The notes under the pieces are model-generated. The model searched no databases. It was given only the letters and a program-made list of their open reading frames with translations, and was not told the origin of the DNA. A stretch of 64,000 bases of DNA from Anaerococcus senegalensis JC48 (lineage in GTDB: Bacteria > Bacillota > Clostridia > Tissierellales > Peptoniphilaceae): assembly GCF_000321005.1 (NCBI RefSeq), contig NZ_HE578907.1:918728-982727 (forward strand), in the 5' to 3' direction. Both the position numbers and the translations under genes were made by a program. Positions within the stretch are counted from its first letter, which is position 1, and every line of letters begins with the position of its first letter. Positions 1 to 64,000 of the stretch are shown in pieces.

Positions 1-27
1 AAAATGGACCTTTTTTAGGTCCATTTT
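1..27 (-). terminator. Intrinsic terminator after rlmH
   Basis: A 10-bp perfect stem (1-10 with 18-27, AAAATGGACC/GGTCCATTTT) sits directly after the rlmH stop codon. The run of A on the plus strand gives a U-tract on the minus-strand transcript. Confidence 0.8.
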
Positions 28-508
28 ATTTATGATAAGGTTCATTATTTATAATTTTATATGCCCTATATATTTGTTCTATTAAAATTAATCTCATTAA
101 TTTATGAGGAAAGGTCATTTTTGAAAATGATAATTTATAATCCGCCTTGTCACTTATTTTTTTGGATAAACCATTTGATCCTCCAATTACAAAAACCAAA
201 TCCTTTCCCATTCCATAAGTCATTTGATCTTTTATTAATTTTGAAAATTTTTCTGAAGATAGACTTTTTCCTTCAATTTCAAGGCTAATTATGTATGAAT
301 TTTCTTTTATTTTTTTTAAAATCCTATCAGCTTCCCTATCTTTTACTATTTCTAATTCTTTTTTTGATAAATTTTCCGGCGCTTTTTCATCATTTACTTC
401 GAATATTTTTAATTTTACATATGGTTTTAATCTTTTTTCATATTCTGCTATTGCATCTTTGAAGTATTTTTCTTTTATTTTTCCAACGCTTACAATTGAT
501 ATATTCAT
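26..508 (-). CDS. rlmH: 23S rRNA (pseudouridine-1915 N3) methyltransferase RlmH
   Basis: SPOUT-class methyltransferase that methylates N3 of pseudouridine 1915 in helix 69 of 23S rRNA. The 160-residue length is the family norm. The N-terminus [16 protein letters not shown], the SAM-knot segment [10 protein letters not shown] (canonical FVIGGADGL, so slightly divergent) and the C-terminal [25 protein letters not shown] are family hallmarks. It overlaps trmB by 4 bp, so the two RNA methyltransferases are probably co-transcribed, and it ends in a terminator. Stand-alone family; little doubt about identity. Confidence 0.96.
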
Positions 509-1137
509 TTATTAAATCTCGCTTTTATATAGTAAATTGGCATATTTTTATTTCTAAATTTTCTTTCGTATTCACTTATGTATTTGCTTTTTTCTTCTGA
601 TATATTAATTTCTTTTTCGATTATATCCATAGAAAAATCTTCAAAATAAGATAATGATGCCTCGTATAATTCTTTATTATCAGTTTTTAGCTCAAGAATT
701 GCCCTATCTTTAATAATATTTTTATATCTATTTAAAAATCTTTCGTGACTTAATCTTCTTTTGTGGTGGCGTCTTTTTGGCCATGGAGTTGAAAAATTTA
801 AATAAATTCTTGAAATTTCTTTATTTTCAAAAATTTCTTCCAAATTTTCTGCATCAGCAATAAGTCCCCTTACATTATTTAGTTCATTTTCTTTTATTTT
901 TCTACTAGCAACTACAAAGGCGTTTGTATTTACTTCAAGGCCTATAAAATTTATATTAGGATTATCTTTTGCAATTTCTATTAAAAAATCTCCCCTACCT
1001 GATCCTATTTCTAAATATATATCATTATCATTTCCAAAAATTTCTTTCCATTTTCCTTTATTTTCTTTTCCTTCAAAAAATATTAGTGGATTTTCTTTCA
1101 TTTCTGGAATTGCATTTTCTTTAAATCTTAATCTCAT
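505..1137 (-). CDS. trmB: tRNA (guanine-46 N7) methyltransferase TrmB
   Basis: Class I SAM-dependent enzyme making m7G46 in the tRNA variable loop. It shows the SAM motif [12 protein letters not shown], the acidic strand [11 protein letters not shown] and the TrmB signature [16 protein letters not shown], which contains the catalytic and tRNA-contacting region. The 210-residue length is normal. It is first in a two-gene unit with rlmH (4-bp ATGA overlap); upstream lies the terminator of the phosphatase gene, so a promoter is expected in 1138-1190. Confidence 0.96.
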
Positions 1138-1192
1138 TTTTCATCCTTTCTATTAAGTAATAGTTTACAAAATATTTTGGATAAAAACAAGA

Positions 1193-1226
1193 AAAACCCA
1201 AAATCCTATTTTAGACTTTGGGTTTT
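1193..1226 (-). terminator. Intrinsic terminator after the surface phosphatase
   Basis: Stem of 10 bp (AAAACCCAAA at 1193-1202 with TTTGGGTTTT at 1217-1226), 14-nt loop, followed on the minus strand by a short U-rich run. It separates the phosphatase gene from trmB. Confidence 0.75.
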
Positions 1227-1239
1227 AGGCTTTAAAAAA

Positions 1240-3522
1240 TTATTTTCTTTTAATTTTAAATAATCCAACAAGAGCAAGGGATAAGCTTATAAATATTGTG
1301 CTTAAAGATTTTACTCCTGTTTTTACATTTGTAGATTTTGTGTAAATTTTATTTAGGCTTTTATTTTCAAAGTCAGAATCTTTTATAAAGTTTTCTGCTT
1401 TTACTTTTTTGCCCTTCAATTTACTTTTATTTGATGATCCATTTTCAGTTTTTGATTTTTGGTCATCGTTTTTATTTTTATTTTCTTTTTCATTATCATT
1501 ATTTTCATTTTGATTTGTTTTTGGTGTTTCTTTTGCAAATGACACTTCACTTAGTCTTGTCTTTAAAACTTCAACTGCACTATCAACTTCTTCTTGACTT
1601 GCATTTTTATCGTTTAAAATTCTAACTGCATTTTCTAGGGCAATGTTGTAAGTTTCAATATTTTTATCTTCTAATACTACTTTTTTGCCCATAATATTTT
1701 CTATATATTTTTCCAATTTTGAGTAATCTGTAGTATTTTTTTCAAAATCTGGATTTGAAATTTTCTCATCAGTCTTATTAATTGTGTAAGTATCTACAAC
1801 TTTTCCATCTTGATTCATTGTTACAATTTTAAATTTATTTTTTGAAAATGTTAATTGAGAAAATAATTGACTTCTATCATCAAGTGACCTATTTACAAAC
1901 CATTGGTCTTCTCCGATAGGGTTATAGAATTTTGCACCTGCTGATGCTGACATGGTTAAAAATAAAGTTCCTTTTGGATTTGTAACTTGGCTTTTACCAT
2001 AATCAATTCCGATTCCATCAACTATAACTTTTCCATTTGGATAAATTTTATTGTTAAAAGTTTCTGAAAAACTATCTTTGATTTCTGCATTTGGATCGTT
2101 CACATCTGTTCCATAGGCATCTTTGAAATCTAAAGTTTTTTCACCAGCAACCATATGTTTTGTTCTTGTATAAATATGATCATGTCCATTTAATACTAGA
2201 TCTATATTATTTTTATTAAATATTCTTACAAGCTCATTTCTTCTTTGTAAAATATCATCATCAGTTGTGTGAGTTGCTGTAGAATATGGTGCGTGATGGA
2301 AAGATACAACTTTCCATGAAAATTTAGATCCTCTTTTTTCTTCAGCTTGTTTTATAGCTTCTTTTATAAATTTTTCATGTTCTTTTGAATCATTTACATT
2401 TGAATTTAAGTTTAAGAAAAGTGTATCTCCATATGAATACCAAAAATCTCCAGGTATATAGGTTCTTGTTCCATCTTCATTTTCTTTTGAAATTGATCCT
2501 AATTTTGATTCATTTGCTAGATAAAAATGATCAGAAAAAACTGTATTTTCTAAACTTGAATCTTTTCCATCAATATAGGTTTCGTGATTTCCTGTTATTG
2601 ATGAAAATATTCTTTCTTTAAATAAATCATTATCAAAGAAATAATCATATTCGCCTTCATATCCAGCAATCTCTACATTATCTCCCATTGAAAAATAAAA
2701 ATTAGGATCAAGCTCTTGAGCTTTTTTTAAAGTTTTTGCAAAATCAGCCTTATCTTGGTCAACTTTTGCTTGGGTGTTTTTATTTAAACCATGTTTATCC
2801 CAAACACTATCTCCTGATCCCATTTGAGGATCGCCCAAATAAACTAAAGAAAATTCATTATTTTTTCCAAGAGACTTAGTTCTTAAAGTAAAAATATCAC
2901 TTTTATAACCATCATTTGTAATATAATAATCATAATTTTCACCAGGCTTTATTTGAACAATTGAAGTATAAGTTGAATAACCATTAGAATCGCCAGTTTT
3001 TCTTGCCCTAATTGCTTTATATTCCTTGTTATTGAAAATTAATTTGCTATTTTCATTTACTTCACCCTTTCCAAACCAAGTTACAGCTACTTCGTTTTCA
3101 TCTTGACCAGGGTTTATTGTAATATCTTTTATTGGAGTATCAATGGCTTTTAAATTATTATTTGCATACGATCCATTTTTCTTACCATATTCTCCATTCG
3201 TTTGATCTAATTTTTCTTTTACTTTTGAATCAATATTTCCTACGTTCTTATCTTCACCAAAACTTTCTCTTTCAGTTTCAGTTGCCCTGTTAAATTTATT
3301 TGTTCCATCAGATTCTCTAGTATTTTTTTCATTTTTTGGGAAAGTTACTTCATCATCTTTTGGAATATCAGCTATATTAGCTTTTCCATCTTGATTTTGT
3401 TTTTCAGTAATTTCTACATTTGTACTGGCATCATCGCTTGCAAAAGATACATTTTCTGGAAAAATTGTAGTAGTCGCACTTGCAATTATTAAAGCCAAAA
3501 CTAATTTATTTTTATTTTTCAT
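1240..3522 (-). CDS. Cell-wall-anchored purple-acid-phosphatase-like metallophosphoesterase
   Basis: Secreted calcineurin-type phosphoesterase, 760 residues. A signal peptide covers residues 1-28. An acidic spacer is followed by an FN3-like purple acid phosphatase N-domain (about 130-215). The metal-binding core shows GDP near 228, FSMGDN, GNHET near 312, FHHAP and NGHDH near 447. A FIVAR-like helical segment (about 590-660) and a Lys/Asn-rich wall spacer follow. The C-terminus has NVKTG near 732, a hydrophobic helix and a KIKRK tail, i.e. a sortase signal of variant type rather than LPXTG. The substrate is unknown; extracellular phosphate scavenging or nucleotide hydrolysis is inferred. It diverges from the oatA-like gene. 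Confidence 0.85.
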   Translation of the reverse strand: MKNKNKLVLALIIASATTTIFPENVSFASDDASTNVEITEKQNQDGKANIADIPKDDEVTFPKNEKNTRESDGTNKFNRATETERESFGEDKNVGNIDSKVKEKLDQTNGEYGKKNGSYANNNLKAIDTPIKDITINPGQDENEVAVTWFGKGEVNENSKLIFNNKEYKAIRARKTGDSNGYSTYTSIVQIKPGENYDYYITNDGYKSDIFTLRTKSLGKNNEFSLVYLGDPQMGSGDSVWDKHGLNKNTQAKVDQDKADFAKTLKKAQELDPNFYFSMGDNVEIAGYEGEYDYFFDNDLFKERIFSSITGNHETYIDGKDSSLENTVFSDHFYLANESKLGSISKENEDGTRTYIPGDFWYSYGDTLFLNLNSNVNDSKEHEKFIKEAIKQAEEKRGSKFSWKVVSFHHAPYSTATHTTDDDILQRRNELVRIFNKNNIDLVLNGHDHIYTRTKHMVAGEKTLDFKDAYGTDVNDPNAEIKDSFSETFNNKIYPNGKVIVDGIGIDYGKSQVTNPKGTLFLTMSASAGAKFYNPIGEDQWFVNRSLDDRSQLFSQLTFSKNKFKIVTMNQDGKVVDTYTINKTDEKISNPDFEKNTTDYSKLEKYIENIMGKKVVLEDKNIETYNIALENAVRILNDKNASQEEVDSAVEVLKTRLSEVSFAKETPKTNQNENNDNEKENKNKNDDQKSKTENGSSNKSKLKGKKVKAENFIKDSDFENKSLNKIYTKSTNVKTGVKSLSTIFISLSLALVGLFKIKRK

Positions 3523-3575
3523 TACATCCTCCTGATTTTTTCTATTAATAGATTAGCTAATTTTTATTAAAAATT

Positions 3576-3648
3576 TTACAAGATTTTGTAATAATTATGT
3601 ATGATTTTATTAAAAAAAATTTACAAAACTTATTACAAAGGTTACAAT
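3576..3648. promoter_or_regulatory. Divergent intergenic region with repeated TTACAA units
   Basis: The gap between the phosphatase and oatA-like genes contains a palindrome TTACAA-GATT-TTGTAA (3576-3591) and three further direct TTACAA-type units beginning at 3621, 3633 and 3642. The units could be regulator half-sites shared by both divergent genes. Similarity to Pho-type repeat boxes is suggestive only, since the spacing is irregular. Confidence 0.35.
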
Positions 3649-3660
3649 TTCTCCAATCTA

Positions 3661-3689
3661 TTGCTATTTCTTTAATGATAATTTATAAT
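3661..3689 (+). promoter_or_regulatory. Promoter of the oatA-like gene
   Basis: TTGCTA (3661-3666), 17-bp spacer, TATAAT (3684-3689), followed about 10 bp later by a GGGGG ribosome binding site and the ATG at 3709. Good sigma-A match. Confidence 0.65.
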
Positions 3690-3708
3690 AAAATTCATTG
3701 GGGGATTC

Positions 3709-5604
3709 ATGAAAAAATATAAACAAATAGATTCATTTACATTTTTAAGAGCAATTTTCATACTTGCAATTTGTATTTTTCATTCATCGGTACAAATTTT
3801 ACCTGGTGGATTTATGGCAGTAATAGGCTTTTTTGTGATGAGTGGATTTTTAATGATGAAAAAATTAAATAGTATAGACGACTTTAATTTGGAAGAATTT
3901 AAAATAAATATTCAAAGAAGATTTTTAAAGCTCATGCCTAGCTTAATTTTTGTAATAAGCTTATCTTTAATAATAGCTTTGATTTTTTCTAAAATTATTT
4001 TTCACGATTCAATCAAAGCTTCAATTCCTTCTGCCCTATTTTTTCAAAATTTATACCAAATTTTTAAGGGCGGTTCTTACTTTACTAAAAATGGATATTT
4101 TTCTATCTTTACTCATTTTTGGTATATATCCATGCAAATTCAATTTATTTTGATTTTTTATCTGATAAACTATTTATTGGATAAATTTAAGGATAAATAT
4201 AAGGATAAGTTTACAAATAAAGAAATAAGAATTTATCTTTTTGGATTACTTTCAGTAATTTCAATCTTATTAATGATTATTTTTTCTTTTGATAAAAATA
4301 ATATTTCAAGAATTTACTATGGTCCAGATACCAGAATTAATGCAATTTTTATTGGAGCTATCACCTACCTTTTGGTTGATAATTTTACTAAAATTATTGA
4401 TTTTTCAAAAGAAAAAGAATTTTCGGAAAAATACATTTTGTATGGTATTTTGTTATTAAGCTTTATCATTTACTTTTTAGTAAACGGGGAAAATTTATAT
4501 ACTTATAGGATAATTATTCCTATTTATACCTTAATTCAAGCTTTGTTAATTGGAATTTTATATACTTATGAAAAAGAAAATATAATTTCTATCAACAAAA
4601 AAGAAATGGGCTTTTTTAAAACCATTCTTTATTATATAGGCTTAAGATCTTATTACATTTATATGTGGCAATATATAATAAATACTTTTATATCCTATGC
4701 CTTTGCCCATACTACAAAAAGTAGGATTTTGGCTTACATTTTGGAAATATTTTTGGTTTTGATTTTATCTGAAATAACTTATATAATTTTTCAAAAGAAA
4801 TTTGGCTTAAAAAAATATTTTATTATATCTGCTATCCTAATTTTAAGCCTTAATGTTTTGGCAAACTTTATTCCAAATCCTAAGGCTAAAGATATGAAAA
4901 ATCTTGAAAAAAGAATTAATGATAACAAGGAAAACATAAAGAAAAACAACGAAAAATTTTTACAAGATCAAAAGAAAAAAGAGAACAAGAATAAACTTTC
5001 AAATTCAAATGAAAAAGACAAAGACAAAAAAGAAAATGATAATAAAAAGTCTGAAAAAAAAGAAATTACTTTTGAAAAAAAAGCTTATGATGATTTTAAT
5101 TTTACAGAAAAAGAAAGAGAATTTTTAAAAAATACTTCAATTACTGCAATTGGGGATTCAGTTTTAATAAATATAGATCCTTTTATTAGGGAATTTAATC
5201 CTAATCTTTATCTTGATGCTGAAGTTGGAAGGCAAATGACTGATGGTCCTAATGTTTTGCAAGATATAAAAAATAAAAATGGACTTGGAAATATAATCCT
5301 TGTTAGTCTTGGATCTAATGGAACTTTAAGTGAGCAAAATATGCTTGATATTTTAAATATTTCTGAAGGCAGAAAAGTATTTTTTGTAAATACTGTTAAT
5401 AGCCAATCTTGGGAAGGTCCAATTAATGCAAAAATCAAAAAATTCTGTGATGAAAATCAAAATGCCTACATGGTTGATTGGTACAAATTTGCCAAGGAAA
5501 AAGCAAATTTATTCGCCAAAGATATGGTTCATCCAGAAGTTGAAGGATCAAAAGCTTATAGAAATCTTATTGAAAGAGAAGTCATAAATTCTTTTGCAAA
5601 ATAA
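3709..5604 (+). CDS. OatA-like peptidoglycan/polysaccharide O-acetyltransferase
   Basis: Two-domain acetyltransferase of 631 residues. Residues 1-390 form an acyltransferase-3 membrane domain of about ten to eleven helices that moves acetyl groups across the membrane. A Lys/Glu/Asn-rich linker (about 395-460) leads to an extracellular SGNH esterase-fold domain. That domain shows block I GDS near residue 484, GSNGT as the Asn block, and DMVH near 605 supplying the catalytic Asp and His. The architecture is that of OatA, which 6-O-acetylates N-acetylmuramic acid and confers lysozyme resistance. A teichoic acid or other glycan substrate cannot be excluded. Single-gene unit with its own promoter and terminator. 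Confidence 0.85.
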   Translation: MKKYKQIDSFTFLRAIFILAICIFHSSVQILPGGFMAVIGFFVMSGFLMMKKLNSIDDFNLEEFKINIQRRFLKLMPSLIFVISLSLIIALIFSKIIFHDSIKASIPSALFFQNLYQIFKGGSYFTKNGYFSIFTHFWYISMQIQFILIFYLINYLLDKFKDKYKDKFTNKEIRIYLFGLLSVISILLMIIFSFDKNNISRIYYGPDTRINAIFIGAITYLLVDNFTKIIDFSKEKEFSEKYILYGILLLSFIIYFLVNGENLYTYRIIIPIYTLIQALLIGILYTYEKENIISINKKEMGFFKTILYYIGLRSYYIYMWQYIINTFISYAFAHTTKSRILAYILEIFLVLILSEITYIIFQKKFGLKKYFIISAILILSLNVLANFIPNPKAKDMKNLEKRINDNKENIKKNNEKFLQDQKKKENKNKLSNSNEKDKDKKENDNKKSEKKEITFEKKAYDDFNFTEKEREFLKNTSITAIGDSVLINIDPFIREFNPNLYLDAEVGRQMTDGPNVLQDIKNKNGLGNIILVSLGSNGTLSEQNMLDILNISEGRKVFFVNTVNSQSWEGPINAKIKKFCDENQNAYMVDWYKFAKEKANLFAKDMVHPEVEGSKAYRNLIEREVINSFAK

Positions 5605-5606
5605 TA

Positions 5607-5632
5607 AGCGTAGTGTCAAACGACCACTACGC
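5607..5632 (+). terminator. Terminator of the oatA-like gene (possibly bidirectional)
   Basis: Nine-bp stem AGCGTAGTG (5607-5615) with CACTACGCT (5624-5632), followed by eight T. It lies between convergent genes and may also stop the minus-strand ABC operon. Confidence 0.9.
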
Positions 5633-5638
5633 TTTTTT

Positions 5639-7495
5639 TTAATCTAATTCTAATTTTCCAGTATATAATTGATAGTAAGTTCCTCTTTTTTCCATCAAAG
5701 ATTCGTGATTTCCTCTTTCAATTATTCTTCCATCATCCATTACCATTATTACATCAGAATTTTTGATGGTTGATAATCTGTGGGCGATTACAATTGATGT
5801 TGATCCAGTCATTAGATTATCCAAGGCTTCTGTAACTGTAAGCTCTGTTGCAGAATCTATTGAACTTGTTGCCTCATCCAAAATTAACATTGAAGGCTCA
5901 TCAACAGCAGCTCTTGAAATAGATACTAATTGATTTTGTCCATCTGATAAACTTGATCCATTTCCATAAATTTTTGTATCATAACCTTGAGGAAGTCTTC
6001 TTATAAAAGAATCCGCCTTGCTCATTCTAGCTGCAGCTTTTATTTCATCGTCATTTGCATCAAGTCTTCCGTATCTAATATTTTCATATATAGAATCTGT
6101 AAATAAATTTACATCTTGTAAAACCATACCAAAGGCTCTTCTTAAAGCTTGTTTTTGAATTTTTTTAATATCAATATCATCAACTTTGATTGATCCTGAA
6201 TCAATATCATAAAATCTTGTAATTACATTTGTTATGGTTGTTTTACCAGCTCCTGTTGATCCTACAAATGCTATTTTTTCTCCTGGTCTTGCATAAAAAC
6301 TTACATCTTTTAAAATTTGATTTTTCCCATCATATGAAAAATTAACATGTTCAAAATCAATTTTTCCCTCAAGCTTTTTATATATTGCTTTACCATTTAC
6401 AATTTTTTTCCAAGCATAAATTCCTGTTAAAGTATCTGATTCATGAAATTTTCCGTTTTTATCAATTGTTGCGTGGACTAGGTCAATATAGCCCTTATCT
6501 TTTTCGCCTTCCATATCCAAAATTTCAAAAATTCTATTTGCCCCAGCCATAGCTTGGGCCAAGACATTTGCTTGTTGGGAAACTATTGCTATTGGATTTT
6601 GTAATTGTCTTACATAGGTTAAATATGTTACCAAGGTTCCTACAGTCATTTGACCAATTATTGTAAGAAAAGCACCAGCTATACAAATTATTGCGTAGGA
6701 AATATTAATTCCATTTTTTAGAAATGGCATGATTTTTCCCATAACTGTATTTGCCTTCCAAATTAATTCTCTAACCCTATCAGCAGTTTTATTGAATTCT
6801 TCTATCAAATTATTTTCAAAATTAAAAACTTTTACAACCTTTTGTCCTGATAAAGTTTCTTCTATAAACCCATTCATCTTTCCAATTTCAATTTGGTTTT
6901 TTGAAAATAATTTTGTAGATTTTTTTATTATTCTTTTTAATACTGCAAGCATTAAAAATATTGTCAAAATTGTTAGGACTGTTAGTTTGAAATTAATTAC
7001 AAACATCATTATAAAAGTTCCAGTAAATAAAAGTAATGATTGTAAAAGATTTGGTATTGATGATGATAGGGATTGGCTTAGCATATCCGTATCATTTGTA
7101 AATCTTGACATTATTTCTCCGTGGGTATTTTGGTCAAAAAATCCAACTTCCAAACTTTGAACTTTTTCAAATAATTCATTTCTAATATCTTTTACACTTC
7201 TTTCACTAACTCTTACCATAAGTCTTGAAAAAATTAGGGAAGTTATAACGCTTGTTCCAAATAAAATTATCATTTTTATTATATTTGTCCTAAGACCAGA
7301 TATATCTGCCTTTAATATAGTATTATCAATTGTCGGTCTTAAAAGTGCCATTCCAAAAATTTGGCTTGCTGTAGAAATAATTACAGAAATTATTACAAGG
7401 CACATTTGCCACTTATATTTAAATAAATATTTTAAAAGCCTTTTTATTGCACCCTTGGAAGTTTTATTCTTGGATGAATTTAATTTATTTTTCAT
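5639..7495 (-). CDS. ABC exporter half-transporter, heterodimer subunit with degenerate signature
   Basis: 618 residues: six-helix exporter domain (about 25-330), then an ATPase domain (about 385-610). Walker A is GSTGAGKTT and Walker B is MLILDEATSS with the catalytic Glu. The signature reads LSDGQ instead of LSGGQ. A linker of about 40 residues before the ATPase (ending in YAWKKIVNGKAIYKKLEGK) is typical of the YheH-like half of heterodimeric exporters. It overlaps the partner gene by 11 bp. With marR upstream this is an inducible efflux operon; the substrate is probably lipid-like drugs or peptides, which the sequence does not show. Confidence 0.88.
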   Translation of the reverse strand: MKNKLNSSKNKTSKGAIKRLLKYLFKYKWQMCLVIISVIISTASQIFGMALLRPTIDNTILKADISGLRTNIIKMIILFGTSVITSLIFSRLMVRVSERSVKDIRNELFEKVQSLEVGFFDQNTHGEIMSRFTNDTDMLSQSLSSSIPNLLQSLLLFTGTFIMMFVINFKLTVLTILTIFLMLAVLKRIIKKSTKLFSKNQIEIGKMNGFIEETLSGQKVVKVFNFENNLIEEFNKTADRVRELIWKANTVMGKIMPFLKNGINISYAIICIAGAFLTIIGQMTVGTLVTYLTYVRQLQNPIAIVSQQANVLAQAMAGANRIFEILDMEGEKDKGYIDLVHATIDKNGKFHESDTLTGIYAWKKIVNGKAIYKKLEGKIDFEHVNFSYDGKNQILKDVSFYARPGEKIAFVGSTGAGKTTITNVITRFYDIDSGSIKVDDIDIKKIQKQALRRAFGMVLQDVNLFTDSIYENIRYGRLDANDDEIKAAARMSKADSFIRRLPQGYDTKIYGNGSSLSDGQNQLVSISRAAVDEPSMLILDEATSSIDSATELTVTEALDNLMTGSTSIVIAHRLSTIKNSDVIMVMDDGRIIERGNHESLMEKRGTYYQLYTGKLELD

Positions 7496-9251
7496 CTATA
7501 TCACTTCCTTTCTCTTGCATATCGTAGGTTTTTTTATAAAATTCGTTTTTATTGTAAAGTTCGTCGTGACTTCCAATATCTTCTATATATCCATCTTTCA
7601 TAACCATAATCCTATCACAACCTTTAAAAGATGAAACTCTTTGAGATATTATTATTTTTGTAAGTTTATCAGAATATTCATTTATTCCATCAACAATTTT
7701 TCTTTCTGTTTTTGTATCAACTGCTGAAGTCGAATTATCTAAAATTAAAACTTTTGGTTTTTTTAACAAAGATCTTGCTATACAAATTCTTTGTTTTTGT
7801 CCACCAGAAACTCCACTTCCTCCTTGGCCCAAAACAGATTTATATCCTTCTTTTCTTTCTTTAATAAATTCATCTGCACAGGCAATTTTCGAAACTTTTT
7901 CTACTTCTTCAAAGGATGCGTTCACATCACCCCACCTTATATTTTCTTCAATTGTTCCAGAAAATAAGGTATTTTTTTGTAAAACAATATTTACGGCATC
8001 TCTTAATTTTTTAAGATCATATTTTTTAATATTTTCTCCACCAACTTCAATTTCCCCTTCACAAATATCATAAAGTCTTGGAATTAATTGAACTAAACTC
8101 GACTTACTTGAACCGGTTGAGCCCAAAATCCCAATTGACTCTCCCTCATCTATGTGAAGATTAATATTTTTTAAGGCGAAATTATCAGAATCTTTTCCGT
8201 ATTTAAATGAAACATTTAAAAAATCTATTGATCCATCTTTAACTTCAAGATTATTTATTTTTTCATCATTAGTCATGTAAGGCTCATGTTCTATAACTTC
8301 AGCAAGTCTAACAACTCCAGGACTAGATGACATCATTTGAACTAAAACCATAGAAATTCCAATAAATGCTCCCAAAAGCATCATTGAATACATGATAAAA
8401 CTCATTAGCTCTCCAACTTGGATTTTTCCACTAATAATTTCATTTCCACCAAACCAAACAATTGAAATCATAGATCCAAACATAATCACATTTGCAATTG
8501 GAAAAATATATGAAATTGCCCCACCAGCCTTATCAATTAATTTGAACATGGTGAAATTTTGCTCTCTTAGTTTTTTGATTTCATAATCATCTCTTACAAA
8601 AGATTTTACAACCCTAATATTTGCCAAAGATTCTTGGATAATTTGATTCAATTTATCAAATTCTTTCCTATATTGTTTAAATCCAGGAATTGCCTTTGAC
8701 ATAGTAAAAAATATAGCTACAAGCAAAAGTGGCAAGGTCACCAAAAATAAAAGTGAAAGTCTTGGTGAAACTTTTACTGATAAAATTACTGCAACAATTG
8801 CCATAACCAAAGTTTTTATAATAAATCTTACTCCCAAAAATACAGAAAATATTATTTGTTGGATATCACTTGTAAGTCTGGTTATTAAAGATGAAGTTCT
8901 AAATTCTTCCAAATCTTCAAAACCAAATTCTTGAATTTTTCCAAATGAAATTTTTCTTAAATTTGCCCCAAAACCTGAGGATGTTGCAGATGCGTGTTTG
9001 GTTGCAAGCATTCCTGTATACATACACAAAAGTGAAACTAAAATCATTAGCCCACCCAAAATTAGAGTCATTTTTATATCTTTCCTGCTTACTGCCCTAT
9101 CGATTATAAGCGCCATTATAGTTGGAACAATTAGCTCCAAAATAGTTTCTATAGTCGTTGCAAACATAGAAATTTTTGCATTTTTCTTATAATCACCAAA
9201 GGCTGGCATAAGATATTTAAAATTTTCAAAAAATTCTTTTAAACTATTCAA
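7485..9251 (-). CDS. ABC exporter half-transporter, heterodimer subunit with degenerate ATP site
   Basis: 588 residues with an exporter membrane domain (about 20-320) and an ATPase domain (about 340-575). The signature is the canonical VSGGQ. The Walker A is unusual (GSTGSSKSS) and the residue after the Walker B Asp is Asn (LILDNSTSA), where catalytic Glu is expected. This is the YheI/BmrC-like pattern of the non-hydrolysing site, complementing the degenerate signature in the downstream partner. It overlaps marR by 4 bp and the partner by 11 bp, so all three are co-translated. Confidence 0.88.
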   Translation of the reverse strand: MNSLKEFFENFKYLMPAFGDYKKNAKISMFATTIETILELIVPTIMALIIDRAVSRKDIKMTLILGGLMILVSLLCMYTGMLATKHASATSSGFGANLRKISFGKIQEFGFEDLEEFRTSSLITRLTSDIQQIIFSVFLGVRFIIKTLVMAIVAVILSVKVSPRLSLLFLVTLPLLLVAIFFTMSKAIPGFKQYRKEFDKLNQIIQESLANIRVVKSFVRDDYEIKKLREQNFTMFKLIDKAGGAISYIFPIANVIMFGSMISIVWFGGNEIISGKIQVGELMSFIMYSMMLLGAFIGISMVLVQMMSSSPGVVRLAEVIEHEPYMTNDEKINNLEVKDGSIDFLNVSFKYGKDSDNFALKNINLHIDEGESIGILGSTGSSKSSLVQLIPRLYDICEGEIEVGGENIKKYDLKKLRDAVNIVLQKNTLFSGTIEENIRWGDVNASFEEVEKVSKIACADEFIKERKEGYKSVLGQGGSGVSGGQKQRICIARSLLKKPKVLILDNSTSAVDTKTERKIVDGINEYSDKLTKIIISQRVSSFKGCDRIMVMKDGYIEDIGSHDELYNKNEFYKKTYDMQEKGSDIDEK

Positions 9252-9691
9252 ATCTCCTCCTTGTTAAATTCGCACAAAATTTCAGCTAAATCCGAAAAGT
9301 CTTTTGTCATTTGATCAATTTTTTCTTCCCCCAACTTGTCATATAATTTTTCATTAAATTCAATCAGGGGTTTTAAAAATTCATCAGCATAAATTTTTCC
9401 TTTTTCAGTTAATACTAAAATTTTTACTCTCTTATCATCTTGGTCTGAAATTTTTTTTATATATTCTTTTTCACAAAGCTCAATTATTACATTATTGATT
9501 GTTTGTTTGGCAACAGCCATTCTTTCCACAATCATAGCTTGAGTGATTTTATCCTCATAAATTAGAAATAAAAAAATTGCAGTCTTAATCCCATTTGCTT
9601 TTCTATCTTTAAAGCTCTGGTTTTTTAGGCCCTTCACTTTTCTAATCAAGGAAAATAAATTAAAAATTTCAAGTGATTTATCTTTTTTCAT
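9248..9691 (-). CDS. MarR-family transcriptional regulator
   Basis: 147-residue winged-helix regulator: the recognition helix region (AVAKQTINNVIIELCEKEYI) is followed by a wing containing DQDDKRVKILVLTEKGKIYADEF, the MarR hallmark. It is first in the operon with two ABC exporter genes, so it is probably an autorepressor relieved by an exported or related ligand. The promoter just upstream carries a palindrome between its -35 and -10 elements. Confidence 0.9.
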   Translation of the reverse strand: MKKDKSLEIFNLFSLIRKVKGLKNQSFKDRKANGIKTAIFLFLIYEDKITQAMIVERMAVAKQTINNVIIELCEKEYIKKISDQDDKRVKILVLTEKGKIYADEFLKPLIEFNEKLYDKLGEEKIDQMTKDFSDLAEILCEFNKEEI

Positions 9692-9714
9692 CTTCTTCCT
9701 TCCTATTTTTAATT

Positions 9715-9742
9715 ATTATAGTCCTAAAATGGACTTTGTCAA
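9715..9742 (-). promoter_or_regulatory. marR-ABC operon promoter with an operator in the spacer
   Basis: On the minus strand: TTGACA (9742 to 9737), 16-bp spacer, TATAAT (9720 to 9715). The inverted repeat AGTCC-N6-GGACT (9720-9735) fills the spacer, so a bound dimer would exclude RNA polymerase. It is the natural candidate for the MarR operator. Confidence 0.7.
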
Positions 9743-9787
9743 TAGCCTCTAAAAATTTTTGTTGTATAATATCAGTTGAGGTGAATT

Positions 9788-10696
9788 ATGATAGATTATT
9801 TAAAAGAAATAAATTTAGATCAAAATTTAATTGATAAAATAATAGAATTTAGAAAAGCAAATATAGATAGTGAAGACAAGGATAGGATTGTTAAACCAGA
9901 ATTTAAATATTATGGAGAAGATGTTTTGAAAAAAGCAATCACTGCTATTCTTTCTGGTAAAAATATTTTACTTTCTGGTCCAAAAGCTACAGGAAAAAAT
10001 GTTTTGGCTCAAAATCTTTCTTATATTTTTAATCGTCCATCATGGGATATTTCTTTTCACGTAAATACTGATTACAATTCCTTGGTTGGAGCTGACACTT
10101 TCAAAGATGGAAAAGTAGTTTTTAGAAAGGGTCCTGTTTATGAATGTGCAAAAAAAGGTGGCTTTGGAGTTTTGGATGAAATAAATATGGCAAAAAATGA
10201 AGCCATCTCTGTTCTTCACGCAACTTTAGATCACAGACGCGTAATTGATATTCCAGGTTATGACAAAATTAAACTTGACGATAAGACAAGATTTATTGCA
10301 ACAATGAATTATGGATATGTTGGAACAAGAGAAGTAAATGAGGCTCTTGCGTCAAGATTTATGGTTATAAATATGCCAAATATTACAAGAGAAAATTTAA
10401 AACATTTATTAAAGGATAAATTTCCAAAATTAAAAGATAAATATATGGAAACTTTTATAGATATTTTTGAATCTCTCCAAGAAAAAAGTGAAAATTCAGA
10501 AATTTCTACAAAATCAGTTGACCTTAGGGGACTAATTTCTGCAATAGAAACAATGGAGATTGGACTTAATCCATATGACGCAATTGAGATGGGACTTATT
10601 AATAAATCTTTTGATGAATTTGAAAGAGAGCTTGTAAGAGACAGCGTTGATTCAAAGCTTCCAAAAGAAATCAAAGAGAGTGTATTTGATGACTGA
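9788..10696 (+). CDS. MoxR/CbbQ-type AAA+ ATPase
   Basis: 302-residue AAA+ ATPase. Walker A SGPKATGKN is near residue 62, Walker B GVLDEIN near 125, sensor-1 IATMNYG near 175 and an arginine-finger region NEALASRF. MoxR ATPases act with VWA partners to remodel or activate a client protein or load a metal. The VWA gene follows with an 8-bp overlap, so the pair is translationally coupled. The ATG at 9788 has GAGGTGA upstream, and a TATAAT lies at 9765-9770. The client is not evident from neighbours. Confidence 0.88.
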   Translation: MIDYLKEINLDQNLIDKIIEFRKANIDSEDKDRIVKPEFKYYGEDVLKKAITAILSGKNILLSGPKATGKNVLAQNLSYIFNRPSWDISFHVNTDYNSLVGADTFKDGKVVFRKGPVYECAKKGGFGVLDEINMAKNEAISVLHATLDHRRVIDIPGYDKIKLDDKTRFIATMNYGYVGTREVNEALASRFMVINMPNITRENLKHLLKDKFPKLKDKYMETFIDIFESLQEKSENSEISTKSVDLRGLISAIETMEIGLNPYDAIEMGLINKSFDEFERELVRDSVDSKLPKEIKESVFDD

Positions 10697-12416
10697 TACT
10701 TTTGAAAAGTTAAGGGCTATGAATGTAATTTGGGATTTTGCTGATAATTATAAAATTTTTCCAAAATCCTACTATTCCATGGATAAAAATTACAAAAATA
10801 TAATTGAAGGATACAAGTTTAAAAATTTTAGACTTGATTTATTTTCTTCATTTTTTTCTTATTTAAAAAAAGACAATCCATTTTTTGAAGAATTTAAAGC
10901 AATCACCCTTCTTTTGTTGGAAGACTTATCATACAGAAAATTAGAAAAAACTAATCTTGTAATAAAAGATTTAAGAAAATCCTATGCAAAAAAAATTCTC
11001 GACAAATACCAATACAAAAAAGAAACAGATAATGTCTATGAACAAATAGAAAAAGCCTATTATGGAAAAATTTTTAATAAGCCAATTACAGAAGCAAAAC
11101 TTGTAAGAGATTTTTATTATGAGCTTTTTTCAATTGATACTTATAAATCAAGTGAGATTATAGATAAATTAAATGAACTTTTCAAAAAATATTTTCTTTT
11201 TGAAAGATTTGACCAATACAATGAACTTTTTGATCAAATGATTAAAGATGAAAAACCTAAAAATTTTGACCACGATGATTTAGATGAATCAGATATTGAA
11301 AAAAATATAGAAGACCAATTTCAAATCCAATCTGCGGAATTTAATGGTTATATTTATTTTGAAGAAAAAAAAGAAGATATGAATAAGGATATTTTTATCT
11401 TTGAAAAAAATGATGATGAGACAGATAAAAGAGAAGATTCATTTATAGAGGATTTTTATGGAAAACTTTCTATAAGCAAAAAAAGACAAGAATTATTAGA
11501 AAAAGAACTTGCCAAGGGAATTCACAAGTCAAAAAAATTGTATTTCACAAAAGGAGAATATACCGATTCTCCAAATGCAAAATTTAATCAAAAAGTTAGA
11601 AAAAAACAAAGAACAAAAACAAAAGAATATATTGAAAATAATCTCTCAATAAACAACAGAGCTGTAAATGAACTTACAAGAACTATAGAAAACTCTTTGG
11701 CAAATCACGAAGAAGATGAACTTTTTAGAAAAAATTATGGACTTCTTGATTCTGTAAATGTGTGGAGAGCTCCTGTATTAAATGAATCCAAGGTATTTTT
11801 TTCAAATAACAAAGATCCTAAACCAAAATTTCAATTGGATTTATTGATTGATGGGTCTGCAAGTCAAATTAAAAGGCAAAATCTTGTGGCAAATCAAGCT
11901 TTTATAATTGTAAATGCCATGGATAAGGTTAATATTCCAATAAGAGTTTCTTCCTTTTCTACTTTAAGAGATTATACAGTTTTTAATATGTACAGGGATT
12001 TTAAAGATAAGGGAAAAAATGAAAATATTTATGATTTTTTTGCATCAGGTGCAAACAGAGATGGTCTTGCCTTTAAAACAATCCATAAATTAATCAATGA
12101 AGATAAAAATGAAGAAGTAAGAAAAATTTTAATAATTTTATCAGACGGACGCCCAAATGATGAAAAACACAATATTAATACAGTAAATGCAAAAATAAAA
12201 GACCAATATATAGACAAAAAAGCAGTTGATGATACTGCAAAAGAAATTAGATCTTTAAAAAATGATGGAATTCAAGTTTTGGGCGTATTTACTGGAGAAG
12301 ATGAAGATATAGAAAATGCAAAATTAATTTATGGTTCTGATTTTTGTAGAATAAAAAATCTAGAAAATTTCTCAAAAATCGTTTCAATTTATATGAAAAA
12401 TTTAATAGCAAACTAA
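10689..12416 (+). CDS. VWA-domain partner of the MoxR ATPase
   Basis: About 575 residues from the ATG at 10689, chosen because AAGAGAG lies 7 bp upstream; an in-frame codon at 10647 has no such site. The N-terminal about 200 residues are Lys/Asp/Glu-rich without recognised domains. The C-terminal VWA domain starts near residue 380 with MIDAS motif DGSAS, followed by SSFSTLRDY and the Asp-containing LSDGRPND. This matches the CobT/CbbO/NorD-like class paired with MoxR ATPases. It is cytoplasmic (no signal peptide or helix). It ends at a strong terminator shared with murJ. Confidence 0.85.
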   Translation: MTDTFEKLRAMNVIWDFADNYKIFPKSYYSMDKNYKNIIEGYKFKNFRLDLFSSFFSYLKKDNPFFEEFKAITLLLLEDLSYRKLEKTNLVIKDLRKSYAKKILDKYQYKKETDNVYEQIEKAYYGKIFNKPITEAKLVRDFYYELFSIDTYKSSEIIDKLNELFKKYFLFERFDQYNELFDQMIKDEKPKNFDHDDLDESDIEKNIEDQFQIQSAEFNGYIYFEEKKEDMNKDIFIFEKNDDETDKREDSFIEDFYGKLSISKKRQELLEKELAKGIHKSKKLYFTKGEYTDSPNAKFNQKVRKKQRTKTKEYIENNLSINNRAVNELTRTIENSLANHEEDELFRKNYGLLDSVNVWRAPVLNESKVFFSNNKDPKPKFQLDLLIDGSASQIKRQNLVANQAFIIVNAMDKVNIPIRVSSFSTLRDYTVFNMYRDFKDKGKNENIYDFFASGANRDGLAFKTIHKLINEDKNEEVRKILIILSDGRPNDEKHNINTVNAKIKDQYIDKKAVDDTAKEIRSLKNDGIQVLGVFTGEDEDIENAKLIYGSDFCRIKNLENFSKIVSIYMKNLIAN

Positions 12417-12446
12417 AATGACCTAGTAGTTGAACTAGGTCATTTT
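12416..12446. terminator. Bidirectional terminator between VWA gene and murJ
   Basis: Stem AATGACCTAGT paired with ACTAGGTCATT (about 12417-12444), flanked by A-rich sequence on the left and T-rich on the right, between convergent genes. Confidence 0.9.
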
Positions 12447-12452
12447 TTCTTA

Positions 12453-13979
12453 TTATTTTTTCTTTTTTATCTTATGATACAAATGATTTACCATTTGCAT
12501 AACTTCTGGAATTCTTGCAAGTATTATTGCTACTAAATAGAAAATTCCTGCAACTATTATTGAAATAAATAAGGCTGGTAGGTAGGAGATTCTAACACTT
12601 AAATTTGAATATATGCTCCAAGCTATTAGCCCCATTATTATTGATAATATTGTTATTTTTATTAATGATTTTAATGAAGATTTGAAATTTATTCTTCCAA
12701 AGTTTTTTCTAAATTTTACTAACATCATCAAAGCACCTGCCGCTGCAGATATTGTTGTTGATAAAGCTAAACCTTCAATACCAAAGAAGTTTATAAAAAT
12801 AAAATTAAATATAATATTAATTATTTGTTGAATTACAACTATTATTACGGGAGTTTTTGAATCTCCTACTGCATAAAATCCTTTGTCAATTACATCTGAA
12901 AATGATTGAAAAATTACAAAAGGCGCATAAGCTATCAACATTGATGCAGTAATTATAACTGATTTATTATCAAAAGCTCCTCTTTGATAAACAAGTTTTA
13001 TTATGGGAACTGCAAGCGACATCATTCCTATTGTAGCTGGAATTACCAAAAGCATTGTTGAAACTATTGCAGAATTTAAATGACTCTTCATATTTTCAAA
13101 ATCTCCACTTTGTCCTAAATGAGAAATTGTTGGAAAAATTGAAGTTGTAACTGAAACTGTAATTACTCCTGTTATTAGTGACAAAAGTGTTTTTGAATAT
13201 CTCAAAAATGAAATTGATGCATTTCCAAAAAAGTATGATGCCATAGAATTATCAACAGTAAGAGAAATTTCTCCAGCAGCTGATGATACAATAACAGGAA
13301 TTGCAATCATAACAAGGGCTTTTATATATTTATTATGAATATCTATTTTATTTGAATGCTTATAACCATGATCTCTATTTGCTTTTGGAAACATTATATA
13401 TTGTAAAACATTTCCTAGTAAACAACCTATTGCAAGTAAATATGGATTTTTTGCCATACCACTTAACACAGTAAAAGTAATTATAATAACATTCATTATT
13501 AAACCTGTAACTGCTGGTATAAAAAAATTTCCTTTTAAATTTAAATATCCCCTAAATACTGCTGAATATAGGTATGCAAATATTGCAAACATAATTATTC
13601 TAGTAAATATAATAGCTGTTTGTAAAAGCTCTCCTTCTAGATCTGGAGAAAATAATTTACAAAATGCACCTGCAAATATAAAACCAAAAATTACTGCACC
13701 TAGTGAAAACACCATTAAAATATTAAAAATATTTGATGTAAATTCTTCGGCTGCCTTTTCACCTTCTTCATTTTTTGCTTTGGTGTAAATTGGAATAAAT
13801 CCATAAATAATACCCGATGCAACAAAATTTGCTATTACTACGGGAAGGGTATTCGCAACTGCATAAATTGCTACAATATCTCCTGCCCCATAATAATACG
13901 CCATAACAGATTCTCTCAAAAATCCAAAAACTTTAGAAAGAATAGTTACAAGCATTAACATAAATGCTGTTTGTCCCAT
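12453..13979 (-). CDS. murJ: Lipid II flippase MurJ
   Basis: 508 residues, about 14 predicted membrane helices, MOP superfamily. The N-terminal segment MLVTILSKVFGFLRESVMAYYYG carries the conserved Arg of the central cavity. The repeat IIKLVYQRGAFDNKSV and the GFYAVGDSKTPVII segment match MurJ/MviN. It flips undecaprenyl-linked lipid II to the outer face for peptidoglycan synthesis. It is monocistronic, between the convergent terminator and a spacer before the VanY-like gene's terminator. Confidence 0.93.
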   Translation of the reverse strand: MGQTAFMLMLVTILSKVFGFLRESVMAYYYGAGDIVAIYAVANTLPVVIANFVASGIIYGFIPIYTKAKNEEGEKAAEEFTSNIFNILMVFSLGAVIFGFIFAGAFCKLFSPDLEGELLQTAIIFTRIIMFAIFAYLYSAVFRGYLNLKGNFFIPAVTGLIMNVIIITFTVLSGMAKNPYLLAIGCLLGNVLQYIMFPKANRDHGYKHSNKIDIHNKYIKALVMIAIPVIVSSAAGEISLTVDNSMASYFFGNASISFLRYSKTLLSLITGVITVSVTTSIFPTISHLGQSGDFENMKSHLNSAIVSTMLLVIPATIGMMSLAVPIIKLVYQRGAFDNKSVIITASMLIAYAPFVIFQSFSDVIDKGFYAVGDSKTPVIIVVIQQIINIIFNFIFINFFGIEGLALSTTISAAAGALMMLVKFRKNFGRINFKSSLKSLIKITILSIIMGLIAWSIYSNLSVRISYLPALFISIIVAGIFYLVAIILARIPEVMQMVNHLYHKIKKKK

Positions 13980-14076
13980 AATTACCTCTCTTTATAAATT
14001 ATAAATCTTATTATATCTTTAATAAGTTAGCTTTCAATTTTGAAATCAATAAAAATTTTCTTATTAAATAAAAATA

Positions 14077-14106
14077 AGCACAAGAAATAAAGCTATCACT
14101 TGTGCT
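14077..14106 (-). terminator. Terminator of the VanY-like gene
   Basis: Stem AGCACAAG (14077-14084) with CTTGTGCT (14099-14106), followed by A/T-rich sequence on the minus strand. Confidence 0.65.
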
Positions 14107-14114
14107 ACAATTTA

Positions 14115-15110
14115 TTATTTTATTTTCAAATATTCTTCTAACGAAAGATCATTTTCATACATTTGCTTTGCACTTTCTACTCCAACATATCTAAAATGCC
14201 ATGGTCTATGTTTTATTCCAGTTATATTTTCTTTTTCTTTTTTATATCTTTCAATAAAACCATATTTATAGGCATTTTCTTTTAACCACTTATATTCATC
14301 TGTGTTCTCAAATTTATTTGAGTATTTATCATCATTTGTAAAAAAGTCAAAACTTGTACCTGTTTGATGCTCACTAAAAAAAGCTCCATCAGCATCTGGA
14401 TTATTTTGATCTTGTAAATTAGTTTCACTTTGGCCTTTTCTAAAATCTGATGCAATTTTTACATTAAGTCCTTCTCTATTCATATCAATTAACATAGTAT
14501 CAAAGGCTTTTTTGCTTGTTGAGTCCAGTCCTGGATTAAAATCTTTTGGTAATGGATTTTCTTTATTTACAAAGATTATTCCTTTTACTACATTTACATT
14601 TTCTTCGTCACTAGCTTTTCTAAGTCCAAACTTATTAACATAATAAAAATCGTCATTTATTTTTATTTTTGAAAAAGAATTTTCTGTACCATAATATTCT
14701 ATGTATTGATTACTTCCTATACTTAAAGAAGTTTTAGAATAATCTGATGGTTCTTGATAACAATATTGACTTTTTAATGATTTTACATATGATTTCATAA
14801 TATCGCTGTATCCATCATCATTAAGTTTTTGATCATCTTTTATTACAAGTTCTTCAAATCCAATAGCTGTTGCCACTTGTGTTGCCCCAGGTGTTTCTTC
14901 TTCTATTTCTTCTTTTTTGCTTGCTTGAGCGTACCTATTTTCTATTGTTTTTTTTATTTTAACTTCTTCGTCTTTCTTACTAAAATCTATCTTAAATGCA
15001 CCTATAATTAATAGAGCACAAAATCCTACTTTAATTAAATTTTTTCTTCTTTTTCTTTTTTTCTCTCTTAATTTTTTACGTCTTAAATCTCTTATACTTT
15101 TGTTTGCCAT
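14115..15110 (-). CDS. VanY-like (M15B) membrane-anchored carboxypeptidase homologue
   Basis: 331 residues: a very basic cytoplasmic N-terminus, one membrane helix (about 25-42), a linker, then a C-terminal peptidase M15B domain. The zinc motif SEHQTGTSFDF (S-x-H-x6-D pattern) is near residue 246 and the second motif is HRPWHFRYVG near 304. In VanY/LdcB enzymes the second motif is usually EPWH, where Glu is the general base; here Arg occupies that place, although the zinc His is kept. Predicted to trim D-Ala or L,D-type stem peptides outside the cell, but activity is uncertain. Confidence 0.82.
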   Translation of the reverse strand: MANKSIRDLRRKKLREKKRKRRKNLIKVGFCALLIIGAFKIDFSKKDEEVKIKKTIENRYAQASKKEEIEEETPGATQVATAIGFEELVIKDDQKLNDDGYSDIMKSYVKSLKSQYCYQEPSDYSKTSLSIGSNQYIEYYGTENSFSKIKINDDFYYVNKFGLRKASDEENVNVVKGIIFVNKENPLPKDFNPGLDSTSKKAFDTMLIDMNREGLNVKIASDFRKGQSETNLQDQNNPDADGAFFSEHQTGTSFDFFTNDDKYSNKFENTDEYKWLKENAYKYGFIERYKKEKENITGIKHRPWHFRYVGVESAKQMYENDLSLEEYLKIK

Positions 15111-15301
15111 TTTTTTAGTTTTCTTCCTTACATATATTTCAATATAAATAAATTTACGTCTGTGGGATAGTTTTCAAAAATATAAATATATTTCAATTTA
15201 TAGTATTTTAAAAACGTCTTAATAATTTCTTTACTCCATTATAACACAAGACACAGAAAATATGTATAGTATATATGATTTTTTTCAAATAAAAAATAAA
15301 A

Positions 15302-15327
15302 AAATCGCTAAGATATTTTAGCGATTT
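15302..15327 (-). terminator. Terminator of the ppx-ppk operon
   Basis: Ten-bp perfect stem AAATCGCTAA (15302-15311) with TTAGCGATTT (15318-15327), then an A-run on the plus strand (U-tract on the transcript). Confidence 0.85.
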
Positions 15328-15331
15328 AAAA

Positions 15332-17497
15332 TTATTTGAAAAATTCTTTTATCTTTTCTAATAAAGTTCTATTTTCTTCATTTTTATTTTCTTTATTTTC
15401 GATATGATTTGGTATAACTTGACTATTATTTTTCATATTTTTTTGGTAAGCCTTATCCATTGCCATTTGAATAAATTTTTCTTGGGCAATTAGATTTTTT
15501 TTATTTTTTACCTTTTCATATTCACCTTTTGGATTCATAACTCTAGTTTTAACATCATCGGCAAACATTATATCCAAAAATTCTAATATTTGTTTTTTAA
15601 TAGAGTCTTGATAAATCGGACAAGCAACTTCCATCCTATTTCTAATATTTCTTGTCATAAAATCTGCTGATGATATATATATTTTACAGTCATCTTCTTT
15701 TCCAAATTGATAAACTCTATGGTGTTCTAAAAATCTACCTACTATTTGATGAATTCTTATATTTTCTGTCCTGTTTTTTATTCCTGGCAAAATACAAGTT
15801 ATTCCTCTTACCAATAAATCAATTTTTACTCCTTGATTTGATGCAAGTGATAATTTATCGATAAGCTCTCTATCAGAAATTGAATTCATCTTTAGTCTAA
15901 TGTAACCATTTTTAGATTCTTTTTGCCTTTTAATTTGTTCATCAATTAATTCATCTAATTTTTCTTGCATTGGTTTTGGCGATACTAGAATATGTTTATA
16001 AGATCCATCAAGATTCCCTATCATTATATTATCAAAAACTTCTTTTACATCTGTTCCAATTTCTACATTACTTGTCATAAATGAGAAATCTGTATAAAGT
16101 TTTGCAGTTTTTTCATTATAATTACCTGTTGCAATTTGACTTGTGTATGCAATTTTGTCATCTTTTATTCTTGTTATTAAGCAAACTTTTGAATGACACT
16201 TATAATTATCAAAACCATATACAATTTTACATCCCGCATTTTCTAATCTTGATGACCAAATAATATTATTATTTTCATCAAATCTTGCTCTTAATTCCAT
16301 CAAGACAAAAACTTCTTTACCATTTTCTGCAGCTTTTATAAGAGCTTTTGCAATTTCAGAATCTTTTGCTATTCTATATAGAGTAATTTTAATGCTAATT
16401 ACTGATTCATCTTTACTTGCTTCATTTAATAATCTAATTACAGGATCCATGCTTTCATATGGATATGACAATAACAAATCTTTTTTTTCTATTTGATCAA
16501 ACATAGAAATATCATCATCAATTAGAGGTGATTTTTGAGGAGAGAATTTTTTATAAGAATATTTTTCTATCAATGCTTCTGGCATATCTTCCAACATATC
16601 AAAAACAAATTTAGCTCTCATTGGTGATTTTGTTACAAATACATTTTCTCTTTTAAGTTGTAATTTTTCTAATAATAATTCAAATACTTCATCTTCAACT
16701 TCTTCATCAAGTTCGAGTCTTACAGGTTGGAGTCTTTTTCTTCTTTTTAATACATCTTTCATATAAGACCTATAATCAAGGTCTACATCATAATCATCGT
16801 CATCATAAGAAATATCTGCATTTCTAGTTACTGACATTATGTGTTTTGAAACGCATTTGTAATTTTCAAATACATTTTCTCCAAATTCTTTTATAATATC
16901 TTCTAGTAAAACTATTGTAGTTTGTGAAATCTTTAAGTACCTATCTATCTTATCTGGAACATATATAATTCCAAAATAATTCTTATTTTTTTTATTTTCT
17001 CTTTGTCTTACAAGATTAAAAATTACATTTATAGAAAGATTGGATAGTCTAGGAAATGGCCTAACCCTATCCACAACTTGAAAATTTAAAATTGGTTCTA
17101 TCTTATTATCAAAGAAAAATCTTACTGTTTCATAATCTTTATTATTTAGGTTAGAAACTTTTTCTATACTTATTCCTTCACTTTTAAAATCATTTATAAT
17201 TCTAGTATAAACAGAATCTTTTTTTTGATATAATCTTTTACATTCTTTCATTATAGCTAAAAGTTGATCTTCTGGAGTCATATTAGACTTATTATCTACA
17301 GCTTTTTTCTTTAATCTAGATAAATCTTCTAAAGATCCAACTCTAACCATAAAAAATTCTTCTAAATTTGTATCAAATATTGAAAGAAATTTTAATCTTT
17401 CAAATAATTCTACATCTTTTTCATCAGCCTCATCTAAAACTCTCTCATTAAATTTCAACCAAGATAATTCTCTATTTTGCGTAAAAGATATATCCAT
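15332..17497 (-). CDS. ppk: Polyphosphate kinase Ppk1
   Basis: 721 residues, normal for PPK1. It reversibly polymerises the ATP gamma-phosphate into polyphosphate. The phosphorylated His lies in CHSKVCLI near residue 434 and the second essential His in RFLEHHRVYQFG near 590; ATGNYNEKTAKLYTDFSF is the PPK1 signature. The N-domain begins with FTQNRELSWLKFNERVLDEA. It starts 2 bp after ppx ends, so synthesis and degradation enzymes share a transcript. A Lys/Asn-rich tail follows the last domain. Confidence 0.96.
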   Translation of the reverse strand: MDISFTQNRELSWLKFNERVLDEADEKDVELFERLKFLSIFDTNLEEFFMVRVGSLEDLSRLKKKAVDNKSNMTPEDQLLAIMKECKRLYQKKDSVYTRIINDFKSEGISIEKVSNLNNKDYETVRFFFDNKIEPILNFQVVDRVRPFPRLSNLSINVIFNLVRQRENKKNKNYFGIIYVPDKIDRYLKISQTTIVLLEDIIKEFGENVFENYKCVSKHIMSVTRNADISYDDDDYDVDLDYRSYMKDVLKRRKRLQPVRLELDEEVEDEVFELLLEKLQLKRENVFVTKSPMRAKFVFDMLEDMPEALIEKYSYKKFSPQKSPLIDDDISMFDQIEKKDLLLSYPYESMDPVIRLLNEASKDESVISIKITLYRIAKDSEIAKALIKAAENGKEVFVLMELRARFDENNNIIWSSRLENAGCKIVYGFDNYKCHSKVCLITRIKDDKIAYTSQIATGNYNEKTAKLYTDFSFMTSNVEIGTDVKEVFDNIMIGNLDGSYKHILVSPKPMQEKLDELIDEQIKRQKESKNGYIRLKMNSISDRELIDKLSLASNQGVKIDLLVRGITCILPGIKNRTENIRIHQIVGRFLEHHRVYQFGKEDDCKIYISSADFMTRNIRNRMEVACPIYQDSIKKQILEFLDIMFADDVKTRVMNPKGEYEKVKNKKNLIAQEKFIQMAMDKAYQKNMKNNSQVIPNHIENKENKNEENRTLLEKIKEFFK

Positions 17498-17499
17498 TT

Positions 17500-18405
17500 T
17501 TATTCCTTTCCTAATACTTTTTTGTAAACATACCCTTCCCTAACTCCAGTTTGACTAATATTAATTTTATCTACCTTAAAATATTTGGAGATTTTATTTA
17601 AAATAATCATTCCAGGAATGAGAGTATGAACCCTATCAGCTTTTACAGAAAGAATCAAATCTAAAAGTTTTTTATTTTCATAATCCATTAAATCTTTGAG
17701 CATATCCTTAAGTTTTTTTCTATCCATAGTAAAATTATCTTTTCCTAAATTATAATATTCATTGTAGAGTTTTAAGCTAGCTCTTGCTGAACCTCCAACA
17801 CCACAAAGAGTATCATGATCTTCTTGGTAAAAATTTCTTTCAATAAGTTCATCTTCTATGGATTTTTCTATATTTTTTTTGTCATCTTTATTTGGAAATA
17901 AAAATTCTACATTATCATTAAAAGCAGAAAGTGATCCAATATCAAGAGATGTTGATTTTATAACCTTTCCTTGCTCAATTATTACAATTTCGCTAGAACC
18001 ACCACCAACATCTGTCAAAACTCCCTTTGTAACATCCAAGGATGAATTTGCCCCTAAAAAAGAAAGTTTTGATTCTTCTTCACCTGATAAAATTTCAATA
18101 TCAAATCCAATTTCATCTTTTACTTTCTGTAGAATTTCACTTCTATTAGAAGAATCTCTTATAGTTGCAGTAGCAAAAGGATAAACAAAATCAATATCAT
18201 CAAAATTATTAATTAAAAGTTTAAAATTTTTCAATGTATCTAATAATCTTTCAATTCCTTTTTCATTAAGTTTTCCATTTTTGATGTAAGATCTTAAACT
18301 TGCACCTTCCTTCTCATTAAAAAGATTATAAATCTTTCCTTCCTTTTCTTTATAAACTGAAAGTCTAATAGTATTTGATCCAATATCTATAACTGCATAT
18401 ATCAT
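17500..18405 (-). CDS. ppx: Exopolyphosphatase/pppGpp phosphatase family (Ppx/GppA)
   Basis: 301-residue actin-fold phosphatase. Phosphate-1 loop AVIDIGSNTIRLSVY, catalytic Glu region FLGANSSLDVTKGVLTDVGGGSSEIVII with the GGGSSE phosphate-binding loop. It is the short, two-domain form (no C-terminal HD domain), as in many Firmicutes. It degrades polyphosphate and/or converts pppGpp to ppGpp; pairing with ppk favours polyphosphate. Located 51 bp downstream of murI, probably the same operon. Confidence 0.9.
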   Translation of the reverse strand: MIYAVIDIGSNTIRLSVYKEKEGKIYNLFNEKEGASLRSYIKNGKLNEKGIERLLDTLKNFKLLINNFDDIDFVYPFATATIRDSSNRSEILQKVKDEIGFDIEILSGEEESKLSFLGANSSLDVTKGVLTDVGGGSSEIVIIEQGKVIKSTSLDIGSLSAFNDNVEFLFPNKDDKKNIEKSIEDELIERNFYQEDHDTLCGVGGSARASLKLYNEYYNLGKDNFTMDRKKLKDMLKDLMDYENKKLLDLILSVKADRVHTLIPGMIILNKISKYFKVDKINISQTGVREGYVYKKVLGKE

Positions 18406-18456
18406 ATAATTTCCTCCTTCTGTTTTTATAAAATTTTTGTTAAATCTATGTAAAAT

Positions 18457-19206
18457 CTATTTATAAAGCTCTTTAATTTCTATATTTTCTCCCATTATTT
18501 TATTAGTCATCTTTTGTGAAATCTCATTTACATCAGTCATATATATTTCAATATTTAAATTTTCATCTTCTTCAAATACAATATCTCTTGCCAAAATCTT
18601 TGCTGGATCAATTATATTTGCATTATAAGTCAAATTTTTCTCAATTGTTTCTTTTATAATAGGATAGTGGGTACAGCCCAAAATTATATTTTCTATTTTT
18701 TTATCATTGGCAAATTTCAGATAATCTTTCAATTCTCTTTCAATTTCTTCCCCACTTACAATTCCTTCTTCAATAAAGTCTACAAGTTTTGAACAGGATT
18801 TTTCATATACTTTCTTAGAAGACTTTTTTTCAATTATATTTTTATAAGCATGATTTTTGCAAGTAGCCTTTGTAGCCATGACAAAAACATCACCTTTATT
18901 ATTTAAAGCTTCTTTTATTGCCTCATCTGTTATGGAAATAAATTTTTTATCAAATTCTTTTCTAAGATTTTCAATAGCTACAACAGAAATTGTATTACAA
19001 GCTACAATAAAGAAATCTATATCTTTTTTTAGTAAAAATTCTACTATTTTTTTAGAAAGCTCAATAATCTCTTCATTTGATCTGTTTCCATATGGTACAT
19101 TTTTATTATCACCTAGATAAAAATAATTAGCCTTATGTTTATTTGCTATCTCTTTTAAAACAGTAAGACCGCCTAATCCAGAATCAAAAACTCCAATATT
19201 AGTCAT
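18457..19206 (-). CDS. murI: Glutamate racemase MurI
   Basis: 249 residues. Interconverts L- and D-glutamate for peptidoglycan. The two catalytic cysteines are visible in VACNTIS (near residue 70) and LGCTHYP (near 178); the N-terminus IGVFDSGLGGLTVLKEI is the family signature. It overlaps ispE by 8 bp. An AAGGTGGG ribosome site lies just upstream inside ispE. Confidence 0.95.
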   Translation of the reverse strand: MTNIGVFDSGLGGLTVLKEIANKHKANYFYLGDNKNVPYGNRSNEEIIELSKKIVEFLLKKDIDFFIVACNTISVVAIENLRKEFDKKFISITDEAIKEALNNKGDVFVMATKATCKNHAYKNIIEKKSSKKVYEKSCSKLVDFIEEGIVSGEEIERELKDYLKFANDKKIENIILGCTHYPIIKETIEKNLTYNANIIDPAKILARDIVFEEDENLNIEIYMTDVNEISQKMTNKIMGENIEIKELYK

Positions 19207-20041
19207 CTATCAAACCCACCTTCTCAACAAATTTATAATCATTTTTAATTGAGTCATATACCTTATTTAATTTTTTTTCGTCAAAAAATACAGCAAAAAT
19301 ACTTGCTCCACTTCCGCTTAATAATACCTTCTTTGCTCCTAAATTTTCAATTCTTTTTTTAATATCGAGTAAATGAGGGAAATTTTCATAAACAACATCT
19401 TCCATAACATTTGAAAAATCATCTACTATATTCTTATCAGCAGATTCTAATCCTTTAATAATTTTTTCTGTGTCAATTGTTCCATAATCTTTAAGTCTTT
19501 TATAAACAAAATTTGAAGAAATTGCAGTTCCATCATTTACAAGAAGAATTTTCATATCCAAATTTATATTGAATTCACTTAATATTTCGCCAATACCTTG
19601 GGCTCTAGCAGATTTTTTCAAAAAGAAAAATGGAATATCAGCTCCTAAACTTTTTCCAATTTCAAAAATTTCTTTATCTTCCATTTTTAAATTCCAAAGA
19701 TCATTTAAAGCTAAAATCATTTCTGCACAATTAGTAGAACCTCCAGCAAGACCTGCTGCTATAGGTATATTTTTTTCCAAATAAACATCAACTCCTGGAG
19801 ATTTAACCTTATCTTTTAAAATATTCCAAGCTTTATAAATTAAATTATCTTTAATATTTTCTTTAGATAGAAGCTTACTATTAGTTCTTATTCTAATTTC
19901 ATTAATATTATTTTTTTCAATTTTCAATTTATCAAATAAAGAAATCCTAGTCATAATAGTATCAATTTCATGATAACCATCCTCTCTTTTAAAAAGAGAA
20001 TCCAAACTAAGATTTATTTTTGCATAACATTTTCTTTCCAT
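19199..20041 (-). CDS. ispE: 4-diphosphocytidyl-2-C-methyl-D-erythritol kinase IspE
   Basis: 280 residues from the ATG at 20041, chosen because GAGG lies 5 bp upstream; an in-frame ATG at 20068 lacks a site. GHMP kinase of the MEP isoprenoid pathway. The ATP loop is PIAAGLAGGSTNCAEM; the C-terminal glycine motif VLLSGSGASIFAVFF and the N-terminal AKINLSLDSLFKREDGYHEIDT match IspE. It feeds isoprenoid synthesis for undecaprenyl phosphate, consistent with murI in the same operon. Confidence 0.95.
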   Translation of the reverse strand: MERKCYAKINLSLDSLFKREDGYHEIDTIMTRISLFDKLKIEKNNINEIRIRTNSKLLSKENIKDNLIYKAWNILKDKVKSPGVDVYLEKNIPIAAGLAGGSTNCAEMILALNDLWNLKMEDKEIFEIGKSLGADIPFFFLKKSARAQGIGEILSEFNINLDMKILLVNDGTAISSNFVYKRLKDYGTIDTEKIIKGLESADKNIVDDFSNVMEDVVYENFPHLLDIKKRIENLGAKKVLLSGSGASIFAVFFDEKKLNKVYDSIKNDYKFVEKVGLIDD

Positions 20042-20088
20042 AATTACCTCATTATAATTATAACACAAGGATTTTAAAAAAATAAAAA

Positions 20089-20119
20089 AACTAGCTATAT
20101 ACCAAGATAATAGCTAGTT
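20089..20119 (-). terminator. Terminator of hbd
   Basis: Ten-bp perfect stem AACTAGCTAT (20089-20098) with ATAGCTAGTT (20110-20119), followed on the minus strand by a U-run from plus-strand A's at 20081-20088. Confidence 0.88.
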
Positions 20120-20145
20120 ATTATTTAAAAATATCTTTTTAGATT

Positions 20146-20988
20146 TTATTTAGAATAATCGTAGAATCCTTTACCAGTTTTTCTTCCTAAATCTCCTGCT
20201 CTTACCATTTGTTTTAATAATGGGTTTGGACGATATTTGCTATCTCCAAATTCGTTAAATAATACTTCCATAATAGCAAGACATGTATCAAGTCCAATTA
20301 AATCTGCTAAAGCAAGAGGTCCCATTGGATGGTTTGCTCCAAGTTGCATTCCTTTATCAATATCTTCTACACTTGCAAGTCCATCATAAAGTACGCCAAT
20401 TCCTTCATTAATCATTGGAATTAGAAGTCTATTTACAACAAATCCTGGTCCTTCTTTTACTTCTATTGGTTGTTTTCCAAATTCTTCTGCAAGTTCGAAT
20501 ATTTTTTTATTTGTTTCATCACTTGTGTGAAGTCCTCTAATAACTTCTACAAGTTTCATTACTGGAACTGGATTAAAGAAGTGCATTCCAATTACATTTT
20601 CAGGTCTATTTGTACTTGCTGCAATATCAGTAATTGAAAGTGAAGATGTATTTGAAGCAAAGATTGCTCCTTCTTTAACTACTTCATCTAATTCTTTAAA
20701 AATTTCTTTTTTAAGTTTTGGATTTTCTGTTGCTGCTTCTATAACTACATCACAGTCAGCCAAATCTTTAACTTCAGTTGTGTAAGAAATATTTTTTATA
20801 GCTTTTTCTTTAGCTTCTTCTTCCATTCTTCCTTTAGATACTTGCTTTGCATAATCTTTTTCAATTCTTGCTTTTGCTTTTTCTAAGAATTCATCTTTAA
20901 TATCTCTAACTACTACTTCATGGAATTTAGCTGCAACTTCAACAATTCCACCACCCATAATTCCTGAACCAATTACACCAATTTTCAT
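20146..20988 (-). CDS. hbd: 3-hydroxybutyryl-CoA dehydrogenase
   Basis: 280 residues, normal length. Reduces acetoacetyl-CoA to 3-hydroxybutyryl-CoA with NAD(P)H in the butyrate pathway. N-terminal Rossmann loop [14 protein letters not shown]; catalytic His in [21 protein letters not shown]-terminal [13 protein letters not shown] and [11 protein letters not shown]. Unlike clostridial bcs operons it is a single-gene unit here, with its own promoter and a Rex-like site; crotonase and thiolase genes are not in the window. Confidence 0.95.
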
Positions 20989-21024
20989 ATTTACTCCTTT
21001 GTTTTTTTAAAAGTTTCCTTTTGT

Positions 21025-21042
21025 TTGTTAAATTAATAACTT
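21025..21042. promoter_or_regulatory. Rex-like palindrome downstream of the hbd promoter
   Basis: TTGTTAA-ATTA-ATAACTT fits the Rex consensus TTGTTAA-N4-TTAACAA at 11 of 14 fixed positions (perfect left half). It falls directly after the predicted hbd transcription start, where a repressor would block transcription. NADH-responsive control is inferred. Confidence 0.5.
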
Positions 21043-21050
21043 ATATTTAT

Positions 21051-21079
21051 ATTATAACATTGTTTTCCTAGCTTTTCAA
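21051..21079 (-). promoter_or_regulatory. hbd promoter
   Basis: Minus strand TTGAAA (21079 to 21074), 17-bp spacer, TATAAT (21056 to 21051). Confidence 0.7.
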
Positions 21080-21100
21080 GAAATATTGACTTTTTTTTAA

Positions 21101-22438
21101 CTATTTATTGGATTTTCTCCAAATTCTCATTTTATCAGCTTCTTTTATTAATTCATCCCTAAATTCTGGATGGGCGATTGAAATTAATTTTTCAGTTCTT
21201 TCCCATAAAGATTGACCTTTTAAATTAACCATACCATACTCTGTTGCTATATAATGAGTATTTGCCCTACAGCCCGTTGGTTGTGTTCCTGAAATCAATG
21301 TAGGTACGATATTTGAATGTCTAACACCTTTTTTATCTACTCTTGATGAGTGTAAAGTTACAAAAGATTTTCCACCTTTAGAATTATAAGCACCAAGCAT
21401 AAAATCTAAAGCTCCACCTGATCCTGAAATATGTTTTATTCCTGAACTTTCTGCAGAAACTGTACCATTAAGATCAACTTCAAGAGCTGAATTTATGGAC
21501 ATAAAATTATCTAAAGCTGATATTTGTTCAATACCATTACAATAATCTACTGGTGCTGCACAAAGTTCTTCATTATTATCTATAAAATCATATAATTCTT
21601 TGCTTCCCGCTGCAAAGGAATAAACTTGTCTTCCTCTATCAATATTTTTCTTTTTACCAGTAATAATCCCTGCTTTTGATAATTCTACAAATGAATCCAC
21701 ATACATTTCTGTATGAACTCCTAAATCTTTCAAATCAGACTTAGCTATTTCATTTCCAATAGCTGTAGGAAGTCCACCAATTCCAATTTGTAAACAAGCT
21801 CCATCGACAAGCTCTTCTACTACAAATTTTGCAACTTCCTTGTCTAAATCACTTGGTTGTGGTTTTCCCAAAGCTATCATTTCAGGATTTGATCCTTCAA
21901 TAATATAATCAACTTCTTTTATGTGAACACAATTTTCATATCCACCAAGTCCTCTTGGTACATTTTTATTCACTTCAATTATTACTATATCAGAATTTTC
22001 TATTGCAGCATAAAGATGTGATGCTGATACACCAAAATTGAAATAACCATGTTCATCCATTGGAGTTGCTTGAGTTACAAAAACATTTGGTTTTCTTATA
22101 GATGTTCTGTAGTATTTTGGAAGCTCTGAATATTTTAATGGGGAATAAAATGCCCTTCCCTCACCAGCAAGTTTTCTAATAACACCCAATGAATGCCAAG
22201 AATTATATACGAAATGTTCATTTTTAGGGTCAGCATCAAATATTTTATATTTTTCAAGCTCTACTCCACCTCTGACAACGATGTCATTTAAATTAGTAAT
22301 TTCTTTTGCTAAAGCCTCATCAAAATCATGTGGTGAAACTACCCCCCATGAATAATCTAAATAATCTCCATCTTTTACAAGTTTCGCTGCATCTTCTGCA
22401 CTTATTAGCTTTTCTTTGTATAGCTTACTATAGTCCAT
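21101..22438 (-). CDS. Butyryl-CoA:acetate CoA-transferase-type enzyme
   Basis: 445 residues, acetyl-CoA hydrolase/transferase family. The CoA-binding loop is LQIGIGGLPTAIG near 220; the catalytic Glu is expected in TVSAESSG, followed by ISGSGGALDFMLGAYNSKGGKSF, a block shared with butyryl-CoA:acetate and 4-hydroxybutyrate CoA-transferases. With bcd-etfBA and hbd nearby, the last step of butyrate formation (CoA transfer to acetate) is the most likely role; 4-hydroxybutyrate is the main alternative substrate. It has its own upstream region with a long palindrome. Confidence 0.85.
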   Translation of the reverse strand: MDYSKLYKEKLISAEDAAKLVKDGDYLDYSWGVVSPHDFDEALAKEITNLNDIVVRGGVELEKYKIFDADPKNEHFVYNSWHSLGVIRKLAGEGRAFYSPLKYSELPKYYRTSIRKPNVFVTQATPMDEHGYFNFGVSASHLYAAIENSDIVIIEVNKNVPRGLGGYENCVHIKEVDYIIEGSNPEMIALGKPQPSDLDKEVAKFVVEELVDGACLQIGIGGLPTAIGNEIAKSDLKDLGVHTEMYVDSFVELSKAGIITGKKKNIDRGRQVYSFAAGSKELYDFIDNNEELCAAPVDYCNGIEQISALDNFMSINSALEVDLNGTVSAESSGIKHISGSGGALDFMLGAYNSKGGKSFVTLHSSRVDKKGVRHSNIVPTLISGTQPTGCRANTHYIATEYGMVNLKGQSLWERTEKLISIAHPEFRDELIKEADKMRIWRKSNK

Positions 22439-22456
22439 ATTATCCTCCGTTTATTA

Positions 22457-22478
22457 TTTAATATTTTGAAATATTAAA
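22457..22478. promoter_or_regulatory. Perfect 10-bp-arm palindrome before the CoA-transferase gene
   Basis: TTTAATATTT-TG-AAATATTAAA, about 20 bp upstream of the CoA-transferase start codon and just outside its ribosome binding site. It could be an operator or an mRNA hairpin. No T-run follows it toward the gene. Confidence 0.45.
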
Positions 22479-22500
22479 TTAAATTTGTAATTTTTAATAA

Positions 22501-22536
22501 AAATTTAAGGATGAGATTTATCTCATCCTTAAATTT
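22501..22536 (-). terminator. Terminator of the bcd-etfBA operon
   Basis: Sixteen-bp perfect stem (22501-22516 with 22521-22536) with a four-base loop, about 50 bp after the etfA stop. It separates the operon from the CoA-transferase gene. Confidence 0.85.
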
Positions 22537-22586
22537 AATTTGAGATACTAATAATGATATACCCAAATTTATAAATTTAATTTAAT

Positions 22587-23591
22587 TTATTTTCCTTTTT
22601 TGCTGTTGATTACTTCTGTAAGTTTTGGTACTACTTCAAATAAGTCACCAACTATACCATAATCAGCTCTTGCAAATATAGGTGCTTCTGGATCTTTATT
22701 TATAGCTATTACTTTGTCTGCAGCATTGATACCTGCTAAGTGTTGGATAGCTCCTGAGATTCCTATTGCTATATATACCTTAGGTCCAACTGTTTTTCCT
22801 GATTGTCCTACTTGGTGTGAATGTGAAATCCAACCAGCATCTACAGCAGCACGACTTGATCCAACTGTACCATCAAGAGCATCTGCCAAATCTTTTATAA
22901 GTGAGAAGTTTTTAGGATCTCCAAGTCCACGTCCACCAGAAACAATAAATTCAGCTCCAACTAAATCTACATCATCTCCTTCATCTCTAGGGATAAAGTC
23001 TAAGATTTTTGTTCTAACTTCTCCTTCAAATTTGATATCTTCATCAATTATTTCAATATCATCTTTTGCGCCTATAGCTTCTTTTGAGAAAACTCCTGGT
23101 CTTACAGTTCCCATTTGTGGTCTGTGATCAGGGCAAAGAATCATAGCCATTAAGTTTCCACCAAATGCAGGTCTTGTCCATCTAACTTCTTTTTTCTCAG
23201 CATCAATATCAAGTTCTGTACAATCTGCTGTAAGTCCTGTGTGAAGTCTTGCTGAAACTCTTGGTCCTAAATCTCTACCTTGGTTTGTTGCTCCAATTAA
23301 GATTATATTTGGATTATGTTTTTTAACTAGTTGATCTATAGCATCTGCATAAACTTCAGTATTATAATCTTTATAAACTTCATTATCTACTGTGATTATT
23401 CCATCAACACCATATTCTTTTACTTCATCTTTAGCCTTATCAACATTTGATCCAATGATTACTGCATAAAGTTTTTCATCTATAGCATCAGCCATTTTTC
23501 TTCCTGGATTCATAAGTTCAAGTCCAACATTTACAGCTGATCCGTCTTCTTTTGTTTCTACAATTACCCAAAGATTTTTGTTATCAGTCAT
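22587..23591 (-). CDS. etfA: Electron transfer flavoprotein alpha subunit
   Basis: 334 residues. The N-domain is followed by the C-terminal FAD domain with GRGLGDPKNFSLIKDLA, GSSRAAVDAGW, QVGQSGKTVGPKVYIAIGISG and QHLAGI. Together with EtfB it passes electrons to butyryl-CoA dehydrogenase; in anaerobes the complex often bifurcates NADH electrons to crotonyl-CoA and ferredoxin. Located 10 bp after etfB. Confidence 0.95.
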   Translation of the reverse strand: MTDNKNLWVIVETKEDGSAVNVGLELMNPGRKMADAIDEKLYAVIIGSNVDKAKDEVKEYGVDGIITVDNEVYKDYNTEVYADAIDQLVKKHNPNIILIGATNQGRDLGPRVSARLHTGLTADCTELDIDAEKKEVRWTRPAFGGNLMAMILCPDHRPQMGTVRPGVFSKEAIGAKDDIEIIDEDIKFEGEVRTKILDFIPRDEGDDVDLVGAEFIVSGGRGLGDPKNFSLIKDLADALDGTVGSSRAAVDAGWISHSHQVGQSGKTVGPKVYIAIGISGAIQHLAGINAADKVIAINKDPEAPIFARADYGIVGDLFEVVPKLTEVINSKKGK

Positions 23592-23601
23592 CTATATCCT
23601 C

Positions 23602-24414
23602 CTAAATAAGTTTTTCATCTGCAAGAGCATTTATTAACTTATCTACAGCAACACTAGAATCTTCATCATTATATATTTCTCCAGATTGCTTTTGTTCAGG
23701 TGTATAAGATTTTTTAACTCTTGTTGGTGAACCTTTAAGTCCTATTGCTGTTTCATCAATATTTTCTTTTAGTTCTTCAAAAGTGATTTGCTCTATAGTA
23801 GCTTTTTTAGCTTTCATTTTATTTTTAATTTTTGGATATCTTAATTCTTCATCACCGTATTTTGTGAATGTTACAAGAGCTGGAAGTTTAGCTTGGATAT
23901 TTAAAGCTCCACCTTCAACTTCTTTAAGAACTTTGATTCCTTCATCATTTAATTCTGCAGTATATCCATAAGTTACTTGTGGAAGATCTAAGTGTTCAGC
24001 AATTTCTGGTCCTACTTGTGCAGTATCACCATCTATAGCTTGAAGACCACAGAAAATTAAATCATAATCTCCTTCTCTTTTTGCTACTTCTTTTATAGCT
24101 TCTGAGATTATATAACTTGTTGCAAGTGTATCAGATCCACCAAATTTTCTATCTGTAACTAAGTAAGCTTTGTCAGCTCCAACTGCAAGTGTATCTCTTA
24201 GCATTGATTCAGCTTGAGGTGGTCCCATTGAAATAACAGTAATTTTTACATTTTCTGGATCCTTATCTTTTATTCTTAAAGCTTGTTCAAGGGCAAAAGC
24301 ATCATAAGTATTTAAAATACTTGGTACTCCTTTTCTGACAAGTGTATTAGTTACAGGATCAATTGTTATTTCATTAGTATCTGGAACTTGTTTTGCACAT
24401 ACAAAAATATTCAT
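23602..24414 (-). CDS. etfB: Electron transfer flavoprotein beta subunit
   Basis: 270 residues. N-terminus MNIFVCAKQVPDTNEITIDP, FCGLQAIDGDTAQVGPEIAEHL and the VEGGALNIQAKLPALVTFT segment are EtfB hallmarks. The length fits the anaerobic (bifurcation-capable) group, which carries an additional FAD in the beta subunit. It lies between bcd and etfA in the order bcd-etfB-etfA, with 10-31-bp gaps. Confidence 0.95.
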   Translation of the reverse strand: MNIFVCAKQVPDTNEITIDPVTNTLVRKGVPSILNTYDAFALEQALRIKDKDPENVKITVISMGPPQAESMLRDTLAVGADKAYLVTDRKFGGSDTLATSYIISEAIKEVAKREGDYDLIFCGLQAIDGDTAQVGPEIAEHLDLPQVTYGYTAELNDEGIKVLKEVEGGALNIQAKLPALVTFTKYGDEELRYPKIKNKMKAKKATIEQITFEELKENIDETAIGLKGSPTRVKKSYTPEQKQSGEIYNDEDSSVAVDKLINALADEKLI

Positions 24415-24445
24415 TTATTCCTCCTAAATTTATCTATCTAACTTA

Positions 24446-25582
24446 TTATCTTAATAATGCTCCTGATACAACCATTAACATAACTTCTGAAGTTCCTTCA
24501 TAAATTTCTGTAATTTTTGCATCTCTCATCATTCTTTCTACATCATATTCTTTGATATATCCATAACCACCAAGAATTTGAACTGCTCTATCAGCTACAA
24601 ATGATGCTGTTCTTGAAGCTTTTAATTTAGCCATAGCTGCTGCAACTGAATAATTTTCACCAGCATCTTTTAAGCTTGCTGCTTTATAAACTAAATGTCT
24701 TGCTGCTTCAATTTCTATAGCCATTTCAGCTAATTTAAATTGTGTATTTTGGAATTTAGCTAAAGGACGTCCAAATTGTTCTCTTTCTTTAGAATATTGA
24801 ACTGCTTTTTCTAAAGCACCTTCTGCAATTCCTAAAGCTTGAGCTGCAATTCCTATTCTTCCTCCATCAAGAGTAGCCATAGCAATTTTAAATCCTTTAC
24901 CCTCTTCTCCAAGTAAATTTTCTTTTGGTATTCTACAATCTTGGAAAATTAATTCCATTGTTGATGAACCATTGATTCCCATTTTGTTTTCAAGTGTACC
25001 AAAATCAAATCCTTTTGTTCCTTTTTCAACTATAAATGCAGAAATTCCATGATTTCCTTTAGACTTATCTGTCATAGCAAATATTACATAAACATCAGCA
25101 TATCCACCATTTGTTATAAAGATTTTTGTACCATTAAGTACATATTCATCTCCATCAAGTTTTGCTGTTGTTTGTTGTCCTGAGGCATCAGTACCAGCGT
25201 TTGGTTCTGTAAGTCCAAAAGCTCCTAATTTTTCTCCACTTGCAAGTGGTGTTAAGTATTTTTTCTTTTGTTCGTCATTACCAAATTTATTAATACAATC
25301 AGCTGATAATGATGTGTGAGCTGATAATACAACACCTGTTGAAGCACAATATTTTGAAATTTCTTCTACTGCAAGTACATATGTAAGTGTGTCAGCACCT
25401 TGTCCACCAAATTCTTCTCCAAATGGTATGCCAAAGAAACCTAATTCTTGCATTTTAGCAACAGTTTCTTCTGGGAACATGTGTTCTTCGTCAACTTTTT
25501 GAGCTAAAGGTTTTACTTCACCTTCTGCAAAATCATGAAACATTTCTTTCATTTCTTCATAATCTTCTGATAATTTATACAT
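24446..25582 (-). CDS. bcd: Butyryl-CoA dehydrogenase (acyl-CoA dehydrogenase)
   Basis: 378 residues from the ATG at 25582, which has AGGAG 5 bp upstream; an in-frame ATG 66 bp earlier has no such site and would give an atypical extension. FAD enzyme reducing crotonyl-CoA to butyryl-CoA. The substrate loop FGLTEPNAGTDASGQQT, the FITNGG motif, the FAD segment ILGGYGYIKEYDVERMMRDAKI and the catalytic base Glu in IYEGTSEVMLM are present. First gene of the bcd-etfB-etfA operon. Confidence 0.95.
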   Translation of the reverse strand: MYKLSEDYEEMKEMFHDFAEGEVKPLAQKVDEEHMFPEETVAKMQELGFFGIPFGEEFGGQGADTLTYVLAVEEISKYCASTGVVLSAHTSLSADCINKFGNDEQKKKYLTPLASGEKLGAFGLTEPNAGTDASGQQTTAKLDGDEYVLNGTKIFITNGGYADVYVIFAMTDKSKGNHGISAFIVEKGTKGFDFGTLENKMGINGSSTMELIFQDCRIPKENLLGEEGKGFKIAMATLDGGRIGIAAQALGIAEGALEKAVQYSKEREQFGRPLAKFQNTQFKLAEMAIEIEAARHLVYKAASLKDAGENYSVAAAMAKLKASRTASFVADRAVQILGGYGYIKEYDVERMMRDAKITEIYEGTSEVMLMVVSGALLR

Positions 25583-25660
25583 ATTTTCTCCTAAATAATT
25601 TTTCATATTTATTATCTTTAAATTTTTAAAAATAATATTTAGAAACACGTTTAACCGCCT

Positions 25661-25697
25661 ATGTTATTATATTAACAATCGAGACCAGAATTGTCAA
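25661..25697 (-). promoter_or_regulatory. bcd-etfBA promoter overlapped by a Rex-like operator
   Basis: Minus strand TTGACA (25697 to 25692), 17-bp spacer, TAATAT (25674 to 25669). The palindrome ATGTTAT-TATA-TTAACAA (25661-25678) matches the Rex consensus at 12 of 14 fixed positions and covers the -10 and start region. This suggests redox (NADH/NAD) control. Confidence 0.6.
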
Positions 25698-26114
25698 GCT
25701 TTTTAGCTAATTTTTTATCAAGCCTATAGCTTTAGTCCAATTTTTTTGAAATTATACTCAAATAATCTTAATTTAAAAATTTTTTATAAGATTTTTTAAT
25801 GAAAATGTTCTCAAAAGAACACTTACTCACATATTAATATATCATATACTTAACAAGTGTCAAATGTTTATCAATAAATTTCTTCTTTATATTACCTAAA
25901 TATTACCTAATTTATTAGGAAATTTCTAGTATCATTTTTATATTTTATTTAAATTTATATGAATTTTTTATTATTTTTTTTATTATTTATTTATAATATT
26001 ATTTTTGTTTCTAAGGAAAGCTTTTCCTATGTTTTATTTTATGATATACTTAGATAGAAATTTAACATAGTAACTTAGCTTACTTTGTTAATCTCTATAA
26101 TTTTAGGAGGAAAT
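25698..26114. other. AT-rich divergent intergenic region (bcd versus 2-hydroxyacid dehydrogenase)
   Basis: No gene seen. It holds an inverted repeat CCTAA-TTTA-TTAGG (25906-25919), a direct repeat TATTACCTAA twice just before it, an inverted repeat AGGAAA-GCT-TTTCCT (26014-26028) and a candidate -10 TATACT at 26045-26050 for the plus-strand gene. The AGGAAA repeat lies about where the -35 would be, so it is the best operator candidate for the dehydrogenase-lrgAB operon. Confidence 0.4.
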
Positions 26115-27542
26115 ATGAATTACAACAAAATTAATGATGAAATTATTGAAAAAATTAAATCATCAGTTAATGGAAAAGTTTATGTAGGTGAAGAAATTAA
26201 TGAAGATTTCTTTCATGATGAAATGCCTATTTACGGACAAGGAATTCCAGATGTTTTAGTTGATGCGACTTGTAAAGAGGATGTATCAGAAGTTATGAAA
26301 ATCTGTAATGAGAATAAAATTCCTGTGATTGCAAGAGGTGCTGGTAGTGGTTTAACTGGTGCTGGAGTTGCTATTAAAAATGGTGTGATGATTAATATGC
26401 AATCTATGAATAAAATTTTGGAATTTGATGAAGACAACTTGGTTGTAAGAGTTGAACCTGGTGTTTTATTAAGTACTTTAGCTCAAGAATGCCTTGATAA
26501 GGGATATTTATATCCACCAGATCCAGGTGAAAAAAATGCTACTCTTGGTGGAAATGTTTCATTAAATGCAGGTGGTATGCGTGCAGTTAAGTATGGTACA
26601 ACTCGTGATTATGTTAGAAAAATGGAAGTTGTTCTTCCTACTGGCGAGATTACAAATTTTGGTTCTATTGTTTCAAAATCTTCTACTGGTTATTCTTTAA
26701 AAGATTTAATGGTTGGAAGTGAAGGAACTCTTGGAATTATCACTGAGCTTACTTTAAAAATTGTTCCAAATCCAAAACATACTGTTTCTTTAATTGTTCC
26801 TTTTGAAGACTTGGATGCTTGCATTTCTACAGTTCCTAAATTATTCCAAAATAATTTAAATCCTCAAGCTATTGAATTTATGGAAAGAGATATAGTTATA
26901 GCTAGTGAAAAATACATAGGAAAAGAAACTTTCCCTAAACAAATGGAAGGAATTGATGTTGGAGCATATTTGTTAATTACTTTTGATGGAGATGATGAAG
27001 ATCTAATTGATAATACTCTTGAACAAGCTGCTGAAGTTTTAGTTGATAATGGAGCTATTGATGTTTTGGTAGCTGATACTCCAAATTCAATTAGAGATGC
27101 TTGGGCTGCAAGAAGCTCATTCCTTGAAGCAATTGAAACTCAAAATAAACTTTTAGATGAATGTGATGTTGTTGTTCCTGTTACAAAAATTGCTGAATAT
27201 ATTAATTTTGTTAATTCTGAAAGCGAATCTTATATGTTCGATGTTAAATCATTCGGTCATGCTGGAGATGGAAACTTACACATCTACACCCTATCAAATG
27301 AAGAAGATAAGATTGATCAATTTAAAGATGAAGTTGATAAGTTTATGGATGTAATCTACAAAAAAGCTTATGATTTAGGTGGAAAAATTTCTGGTGAACA
27401 TGGAATAGGTCACGGTAAGAAAAAATACCTAAAGAGTTTTGAAGGTAATATAAATATAGAAATAATGAGAGGAATCAAAAAAGCATTTGATTCAAATATG
27501 ATTTTGAATCCTGACAAAGTAATTGCACTATTAGGTGAATAA
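26115..27542 (+). CDS. FAD-linked 2-hydroxyacid (lactate/glycolate) dehydrogenase, GlcD family
   Basis: 475 residues from the ATG at 26115 (AGGAGG 4 bp upstream; an earlier in-frame start at 26085 lacks this). PCMH-type FAD domain with IARGAGSGLTGAGVAI and PPDPGEKNATLGGNVSLNAGG; C-terminal FAD-oxidase domain with SFGHAGDGNLHIY and SGEHGIGHGKK, the GlcD/D-lactate dehydrogenase motifs. GlcD homologues can pair with EtfAB to oxidise lactate, and an etf operon diverges here, though that one is most simply assigned to bcd. It is the first gene of a unit with lrgA and lrgB, supporting a lactate/pyruvate role. Confidence 0.88.
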   Translation: MNYNKINDEIIEKIKSSVNGKVYVGEEINEDFFHDEMPIYGQGIPDVLVDATCKEDVSEVMKICNENKIPVIARGAGSGLTGAGVAIKNGVMINMQSMNKILEFDEDNLVVRVEPGVLLSTLAQECLDKGYLYPPDPGEKNATLGGNVSLNAGGMRAVKYGTTRDYVRKMEVVLPTGEITNFGSIVSKSSTGYSLKDLMVGSEGTLGIITELTLKIVPNPKHTVSLIVPFEDLDACISTVPKLFQNNLNPQAIEFMERDIVIASEKYIGKETFPKQMEGIDVGAYLLITFDGDDEDLIDNTLEQAAEVLVDNGAIDVLVADTPNSIRDAWAARSSFLEAIETQNKLLDECDVVVPVTKIAEYINFVNSESESYMFDVKSFGHAGDGNLHIYTLSNEEDKIDQFKDEVDKFMDVIYKKAYDLGGKISGEHGIGHGKKKYLKSFEGNINIEIMRGIKKAFDSNMILNPDKVIALLGE

Positions 27543-27543
27543 A

Positions 27544-27897
27544 ATGAACTATTTAAAGGAATTTGTCGTCCTTTGTATATGCTTATTTTTAGGGGCTATA
27601 ACAAGAAAGATAATAAATTATCCTATACCAGAACCTGTTTATGGAATGATTTATCTATTTATAGCCCTACATTTTAACATAATAAAAAGTGAGGATATTA
27701 AACAAACTTCTGATGGAATACTTAAAAACTTAGCCTTTTTATTCGTACCTGCAGGTGTTGGAGTTCTTGCTCATATTGATTTGATAAAGGGTAATATTTT
27801 TCAAATAATAATTATAGTTATTTTGGGAACTATTATTACCATGGCCCTTACTGGCCTTCTTGTACAATTTTTACAAAGGAGGAAAAATGCTAGATAA
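27544..27897 (+). CDS. lrgA: LrgA/CidA-family membrane protein
   Basis: 117 residues from the ATG at 27544 (AGGTG 6 bp upstream; the GTG at 27535 overlaps that site). Four hydrophobic helices; the LrgA motif IPEPVYGMIYLFIALHF is clear. LrgA with LrgB was described as holin-like, but PftAB/LrgAB work in Bacillus and Streptococcus shows pyruvate transport. The position right after a lactate-type dehydrogenase fits the transport view. It overlaps lrgB by 11 bp. Confidence 0.88.
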   Translation: MNYLKEFVVLCICLFLGAITRKIINYPIPEPVYGMIYLFIALHFNIIKSEDIKQTSDGILKNLAFLFVPAGVGVLAHIDLIKGNIFQIIIIVILGTIITMALTGLLVQFLQRRKNAR

Positions 27898-28579
27898 TCA
27901 ATATTTTGGTATAATCTTATCCTTTGCAGCCTATGAAATTGGTAAATGGATAAGTCAAAAATTAAAAACACCCCTAGCAAATCCTCTTCTTATAGCTATA
28001 CTTTTAATTATAGGATTTTTATCTATAACAGGTATTGACTACGAGTATTATAAAAAAGGAGGTGACTTCATAGCCTTTTTTATTGCTCCTGCCACAGTTG
28101 CTATGGTTTTAGATCTTTATGCTAGTATTGAGACTTTGAAAAAAAATATAATCCCAATTTTTATTGGTGTAGGTTTTGGAACAATATTATCATTTATTAT
28201 TGCAATGTTTTTATCAAAAATGCTTCAAATAGATAAGAATTTGATTTCATCTTTACTACCTCAATCTGTTACTACAGCAATAGCTATTTCTCTTTCTGAT
28301 GAATACCAAGGAATTATAGGACTTACTGCAATAGCAGTTGTAATAAGAGGAGTAAGTGGGGCTGTTTTTGCACCACTTGTAATGAAAATATTTAAAATAA
28401 AAGATCCAGTTGCCCAAGGAGTTGCAATTGGAACTTCTTCTCATGCAGTTGGCACAAGCCAAGCAAGACTTATGGGAGAAATCCAAGGAGCTATGAGTGG
28501 TTTATCAATAGCTGTTGCTGGGATTACAGCAGTAATAATAATGCCTATAGCAATGAAACTTTTTGAATTTATAATTTAA
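27887..28579 (+). CDS. lrgB: LrgB/CidB-family membrane protein
   Basis: 230 residues from the ATG at 27887 (AAGGAGG 4 bp upstream). Polytopic protein; the family blocks PATVAMVLDLY, LLPQSVTTAIAISLSDEYQG and AIGTSSHAVGTSQARLMGEIQGAMSGLSIA are visible. Partner of LrgA in pyruvate uptake or murein-hydrolase/export control. It is the last native gene before the accessory island and ends at a hairpin. Confidence 0.9.
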   Translation: MLDNQYFGIILSFAAYEIGKWISQKLKTPLANPLLIAILLIIGFLSITGIDYEYYKKGGDFIAFFIAPATVAMVLDLYASIETLKKNIIPIFIGVGFGTILSFIIAMFLSKMLQIDKNLISSLLPQSVTTAIAISLSDEYQGIIGLTAIAVVIRGVSGAVFAPLVMKIFKIKDPVAQGVAIGTSSHAVGTSQARLMGEIQGAMSGLSIAVAGITAVIIMPIAMKLFEFII

Positions 28580-28582
28580 TCA

Positions 28583-28607
28583 AAACTACCAGCTTAGATG
28601 GTAGTTT
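28583..28607 (+). terminator. Hairpin after lrgB
   Basis: AAACTACC (28583-28590) pairs with GGTAGTTT (28600-28607), directly after the lrgB stop. The T-run is short, so efficiency is uncertain. Confidence 0.55.
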
Positions 28608-28718
28608 GTACAGCGCCTATAAGGCGCGAATACTGGCACGCCCCTATTGGGGCTGTCGAGTATTCTATTACATGCACCACTTTCACAACTACTGCTTAAG
28701 CATTTTTTTTATTTGTTT

Positions 28719-29181
28719 TTATTTGACTTCCTCTCCCGTAAACGGGTCATAGTATTCCTCTATACTTATTTGGTCAGTGTAATAATCTTCTTTTAATTGA
28801 TTTTGTATATATTCTTTTATTTTCTTTTCATTTCTTCCCACTGTATCTACATAATATCCTCTACACCAAAAGTGTCTGTTTCCATATTTGTATTTTAAGT
28901 TGGCGTGTCTATCGAATATTATCAGCGAACTTTTTCCTTTTAAATATCCCACTATTTGTGATATTGAGTACTTTGGTGGTATTTCTACCAGCATATGGAT
29001 ATGATCCGGACATAACTCTGCTTCTATTATTGTTTATCCCTTTTCTTGAGCATAATTCTCGAAGTATGCTGCCTATGTCTTTTCTTAATTGTATATATAT
29101 TTCTTGTCTTCTGTATTTTGGTGCAAATACTATATGGTATTTGCATCTCCAACTTGTATGTGATAAAGCATTTTTATCCAT
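28719..29181 (-). pseudogene. tnpA: IS200-like Y1 (HUH) transposase, frameshifted
   Basis: Two reading frames together make one TnpA. The 5' frame reads HTSWRCKYHIVFAPKYRRQ up to KGIN. The 3' frame supplies EAELCPDHIHMLVEIPPKYS with the metal-binding HIH motif, FDRHANLKYKYGNRHFWCRGYY and the catalytic Tyr in KKIKEYIQNQ. A single extra base near 29030 explains the shift: removing one A restores the sequence between the halves. The element is therefore probably immobile unless rescued in trans or by recoding. Confidence 0.85.
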
Positions 29182-29271
29182 GGATACCTTCCTTATTTAA
29201 TTGTGCATATGACTATCACAATTATACTTTAAGGAGGTTTCTTGGTACTTGAAGTTAAAGCTAAATCTCTC

Positions 29272-29295
29272 CACCTGCATAGCAGGTGTTTTTTT
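29272..29295 (+). terminator. Terminator-like hairpin at the IS edge
   Basis: CACCTGC-ATA-GCAGGTG followed by seven T's. It may be part of the IS200 end, which often insulates the transposase from outside transcription. Confidence 0.6.
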
Positions 29296-29342
29296 GTTTC
29301 GCTCTCTTTCGTTCGCTCAACTCACTTAAGTGGACAATAAGG

Positions 29343-29376
29343 CCTATTGATATTTCTTCTTTAAAATATCAATAGG
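29343..29376. terminator. Strong bidirectional hairpin in the island
   Basis: Thirteen-bp perfect stem CCTATTGATATTT (29343-29355) with AAATATCAATAGG (29364-29376). Probably an old terminator, left behind with the decayed gene to its right. Confidence 0.6.
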
Positions 29377-29574
29377 TCTAAATATAATTATTGAATTGAT
29401 GAGTATTAATATGTTCCTCTATGATGGATCTCAAACTCTTTCTATTTGGATACAATTTAATACGTGAATTTTGTTACCATTATTTTAGAGTTATGCACAC
29501 CTTCTTGTTATAACCATTAAAAGGTATATAAAAAGATAAAATTGCAATCCCATATCGTCTAGCACCTGTTATTA

Positions 29575-30157
29575 CTACTTCATTTCATTTTCTTCTAAGT
29601 CTTTTAAACTTATACCATTTTCAGTTTTCCAATGCGTTTTCCCATTTGCGTTAGTTTCTAAAACAAAGGCAGCTGCATGGATGAACTATTGAATAAACAG
29701 TTCTTGCTTATTCTACCATCAATAATCTCATTTTTATTTATGCATTCCTTTCTCAGCTCTTTAATTGATTATGGAATGGCAACAGAATCTATAATTTCTA
29801 TCATACTATTTTTTAATACTACAAAACCTTCATCTGTTCTTTTGCATTTTGCCTCTATCAATCTATTTGACTTGCCTCTTTTTATAGAAAGATATAGAAT
29901 AGTTCTTTATCATCATTATTATTTTCACTTGATTCTTTTAGTGTTCTATCAACTATAGAAACAAATAGTTTATACACTAGTATACCAAGGATTATTTTTG
30001 AATACTCTATAAAATCTTACAACTCTGATTCTTTTTATTCTGTTACATTTCCATGGTTTGGATCATTGCTATTTTTTACTTTGTATCTATCTATATCTAT
30101 AGCCATGTTGGTAAATTTATCCTTAAGATATGAGATTTCTATTTGTCCAAATGAGTT
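29575..30157 (-). pseudogene. Decayed GIY-YIG nuclease-family/DUF4357 protein (C-terminal part)
   Basis: Reading the minus strand and joining frames gives SYLKDKFTNMAIDIDRYKVKNS, then DFIEYSKIILGILVYKLF, EAKCKRTDEGFVVLKNS, ELRKECINKNEIIDGRISKNCLF and AAAFVLETNANGKTHWKTE ending in a stop at 29575-29577. These blocks resemble the DUF4357 tail of GIY-YIG family proteins. At least three in-frame stops and two frame changes interrupt it, and no N-terminal GIY-YIG motif is left. Function is lost; the family usually sits on mobile or defence islands. Confidence 0.6.
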
Positions 30158-30346
30158 ATAAATTTAGTTTTTTTTATATTAAATTTAAGAGGTGTTTTGC
30201 ACAAGTAGAATAATTAATATATATTAAGTAATAGAAACTGTTATAATGGTTAATAAGTAAATTTATTAGTACTTATTAAAAATTCAAAATTTTGAGAAGG
30301 CTAAAAGATAACTGTTATAAGAATTTTAAAGTAAGAAGGTGAAAAT
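30158..30346. other. Upstream region of the Bce-like cassette
   Basis: AT-rich, no gene seen. The response-regulator transcript must start here, but no convincing -35/-10 pair is obvious by eye; the ribosome site AAGGTGA (30337-30342) precedes the TTG start. Confidence 0.3.
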
Positions 30347-31048
30347 TTGGTATATAGCATATTGATAATAGAAGATGATTTTGCTTTAGCTAAAAGTATT
30401 ATGAATGTATTAGAAAAATATAATTTCCGTTCTTCCATTTTAGATGATTTTGAAAATATCGAAGACATTGTAGTGGACACAAAGCCTAGTTTAATAATTT
30501 TAGATATTAATTTACCCTACTATAATGGATTTTATTGGTGTCGTAAAATCAGGAAAATAACATCGAATCCTATTATGATAATTTCTTCAAGAGATAGTAA
30601 TATGGATCAAATTATGGCTCTGGAATATGGAGCAGATGATTACATTACCAAACCTTTTGATAGCGAATTTTTAATCGCAAAAATTAATAGTTTGCTTCGA
30701 CGTGCATTTGGAGAATTATCGGCAAGTACTATAAATGAACAATTAAAAGTTGGCAATATTATCTTGGATAAGGACAGGCAACAGCTGTTAGCTGGCGATA
30801 ATCAAATTGATTTATCTATTACAGAACTGAAAATACTCAAAAAATTGATTGAAGAATACCCTAACTCTGTATCAAGAGATGAATTGTTTTTTGAAGTATG
30901 GGATGAAAATAATTTCGTAGAGGAAAATACCTTGAATGTAAATATAAGAAGAATCAGAAGAAAAATAGACGATAATCAATTGCCTATTGGCATAAGGACA
31001 ATTCGAACTTTTGGATATCAATTAGTGTCAGAGGAAGATGGTAGATGA
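30347..31048 (+). CDS. BceR-like OmpR-family response regulator
   Basis: 233 residues, TTG start preceded by AAGGTGA. Receiver domain: acidic pair EDD at residues 8-10, phospho-acceptor Asp in IILDINLP near 54, Ser/Thr in IISSRDS, Lys in YITKPFD. C-terminal winged helix (about 135-230) with ITELKILKKLIEEYPNSVSRDELFFEVWD and the NVNIRRIRRKID recognition region. It overlaps the kinase gene by 4 bp. With the downstream transporter it forms a bacitracin/lantibiotic-type sensing and resistance module. Confidence 0.9.
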   Translation: MVYSILIIEDDFALAKSIMNVLEKYNFRSSILDDFENIEDIVVDTKPSLIILDINLPYYNGFYWCRKIRKITSNPIMIISSRDSNMDQIMALEYGADDYITKPFDSEFLIAKINSLLRRAFGELSASTINEQLKVGNIILDKDRQQLLAGDNQIDLSITELKILKKLIEEYPNSVSRDELFFEVWDENNFVEENTLNVNIRRIRRKIDDNQLPIGIRTIRTFGYQLVSEEDGR

Positions 31049-32028
31049 AGTTATTTATAAAAGACCATTTGAGTTTTGTTTTATTATATGTAATTAATTT
31101 TATATTTATACTGCTTATAATTTGGTTAGGTGGAGAATCTCTTAGTTCACAACTGATAATTTATATATTGTTGTTATCTTTATTCATTCTCCTTATATTT
31201 CTTACCATACGCTATTACAAGAAAGCTACAGTGTATAAAATTTTAAGTATCCCGTCTTCTAATTTAAGGAGTATGAAAAAAAGGCTACAAGGAACTGATT
31301 TGTTCACTGATTCTTTTATTAAGCATGAAAATCAAAATTATAATCAATTCTTGAATGAAATTGAAAATTATAAAAATAAAAATAATGAGTGGAGAACTTA
31401 TATTGTTCAATGGGTACACCAAATGAGATCTCCAATCAGTTCAATACATCTAGCGTTGCAGAACAGAAAGCATAACGAAGAGAACATGCAACTATTAGTT
31501 GAGTTGGATCAAATAAATAAGCAACTAAACAACATATTGAACTTAGCAAGGCTAGAGGCAGTAGATAGAGACTTAAAAATTGAGCCCATAAACTTAAGTA
31601 AAAGTATTAATAGAATAATCAACCAAAATAAGCGATTATTTATTCAAAACAAAGTATTTCCTAAAGTGCATATAGAAAATACTAGCTCAACTGTGCTAAG
31701 CGATAAAAAATGGTTAGATTTTATCATTGATCAATTAGTCCATAACGCTATAAAATTTTCTAATCCAACAGATCAAATCCTTTTTAATATAAAGCAAATA
31801 GATAATAAGTGTTGTTTAGAGATTAGTGATACAGGTATAGGAATTATAAAAGAAGATATTCCTCGTATATTTGATTTGTATTTTACTGGAAAAAACGGAC
31901 GTACTAATAATAACTCCTCGGGTATAGGGCTTTATTTAGTTAAACAAATTTTAGAGCAATTAAGCCATAAGATTAAAGTTGAGTCTGAACAGTCAAAAGG
32001 AACGAAATTTACTATATATTTTGATTGA
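31045..32028 (+). CDS. BceS-like intramembrane-sensing histidine kinase
   Basis: 327 residues. Two N-terminal membrane helices (about 12-30 and 36-55) with almost no extracellular loop, the hallmark of intramembrane-sensing kinases that perceive ligand through their ABC permease. Phospho-acceptor His in WVHQMRSPISSIHLAL near 125; ATP domain with N box QLVHNAIKFSN, G1 ISDTGIGI, F box IFDLYF and G2 SSGIGLYLVKQI. It is followed by a 94-bp gap before the transporter genes, with a hairpin-like GTGACA-AAACT-GTCATC and T-run (32038-32060). Confidence 0.9.
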   Translation: MKLFIKDHLSFVLLYVINFIFILLIIWLGGESLSSQLIIYILLLSLFILLIFLTIRYYKKATVYKILSIPSSNLRSMKKRLQGTDLFTDSFIKHENQNYNQFLNEIENYKNKNNEWRTYIVQWVHQMRSPISSIHLALQNRKHNEENMQLLVELDQINKQLNNILNLARLEAVDRDLKIEPINLSKSINRIINQNKRLFIQNKVFPKVHIENTSSTVLSDKKWLDFIIDQLVHNAIKFSNPTDQILFNIKQIDNKCCLEISDTGIGIIKEDIPRIFDLYFTGKNGRTNNNSSGIGLYLVKQILEQLSHKIKVESEQSKGTKFTIYFD

Positions 32029-32122
32029 AAGGAAAAGGTGACAAAACTGTCATCTTTTTTTATTTTTCTCGATATTATAATCAAAAATAATCTTTTAATA
32101 TATGAATAAAGGAGTGATAGAA

Positions 32123-32866
32123 ATGAATTTATTAGAACTAAATAACGTGAGTCATGTGTATGGAGATGTAGTTAAGTCAAAGGGTCTTGATAATATTTCC
32201 TTAACTACTCAAAAGGGTGAGTTTGTCGCAATTATGGGACCTTCTGGAAGCGGAAAATCAACTTTATTGAATGTTATTTCTGGTATTTTACCTGCTACCT
32301 CTGGAAATGTTTTAGTTGCAGGAAGAAACATAGCTAATCTTAATGATGAAGATGCAGCATTATTTAGACGTAATACATTAGGATTTGTTTTTCAAGACTT
32401 TAACCTTGTTGAAACATTAACAGTAAGAGAAAATATTATGCTACCTTTAATGTTTAAGAATGAGGAAGTTAAATCTATGAAGGAAAAATCAGAGAAGGTT
32501 GCTGAATCCTTAGGTATTTCTAATATATTAAATAAACGTACGCAAGAAATTTCAGGAGGACAGGCTCAAAGAACAGCAATTGCACGTGCTATTATCCATC
32601 AGCCGGAATTATTACTGGCAGACGAGCCGACGGGAAATTTGGATTCTGCTAATTCCGAAGAAGTTATGAGAATTTTTGAAAAACTTAACCGTAACTATGG
32701 AATATCTACTTTTTTGGTGACACATGATGTTAAGACAGCAACTTATAGTCAGAGAGTTGTATTTATAAAGGACGGAAAAATTTATAATGAAATCCGTAAA
32801 GGGAATGATCTTATAGAATATAGGGAAAATATTCTAAACGTTCTTAATGTAATTGGAGGTGTTTAG
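32123..32866 (+). CDS. BceA-like ABC transporter ATP-binding protein
   Basis: 247 residues from the ATG at 32123, 8 bp after AAAGGAG (the in-frame ATG at 32102 precedes that site). Walker A GPSGSGKST, Q loop FVFQDFNLVETLT, signature ISGGQAQRTAIARA, Walker B LLLADEPTGNLDS, H loop VTHD. MacB/BceA-type ATPase powering removal of cell-wall-active peptides from their target lipid. Arg CGT and CGG-type codons and higher GC than the chromosome around it are visible. Confidence 0.92.
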   Translation: MNLLELNNVSHVYGDVVKSKGLDNISLTTQKGEFVAIMGPSGSGKSTLLNVISGILPATSGNVLVAGRNIANLNDEDAALFRRNTLGFVFQDFNLVETLTVRENIMLPLMFKNEEVKSMKEKSEKVAESLGISNILNKRTQEISGGQAQRTAIARAIIHQPELLLADEPTGNLDSANSEEVMRIFEKLNRNYGISTFLVTHDVKTATYSQRVVFIKDGKIYNEIRKGNDLIEYRENILNVLNVIGGV

Positions 32867-32867
32867 A

Positions 32868-34775
32868 ATGAATCTTAGAGATTTTGCTAAAAATAATATA
32901 ATAAGGGATAAAGAAACCTACATTGGCTATTGGCTAAGTTGCATGTTTACTGTATTTGTCTTTTTTATCTTTTCAGTAAATCAGTTTCACCCTGAACTTA
33001 ATCAAGGTCCAGGAGCAGTTGCAACTATTATGGGGTCTGCTCAAGTAATAGTTGTGTTGTTTGCGATATTCTTCTTAGGATTATCAATCAATTCATTTTT
33101 ATCTAGACGTGAAAATATGTTTGGTGTTTTACTTATGATGGGAATGTCGAAAAAACAACTGCGTCGATTAATTATCATAGAAAATATGATAATTGGATTT
33201 TCAGCTATAATAGTAGGGATACTTTTCGGATTAGCTTTTGGACATATACTTGTCTTGTTGATGGCAAATATAATTAATCTAAGCTCAATCTCCTTTTATT
33301 TCCCTATCGAATCAATCATTGTTACGATTATTTCTTTTAGTATTTTATTCTTTTTGATCGCACTCTTCCGATCACAAGTTATATTAAAAAGACCAATATA
33401 TAACTTACTAGATGTAAACCAAAGTGAATATGGCAGTATAAGATATTCTCGTTTTTTATCTCTCATGTCTATAATCTTAATTCTCTTGGGATACACCCTA
33501 GCTAATATTCATCTAATCAATCAATTAATACCACAGGATTTTGATTTGCTCAATACTCTTCAAAACTCAGATATATTGCATATTTTAATTGGTGGATTGG
33601 TAACAATTGGTATGTTCTTATTTTTCACTCAATTTTCTAAGTATTTTACAGACAAAGTAAGAAGAAGCGAAGAATACTATCTGAAAGATACAAGAGCATT
33701 ATGGGTTTCTGAGTTAATGTATCGATTATCTAGTAATTCAAAAACCATGTTTATTTCAGCATTGCTATTAACTGTAGCTTTTATTACTACTATTGGAACA
33801 ATTGCCTTAAACTCTACTGCTGCTGATGAAGTTTCCGAAACAACTCCATTTGATATTTCTTATTTTTCCTTTCAGCCTAATGAAAAAGAAGAAGATAACA
33901 TAGAGTTTATTAATTCAAATCTTAACGAAGCTGGCATATCTTTTCAGTTAAATAGTGTACCTATTTTACAAAAAGGCGATAACGGGAGAGAGATTATCAT
34001 TTCTCAAGAAGACTACAATAGTGCGTCTAGTGAGAATGAAAAAATAGAACTGACTGGCAATGAAGTGGTATCACTATCAAATGGAGGTTCTCAAGAAGAA
34101 ATTTCTATAACTGATAATATAACAATTACTATTGTCGATAATCGCCCGAACATTTTTGATTCTTACCGTTACAGAGACATTTATGTAGTGAATCATGAGC
34201 TTTTTATCCAATTAGCACAAATATACGAACATAAGCAAACAGCCTTTTTGTATCATTTTTCAGATACTACTACAGATGAACAAGCAAGGAAAGCAGCAAC
34301 AGTTAATAGAGAAATTTTAGGGTCTGGTCGTTCTGAAGGCAATGATTTCCTCTTGATACAAAAAATTGAAAGAGTTGATTTAGAAAGATATACGTATCAA
34401 GTTTTAACGTACATTGGAATTATGCTAAGTGTAATCTTTATTCTTGCAGCGGGAAGCTTAATTTATTTCCGTCTATTAAGTAATATTAGAGGATCTAGTC
34501 CCACATATACTAACCTCTATAAAATTGGATTGTCTATTAATAAAATCCAAGAAGTGCAACACAGGCAATTTACGATCTTATTCTTTGCACCCCTTCTATT
34601 TGCGATAGTCAATACGATTTTTGCGGTTAACATGTTATCCTATTTACTCGCAGCCCCCATATGGAAGCAAACTATTCTGATTACCTTAGTATTATTGGTT
34701 ATTCAGATTCTATATTTCTACTTTATGAATAATCGTTTCAAAGCAAAAATCGAATTGATTCTAACTCAAAAATAA
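32868..34775 (+). CDS. BceB-like ABC transporter permease
   Basis: 635 residues from the ATG at 32868 (GGAGGTG 6 bp upstream). FtsX-like: one N-terminal helix, three helices to about 170, further helices around 200-310, a large extracellular domain (about 330-510) and three C-terminal helices. This ten-helix layout with the big loop between helices VII and VIII is the BceB type; the loop binds the peptide antibiotic or its lipid complex and signals to BceS. The gene overlaps nothing and ends the cassette. Confidence 0.9.
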   Translation: MNLRDFAKNNIIRDKETYIGYWLSCMFTVFVFFIFSVNQFHPELNQGPGAVATIMGSAQVIVVLFAIFFLGLSINSFLSRRENMFGVLLMMGMSKKQLRRLIIIENMIIGFSAIIVGILFGLAFGHILVLLMANIINLSSISFYFPIESIIVTIISFSILFFLIALFRSQVILKRPIYNLLDVNQSEYGSIRYSRFLSLMSIILILLGYTLANIHLINQLIPQDFDLLNTLQNSDILHILIGGLVTIGMFLFFTQFSKYFTDKVRRSEEYYLKDTRALWVSELMYRLSSNSKTMFISALLLTVAFITTIGTIALNSTAADEVSETTPFDISYFSFQPNEKEEDNIEFINSNLNEAGISFQLNSVPILQKGDNGREIIISQEDYNSASSENEKIELTGNEVVSLSNGGSQEEISITDNITITIVDNRPNIFDSYRYRDIYVVNHELFIQLAQIYEHKQTAFLYHFSDTTTDEQARKAATVNREILGSGRSEGNDFLLIQKIERVDLERYTYQVLTYIGIMLSVIFILAAGSLIYFRLLSNIRGSSPTYTNLYKIGLSINKIQEVQHRQFTILFFAPLLFAIVNTIFAVNMLSYLLAAPIWKQTILITLVLLVIQILYFYFMNNRFKAKIELILTQK

Positions 34776-34789
34776 CTATATAAAATATT

Positions 34790-34974
34790 TTTAGAGAAAT
34801 CGATAAGAGCAACCTAGTAATTACTGAAAGGACGGACTATATTAGAACTATTACTGAAGATTATGACTCGAATGAGGATATTGGGAATCAATAAACTTGA
34901 AACTATCACGACAGAAGTAGTTAAAGCTGTACGAGATACTCTAGTCATTGGAATAATATAAGTAATAGAAAAAT
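34790..34974 (+). other. Non-coding stretch with possible gene remnants
   Basis: No intact gene. One frame reads a short tail (EIDKSNLVITERTDYIRTI and onward to a stop at 34892-34894), and another frame continues without stop to about 34961 (MTRMRILGINKLETI...). This looks like the frameshifted end of a lost gene whose family I do not recognise. It belongs to the island rather than the chromosome core. Confidence 0.3.
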
Positions 34975-35215
34975 AAAATGAGCCTTTCTAGGCTCATAGA
35001 CTGTTGATAAAGTACACAAATCCTCATGCTAAGAATATCATACGGAAAAAATTGATTTGATCTCAAATTTAAAAATTCGTTAAAAATCGCACTGTATGAG
35101 CGTTAGCGAGTTTGCGATTTTAGAATTTTTAAATTTAGAAATCAACAATTTTTGGAGTCAGATATTCGTGCTTGAGGGTTTGTCTACGTTCTGTGAGCCT
35201 TTCTAGGCCCATTTT
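34975..35215. repeat. About 240-bp imperfect palindrome (MITE-like)
   Basis: The left half (34975 to about 35095) is matched in inverted order by the right half. AAAATGAGCC pairs with GGCCCATTTT, CAAATCCTCATGCTAAGAATATC with GATATTCGTGCTTGAGGGTTTG, ATTTAAAAATTC with GAATTTTTAAAT, and AAAATCGCA with TGCGATTTT near the centre. It has no coding capacity. The right edge overlaps the stop codon of the ATP-cone gene. It fits a miniature transposable element or an extended cruciform; it could be the relic of an IS with its transposase deleted. Confidence 0.6.
34978..34997. terminator. Terminator-like hairpin at the palindrome edge
   Basis: ATGAGCC-TTTCTA-GGCTCAT. A partner copy (GAGCC-TTTCTA-GGCCC) lies at about 35194-35210, just after the ATP-cone gene, and may end its transcript. 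Confidence 0.5.
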
Positions 35216-35606
35216 ATTTGCTTTTAATATATGATGTATAGCTTTCTAATACTTTTTTGTAACCATCTTCTTCTAAGATATTTTCTACATATTCTTTTAT
35301 AGTTGCTGTAGGTAAAATTCTGTGATGATTTTTCTTAATTATTTTTTCTAAATCATTTTTTAATATAGATATATCTGAAGTATTTAGTTCAATATTTCCA
35401 TTTCTTGCTGCATTTTTTATAGATCTAGATATTTTTTCTACATCAAATAATTCGATTTTTCCGTTTCTTTTTTTAACGTATAATTTATTATCCAAAAAAT
35501 TTTCAATTACCTCAACCTTGGCCTTATCCATTTGGTCAGCTATTTCTTCTATTGATAAATTTTTACCTTGGTAGTATTCAACAATTAGTTTTGTTAGATC
35601 TAACAT
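35214..35606 (-). CDS. Stand-alone ATP-cone domain protein with N-terminal HTH-like segment
   Basis: 130 residues. Residues about 44-128 form an ATP-cone domain (KRNGKIELFDVEKISRSIKNA ... LPTATIKEYVENILEEDGY), the nucleotide-sensing module found in ribonucleotide reductases and NrdR. Residues 1-42 look like a small helical, possibly DNA-binding unit (SIEEIADQMDKAKVEVIENFL). There is no zinc ribbon, so it is not NrdR, and no reductase gene is adjacent. A nucleotide-responsive regulator next to the purine operon is an attractive inference. It has its own transcript downstream of guaB's terminator in the opposite orientation order. Confidence 0.7.
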   Translation of the reverse strand: MLDLTKLIVEYYQGKNLSIEEIADQMDKAKVEVIENFLDNKLYVKKRNGKIELFDVEKISRSIKNAARNGNIELNTSDISILKNDLEKIIKKNHHRILPTATIKEYVENILEEDGYKKVLESYTSYIKSK

Positions 35607-35660
35607 AATTTCCCCCTAAATTTCTTCTTTATATATTATTACCCTAAAATGAACCAAAAT

Positions 35661-35688
35661 AAAAGATTGGAATAAAATCCAATCTTTT
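35661..35688 (-). terminator. Terminator of the purH-purL-guaB operon
   Basis: AAAAGATTGGA (35661-35671) with TCCAATCTTTT (35678-35688), 11-bp perfect stem just after the guaB stop. Confidence 0.9.
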
Positions 35689-35692
35689 TATT

Positions 35693-40821
<5,129 letters not shown>

Positions 40822-40831
40822 TTACTTATCC

Positions 40832-42337
40832 TTAATGTCTGAAATGTCTGTTGTTGGTAAATACCATGGACATTTTGTACTCATTACATTTGTCAATTGA
40901 ATCTTTATCTCTAATTGATCCGCCTGGTTGAATAATTGATTTTACTCCAATTTTGTGCGCAAATTCTACACAATCATCGAATGGGAAAAAGGCATCTGAT
41001 GACATAATTGAATCAGTAAAGTCTACATCTGGGTGGTTATTTTTGATTGATTCTAGGGCCCAAATTCTTGAAGTTTGTCCACAGCCAACTCCCAAAGTTT
41101 TTCCATCTTTTACAATTACAATTGCATTTGATTTGGTATATTTTACAACTGACATTGCAAATTTTAAATCGTCAATATCTTTTTTTTCTGGTTTAACCTC
41201 AGTTACTACTTCAAAATCATCTTCTTTTGTATCCCTATCTTGGACTAAAACTTTTCCTTCCAAATATTTTACATCCTCTTTTACAAAATCTTTTGAAAGG
41301 TCGACTTTTATTAGACGAATATTTTTCTTTTTAGATAAAATTTCCAAAGCTTCTTTTGTAAAGTCATTTGCTGCAACAATTTCAAGGAAAATTTCACTCA
41401 TCATACCTGCAGTTTTTTCATCAACAACTCCATTTAAGGCAACAATTCCACCAAAAATTGATAAAGAATCAGCTTCGTAAGCTTTTTTGTAAGCATCAAA
41501 AGCATTTTCTCCAATAGCAGCCCCACAAGGTGATTGGTGTTTTAAAGCAACACAAGAATTTTCACCAAGTTCTTTGGCTAGTTCCAAGGCAACATTTAAG
41601 TCATTGTAATTATTAAAACTCATTGCCTTTCCGTGAAGAATTTCTATATCTTTTAAAAGTCCTTTTGCATAAGTATCCTCATATAAACTTGCACTTTGAC
41701 TTGGATTTTCTCCATATCTTAATTCTTCAATTTTTCTTAGACCATAAGTTTTATATTCGCTATCTTTTTGAGTTAAATCTTTGAAAAATCTTGATATAAC
41801 ACTATCATAATAAGCTGTAAGAGAATAAGCCTTCATTGCTAAATATCTTCTATATTCTAAATCAAGATCATTTTTTTCTAATTTATCTAAAAATTCTTCA
41901 TAATCACTTGGATCAGTCAAAACTATGCAATCTTTATGATTTTTTGCAGCAGATCTAATCAAAGTTGGTCCACCAATATCAATATTTTCGATAATATTGT
42001 CAATATCATTACTCTTTAAGGACTCTTCAAACTTATATAAGTTTACAACAACTATATCAATATCTTTGATATTATTTTCTTCCACAGTCTTTTTGTGATT
42101 TTCGTCATCTCTTTTATAAAGAATTCCACCGTGAACATATGGTGATAAAGTTTTTACCCTACCATCCAAAATTTCTGGAAAATTTGTTATTTCCTCAATT
42201 TCTTTTACATCCACTCCACTTTCTTTAATTTTTTTGTATGTACCACCAGTAGATACAATTTCAACACCTAATTCACTCAATCTTTTAGCAAGTTTTTCTA
42301 CATCCTTTTTTTCAGTAACAGATATTAAAGCTCTCAT
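40832..42337 (-). CDS. purH: Bifunctional AICAR formyltransferase/IMP cyclohydrolase
   Basis: 501 residues. N-terminal IMP cyclohydrolase (methylglyoxal-synthase fold, LSELGVEIVSTGGTYKKI) and C-terminal formyltransferase with the catalytic KH pair in CVALKHQSPCGAA, plus RYGENPSQSASLY and IIQPGGSIRD. It performs the last two steps to IMP, which guaB in the same operon uses. An AGGAGGGA ribosome site precedes the ATG. Downstream of a leader ORF and hairpin. Confidence 0.96.
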   Translation of the reverse strand: MRALISVTEKKDVEKLAKRLSELGVEIVSTGGTYKKIKESGVDVKEIEEITNFPEILDGRVKTLSPYVHGGILYKRDDENHKKTVEENNIKDIDIVVVNLYKFEESLKSNDIDNIIENIDIGGPTLIRSAAKNHKDCIVLTDPSDYEEFLDKLEKNDLDLEYRRYLAMKAYSLTAYYDSVISRFFKDLTQKDSEYKTYGLRKIEELRYGENPSQSASLYEDTYAKGLLKDIEILHGKAMSFNNYNDLNVALELAKELGENSCVALKHQSPCGAAIGENAFDAYKKAYEADSLSIFGGIVALNGVVDEKTAGMMSEIFLEIVAANDFTKEALEILSKKKNIRLIKVDLSKDFVKEDVKYLEGKVLVQDRDTKEDDFEVVTEVKPEKKDIDDLKFAMSVVKYTKSNAIVIVKDGKTLGVGCGQTSRIWALESIKNNHPDVDFTDSIMSSDAFFPFDDCVEFAHKIGVKSIIQPGGSIRDKDSIDKCNEYKMSMVFTNNRHFRH

Positions 42338-42381
42338 TAATCCCTCCTATAAGCTTTTAGTCTAAATTTAAAGACAAGAAA

Positions 42382-42408
42382 AGGGAAGCTAATAAAATTA
42401 GCTTCCCT
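42382..42408 (-). terminator. Terminator/attenuator hairpin in the purH leader
   Basis: Twelve-bp perfect stem AGGGAAGCTAAT (42382-42393) with ATTAGCTTCCCT (42397-42408), followed on the minus-strand transcript by a U-rich run (UUUUCUUGUCUUU), 45 nt before the purH start. The stop codon of the leader ORF is in its ascending arm. Confidence 0.75.
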
Positions 42409-42538
42409 GACAAAACATTACTACATTAATAGACAAATTTGGGCATAAAAATCTAGAGAAAGATCTTAGTCTTTCAATTTTTTTCATAGATAAAATTGTA
42501 TTTGAAAATTTTCTTATTTTAAAAATAAATCTCATCAT
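42398..42538 (-). CDS. 46-codon leader ORF upstream of purH
   Basis: Small ORF beginning ATGATG at 42538, 5 bp after GGGGG (42544-42548), encoding a basic, hydrophobic peptide (MMRFIFKIRKFSNTILSMKK...MFCQGS). Its TAA (42398-42400) lies within the first arm of the hairpin before purH. A ribosome at the stop would cover that arm and prevent the stem. A second small stem, GAAAGA/TCTTTC (42458-42475), lies inside the ORF. I know no named family. It could be a true small protein, a regulatory leader or both. Confidence 0.55.
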   Translation of the reverse strand: MMRFIFKIRKFSNTILSMKKIERLRSFSRFLCPNLSINVVMFCQGS

Positions 42539-42565
42539 TAATTCCCCCAACTTGAATGTAAAATA

Positions 42566-42574
42566 ATCATACCA
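42566..42574 (-). promoter_or_regulatory. Extended -10 promoter of the purH operon
   Basis: Minus strand TGG-TATGAT (42574 to 42566), an extended -10 with no good -35; it would start transcription near 42559, about 20 nt before the leader ORF. Confidence 0.45.
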
Positions 42575-42636
42575 TAGTTTTTTTGAAAATTAAAGATATA
42601 TCTTATATTTTTAAAAAATTTAGTAAATTTTTGCAA

Positions 42637-42660
42637 AAAATAGGACTTAAATCCTATTTT
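42637..42660 (-). terminator. Terminator overlapping the polymerase stop codon
   Basis: AAAATAGGA (42637-42645) with TCCTATTTT (42652-42660). The stop codon of the Y-family polymerase is inside the right arm, as also seen for the RpiR gene ending at 57362. Confidence 0.75.
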
Positions 42661-43897
42661 ATCTAATCATTCCATTAGGAAGAGTAACTATTTCTGTCCT
42701 ATCTTTTGGAAATTTTTTATTATTTTTTAAAGAGGCAAAAGTTAAAATATCCTTATTGTATTTTTTTCTTATGTTATAAATTGCCTTATCCAAATTTTCT
42801 TTTTTCACAATTTCTTTATAATCTGAAAAAATATCTGTCTGAGTAGGAATTTTATCATCTACAAGATTTATCGCCCTAAGCCCCAAGGCTCTTATTGGAA
42901 AATTCCACTTATATTTTTTCTTAAAAAGATCTATGGCTTTTTCTGCAAGAATTATCGAAGATTGAGTTGGATTACTTATTGGTGATTGAAATTCATATGA
43001 AAGTAAATTATTATCCCTAATAAAAATTTTTATTCCCATGGAAGAAAGATTTGCTTCTCTCAATCTTTTAGAAACATTTAAAGATAAAATTTGAAAAATA
43101 TTATACACTTCTTCATTTGTGTATAAATCTTCAACAAGAGTTGATGAATTTCCTATAGTTTTTATCACTTCCCTATAAGAATAATCTTTAACTGGTCTAT
43201 CATCAAAACCATTTGCATATTGCCACAAATAAAGTCCATTAATTCCCAAAATTCCCTTGACTGTTTTAACATCACTTTTTGCAAGCTCTCTCAAAGTATA
43301 AATTCCTATTCCATTTAATTTTTTCTTTGTAGCATTTCCAATTCCAATTATTGAAGAAATATCTAAAGGCCAAATTATTTTTTTAAAATTTTCTCTTTTT
43401 ATTACACTTGTTGCATCTGGCTTTTTTAAATCTGATCCAAGTTTTGCAAAAACTTTGTTAAAAGAAACTCCAACACTTACAGTAATTCCCAATTCATTTT
43501 TCATTCTTTTTCTAATTTCATTTGCAATTTCTTCTCCACTTCCAAAAAGTTTTAAACTTTCACTCACATCAAGCCAACATTCATCAAGACCAAAAGGCTC
43601 GACCCTATTTGTATAAGAATAATAAATTTTTCTGGCCTTTCTTGAAAATTCTAAATATTTTTCATAATGAGGAGGGACTAAGATTAAATTTGGACATTTT
43701 ATTTTTGCCTGCCAAATTGCCTCTCCTGTTTTTACTCCCATAATTTTTGCCTCTTGACTTTTTGCAAGAATTATCCCGTGCCTATTTTTTGGATCTCCAC
43801 AGACTGCCATTGCCTTATTTTTTAATTTTGGATTTAATTTTGCCTCGATTGATGCATAACAAGAATTCATGTCTGAATGTAGAATTGTCCTTAACAT
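42659..43897 (-). CDS. Y-family DNA polymerase (DinB/UmuC-like, Pol IV type)
   Basis: 412 residues. Translesion polymerase: palm with LHSDMNSCYASIEA (metal Asp 9 and steric-gate region) and VEPFGLDECWLDVS near 103-115 (catalytic Asp-Glu), the finger arm, helix-hairpin-helix-like thumb IIGIGNATKKKLNGIGIYTLRELA and a little-finger domain. It resembles the Firmicutes DinB/UvrX-like group. No obvious beta-clamp QLxLF motif was seen; TDIFSD near 350 is the closest. It diverges from the repressor/protease pair and shares their operator array. Confidence 0.9.
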   Translation of the reverse strand: MLRTILHSDMNSCYASIEAKLNPKLKNKAMAVCGDPKNRHGIILAKSQEAKIMGVKTGEAIWQAKIKCPNLILVPPHYEKYLEFSRKARKIYYSYTNRVEPFGLDECWLDVSESLKLFGSGEEIANEIRKRMKNELGITVSVGVSFNKVFAKLGSDLKKPDATSVIKRENFKKIIWPLDISSIIGIGNATKKKLNGIGIYTLRELAKSDVKTVKGILGINGLYLWQYANGFDDRPVKDYSYREVIKTIGNSSTLVEDLYTNEEVYNIFQILSLNVSKRLREANLSSMGIKIFIRDNNLLSYEFQSPISNPTQSSIILAEKAIDLFKKKYKWNFPIRALGLRAINLVDDKIPTQTDIFSDYKEIVKKENLDKAIYNIRKKYNKDILTFASLKNNKKFPKDRTEIVTLPNGMIR

Positions 43898-43906
43898 TTT
43901 TCCTCC

Positions 43907-43935
43907 TTGAACTTAAATGACTAATAATGTATAAT
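43907..43935 (+). promoter_or_regulatory. Promoter of the XRE repressor operon
   Basis: TTGAAC (43907-43912), 17-bp spacer, TATAAT (43930-43935) on the plus strand. Operator copy A overlaps its -35; copies B-E lie downstream of the start. The leader would be about 97 nt. Confidence 0.55.
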
Positions 43936-44020
43936 TATGACATTAAATGACTTAATTAAATTTTAAGACGCTTAATGTCTTTTGTCAAGACTTTAAACGA
44001 CTATAAGTCTCTAAGTGTCT
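43908..44020. promoter_or_regulatory. Array of five 15-bp imperfect palindromes (operator cluster)
   Basis: Copies: A TGAACTTAAATGACT (43908), B TGACATTAAATGACT (43938), C AGACGCTTAATGTCT (43966), D AGACTTTAAACGACT (43988), E AGTCTCTAAGTGTCT (44006). The consensus is roughly WGWC-N2-YTAA-N2-GWCT with dyad symmetry around TTAA. Centres are 30, 28, 22 and 18 bp apart. C fills the spacer of the polymerase promoter and A the repressor promoter. Spacing near helical turns suggests cooperative repressor binding. No match to the Gram-positive LexA box. Confidence 0.75.
43960..43988 (-). promoter_or_regulatory. Promoter of the Y-family polymerase gene
   Basis: Minus strand TTGACA (43988 to 43983), 17-bp spacer, TAAAAT (43965 to 43960). 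Near-consensus, with operator copy C occupying the spacer and copy B at the start site, so it should be strong but tightly repressed. Confidence 0.7.
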
Positions 44021-44038
44021 TTTTACAAAGGAGAGAAT

Positions 44039-44437
44039 ATGAGTTTTGGAACTAAGTTAAGACAACTTCGTGAAGATAAAAATTTAACTCAAGAAGAATT
44101 AGCAAAACTTGTTGGAGTTTCTTTAAAAACAATTTCTAGATATGAAATGGGTGAATCTAAACCAAGATATAGAAAAGTTTATGATAAACTTGCAGAAATT
44201 TTAGATACTAGCCATGATTACCTTGTAACTGATGAGGATAATTTTATTCTTGATGCTAGAGAAAAATATGGTTATAAGGGAGCAAGAGATGCTAAAGAAA
44301 TGGTTGATGGTGTAATTGGCCTTATGGCTGGTGGAGAAATAGATGAAAAAGATAAAAAAGCAATCCTAGATTCTATCCAAGAGGCCTATTATATAGCAAA
44401 AAGTAAAAATAAGAAATATAATCCCAACAAAGATTAG
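44039..44437 (+). CDS. XRE-family helix-turn-helix repressor
   Basis: 132 residues from the ATG at 44039 (AAAGGAGAG 4-5 bp upstream; an in-frame GTG at 44015 lies inside operator E). HTH at residues 4-60: LRQLREDKNLTQEELAKLVGVSLKTISRYEMGESKPRYRKVYDKLAEIL. The remaining 70 residues are Lys/Glu-rich and helical with a flexible middle (DAKEMVDGV), suited to oligomerisation or cleavage. Directly followed by an ImmA-type peptidase, as in ImmR/ImmA and DdrO/IrrE pairs, and divergent from a DNA polymerase. Confidence 0.88.
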   Translation: MSFGTKLRQLREDKNLTQEELAKLVGVSLKTISRYEMGESKPRYRKVYDKLAEILDTSHDYLVTDEDNFILDAREKYGYKGARDAKEMVDGVIGLMAGGEIDEKDKKAILDSIQEAYYIAKSKNKKYNPNKD

Positions 44438-44444
44438 GTGAATT

Positions 44445-44996
44445 ATGTCTTTTTTGTACGATCAAATTTATGAAGATGTAAAAAAATTAATTAAAAAATA
44501 TGACAGCAGAGATCCTAAGGAAATTTTAATTCAAAGAGGGGTAAATATAATTGCCTTTAAGGAGAATACAAGACTTTTGGGAATGTATAAAATTATTAAA
44601 AGGAATTCTTTTGTTTTTTATAATCCCTTTGTAGATAAAAGAATTCAAAATATGGTTTTTGCCCACGAATTAGGCCATGATATTTATCATAGAGAGATGG
44701 CAAAAAATGAAAATCTAATTGAATATGAACTCTTTGATATAAACAGTGAAATGGAATTGTGCGCAAATATTTTTGCAGCCCACCTTCTTTTAGATGAAAA
44801 ACAATTACTAATGGACATAAAAGAAGGCTATACTTACAACCAACTTGCATCAATTTATAATGTAAATGTAAATCTTATGATTTTTAAATTAAATGAGATG
44901 CATAGGATGGGAATAAATATTAGAAAAGAAGAGGCTGATTCAAGATTTTTTAGAGATATTAACGGTAAGGATATGAGAAACCATGACATATATTGA
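44445..44996 (+). CDS. ImmA/IrrE-type zinc metallopeptidase
   Basis: 183 residues. Zinc motif HELGH near residues 74-78 (VFAHELGHDIYHRE) and the downstream Glu in SEMELCANIFAAHLLL near 105 define ImmA/IrrE (DUF955). Such enzymes cleave an XRE repressor encoded next to them: ImmR in ICEBs1 and phages, DdrO in Deinococcus. Starts 7 bp after the repressor and overlaps mnmM by 14 bp. No integrase or phage gene lies nearby, so this is a chromosomal pair. Confidence 0.9.
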   Translation: MSFLYDQIYEDVKKLIKKYDSRDPKEILIQRGVNIIAFKENTRLLGMYKIIKRNSFVFYNPFVDKRIQNMVFAHELGHDIYHREMAKNENLIEYELFDINSEMELCANIFAAHLLLDEKQLLMDIKEGYTYNQLASIYNVNVNLMIFKLNEMHRMGINIRKEEADSRFFRDINGKDMRNHDIY

Positions 44997-45546
44997 TGAA
45001 ATTATAAATAATCCAGTAAAACTTTCCCATTATATTATAGAAAATAGGACAAAAAATAATATAAAAGCCTGTGATATGACAGCAGGAAATGGCTATGATT
45101 CAAAATTTATATTGGATAAAAAAAATCCAGAAATTTTGTATGCCTTTGATATCCAAGTTTTGGCAAAAAATAATACCATAAAACTTATTGGAAGTCGAAG
45201 CAATTTAAAATTTATTCTCGATAATCATAAGAACATAGATAAATATATAAATGAAAAAATAGACCTTTTTGTTTATAATCTTGGTTTTCTACCAAAAGGC
45301 GATAAATCCATAACTACAGATTATAAATCAGTCATAGAATCTTTAAAATCTTCTTTAAAACTTTTAAACAAAAACGGTCTTATTTTAATAACTTTTTATC
45401 CTGGTCATGATAAAGGAAAAGAAGAGTCCAAATATATTGGTGAATTTTTAAAAAGTTTAAATCAAAAATTATTTCAAGTTATTAAATATGATTTTTTCAA
45501 TCAAATAAACAATCCTCCCTACCTAGTTTCTATAAGAAAGCTATAA
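44983..45546 (+). CDS. mnmM: Class I SAM methyltransferase, YtqB/MnmM-like
   Basis: 187 residues. DMTAGNGYDSKFIL is the SAM loop of the rRNA_methylase-like YtqB family; DLFVYNLGFLPKGDKSITT and TFYPGHDKGKEESKYI are its other blocks. YtqB of Bacillus (MnmM) methylates 5-aminomethyl-2-thiouridine in tRNA. Starts within the peptidase gene, so it is expressed with the repressor/protease operon; a link between tRNA modification and damage control is not established. Confidence 0.8.
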   Translation: MTYIDEIINNPVKLSHYIIENRTKNNIKACDMTAGNGYDSKFILDKKNPEILYAFDIQVLAKNNTIKLIGSRSNLKFILDNHKNIDKYINEKIDLFVYNLGFLPKGDKSITTDYKSVIESLKSSLKLLNKNGLILITFYPGHDKGKEESKYIGEFLKSLNQKLFQVIKYDFFNQINNPPYLVSIRKL

Positions 45547-45591
45547 AAGATTTTTTTTATTTGTTATAATTAGAAAAGGAAAGGATATTAA

Positions 45592-46926
45592 ATGAAAAAA
45601 CGAAGATTTTTTACTTTTGCTATAATTTCAATTTTACTTATTCTTGCTTTTTTAAATTTTACAAGCCCAAAAAATGCAAATAAAATTGATCTACCTAGTC
45701 TTGAAGATAAAAAAATAGAAAATTTATCCAAAGACCAGTATGTAGAAGATTTTGAGTTTGCATATAATACTTTGGAAACTTATTATCCATATTTTGATAT
45801 AAACAAGAAAGTTAATAACGTTGATTGGCTAGCAAAAAAAGATTATTACAAAAAATACATTGAAGATTCAAAAAATGATGTAGATTTTGGATTGAGGATG
45901 AATAAAATTTTATATGAACTTAATAACGACCACACTCATTTAATTGATCAAAATCAATCTGTATATATGTATATAAATTATTACAAACTCCCAGAAAATG
46001 ATTGGCGTCATGATATTAGTAAAATTTATGAAAAAGAAAATGTAAGAAGAAGATATAAATTAGATAACAAAAAAATTGATAATTATCTGGAATACAACCA
46101 ATATGAAATCATGTCAAAAATAAATCCCAAAAATGTCTTGGTTGGAAATGCTAAAGATGGATTTTCGAATGAAAATAATTTAAATGGTGAAAATATTAGC
46201 ACTCAAAAAATCAACAAGGATATTGCTTATTTAAAAATAAATTCAATGCTTAATTATGATTATTCATCAAAAGACCATAAAAAAATCAAGTCTTACCTTA
46301 AAAAAATCAAAAATAAAAAAGCTTTAATAATTGATATTAGAGGTAATACTGGTGGCGACTCTAGATATTGGCAAGATTTTCTATTACCAAGCATTATTGA
46401 TAAGCCATATTCAACTAAATATTATTCCTTTATTAAAAAAGGAGATTTAAATAAAAAAGTTATCAGTCAAGAAAAATACAATGAAGGAGTCAGTGGATTT
46501 TTAAATGAAAGCAATTTTTCAAATGAAACTAAGGAAATTCTTTCAAAATTTGATTATTATACAAACTATCCTATTTTAGTAAATCCTAGTGAAGATTCTA
46601 TAAAATTTAAGGGAAATATTTATCTACTAATAGACTCAACTGTATATTCTTCTGCTGAAATGCTTGCATCTTTTTGTAAAGAAACAAAACTTGCAACTTT
46701 AGTTGGAAGTCAAAGTAAGGGAGATGGAATAGGGACAGATCCTTTACAAATTGATCTTCCAAATTCAGGATATGTATTAAGATTTCCAAAAGAAATTGGA
46801 CTTACAGAGTCAGGTTATATAAATGAAATTGAAAAAACAAATCCTGATATAAGTATTGACTCAAATAGATATGATGAAATAAAAGAACAACCAATAATAC
46901 AAAAAATAATTGAAATGGAAGGCTAA
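45592..46926 (+). CDS. Membrane-anchored S41-family peptidase
   Basis: 444 residues. N-terminal signal anchor (residues 5-22), spacer, then an S41/tricorn-core-like domain. IIDIRGNTGGDSRYW is the oxyanion region and IDSTVYSSAEMLASF near 350 carries the nucleophile Ser, followed by VGSQSKGDGIG. There is no PDZ domain, so it differs from CtpA. The substrate is unknown; extracytoplasmic protein or peptide processing is likely. A TATAAT lies 25-30 bp upstream and the gene is monocistronic. Confidence 0.82.
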   Translation: MKKRRFFTFAIISILLILAFLNFTSPKNANKIDLPSLEDKKIENLSKDQYVEDFEFAYNTLETYYPYFDINKKVNNVDWLAKKDYYKKYIEDSKNDVDFGLRMNKILYELNNDHTHLIDQNQSVYMYINYYKLPENDWRHDISKIYEKENVRRRYKLDNKKIDNYLEYNQYEIMSKINPKNVLVGNAKDGFSNENNLNGENISTQKINKDIAYLKINSMLNYDYSSKDHKKIKSYLKKIKNKKALIIDIRGNTGGDSRYWQDFLLPSIIDKPYSTKYYSFIKKGDLNKKVISQEKYNEGVSGFLNESNFSNETKEILSKFDYYTNYPILVNPSEDSIKFKGNIYLLIDSTVYSSAEMLASFCKETKLATLVGSQSKGDGIGTDPLQIDLPNSGYVLRFPKEIGLTESGYINEIEKTNPDISIDSNRYDEIKEQPIIQKIIEMEG

Positions 46927-47001
46927 GGCCTTCTATTTGCTTATATAAAAATAACAAGTATAATTTTTTGGTTGAAAGTTATTTAAAATTAAGGAGTAGT
47001 T

Positions 47002-47539
47002 ATGAGTCTTTTTTCAATTTTGATACTAGCAATAGGACTTAGCATGGATGCTTTTGCCGCTAGCATTTGCCAAGGTCTTCAAATAAAAGAAACCTCAATC
47101 AAAGATACCCTTAGTATTGGTCTTTGTTTTGGAATTTTTCAAGGAATAATGCCAATAATCGGATATTTTCTTGCTTCAAGTTTTGCAAATTCAATAAAAG
47201 CAATTGATCATTGGGTTGCTTTTATTTTATTATTTATAATTGGTTTCCAAATGATAAGAGAAAATTAGTCATGGTCTAAGTTTTAAATCTTTACTTTCTC
47301 TTGGAATTGCAACAAGTATTGATGCAATGGCAGTTGGAGTATCATTCGCATTTTTAAATGTAAATATTTTTTCATCAAGTTTAATAATAGGATTTGCAAC
47401 CTTTCTTCTTTCATCAATAGCCTTTAAAATCGGAAACAAATTAGGAATGAGAAGTAAACAAATTTCCGAGCTTATTGGAGGAATAATTTTAATTTTACTA
47501 GGAACTAAAATATTAATTGAACACTTATTTTTACAATAA
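47002..47539 (+). pseudogene. mntP: Manganese efflux pump MntP, frameshifted
   Basis: Frame one gives the N-terminal half (ILAIGLSMDAFAASICQG and three helices) and stops at 47266-47268. Frame two, starting in the overlap ([33 protein letters not shown]), gives the second half with the second conserved Asp motif. One extra base in the A-run at 47261-47264 explains the shift. The joined length of about 179 residues fits MntP. It is either a genuine inactivation, phase-variable slippage or a sequencing error. Confidence 0.8.
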
Positions 47540-47552
47540 TTTTTTTAAAAAT

Positions 47553-47581
47553 AAAGAACTTCCTTTTTATGGAAGTTCTTT
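47553..47581. terminator. Bidirectional terminator between mntP and the phosphoribosyltransferase
   Basis: AAAGAACTTCC (47553-47563) with GGAAGTTCTTT (47571-47581), 11-bp stem flanked by T-runs on both strands. Confidence 0.9.
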
Positions 47582-47591
47582 TTATTTATAT

Positions 47592-48131
47592 TTAAATTTC
47601 AAAAACAGGAAGTTTTTCTAGATATATTATATCATCTCTATTTGCTGCATCCCCTTCAGCAAGAATTGCAAGTTTTTGTACAACTTCTCCTCCTGCTTTT
47701 TCTACTAAACTTTCTAGAGCATTCATAGATTCTCCAGTTGATATTACATCATCAACTAAAGCTATTTTCTTATCCTTTATTTTTTCTACATCTATTGAGT
47801 CCAAAAATAATTTTTGAGTATTTTTTGTTGTTATAGAATTTACTTCTACATTTATTGGATCATTCATATATGCTTTTTCAGATTTTCTAGCTACTACAAA
47901 TGATTTTTCTCCTATATTTTTTGCAATTTCATGAGCAAGGGAAATTCCCTTTGCTTCTGCTGTTAGAATTATATCAGCATCTACTTTTTTGCTAAGCTCT
48001 TTTCCTGCTTTTTCTGCAAGTTCTGCATCTCCTAACAATACAAAAGATGCAATTTTTAAATTATCCGAAATTTGTATTATTGGTAAATCTCTTTCAAGTC
48101 CACATACTTTTAATTTGTAATAATTCATCAA
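47592..48131 (-). CDS. Type I phosphoribosyltransferase, Apt/Xpt-like
   Basis: 179 residues. The PRPP-binding motif is KIALVDDVISTGESMNAL near 120-137; the dimer/flap segment SFVVARKSEKAYMND and LTAEAKGISLAHEIA resemble adenine/xanthine-type enzymes. The base preference is not visible in sequence. It sits 6 bp downstream of a purine-type permease, so the two likely import and salvage the same base. Confidence 0.8.
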   Translation of the reverse strand: MMNYYKLKVCGLERDLPIIQISDNLKIASFVLLGDAELAEKAGKELSKKVDADIILTAEAKGISLAHEIAKNIGEKSFVVARKSEKAYMNDPINVEVNSITTKNTQKLFLDSIDVEKIKDKKIALVDDVISTGESMNALESLVEKAGGEVVQKLAILAEGDAANRDDIIYLEKLPVFEI

Positions 48132-48136
48132 AACTC

Positions 48137-49198
48137 CTATAATATTATAAATTTAAGTATTACTCCCGCTACAAGTCCCATAAATGGATCGCTTGCTGCT
48201 GTTGTTGCCATAGCTATCCCTGCAACTAATATTGTATCACCACCAGCTGCAAAAGCAAGATTAGCATTTGTTGGAACAGTTACAAGAGCTCCAAGTACAA
48301 ATAAAAATCCATGGATTGATTCACCTGGTACAAATTTTCCAAGTTTTGGTAATAGTCCCATAAACATAATTACACCCAAAATAACCATCATTAATATTCC
48401 AGAATTTACAGGATTATCACTAGCTCCTGTTGCAGATATTATAGCCTCAACTGGTGCCCCACCAAAAAGAGAAGAAACCGAATCAGCAAGACCAGAATAA
48501 ATTGTTAGATGGTCAATATTTGCTGTTAAATTTCCATCTCCAAGAGATGCTGTAATATTTCCAAAAGCAATATTTGCACCAATTGTAAGACAAGCTAAAG
48601 ATAGAGCTCCTCTTATTACTTTTTTATTTAAGATAGGTTTTTTTATAGATAGTTTTCTTTCTTCTTTTTTTATATCTTTTCCTATTTCCATTTTCATAAT
48701 ATTTGCATAAATAGAAGAAATCACTACAGAAATTATAATTGTATAAACAAGATTTCTACCAGAAACAAAATAAGTTATCAAAGCACTTATAATTGAAATT
48801 AAACTTACCATTCTTGTTTCAAGTTTTAAGCCATCAACAGCAATTTTTGCAAGAATTAGGCCAACTCCTGCCATCATTCCATTTAATACATAAACTCCTG
48901 CCAAATCAACAATAAAATTAAGACTTCCAGTAATACCAAGAATTGACATAATAATTCCTGCCCAAAATACTACTGATAGCCTTTCAGAAATATTTTCTCC
49001 ATAAGATCCTGCAAGTGCTATAGTTTCTGCTTGCATAGAAATTGGAATTGGTGAATGTAAAAGCGTACAAGCGATTACTCCTACTGCAAATCCTAAAGCA
49101 GTAGGAAAAGCAGAAAAACCAACAGAAAGCGCCAACAAAGCTTGAGGAATTCCATTAATTACTACCCCCAAAGCTGCCATAACGTCATTAAAAGTCAT
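48137..49198 (-). CDS. NCS2-like nucleobase permease
   Basis: 353 residues from the ATG at 49198 (AGGAGG 4-5 bp upstream; the ATG at 49225 precedes it). About ten to twelve helices. SPIPISMQAETIALAGSYGE and the C-terminal ALVTVPTNANLAFAAGGDTILVAGIAMATTAASDP resemble the xanthine/uracil/adenine permease superfamily, but it is shorter than the usual 420-450 residues. Purine base uptake is inferred from the coupled phosphoribosyltransferase. An extended -10 (TGG-TATAAT) lies at 49239-49247. No purine riboswitch seen in the about 35-nt leader. Confidence 0.72.
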   Translation of the reverse strand: MTFNDVMAALGVVINGIPQALLALSVGFSAFPTALGFAVGVIACTLLHSPIPISMQAETIALAGSYGENISERLSVVFWAGIIMSILGITGSLNFIVDLAGVYVLNGMMAGVGLILAKIAVDGLKLETRMVSLISIISALITYFVSGRNLVYTIIISVVISSIYANIMKMEIGKDIKKEERKLSIKKPILNKKVIRGALSLACLTIGANIAFGNITASLGDGNLTANIDHLTIYSGLADSVSSLFGGAPVEAIISATGASDNPVNSGILMMVILGVIMFMGLLPKLGKFVPGESIHGFLFVLGALVTVPTNANLAFAAGGDTILVAGIAMATTAASDPFMGLVAGVILKFIIL

Positions 49199-49264
49199 AA
49201 GACCTCCTATAATAATTATTTTCAAAAATACGAATTTAATTATACCATATTTTATAAATAAAAA

Positions 49265-49286
49265 AAGGCAGATAAAGATCTGCCTT
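49265..49286 (-). terminator. Terminator of the cyclophilin gene
   Basis: AAGGCAGAT (49265-49273) with ATCTGCCTT (49278-49286), four-base loop, then a T-run on the minus strand. Confidence 0.88.
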
Positions 49287-49290
49287 AAAC

Positions 49291-49809
49291 TTACATTTTT
49301 TCAACTTCAGGATAATCTACACCCTTTGTATCAACAGTAACTTTTTTTATTTTAATTTCTTCTAATGGTTTATCATTAAAATCTGTTTTTACATTTGCAA
49401 TTTTATCAATTTCTTCAATTCCTTCAATTATTTTTCCAAAACCTGCATATTCCCCATCAAGATGTGGACTTTTTTTATGCATAATGAAAAATTGACTTCC
49501 TGCAGAATCTGGCATAAATGATCTCGCCATTGATAATACACCCTTGTCATGAGCTAAATTATTTTCAAAACCATTTGATGAAAATTCTCCCTTTATAGAA
49601 TATCCAGGGCCGCCCATTCCACTTCCTTCTGGATCTCCTCCTTGAATCATAAAATCTTTTATAACTCTGTGGAAAATAATTCCATCATAAAAATTATTTT
49701 TTATCAATGAAATAAAATTATTTACTGTATTTGGTGCAATTTCTGGATATAATTCAGCCTTAAATATTGCCCCATTTTCCATTTCAAATGTAACAATTGG
49801 ATTTTCCAT
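49291..49809 (-). CDS. Cyclophilin-type peptidyl-prolyl cis-trans isomerase
   Basis: 172 residues, cytoplasmic (no signal peptide). Catalytic Arg in IIFHRVIKDFMIQGGDPEGSGMGGPGY; GVLSMARSFMPDSAGSQFFIMHKKSPHLDGEYAGFGKII is the rest of the active site. PpiB-like folding helper. Single-gene unit. Confidence 0.93.
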   Translation of the reverse strand: MENPIVTFEMENGAIFKAELYPEIAPNTVNNFISLIKNNFYDGIIFHRVIKDFMIQGGDPEGSGMGGPGYSIKGEFSSNGFENNLAHDKGVLSMARSFMPDSAGSQFFIMHKKSPHLDGEYAGFGKIIEGIEEIDKIANVKTDFNDKPLEEIKIKKVTVDTKGVDYPEVEKM

Positions 49810-49890
49810 TTATATCTCCTTTTTAATAATTTATTTTTAGAATTTTAAACTCATATTTTATTATACTATTATACTTAATTTTACATATAA

Positions 49891-52395
49891 TTATTTAACT
49901 TTTTTATTTATTGTATAAAATAAAGTTAAAGCAGAAAAAATTAATGATGACCCTCTGGAGTAAGATAAATATTTTTCTTCCCAAAAACTAGCATACTTAT
50001 CTTTATAAGTTTTTAATCCCTCAAACGAATAAAAATGATCGCCTAATTTAAATATCATGTACACTATTTTTTCTTGCAAAAATGAATGTCTCATAACTCC
50101 AACATTATAAAGTGGAGCCATACCTAGATCAAAATACTTCACTCCATTTTCTTTTAAATAAGAAAAAATATTAATAAATAAATAATCCATAAGACCATCA
50201 ATATTATCATCATAACGCATCAAATCAACTGTTGCCCAATTTTTATAATATATTGGACAAAGATTTGCAAATGCTATAATTTTACCATCGGGATTTTTTA
50301 CAAGACCTATATCGCCAGTATTTAGATAATCTCTATCAAAAAATCCTAGTGAAAATCCCTTTTCTTTTCCTTCGTCTAACCATGAATTTGAAACTTCCTG
50401 CAATCTTTTAATAGTTTTTCCATCAAAAGGCTTCTTTATAACTTCAAACTTATAACCTTCTCTGTCAATTTTGTTAATAGTTTTTCTGAGATTTTTCTTT
50501 TTCTTTCCATCTAAATTAAATTCTTCCAAATTAACATTGGCACTTTCTCCAAATTTCATAAAATTAAAACCATACTCATGAACTTTCATAGTTATCTCTT
50601 TATTAATTTCATAAAATACAATATTATAGCCTAAATTGTCTGCATTATTAATAAACTCATCTAAAAGCTCATCAAAATAATTTTCATTTCCAATAGGATC
50701 ACCCATAACTATTACCTTATCAGAAACTGTTCTAATTTGAAGACATGCCAAATCTTTATTATCTTTTCTTAGCCAAAATAGATTCTTATCATCCAAAAAT
50801 GCCAAAAATGCTTCCTTAGAACCACCTTGACTTTTAAGTAAGCTCATATATCTATCATAGTCAAATTTTTCTCCTACTTTTACTTTTGATCCTTGTAAAA
50901 ATCTTACCAAAAGATAGGATAATAAATAAATAATAGAAATAGTAACAATTATAGATATAAAATTATATTCGAAAGGAATTATAATAAAGTCATTAGCCTC
51001 ATCAATATTTACATCAATAATTGATCCGAATTTTAAAATCTTACCTACATAAACAATAAGCATAAAATTCGCCAAAATTAAATCTATAAACTTATCTTCA
51101 CTTGCATAAATAAATTGTTTTGTATAAAGTTCATCTCTTGTAATGAGATTTATCACAAACATAATTACAATATATATAAGAGTAGATAAACTATATCCTG
51201 TTGTATAAGTATATAAAAATACAAGTGTTAAAATAATAAAATTTAAAATAAAAGACTTCTTTTGTCTTGATATATAAGCTCTTGCCATAATTATAAAAAT
51301 AAAACCAAACAAAAGAGATGGAAATTGATAAATTGCAGATGCTCTTACAGGGTTTAACTTTGTAAGAATACCTCCTCCATAAGCCTTATCTGGTAAAGTA
51401 GCTGCTAAAATCATAAAAAGACCAAAAATATACATCAAAAAAGTATTTATTACAAGGATAATATTTTTAAATACTTTTTTAATAAAATCTGCATCTTTAA
51501 ATTGAAAAGCTTTAGAAAAGTTTTTACTAAAAAATACAAAAGCCAAGAAAAATGGAACTATATAATACGAAAGTCTATAAAGTAGAATCCAAGCAAGGGC
51601 TAATTCCTGATTAATACCTTGACTTTTTAGTGCAAATAAAATTATCAAATCAAATGAACCAATAGCACCTGGAATCATAGAAATATATCCAACAATATTT
51701 GCAGCAACAACCAAAGTTGAAAGGCTAATCAAATCAAATTTTATTCCCATCAAGTAGCCTATAACTACAAAAGCACTCATTACTCCAAACCATTCAGCAA
51801 TTGAAATAAATAGTAGTTTAAGTTGATTTTTCTTCTCAAATTTTATTTTTCCAATAAAAGATAGTATTAGAACAATAGGGAGATACAAACTTGCTCCTAC
51901 AAGTAAAAATTTATAATTTTCTAATATAGGATTTTCATGAAAGCTAAAAGATAAAAGCGATAAAATAGAAAAAAATGACAAACCACAAGGTAAAAATACC
52001 AACAGTTCTATAATTTTTTTCACAAGTTTACTAGCTTCATGACCCCTACCATAAAAAGTTGTCCTAAGACCAATAGAAATAAATCCACCAAGTCCCAATA
52101 AGTCATTAAAATTATTTATACAAAATCCTGTTTCTGCTATGTATTTTTTATCATAATCATTACCAAGTTCTTTATTTAATACAAAATCATATAAACTAGC
52201 AGGAATATTTGCAAAAATACCATAAATCACCATGAGAATTATTGTAAACAAAGATAAGTTTTTAAAAATAAATTTTATATCTTCAACTTTAATATCTTTT
52301 GATATTTTTTTAAATTGGATAATTACCAGTATTAAAACAGATACCAGAAAAATTTTCTTAAATATTTCTTTAAAATTATATAATTTTTCTTTCAT
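49891..52395 (-). CDS. mprF: MprF: phosphatidylglycerol aminoacyltransferase/flippase
   Basis: 834 residues. N-terminal flippase of about 14 helices (residues 1-505) and a C-terminal synthase of the DUF2156/GNAT-like fold (about 530-815, with SWLDEGKEKGFSLGFFDRDYL and YFDLGMAPLYNVG). It transfers Lys or Ala from aminoacyl-tRNA to phosphatidylglycerol and flips the product, giving resistance to cationic peptides. Functionally linked to the Bce-like cassette elsewhere in the window. Located between tuf's terminator and the cyclophilin gene. Confidence 0.92.
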   Translation of the reverse strand: MKEKLYNFKEIFKKIFLVSVLILVIIQFKKISKDIKVEDIKFIFKNLSLFTIILMVIYGIFANIPASLYDFVLNKELGNDYDKKYIAETGFCINNFNDLLGLGGFISIGLRTTFYGRGHEASKLVKKIIELLVFLPCGLSFFSILSLLSFSFHENPILENYKFLLVGASLYLPIVLILSFIGKIKFEKKNQLKLLFISIAEWFGVMSAFVVIGYLMGIKFDLISLSTLVVAANIVGYISMIPGAIGSFDLIILFALKSQGINQELALAWILLYRLSYYIVPFFLAFVFFSKNFSKAFQFKDADFIKKVFKNIILVINTFLMYIFGLFMILAATLPDKAYGGGILTKLNPVRASAIYQFPSLLFGFIFIIMARAYISRQKKSFILNFIILTLVFLYTYTTGYSLSTLIYIVIMFVINLITRDELYTKQFIYASEDKFIDLILANFMLIVYVGKILKFGSIIDVNIDEANDFIIIPFEYNFISIIVTISIIYLLSYLLVRFLQGSKVKVGEKFDYDRYMSLLKSQGGSKEAFLAFLDDKNLFWLRKDNKDLACLQIRTVSDKVIVMGDPIGNENYFDELLDEFINNADNLGYNIVFYEINKEITMKVHEYGFNFMKFGESANVNLEEFNLDGKKKKNLRKTINKIDREGYKFEVIKKPFDGKTIKRLQEVSNSWLDEGKEKGFSLGFFDRDYLNTGDIGLVKNPDGKIIAFANLCPIYYKNWATVDLMRYDDNIDGLMDYLFINIFSYLKENGVKYFDLGMAPLYNVGVMRHSFLQEKIVYMIFKLGDHFYSFEGLKTYKDKYASFWEEKYLSYSRGSSLIFSALTLFYTINKKVK

Positions 52396-52445
52396 CTCAC
52401 TTCCTTATAATAATCAAATTAAAAATTTAAAATATATTTTAAAAA

Positions 52446-52466
52446 AAGACGGGTTAAACCCGCCTT
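52446..52466 (-). terminator. Terminator of the str operon
   Basis: AAGACGGGTT (52446-52455) with AACCCGCCTT (52457-52466), one G-U pair on the minus strand, then a U-run from the plus-strand A's at 52441-52447. Confidence 0.85.
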
Positions 52467-52498
52467 TTAAATTTTATTTTATTTCAAATTTAAGCTAA

Positions 52499-53695
52499 TT
52501 AAGCTATTACTTTAGAAACAACTCCTGAAGCAACTGTTCTTCCACCTTCTCTTACTGCGAATCTTAATCCTTCTTCAAGAGCGATTGGTTTTTGTAATTT
52601 GATTTTGAATGTTGCGTTGTCTCCTGGCATTACCATTTCTGTTCCTTCTTCTAGTTGGATATCTCCTGTTACGTCTGTTGTTCTGAAGAAGAATTGTGGT
52701 CTATAGCCTGAGAAGAATGGTGTATGACGTCCACCTTCTTCTTTTGTTAGTACGTATACTTGTCCTTCAAATTCTGTGTGTGGGTGTACTGAACCTGGTT
52801 CTGCTATTACTTGTCCTCTTTGGATTTCGTTTCTTTGTACTCCTCTTAGTAGTAATGCACAGTTGTCTCCTGATTCTGTTACTTCTAGTGATTTGTGGAA
52901 CATTTCGATTCCTGTTACTACTACTTCTCTTGTTTTTTCTGTTAGTCCTACTATTTCTACTGTAGATCCAAGTTTTAGTGTTCCTCTTTCTACTCTTCCT
53001 GTTGCTACTGTTCCTCTTCCTGAGATTGTCATTACGTCTTCTACTGGCATTAGGAATGGTTGGTCGTTATCTCTTTCTGGAATATCGAAGTATTCGTCTA
53101 CTTGTTCCATTAAGTCTAAGATTTTGTCTGACCATTCGCCTTCTCCACCTTCTTGTAGTGATTTTAATGCTGATCCTACTACTACTGGTGCTTCATCTCC
53201 ATCGAATTCGTATTCTGATAGTAAGTCTCTTACTTCCATTTCTACTAATTCGATTAGTTCTGGATCATCTACTTGGTCTTCTTTGTTTAGGAATACTGCG
53301 ATTTTTGGTACTCCTACTTGTCTAGCTAAAAGAATGTGTTCTCTTGTTTGTGGCATTGGACCATCAGCTGCACTTACTACTAGGATTGCTCCATCCATTT
53401 GTGCTGCTCCTGTGATCATGTTTTTAACGTAGTCAGCGTGGCCTGGGGCATCGATGTGTGCGTAGTGTCTTTTTTCTGTTTCATATTCTACTACTGATGT
53501 ATTGATTGTGATTCCTCTTTCTCTTTCTTCTGGAGCTTTATCAATTTTATCGTAGTCTATGAATTCACCTGTTCCATATTTTTTGTTTAATGCTTGGGTG
53601 ATTGCTGCTGTTGTTGTTGTTTTACCGTGGTCAACGTGTCCGATTGTACCAATATTAATATGTGGTTTACTTCTTTCAAATGTTTCTTTACTCAT
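52499..53695 (-). CDS. tuf: Elongation factor Tu
   Basis: 398 residues. GTP-binding motifs [14 protein letters not shown] and NKED, plus the EF-Tu-specific [27 protein letters not shown] and C-terminal [19 protein letters not shown]. Delivers aminoacyl-tRNA to the ribosome. Last gene of the str operon; codon choice is strongly biased (GGT, ACT, GTA) as expected for very high expression. Confidence 0.98.
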
Positions 53696-53708
53696 GTCAT
53701 CCTCCTAA

Positions 53709-55781
53709 TTATTTATTTAAAACTTCTTCTTTTACACTTTCAGGTACTTGAGCGTAATGATCAAATTGCATTGAATATGTTGCTCTACCTTGAGTTTTAC
53801 TTCTTAGATCTGTTGCATATCCAAACATTTCTGAAAGTGGAATGAATGCATCTAATATATGAATTCCATCTTTTGGGTTCATTCCATCAATTTTTCCTCT
53901 TCTTGATGAAACATCTCCCATTACATCTCCTAGATATTCATCTGGTGTTGTAATTTCTACTTTTTCCATTGGCTCAAGTAATACTGGTTTTGCTTTTGCT
54001 ACAGCATTTTTAAGAGCCATAGATCCTGCTACGTGGAAGGCAACTTCTGATGAGTCAACTTCGTGGTATGAACCATCGAATACTTCTACGTGCAAGTCAA
54101 CCATTGGATATCCACCAAGTATACCTTGAGTAGCTGCTTCTCTAACACCTTCTTCAACTGGTTTAATGTATTCTTTTGGAATTGCTCCACCAACGATTTT
54201 GGATTCGAATGTAATTCCTGCTCCTTCTTCGCCAGGCATAATTCTAAGAACAACATCACCGTATTGACCAGAACCACCAGATTGTCTTACAAACTTACCT
54301 TGTGCTTCTGCAGGTTGTGTTATAGATTCTCTATAAGCTACTTGTGGGTTACCAATGTTAGCTTCTACTTTGAATTCACGGAGTAATCTATCAACGATAA
54401 TTTCAAGGTGTAGTTCTCCCATTCCTGAAATTATTGTTTGTCCTGTTTCTTCATCTGTTTTTGTAACAAATGTTGGATCTTCTTCTGCAAGTTTTTGAAG
54501 ACCTAGAGCCATTTTATCTTGACTTGCTCTTGTTTTTGGTTCAATAGCAACAGATATAACTGGATCTGGGAATTCCATGTTTTCAAGAATGATTGGATCA
54601 TCTTGAACGCAGAGTGAGTCTCCTGTAGTTGTATTTTTTAGTCCAAGAAGAGCTACTATATCGCCACAATAACCTGTTTCGATTTCTTCTTGTTTGTTTG
54701 AGTGCATTTGTAGGATTCTTCCTACTCTTTCTCTTTTACCCTTTGTAGCATTGTAAATGTATGAACCTGATTCGATTGTTCCTGAATAGATTCTTGCATA
54801 AATTAACTTACCTACATATGGGTCTGTTACTACTTTAAATGCTAGGGCAGAAAGTGGCTCTTTATCTCCAGCTTTTCTTTCAAGTACTTTTTCTTCATCT
54901 TTAGGATCTGTTCCTTGAACTGCTGGTATATCAAGTGGACTTGGCATGTAATCAACTATTGCATCAAGTAACGCTTGAACACCTTTGTTTTTATAAGCTG
55001 ATCCACAAAGACATGGGAATATTTTCTTTTCAATAGTTCCCTTTCTTATAGCAGTTTTTATTTCATCTACGGAAACTTCTTCACCTTCAAGATATTTCAT
55101 CATGATTGTGTCATCAATTTCTGATAGTTCTTCTAAAAGATTTGTTCTAAATTCTTCTGCTTTTTCTTTTAAGTTTTCTGGAATTTCGCCTTTAATTGGG
55201 TGAGCGCCTAAGTCTTCTGTTTTGTATGTTACAGATTCCATTGTTACTAGGTCAACTACACCTTCAAATTCAGATTCAGCTCCTATAGGAATTTCTATAG
55301 GTACTGCATTAGCTTTTAATTTTTCTTTTATTGTATCTACAGACATATAGAAATCAGCGCCTGTAGCATCCATTTTATTTATGAAACAAAATCTTGGAAT
55401 GTCATATTTATCAGCTTGTCTCCAAACTGTTTCAGATTGTGGTTCTACACCACTTTTAGCATCAAATAGTGCAACAGCTCCATCAAGAACTCTTAGAGAT
55501 CTTTCAACTTCTACTGTAAAGTCAACGTGGCCTGGTGTATCTATGATGTTTATTCTATGACCATCCCAGTAACATGTTGTTGCAGCAGATCCGATTGTAA
55601 TTCCACGTTCCTTTTCTTGGTCCATAGAATCCATTACTGCTGTACCATCATGAGTATCACCTATTTTGTAAATCTTACCGGTATAATATAACATTCTTTC
55701 TGTTACTGTTGTTTTACCTGCATCGATATGTGCCATGATACCTATATTTCTGGTTTCTTTTAATGAGACATCTCTTGACAT
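53709..55781 (-). CDS. fusA: Elongation factor G
   Basis: 690 residues. GTPase motifs [14 protein letters not shown] and NKMD, then the G', II, III, IV and V domains (for instance [16 protein letters not shown] in domain IV). Catalyses translocation. Located 9 bp downstream of rpsG and 13 bp upstream of tuf. Confidence 0.98.
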
Positions 55782-55789
55782 TGATCCCC

Positions 55790-56260
55790 CTAATATCTAT
55801 AGTGTGCGAAAGCTTTGTTTGCTTCAGCAGCTCTGTGCATTTCTTCTTTACGTTTAACGCTGGCACCAGCATTGTTTGATGCATCTAAAATTTCTTTAGA
55901 TAATCTTTCTACCATAGTTTTTTCTCCACGTGCTCTTGAGAAATTTACTAACCATCTTAAACCTAAAGTTTGTCTTCTTTCTGGTCTAACTTCCATAGGT
56001 ACTTGGTAGTTAGCTCCACCGATTCTTCTTGCTTTAACTTCAAGTGTTGGCATAATATTTTCTAAAGCTTGGTAGAATACTTCTAATGGATCGTTACCTG
56101 AAGTTTCTCCAACTATTTCGAAAGCATCATAAACTATTTTTGTAGCAACACCTTTTTTACCGTCTAGCATAACATTGTTGATAAGCTTTGTTACAACTCT
56201 ATCGTTATACTTAGCATCAGGCATTACCTCTCTTTTTGGTATATGTCCTTTTCTTGACAC
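55790..56260 (-). CDS. rpsG: 30S ribosomal protein S7
   Basis: 156 residues, starting at the GTG at 56260, placed by AAAGGAGGG about 7 bp upstream and by homology ([19 protein letters not shown]). A longer in-frame ORF upstream (to 56377) has no ribosome site. [27 protein letters not shown] is the S7 signature. Primary 16S rRNA binder of the head; it may regulate the str operon translationally. Confidence 0.96.
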
Positions 56261-56392
56261 TTTGCTTCCCTCCTTTACCAATTTAGTAATATCTTTAGTA
56301 CTCGACCATAAGGCCTTAAACGACCTTAAAGCCGTTCGTGTGCACATATACTTTATATTAATTAGTACATTATGCACTACATCTAAATACTA
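56261..56392 (-). promoter_or_regulatory. rpsL-rpsG intercistronic leader
   Basis: 132-nt gap in an operon where other gaps are 8-13 bp. It holds an imperfect stem (GGCCTTAA/TTAAAGCC at about 56312-56333). S7 binds an intercistronic hairpin at this place in Escherichia coli; a similar role here is inferred. Confidence 0.35.
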
Positions 56393-56803
56393 CTAATTTT
56401 CTTTTTTAGCTCCGTATTTAGATCTACCTTGTTTTCTTCCTTCTACTCCTGCTGTATCAAGAGTACCTCTTATAATATGGTATCTAACACCTGGAAGGTC
56501 TTTTACTCTTCCTCCTCTTATAAGTACAACAGAGTGTTCTTGAAGATTGTGTCCGATTCCTGGTATATAAGAAAGAACTTCTGCACCATTTGTTAGTCTA
56601 ACTCTGGCAACTTTTCTCAAAGCTGAGTTAGGTTTTTTAGGTGTTACTGTTCTTACTGAAGTACAAACTCCACGTTTTTGTGGTGATTGTGATTTAGTTT
56701 GTCTTCTTTTAAGTGTATTGAAGTTGTAACCTAAAGCTGGTGTAGCTGACTTTTCGTTTATTGTCTTTCTACCTTTTCTAACAAGTTGATTAATTGTAGG
56801 CAT
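56393..56803 (-). CDS. rpsL: 30S ribosomal protein S12
   Basis: 136 residues. [55 protein letters not shown] are the decoding-centre blocks; the streptomycin-linked Lys of the KKPNSALRK loop is wild-type. First gene of the str operon rpsL-rpsG-fusA-tuf. Confidence 0.98.
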
Positions 56804-56843
56804 AATGCACCTCCTTTTTTTCTAAATTTTAATCATCTTAAAA

Positions 56844-56897
56844 ATTGGCATTACGCCAATCCTTATTTATTCTACTATTGATTAAATGTCTTGTCAA
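56844..56897 (-). promoter_or_regulatory. str operon promoter and 5' hairpin
   Basis: Minus strand TTGACA (56897 to 56892), 17-bp spacer, TAGAAT (56874 to 56869). The transcript would begin at about 56862 with the hairpin ATTGGC-N5-GCCAAT (56844-56860) at its very 5' end, which could stabilise the mRNA. The rpsL ribosome site AAAGGAGGTG follows 50 nt later. Confidence 0.7.
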
Positions 56898-57351
56898 CTT
56901 ATCTTATCTTATTTTCAATAATTAATAGATTTTTTTAATTTTTGGTTTTCATTTATTTTTTTCTTTTGTTAGAGATTAAGATTATTTAAAATATAGATAT
57001 ATATGACAATAAATTATTTAATGTTTTAAAAAACGAATGTATTATGAGAATTGTTACTTAGTCTGACTATAAAGCTCATTTAACTAATACTTGGAATTTT
57101 TTTAAAGTTAAAGATTATAAAATTTAATACTTAAATCAGATATGAAAAAGGCTGAAGAAAATATTAAAGTAAATGCATTATTCTTATTACATTAGCTAGT
57201 AAAAAAATAGAAGTTTTTATATATTATTAAGGAACCTGTTCTAATATTTTCGGCCAAGCTAAGTTTATAACTGAAGTAAATGAATTAATAATGTTCATTT
57301 TTCGATAAGCTTTTAATAAAAATTATATATATCAAACAAAAAATATAATTT
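56898..57351. other. Gene-free AT-rich region between the RpiR pair and the str promoter
   Basis: No intact ORF of note. Short plus-strand frames (MKKAEENIKVNALFLL from 57142, FGQAKFITEVNELI near 57252-57290) interrupted by stops suggest decayed coding sequence, not identified. It lies at the border where the sugar module meets the str operon. Confidence 0.3.
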
Positions 57352-57352
57352 T

Positions 57353-57374
57353 AGGCAAGGTTTAGACCTTGCCT
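57353..57374 (-). terminator. Terminator of the RpiR pair
   Basis: AGGCAAGGT (57353-57361) with ACCTTGCCT (57366-57374), overlapping the stop codon at 57362. Confidence 0.8.
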
Positions 57375-58126
57375 TTATTTTTACTTTTATAATTTAAATA
57401 TTTTAATACCAAAAAATCTATTATTACATAGTATTGACTAACTGGTCTTATGGATGTGCTTTCTTTATATCTATATACTTCATGAGATACAAAGGATAGA
57501 TTGTAGTCTGATATTTGAGATAATTTGTTGTTTGAAAGTTTTGTTATCGATACTAAATTTATTCTCTTTCTTATTTTTTTTATAAATTCTAGTAATATTG
57601 TATTTTCACCTGAAAATGATATAGCTATCACTATATCATCTCTTTTGATATTTTTATTTAATAATTCTAAATCATTTTTTATATCTAGAGTGTATGCGAT
57701 AACACCTATATTTAGGAAATTTCTTTTTAGCTCTTCTGCCAAATTTTTTTGAATATACCCTGTATATATTAAATATATTTTATTCGTATTATATAAGCTT
57801 TCAAATAAGCCATCTAAATTTAATCCTTTTATCATGTTCATAGATAATGATATATCGTTATAAGTATAGTCTATTTCATTCTCATCAAAATCAACTATTT
57901 TTTCTCTTTCCCATTTTATTAGATATTTTAATTCTGAATATCCATCAAGACCTATTCTATTAGCAAAGTTTACTATGGATGATTGACTAAAGTTCGATTT
58001 TTCTGAAAATTCTTTTAAAGTTTTTTCTACAAAATCAGTTTTTTCCTGCATTATATATGAATATAAGTTTATATCATTTTTGTCTAATTTATTATAATTA
58101 TCTCTTATTAAATCATTTATTTTCAT
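57362..58126 (-). CDS. RpiR/MurR-family regulator, second of a tandem pair
   Basis: 254 residues. N-terminal HTH_6 domain (about 1-75; FSEKSNFSQSSIVNFANRIGLDGYSELKYLIKWE), then an SIS sugar-phosphate-binding domain (about 105-235; IYLIYTGYIQKNLAEELKRNF, VIAISFSGENTILLEFIKKI). Overlaps the first RpiR gene by 14 bp. Probably senses phosphorylated alpha-glucoside or glucose-6-phosphate. Confidence 0.85.
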   Translation of the reverse strand: MKINDLIRDNYNKLDKNDINLYSYIMQEKTDFVEKTLKEFSEKSNFSQSSIVNFANRIGLDGYSELKYLIKWEREKIVDFDENEIDYTYNDISLSMNMIKGLNLDGLFESLYNTNKIYLIYTGYIQKNLAEELKRNFLNIGVIAYTLDIKNDLELLNKNIKRDDIVIAISFSGENTILLEFIKKIRKRINLVSITKLSNNKLSQISDYNLSFVSHEVYRYKESTSIRPVSQYYVIIDFLVLKYLNYKSKNKGKV

Positions 58127-58805
58127 TTTTAATCCTAAATTCTTGATATTTTATAAAGAAATTTTCTATTTCTTCTAATTTTTTTGCAATTGAATTTATT
58201 TTATTTTTCTCTAATTTTTTTATATGTATAGTATAATCTGATAAAAATGATTTGGAATACGAGTCTGTTATTAGGATTTTTTTAGTATTTAAGTTTGATA
58301 TTAAACTTAATAATTCTAAGCTGTCCGGATCTTCTGATAAGTCAATTATAAATATTGTTGAATCTTTTAGTGAATTTTTGTTGAAGGTACTAATTTCATC
58401 CCTTCCTTGAAATGTTTCTGATAGTTTACCTAAATCTTTTAGATAGGATTTTATAGAATTTTTTATTATATCTTCAAAGTCTCCATTTCCATAAATAAAA
58501 ATATTATTAGATTTGTCTAATTTTTCCAATATTTCATTTATATTTTCATCATTTTCTTCTGTTTTTTCATCTTCCCTTTTTACTTCATTTTGGTTTAAAT
58601 AATATTTAAATTCACTATAACCATCAAAACCAATTTTTTGGGTAAATCTTAATATACTAGTTCTTGATGTAAGACATTTTTTTGCAAGTTCGTTTATAGA
58701 TAAATCTAGTTTTTCATTCTTTTCATCTATTAGAAAATCTGCTATAGCGAGGTCTGTCTGAGTAAATTTTTCTTTATTCTTCTTAATTATTTCTTCTAAC
58801 TTCAA
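58113..58805 (-). CDS. RpiR/MurR-family regulator, first of a tandem pair
   Basis: 230 residues, TTG start at 58805 preceded by AGGAG 6 bp upstream. HTH_6 domain (LSINELAKKCLTSRTSILRFTQKIGFDGYSEFKYYL), acidic linker, then a short, divergent SIS domain (NNIFIYGNGDFEDIIKNSI). The SIS part lacks the canonical Ser-rich loop SxSGxT, so ligand binding may be weakened. Its -10 (TATAAT) seems to lie in the loop of the terminator after the glucosidase gene. Confidence 0.82.
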   Translation of the reverse strand: MKLEEIIKKNKEKFTQTDLAIADFLIDEKNEKLDLSINELAKKCLTSRTSILRFTQKIGFDGYSEFKYYLNQNEVKREDEKTEENDENINEILEKLDKSNNIFIYGNGDFEDIIKNSIKSYLKDLGKLSETFQGRDEISTFNKNSLKDSTIFIIDLSEDPDSLELLSLISNLNTKKILITDSYSKSFLSDYTIHIKKLEKNKINSIAKKLEEIENFFIKYQEFRIKNENK

Positions 58806-58837
58806 TTTTATCTCCTAAATAAATATTTCAATAAAAA

Positions 58838-58870
58838 AATCCTAGTAACATTATACTGCTACTAGGATTT
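58838..58870 (-). terminator. Terminator after the GH4 gene, with an embedded -10
   Basis: AAATCCTAGTA (58838-58848) with TACTAGGATTT (58860-58870), then a U-run. The 11-nt loop contains a minus-strand TATAAT (58855 to 58850), which may serve as the -10 of the RpiR pair. Confidence 0.8.
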
Positions 58871-58874
58871 ATTT

Positions 58875-60224
<1,350 letters not shown>

Positions 60225-60259
60225 TTATTATTCCTTCTTTTCTTACTCTTTTTCTTTTC

Positions 60260-61855
60260 TTATTCGTTTTCTAAAATTTGTCCAAATTCATCTGCAACAT
60301 ATTGGATATTTGTTCCAACAATTACATGGACAGAATTACCGTTTCTACTTGTACCGTAAGTTCCAATTTGCTTAAAGTATTCATTTTCCATAACTTTTTC
60401 AGGATCTTTTACATTTACCCTAAGTCTTGTTACACAGTTTGTAAAATCTTTAATATTTTCAGCTCCACCTAGTCCAATTAAGATTTCATCAGCCATAACT
60501 TGAAATTCGTCTTTTGCATCGACTTTTGTAGCATCTTCTGCCTTAGCTCCACCTTTTTTAGCCCTATAATCTTTTTTAGAGTATAGCTTAACATCACTTT
60601 TAACCTCTCTACCTGGTGTTTTGAAGTCAAATTTTTCGATTAAGAAAGTAAATACTAAATACCAAACTGCAATAGCAACAATTCCAACTATAAGCATCTT
60701 CAAATAAGTTGACCAGTGATTTGCCATAAGTGGTATCCAGTTTAAAGAAGCCATCTCTATTGCTCCTCCTGAAAATACTCCTACAACTCCCAAATAATAC
60801 ATAACTGTTGAAAGACAAGCCGCAAGAACAGCATGAACAACAAATAATGGTGGTGCAATAAACAAGAATGTATATTCTATTGGTTCAGTAACTCCAGCCA
60901 TTACAGCTGAAATTACGATTGGAATCAAAAGTCCTGCAACTTTCTTTTTATTTTCAGGCTTTGCAGTTTTATAAAAGGCAAGACCAATACCAACACAACC
61001 AAAAAGTTTTGACCAACCAGTAGCTGTAAATGCAGCATAAGGAGCAAGATCCAAAAGTGGTTTAGTACTTGCCGCAAGCTCTGGAAGTTGTTTTGCCCAA
61101 GCAGCATAAATTCCGCCAGAAACTAAAACTGAATCATAATATAAAGGTGCATACAATAGATGGTGTAATCCAAAAGGTATCAACAATCTTTCAAGTAAGA
61201 TAAATACCCATACTCCAAGACCTCCAGAACTTGTTACAAATCCTTGGAAACTAGAAATTCCCATTTGAATTTTAGGCCATATTAAACAAGCAAGAAGAGC
61301 TATTGGGATCATAACAATAAATCCGAGCCCAACTACGAAAGCAGATCCTCTGAAAACTCCAAGCCATTCAGGAAGTCTTGTATCAAAATATTTATTATGT
61401 AAAAATATTGCAAGTCCTGAAATTAATAAAGCCCCCATCATACCCATATCTAGGGTTTTAATATTGGCAATATTTGCAAGTCCAGAATCTGCCCCTGCTT
61501 CAAGTGCATAATCAACACCAAAAACTGATCCCCAAGTTCCTAGTATGGAAGCTACATAATAATTGAATATTAAATATATAACCAAAGATTCCATACACGC
61601 TCTAGCATTTTGTTTATTTGCAAGTCCAATTGGAAGTGAAACTGCAAATAATAGTGGCAACTGATTAAATACGGTCCATCCACCAGATAAAACCATATCC
61701 CAGAATCCTCTCCAGAAAGTTCCTTCTGCTGCGATAGATCCTAGTATTTGTTCATTAGTAAACAATATTCCAAAACCAATAAGCACTGCTGAAACAGCAA
61801 ATAACATTACTGGAGTAAACATCGCTCCTCCGAACTTTTGAATTTTCTCCATCAT
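60260..61855 (-). CDS. PTS alpha-glucoside transporter, EIICB (GlvC/MalX type)
   Basis: 531 residues from the ATG at 61855 (AAGGAGG 8 bp upstream; an in-frame ATG at 61930 falls upstream of the promoter). EIIC membrane domain to about 430 (LLERLLIPFGLHHLLYAPLYYDS, AGVTEPIEYTFLFIAPPLF), then EIIB with phospho-Cys in TNCVTRLRVNVKDP near residue 471. No EIIA domain, so it must borrow one. Imports and phosphorylates maltose-like sugars. First gene of the PTS-GH4 operon. Confidence 0.9.
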   Translation of the reverse strand: MMEKIQKFGGAMFTPVMLFAVSAVLIGFGILFTNEQILGSIAAEGTFWRGFWDMVLSGGWTVFNQLPLLFAVSLPIGLANKQNARACMESLVIYLIFNYYVASILGTWGSVFGVDYALEAGADSGLANIANIKTLDMGMMGALLISGLAIFLHNKYFDTRLPEWLGVFRGSAFVVGLGFIVMIPIALLACLIWPKIQMGISSFQGFVTSSGGLGVWVFILLERLLIPFGLHHLLYAPLYYDSVLVSGGIYAAWAKQLPELAASTKPLLDLAPYAAFTATGWSKLFGCVGIGLAFYKTAKPENKKKVAGLLIPIVISAVMAGVTEPIEYTFLFIAPPLFVVHAVLAACLSTVMYYLGVVGVFSGGAIEMASLNWIPLMANHWSTYLKMLIVGIVAIAVWYLVFTFLIEKFDFKTPGREVKSDVKLYSKKDYRAKKGGAKAEDATKVDAKDEFQVMADEILIGLGGAENIKDFTNCVTRLRVNVKDPEKVMENEYFKQIGTYGTSRNGNSVHVIVGTNIQYVADEFGQILENE

Positions 61856-61871
61856 TTTTAAGTCCTCCTTA

Positions 61872-61885
61872 GGTAAACGGTATCT
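61872..61885. promoter_or_regulatory. cre-like site (CcpA) at the PTS promoter
   Basis: GGTAAACGGTATCT fits the cre consensus TGWAANCGNTNWCA except at the first and last positions. It sits just after the predicted start point, a classic repression position. Confidence 0.55.
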
Positions 61886-61894
61886 TATGCTTAT

Positions 61895-61923
61895 ATAATA
61901 TCCTCTTAAAATATTAATGTCAA
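61895..61923 (-). promoter_or_regulatory. Promoter of the PTS-GH4 operon
   Basis: Minus strand TTGACA (61923 to 61918), 17-bp spacer, TATTAT (61900 to 61895). Confidence 0.75.
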
Positions 61924-61974
61924 TAATCATTGAAATTTAGATATTCTTAACATCTTTATAAATTTATTTTTAAA

Positions 61975-61990
61975 ATGTGAATATTCACAT
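61975..61990. promoter_or_regulatory. Perfect 16-bp palindrome ATGTGAATATTCACAT
   Basis: Lies 52 bp upstream of the PTS -35 and about 30 bp before a candidate plus-strand promoter (TATAAT near 62012). Candidate operator for one of the RpiR regulators, possibly as an activator site. Confidence 0.5.
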
Positions 61991-62047
61991 AAAAAAGTAA
62001 TCACAGTTCCGGTATAATTTTCTTATAATTAAAGAAAGGAAAAATTT

Positions 62048-62329
62048 ATGAACACAAAAGAAAATTATAGACAATATATTTTAAGCTTACCATTCACAGC
62101 AATTTTAGTCTTATTAATTCAATATTTAGCTTATTTTTACATTTACAATAACAATCAAGCCGATTCATTTAAGAGATCTCTTATTTTTTCTATAGGTTTT
62201 TTAATTTTTTCCTTATTTCTAGCAAAAGTTCAAAAAGTTAATTTTAACTTTAAAGAAATGAAATATAAAAAATCTACACTAATCTTATTACTTATTTTTA
62301 TAGTTTTAAATATCATAAATACAATATAA
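62048..62329 (+). CDS. Small membrane protein of unknown function
   Basis: 93 residues with three hydrophobic helices (about 13-32, 42-60, 74-91), no recognised family. GAAAGGA ribosome site 7-8 bp before the ATG, TATAAT-type -10 upstream (62024-62029 or 62012-62017). It diverges from the PTS operon and converges with rpoC. Lys-rich loops suggest an N-in topology by the positive-inside rule. Confidence 0.6.
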   Translation: MNTKENYRQYILSLPFTAILVLLIQYLAYFYIYNNNQADSFKRSLIFSIGFLIFSLFLAKVQKVNFNFKEMKYKKSTLILLLIFIVLNIINTI

Positions 62330-62353
62330 AAGAGCCGGCAATTGCCGACTCTT
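62328..62353. terminator. Bidirectional terminator between rpoC and the small membrane protein
   Basis: Near-perfect palindrome AAAAGAG-c-CGGCAATTGCCG-a-CTCTTTT with one mismatch, flanked by A- and T-runs. It ends the rpoBC transcript. Confidence 0.88.
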
Positions 62354-62358
62354 TTATA

Positions 62359-64000
62359 TTATTCATTCAAAGTTTCTTTTTCTTTATTTTCTATTTCTTC
62401 TATATTCATTTGAATTTGTGCATCTTCAAGATCTTTATTTTCATAGTCGATATTAAAGTCATTATAAACTTTCATACCTGTACCTGCTGGTATTAATTTT
62501 CCTATAATTATATTTTCTTTTAGACCTTTAAGATCATCAACTTTTCCTTTAATAGATGCATCTGTAAGAACTCTGGTTGTTTCTTGGAAAGATGCTGCTG
62601 ATAACCATGATTCTGTAGCAAGTGATGCTTTTGTAATTCCAAGAAGTTGTTGGCTAAATTCACATGGTTTTTTGCCTTCTTTTTCCATTTTTTCATTTAT
62701 AACTCTTACTTCTCTAATTTCTTGTAAAGAACCTGGTAAAAATTCTGTATCTCCAGCTTCTTCTATTTTTACTTTTTTAAGCATTTGTTTTGCTATAACT
62801 TCTATATGTCTATCATCAATTTCTACACCTTGAAGTCTGTATACTTTTTGAACTTCTTTTGTGATGTAATCTTGAACTCCAACTTTTCCTAGAACCTTTA
62901 ATACATCGTGTGGATCAAGGGAACCTTCTGTTAGTTGTTGTCCTTTTTCAACTACATCGCCTTCTGATACTAAAAGTCTTGCTCCAAATGGTATATTATA
63001 TTTTTTAGAATATCCATCTTCTGATAAGATTTCAACGTCAGTTTTCTTTTCATTTTGAATTAGTGAAACTGTTCCAGAGTTTTCAGCAATAAATGCAAGT
63101 CCTTTTGGTTTTCTTGCTTCAAATAACTCTTCAACCCTTGGAAGACCTTGAGTAATTCCTACTCCTGCGATTCCTCCTGAGTGGAAAGTTCTCATTGTAA
63201 GCTGAGTACCCGGTTCACCGATTGATTGGGCAGCTATAATTCCTACAGCCTCACCAATATTTACCTTCTTACCAGTTGCAAGGTTTCTACCATAACATTT
63301 TTCACAAACACCATGTTTTGATTTACATTCAAGAACTGAACGTAATTTAACTTCTTTGATGCCGCTTGCAACAATGTTATCTGCCTTATCTTCATCAATA
63401 ATTTGATTTTTAGCAACTATTAGTTCCCCATCATTATCAAAAATATCTTCGAATGATGTACGACCTACAATTCTTGTGTACAAGTTTTCTATTAACTCGT
63501 TTCCATCTTTAAATTCACGAGCTATTACATATCCATCTGTACCACAATCATCTTCTGTTACTATAACATCTTGAGAAATATCTACCATTCTTCTTGTTAG
63601 ATAACCTGAATCGGCAGTTCTTAAAGCTGTATCAGTAAGTCCCTTACGAGAACCGTGAGTTGAAATAAAGTATTCTTGTACTGAAAGTCCTTCACGGAAG
63701 TTAGCCTTTATAGGAATTTCTATGATTTTTCCATCAGCTCTTGACATAAGTCCACGCATTCCACCTAATTGTCTGATTTGGTTTGTAGAACCACGGGCTC
63801 CGGAATCTGCAAATATTTTAATATTATTATCAGATTTCAATTCATCAAGAAGAGCTGCTGTTACATCATCAGTAGCTTCTCTCCAAATATCTATAACTTT
63901 TTCATATCTTTCGTTATCTGTTATAAAACCACGTCTATAAAGTTTTTCATACTTATCAACTTCACTATCAGCCTTTGATACTATATCCCATTTTTGGTGA
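62359..64000 (-). CDS. rpoC: RNA polymerase beta' subunit (C-terminal part; 5' end outside the window)
   Basis: The frame stays open to the window edge, about 547 residues seen. [22 protein letters not shown] belongs to the bridge/trigger-loop region, [19 protein letters not shown] is the second zinc site, and [30 protein letters not shown] the trigger-loop base and conserved segment. The first ATG in the window (63840) is internal. Its usual downstream neighbour rpsL is 5.5 kb away, beyond the sugar module. Confidence 0.97.

Follow-up and report, generated by a model that had tools for sequence, protein, structure and literature searches.

The 64-kb window, the whole stretch of Anaerococcus senegalensis JC48 DNA that was analyzed, contains a Y-family DNA polymerase gene that diverges from a gene for an XRE-family repressor, with an M78 protease gene directly 3′ of the latter (42659–44996), an arrangement proposed in a sequence-only reading of this DNA and borne out by gene calls and Pfam matches. 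The polymerase (42659–43897, minus strand; 412 aa) is the second Y-family (translesion) enzyme and exceeded the Pfam cut-offs for IMS, IMS_HHH, and IMS_C; its IMS, thumb, and little-finger domains and its catalytic D and DE (DMN at residue 9, DE at residue 105) agree with this family assignment. Its best NCBIfam matches, PRK03103 and PRK01810, were both below cut-off, and PRK02406 was just above its own. The sequence QTDIF at residue 353 resembles a sliding-clamp motif. The XRE protein (44039–44437, plus strand; 132 aa; Pfam HTH_3) probably starts at the ATG at 44039, which is preceded by AAGGAG, with the GTG at 44015 giving a longer reading. An ortholog alignment revealed the helix-turn-helix at the N terminus and a conserved C-terminal region, GLMAGGE...DKKAILDSIQEAYYIAK. 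When its profile was compared with solved structures, the helix-turn-helix matched chains of DdrO and of ICEBs1 ImmR, and residues 5–112 matched 9sf2, the only solved XRE structure to align with the C-terminal region of the repressor. The adjacent ImmA/IrrE-type metallopeptidase (44445–44996, plus strand; 183 aa; Pfam Peptidase_M78) carries HELGH and ExxAN motifs; the HELGH (residues 74–78) and the downstream Glu ligand that had been pointed out earlier, here Glu104 in the third-ligand position, were invariant in 25/25 aligned orthologs. The 3′ end of immA overlaps the 5′ part of mnmM (44983–45546, plus strand), a gene for an MnmM tRNA methyltransferase (NCBIfam NF053511, above cut-off) that is probably co-transcribed with immA. 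The interval originally singled out ran through mnmM, which we do not think is part of the switch.

Operators were modeled with a 17-bp weight matrix derived from the regions 5′ of 30 xre genes of the genus. Four predicted sites, all on the plus strand, lie between the polymerase and xre genes: O2 (ATGACATTAAATGACTT, 43937–43953, 17.7 bits), O3 (AAGACGCTTAATGTCTT, 43965–43981, 21.3 bits), O4 (AAGACTTTAAACGACTA, 43987–44003, 17.8 bits), and O5 (AAGTCTCTAAGTGTCTT, 44005–44021, 20.1 bits). The best remaining site anywhere in the window reached 10.3 bits. Five matching repeats had been described, and the fifth did not hold up as a strong site: O1 (43906–43922, minus strand) has one mismatch to the motif at 43908–43922 and scores below 6.5 bits. 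None of 200 Markov-simulated windows held a 120-bp stretch with more than two sites over 6.5 bits, a test that is partly circular because the matrix training set includes the locus itself; the independent tests are the conservation in other species and the radical-SAM promoters described below. A loose pattern allowing three mismatches showed no excess over the whole window (151 matches versus 169 expected); the operator signal lies in the clustering of strong sites.

The predicted promoters of the two transcription units face each other. That of the polymerase (43960–43988, minus strand) comprises a –35 TTGACA (43988–43983), a 17-bp spacer containing O3, and a –10 TAAAAT (43965–43960), and that of xre-immA (43907–43935, plus strand) comprises a –35 TTGAAC (43907–43912), a 17-bp spacer, and a –10 TATAAT (43930–43935). 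O1 lies over the –35 and spacer of the predicted xre promoter, and O2 is near the predicted xre transcription start. Operators in the divergent promoters of a repressor and the gene it would control are thus present in the sequence.

The xre and immA genes were adjacent in all 31 Anaerococcus genomes searched, with the polymerase divergent beside them in 26/31, counts that are not independent since these genomes are related to one another; mnmM adjoined the pair in 20 of the 25 loci checked. A TTGACA-N17-TATAAT-like polymerase promoter with an operator in its spacer was found by script at 25 of the 27 polymerase loci of the genus and at 0/5 xre loci lacking the polymerase. The same layout was recognized by eye at a 26th polymerase (L038, –10 TATCAT), and the last (L029) has a –35 TTGATA and a polymerase that itself looks broken. 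In one genome (G017) the polymerase is on another contig, where it keeps its operator-containing promoter together with further operator-like sites, and xre-immA occupies its usual place without the polymerase promoter. That promoter was absent at the five xre loci with no polymerase beside them, being visibly decayed in L073, and in the four genomes that have no polymerase it was gone or decayed. The polymerases of G014, G023, and G043, three of the 27, seem to be broken, so the enzyme is dispensable. The regulatory link, put forward earlier as an inference, is well supported at the sequence level by promoter-embedded operators kept across the genus, by their retention at the relocated polymerase, and by loss of the promoter where the polymerase is gone; the refuting condition named in the earlier reading, that the pair lies next to dinB by chance, fails.

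The matrix trained only at the xre locus pointed to a second target, an operon in which a radical-SAM protein with a putative role in DNA repair (TIGR03916) is encoded together with a DUF4130 partner (TIGR03915). All 20 orthologous radical-SAM promoters scored 14.5 to 20.8 bits, and 0/172 other upstream regions reached 12 bits (highest, 11.7). In an initial background, 3/202 regions were at or above 14 bits; all of them came from pattern-selected loci, which were left out to give the 172 regions. Loci L003–L022, which remain in this set, had likewise been chosen with an earlier pattern, a bias that can only have made the background higher. Each of the 31 genomes has at least one of the two targets: all four polymerase-less genomes possess the radical-SAM operon, and all 11 genomes without that operon possess the polymerase. 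The proposal that a mutagenic polymerase is the controlled gene is supported by sequence, with the amendment that the predicted set is larger and adds this repair operon.

Further copies of the motif, for which a search of the rest of the genome had been suggested, were present in that of A. senegalensis: RGWCNNTNANNGWCY occurred at 11 places versus 6 for the reversed control. Five of the 11 correspond to the array (three), the radical-SAM promoter, and the promoter of a ComK-like gene; the other six scored 4.2 to 12.6 bits, and four of these are inside ORFs. A broad pattern with two mismatches gave no excess over the reversed control in this genome (250/246 versus 371/396). Upstream of the ComK-like gene, operator-like sites were found in 18/30 cases, the other 12 scoring below 12 bits, in a comparison that set 200 bp of upstream sequence against a 150-bp background and used some script-picked start codons; we regard this gene as a weaker regulon candidate. 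Its name is also weak because PF06338 (ComK) reached E 1e-3 in only 2/31 genomes. Among the listed matches to ARGACNNTNNNNGTCYT, 20 loci were inspected, with 17 sites inside ORFs and 3 intergenic; the intergenic ones were the radical-SAM promoter, which was kept, and two that were dropped, one 5′ of a clpB-like gene (by eye) in a single genome and one resembling a terminator. A search of 12 genomes with RGACANTNARNGWC led to 20 further inspected loci, 14 with the site inside an ORF and 6 with it between ORFs, including one in G011 that leads to the ComK-like gene.

Independence from LexA, as proposed for this switch, was upheld in part. The DNA-binding domain of canonical LexA (PF01726) was found in 0/31 Anaerococcus genomes, but the A. 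senegalensis genome encodes two LexA-like HTH_3-S24 proteins, one of which reached 100 bits against the LexA model, whose cut-off is 111. These could be the real damage-responsive regulators, so XRE/ImmA need not be the only one. Neither recA nor other classical SOS genes were found among the pattern matches in this genome, so the set of predicted targets does not resemble a general SOS regulon.

At related loci outside Anaerococcus, a Y-family polymerase adjoins the pair in 18/27 cases, in several gene orders, and the pair is linked with different Y-family polymerases in other genera. An operator of the Anaerococcus type was present 5′ of xre in 4/24 such loci, the highest site in each scoring 15.4 to 19.4 bits. 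At the 11 divergent loci, candidate polymerase promoters fit the consensus better than shuffled sequences (sum of 113; 200 controls, at most 94), and spacer palindromes were enriched when these loci were taken as a set (sum of 59; controls, at most 55). The broader statement that spacers outside the genus mostly hold palindromes failed the shuffle control and was discarded: singly, only L120, L121, and L123 stood out, and in the other eight at least 4.5% of single-locus shuffles did as well as the spacer palindrome, L123 (4.5%) being counted among those that stand out. A comparison of recognition helices with operators, read by eye, yielded no palindrome in L122 and, in L135, a helix of the GTGCAAT group, yet a different palindrome. 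Among 16 genomes of the same order outside the genus, one matched the protease, and weakly.

We consider a genus-wide chromosomal repressor-protease switch over a small DNA-repair regulon to be the likely reading, with a probability of about 0.77 for the full proposal including damage-triggered cleavage. The XRE protein very probably binds the 17-bp palindromic operators (AAGWC-N7-GWCTT in Anaerococcus), which are inside or beside promoter cores, and their positions suggest that it would keep three units off: xre-immA, the divergent accessory polymerase, and the unlinked radical-SAM/DUF4130 operon. The M78 protease would act in response to a stress signal, for which DNA damage perceived through single-stranded DNA is the most likely candidate; by analogy with PprI and CapP, which are reported in excerpts of PMC10904395 to be stimulated by single-stranded DNA to cleave DdrO and CapH, respectively, the protease is predicted to cut the repressor. 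A cut in the C-terminal region would lead to loss of dimers and expression of the regulon, and the derepressed operon would yield new repressor that shuts the regulon off again. A more ambitious version is doubtful in our judgment: that XRE/ImmA replaces LexA as the damage switch of Anaerococcus and its relatives, with lesion bypass, radical-SAM/DUF4130 repair, and ComK-like competence entry as its regulon, rewired to different Y-family polymerases across genera while the operator code drifts with the recognition helix.

A different trigger is the strongest competitor, though an unlikely one. The XRE protein could control the polymerase and radical-SAM genes in answer to other cues, such as oxygen, redox, or zinc stress or the entry of transforming DNA, with an S24 repressor running the damage response; the HTH_3-S24 proteins, the operator-like sites at the ComK-like gene, and the zinc-mediated redox signaling reported for IrrE in excerpts of PMC7907104 are compatible with this, whereas each of the two firm targets belongs to DNA repair or lesion bypass and the best-studied relatives, as far as the excerpted accounts of them go, answer to DNA damage. 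Very improbable is a derivation from a decayed prophage or ICE, whose immunity module would be beside dinB by chance. Phages and ICEs commonly carry ImmR/ImmA-type pairs according to excerpts of PMC8072749 and PMC12637031, and matches below 60% identity were found in 20 phage and 6 plasmid records. This explanation was rejected on the presence of the pair in every genome of the genus, next to mnmM at most loci checked, together with the lack of any phage or plasmid match at 60% identity or more and of any confirmed relative in viral_contigs; in addition, no integrase was seen by eye among the ORFs at 37–52 kb of the window, as the sequence-only reading had stated, the polymerase promoters carry operators even after relocation, and other genera show several polymerase arrangements. 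Least probable of all is an Xre-COG2856 toxin-antitoxin pair with the polymerase as a bystander, a role of the kind proposed for such pairs in excerpts of PMC2701414 and hinted at by an NCBIfam match to the spr1629 antitoxin that is weak and falls far short of the cut-off, but at odds with retention in 31/31 genomes, operators at unlinked repair promoters, and a conserved protease motif.

On the switch reading, an error-prone polymerase and a DNA-repair operon appear to be kept off in Anaerococcus by a repressor whose gene is paired with one for a protease, a pattern that suggests another bacterial route of reacting to DNA damage. If this is true, a device best known from mobile elements and Deinococcus would serve as resident mutagenesis control in anaerobic Firmicutes without canonical LexA. 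The analysis also yields a predicted regulon that can be tested and that places the little-studied TIGR03916/TIGR03915 repair pair in a regulatory context; among the open-access papers searched, a single one names either family or DUF4130. Across genera, the repressors and promoters form a natural series. In the open-access literature we recognized no description of an XRE/M78 pair controlling a Y-family polymerase, and the word ImmA is absent from the main text of two surveys of these polymerases.

Several known systems resemble the proposed switch. ImmR/ImmA of ICEBs1, TnSmu1, and prophages shares the adjacent genes for an XRE repressor and a short M78 protease and, in the cases described in the source excerpts, the protease inactivates the repressor; the Anaerococcus pair differs in being common to all searched genomes of the genus, where no mobile element was found, and in its predicted targets, among which a translesion polymerase and a repair operon take the place of excision or conjugation genes. 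The radiation-desiccation response of Deinococcus (DdrO/IrrE, or DdrO/PprI) likewise combines chromosomal XRE and M78 proteins, dispersed repair genes, and a palindromic promoter motif. In Anaerococcus, however, the protease gene is directly 3′ of the repressor gene and the predicted regulon includes a Y-family polymerase, and nothing in the A. senegalensis genome points to recA as a target; in Deinococcus, excerpts of PMC8072749 place the DnaE2 mutagenesis cassette under RecA/LexA. No close relation to either partner emerged: the protease profile found no IrrE chain at E values up to 1, and DdrO chains matched the XRE profile only over residues 1–62. In the PDB, the protease profile matched CapP alone (E 0.04), a member of the CapH/CapP repressor-protease pair of CBASS operons, in which cleavage is stimulated by single-stranded DNA (excerpts of PMC10904395 and PMC10233336); no CBASS genes were seen by eye among the neighbors here, which are purine, polymerase, mnmM, and S41 peptidase genes. 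According to excerpts of PMC3765255, operons with ImuB-C include a DUF955 zincin peptidase, for which an SOS-linked proteolytic role is suggested, and DUF4130 is predicted to be a partner of SplB-like radical-SAM proteins with a link to mutagenesis; those excerpts contain no XRE operator regulon that joins a Y-family polymerase to a DUF4130 operon. Control of error-prone polymerases outside LexA also links the proposed switch to UmuDAb of Acinetobacter, HdiR of Lactococcus/Streptococcus, and DdiA of Myxococcus. HdiR is a self-cleaving LexA-like repressor. UmuDAb is described in the source excerpts as a UmuD-derived repressor, and DdiA as an XRE regulator that activates dnaE2, directly or indirectly.

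The accessory Y-family polymerase gene (42659-43897, minus strand, 412 aa) was divergent from the XRE repressor gene xre (44039-44437, plus strand, 132 aa), which was followed by immA (44445-44996, plus strand), encoding an M78 metallopeptidase of 183 aa (closest match in A. hydrogenalis DSM 7454, 96%). The end of immA overlapped by 14 bases with mnmM (44983-45546, plus strand), a tRNA-modification gene, which was present at the locus in 20/25 genomes and may be carried along by the xre promoter. The window polymerase (window at C1:918728-982727 of the 1.80-Mb genome) is the accessory one, the other Y-family polymerase of this genome being of the core type (347 aa) and located outside the locus. 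A core copy was matched in 31/31 genus genomes; that of G003 (L084), which also lacks the accessory polymerase, consisted only of pieces with stops.

A 17-bp weight matrix derived from the upstream regions of 30 genus xre genes described the palindrome AAGWC-N7-GWCTT. When the window was scanned, four of the five operator repeats claimed in the sequence-only reading stood out at 17.7-21.3 bits, all within 43937-44021, and nothing else in the window, the fifth repeat included, exceeded 10.3 bits. Of the strong operators, O3 takes up the whole 17-bp spacer in the promoter predicted for the polymerase (TTGACA-TAAAAT), and the weak operator O1 and the strong O2 lie on either side of the -10 in the promoter predicted for xre (TTGAAC-N17-TATAAT). 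Because the two predicted promoters face each other, mutual transcriptional interference between them is likely.

The gene arrangement proved to be conserved: xre and immA were present and adjacent in 31/31 genus genomes, and the polymerase adjoined them in 26, lay elsewhere in one (G017) and was not found in four (G003, G008, G011 and G046). The suspected link between operators and polymerase also gained support, as a polymerase promoter carrying an operator in the spacer was matched in 25/27 polymerase loci and in 0/5 xre loci lacking an adjacent polymerase. The two misses had a -10 of TATCAT, read by eye (L038), and a TTGATA accompanied by an apparently broken polymerase (L029). G017 has its polymerase on a separate contig, where the gene kept the TTGACA-operator-TATAAT promoter and further operator-like sites, and the xre locus of that genome was without this promoter; G046 had a decaying polymerase promoter (TTGGCA, damaged half-site). 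This natural split, together with the cases of promoter loss and decay, argues at the sequence level that the operators serve the polymerase. Polymerases appeared broken (frame-split or in-frame stop) in G023 (L029), G014 (L044) and G043 (L085), with the reading frames of the repressor-protease pair intact.

A radical-SAM gene, first indicated by a pattern search and then by inspection of 20 loci, provided a second target. TIGR03916 (putative DNA modification/repair radical SAM) was above cut-off in 20/31 genomes; the JC48 gene (C3:176628-177836) is followed by a TIGR03915/DUF4130 gene. All 20 promoter regions, which were outside the matrix training set, carried an operator at 14.5-20.8 bits, versus 0/172 background upstream regions at ≥12 bits. 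By eye, the operator lay just after the -10 in the JC48 clade; a different clade had it in the interval separating the probable -35 and -10. The operon occurred in 4/4 polymerase-less genomes and the polymerase in 11/11 operon-less genomes (of which G004 and G009 are incomplete, at 86 and 82%), so that at least one target was present in 31/31. All seven genomes with an absent or apparently broken polymerase (the four plus G014, G023 and G043) had the operon (P = 0.029 assuming independent genomes, which genus genomes are not); for the four absences alone, P = 0.15 with kinship ignored.

Further copies of the motif, a possibility raised by the sequence-only reading, were found: RGWCNNTNANNGWCY matched 11 places in the JC48 genome (an incomplete list, since some sites, O2 among them, escape this pattern) versus 6 for the reversed control. 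Five matches were at promoters (array, three; radical-SAM, one; ComK-like, one). Of the remaining six, four fell within ORFs and scored 4.2-12.6 bits, one lay at a gene junction and scored 6.7 bits, and the last, intergenic next to an integrase-like gene, reached 6.1 bits; recA did not appear among the 11. From these few matches, the regulon looks small. The ComK-like gene, found in 30/31 genomes mostly without a formal Pfam match, is only a candidate third target: its upstream 200 bp held a site of ≥12 bits, often half-degenerate, in 18/30 genomes and none in 12/30. A sigma-70-like gene precedes it in JC48. In G006 a sigma-70-like gene lies upstream of the ComK-like gene, and ~130 bp ahead of the former is a 17-bit operator-like site (L199 1214).

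Outside the genus, the protease was matched, weakly, in 1/16 same-order genomes. A wider search yielded 52 loci (25 genus, 27 non-genus), and a Y-family polymerase adjoined the pair in 18/27 non-genus loci: 11 divergent (including the tandem polymerase pair of Helcococcus massiliensis), one upstream and co-oriented with the pair, and six downstream and likewise co-oriented (Helcococcus sueciensis, Lagierella, Mediannikoviicoccus, Pseudoramibacter and two Eubacteriaceae; two confirmed by Pfam, that of L135 read by eye from its ORF). Among the nine loci without an adjacent polymerase, the sequence ends soon after immA in L113 and L132. In another, Ezakiella coagulans (L131 5602-10132), two large ORFs after xre-immA look, by eye, like cas genes of a type I CRISPR system. 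Identity to the window polymerase was 44-59% for divergent and 22-30% for downstream polymerases. Anaerococcus-type sites preceded xre in 4 of 24 non-genus loci (L112, L113, L114 and L116; best scores 15.4-19.4 bits), and the other upstream regions from these 24/27 loci had none (one at 7.4 bits). For the 11 divergent loci, the top-scoring candidate promoters of the polymerase reached 9-12 of 12, beating shuffles singly in 10/11 (at ≤1.5%) and also collectively (113 versus at most 94 in 200 controls). Taken together, spacer palindromes were enriched (59 versus at most 55 in controls); of the individual loci, only L120, L121 (ACGCAAT-type) and L123 stood out, L129 and L138 were borderline, and the rest were at chance level against shuffles. 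By eye, recognition helix and operator type appear to vary in parallel between groups: the AGWC motif is paired with S[LI]K[TS]ISRYE, ACGCAAT-like sites with SLRT[IV]SNYET and GTG-containing sites with S.RTY..YE; L135 is an exception.

These results are best explained by a repressor-protease switch over a small DNA-repair regulon (probability roughly 0.77). The broader reading, that XRE/ImmA replaces LexA as a damage switch joining lesion bypass, radical-SAM/DUF4130 repair and ComK-like competence, seems doubtful; the weaker spacer-palindrome result after the shuffle control slightly lowered our confidence in both. Canonical LexA (PF01726) was indeed missing, with 0/31 genus genomes positive, so the genus can be described as lacking it. 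This does not make the pair the sole damage switch, since JC48 encodes two HTH_3-S24 (LexA-like) proteins (L001 1483-2130 and L002 1318-1968), candidates for a separate damage response. A second XRE-ImmA pair occurred in at least 9/31 genus genomes (L049-L052, L079-L082), with a protease ~33-36% identical to that of the window and unrelated upstream DNA; in L049 a small membrane-protein-like gene follows.

As a type, the XRE-M78 pair was already known. In the open-access literature, we found no resident switch in Firmicutes governing an accessory Y-family polymerase together with a DUF4130/radical-SAM operon; the nearest forerunner found was PMC3765255, which suggests a role for DUF955 peptidases adjoining ImuB-C and tie DUF4130 to radical-SAM repair. 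By analogy with PprI/DdrO, CapP/CapH and ImmA/ImmR, we propose that DNA damage would trigger cleavage of the XRE protein, which would release the regulon; single-stranded DNA stimulates cleavage in the first two systems (PMC10904395), and ImmA/ImmR (PMC8072749) is a further analogue.
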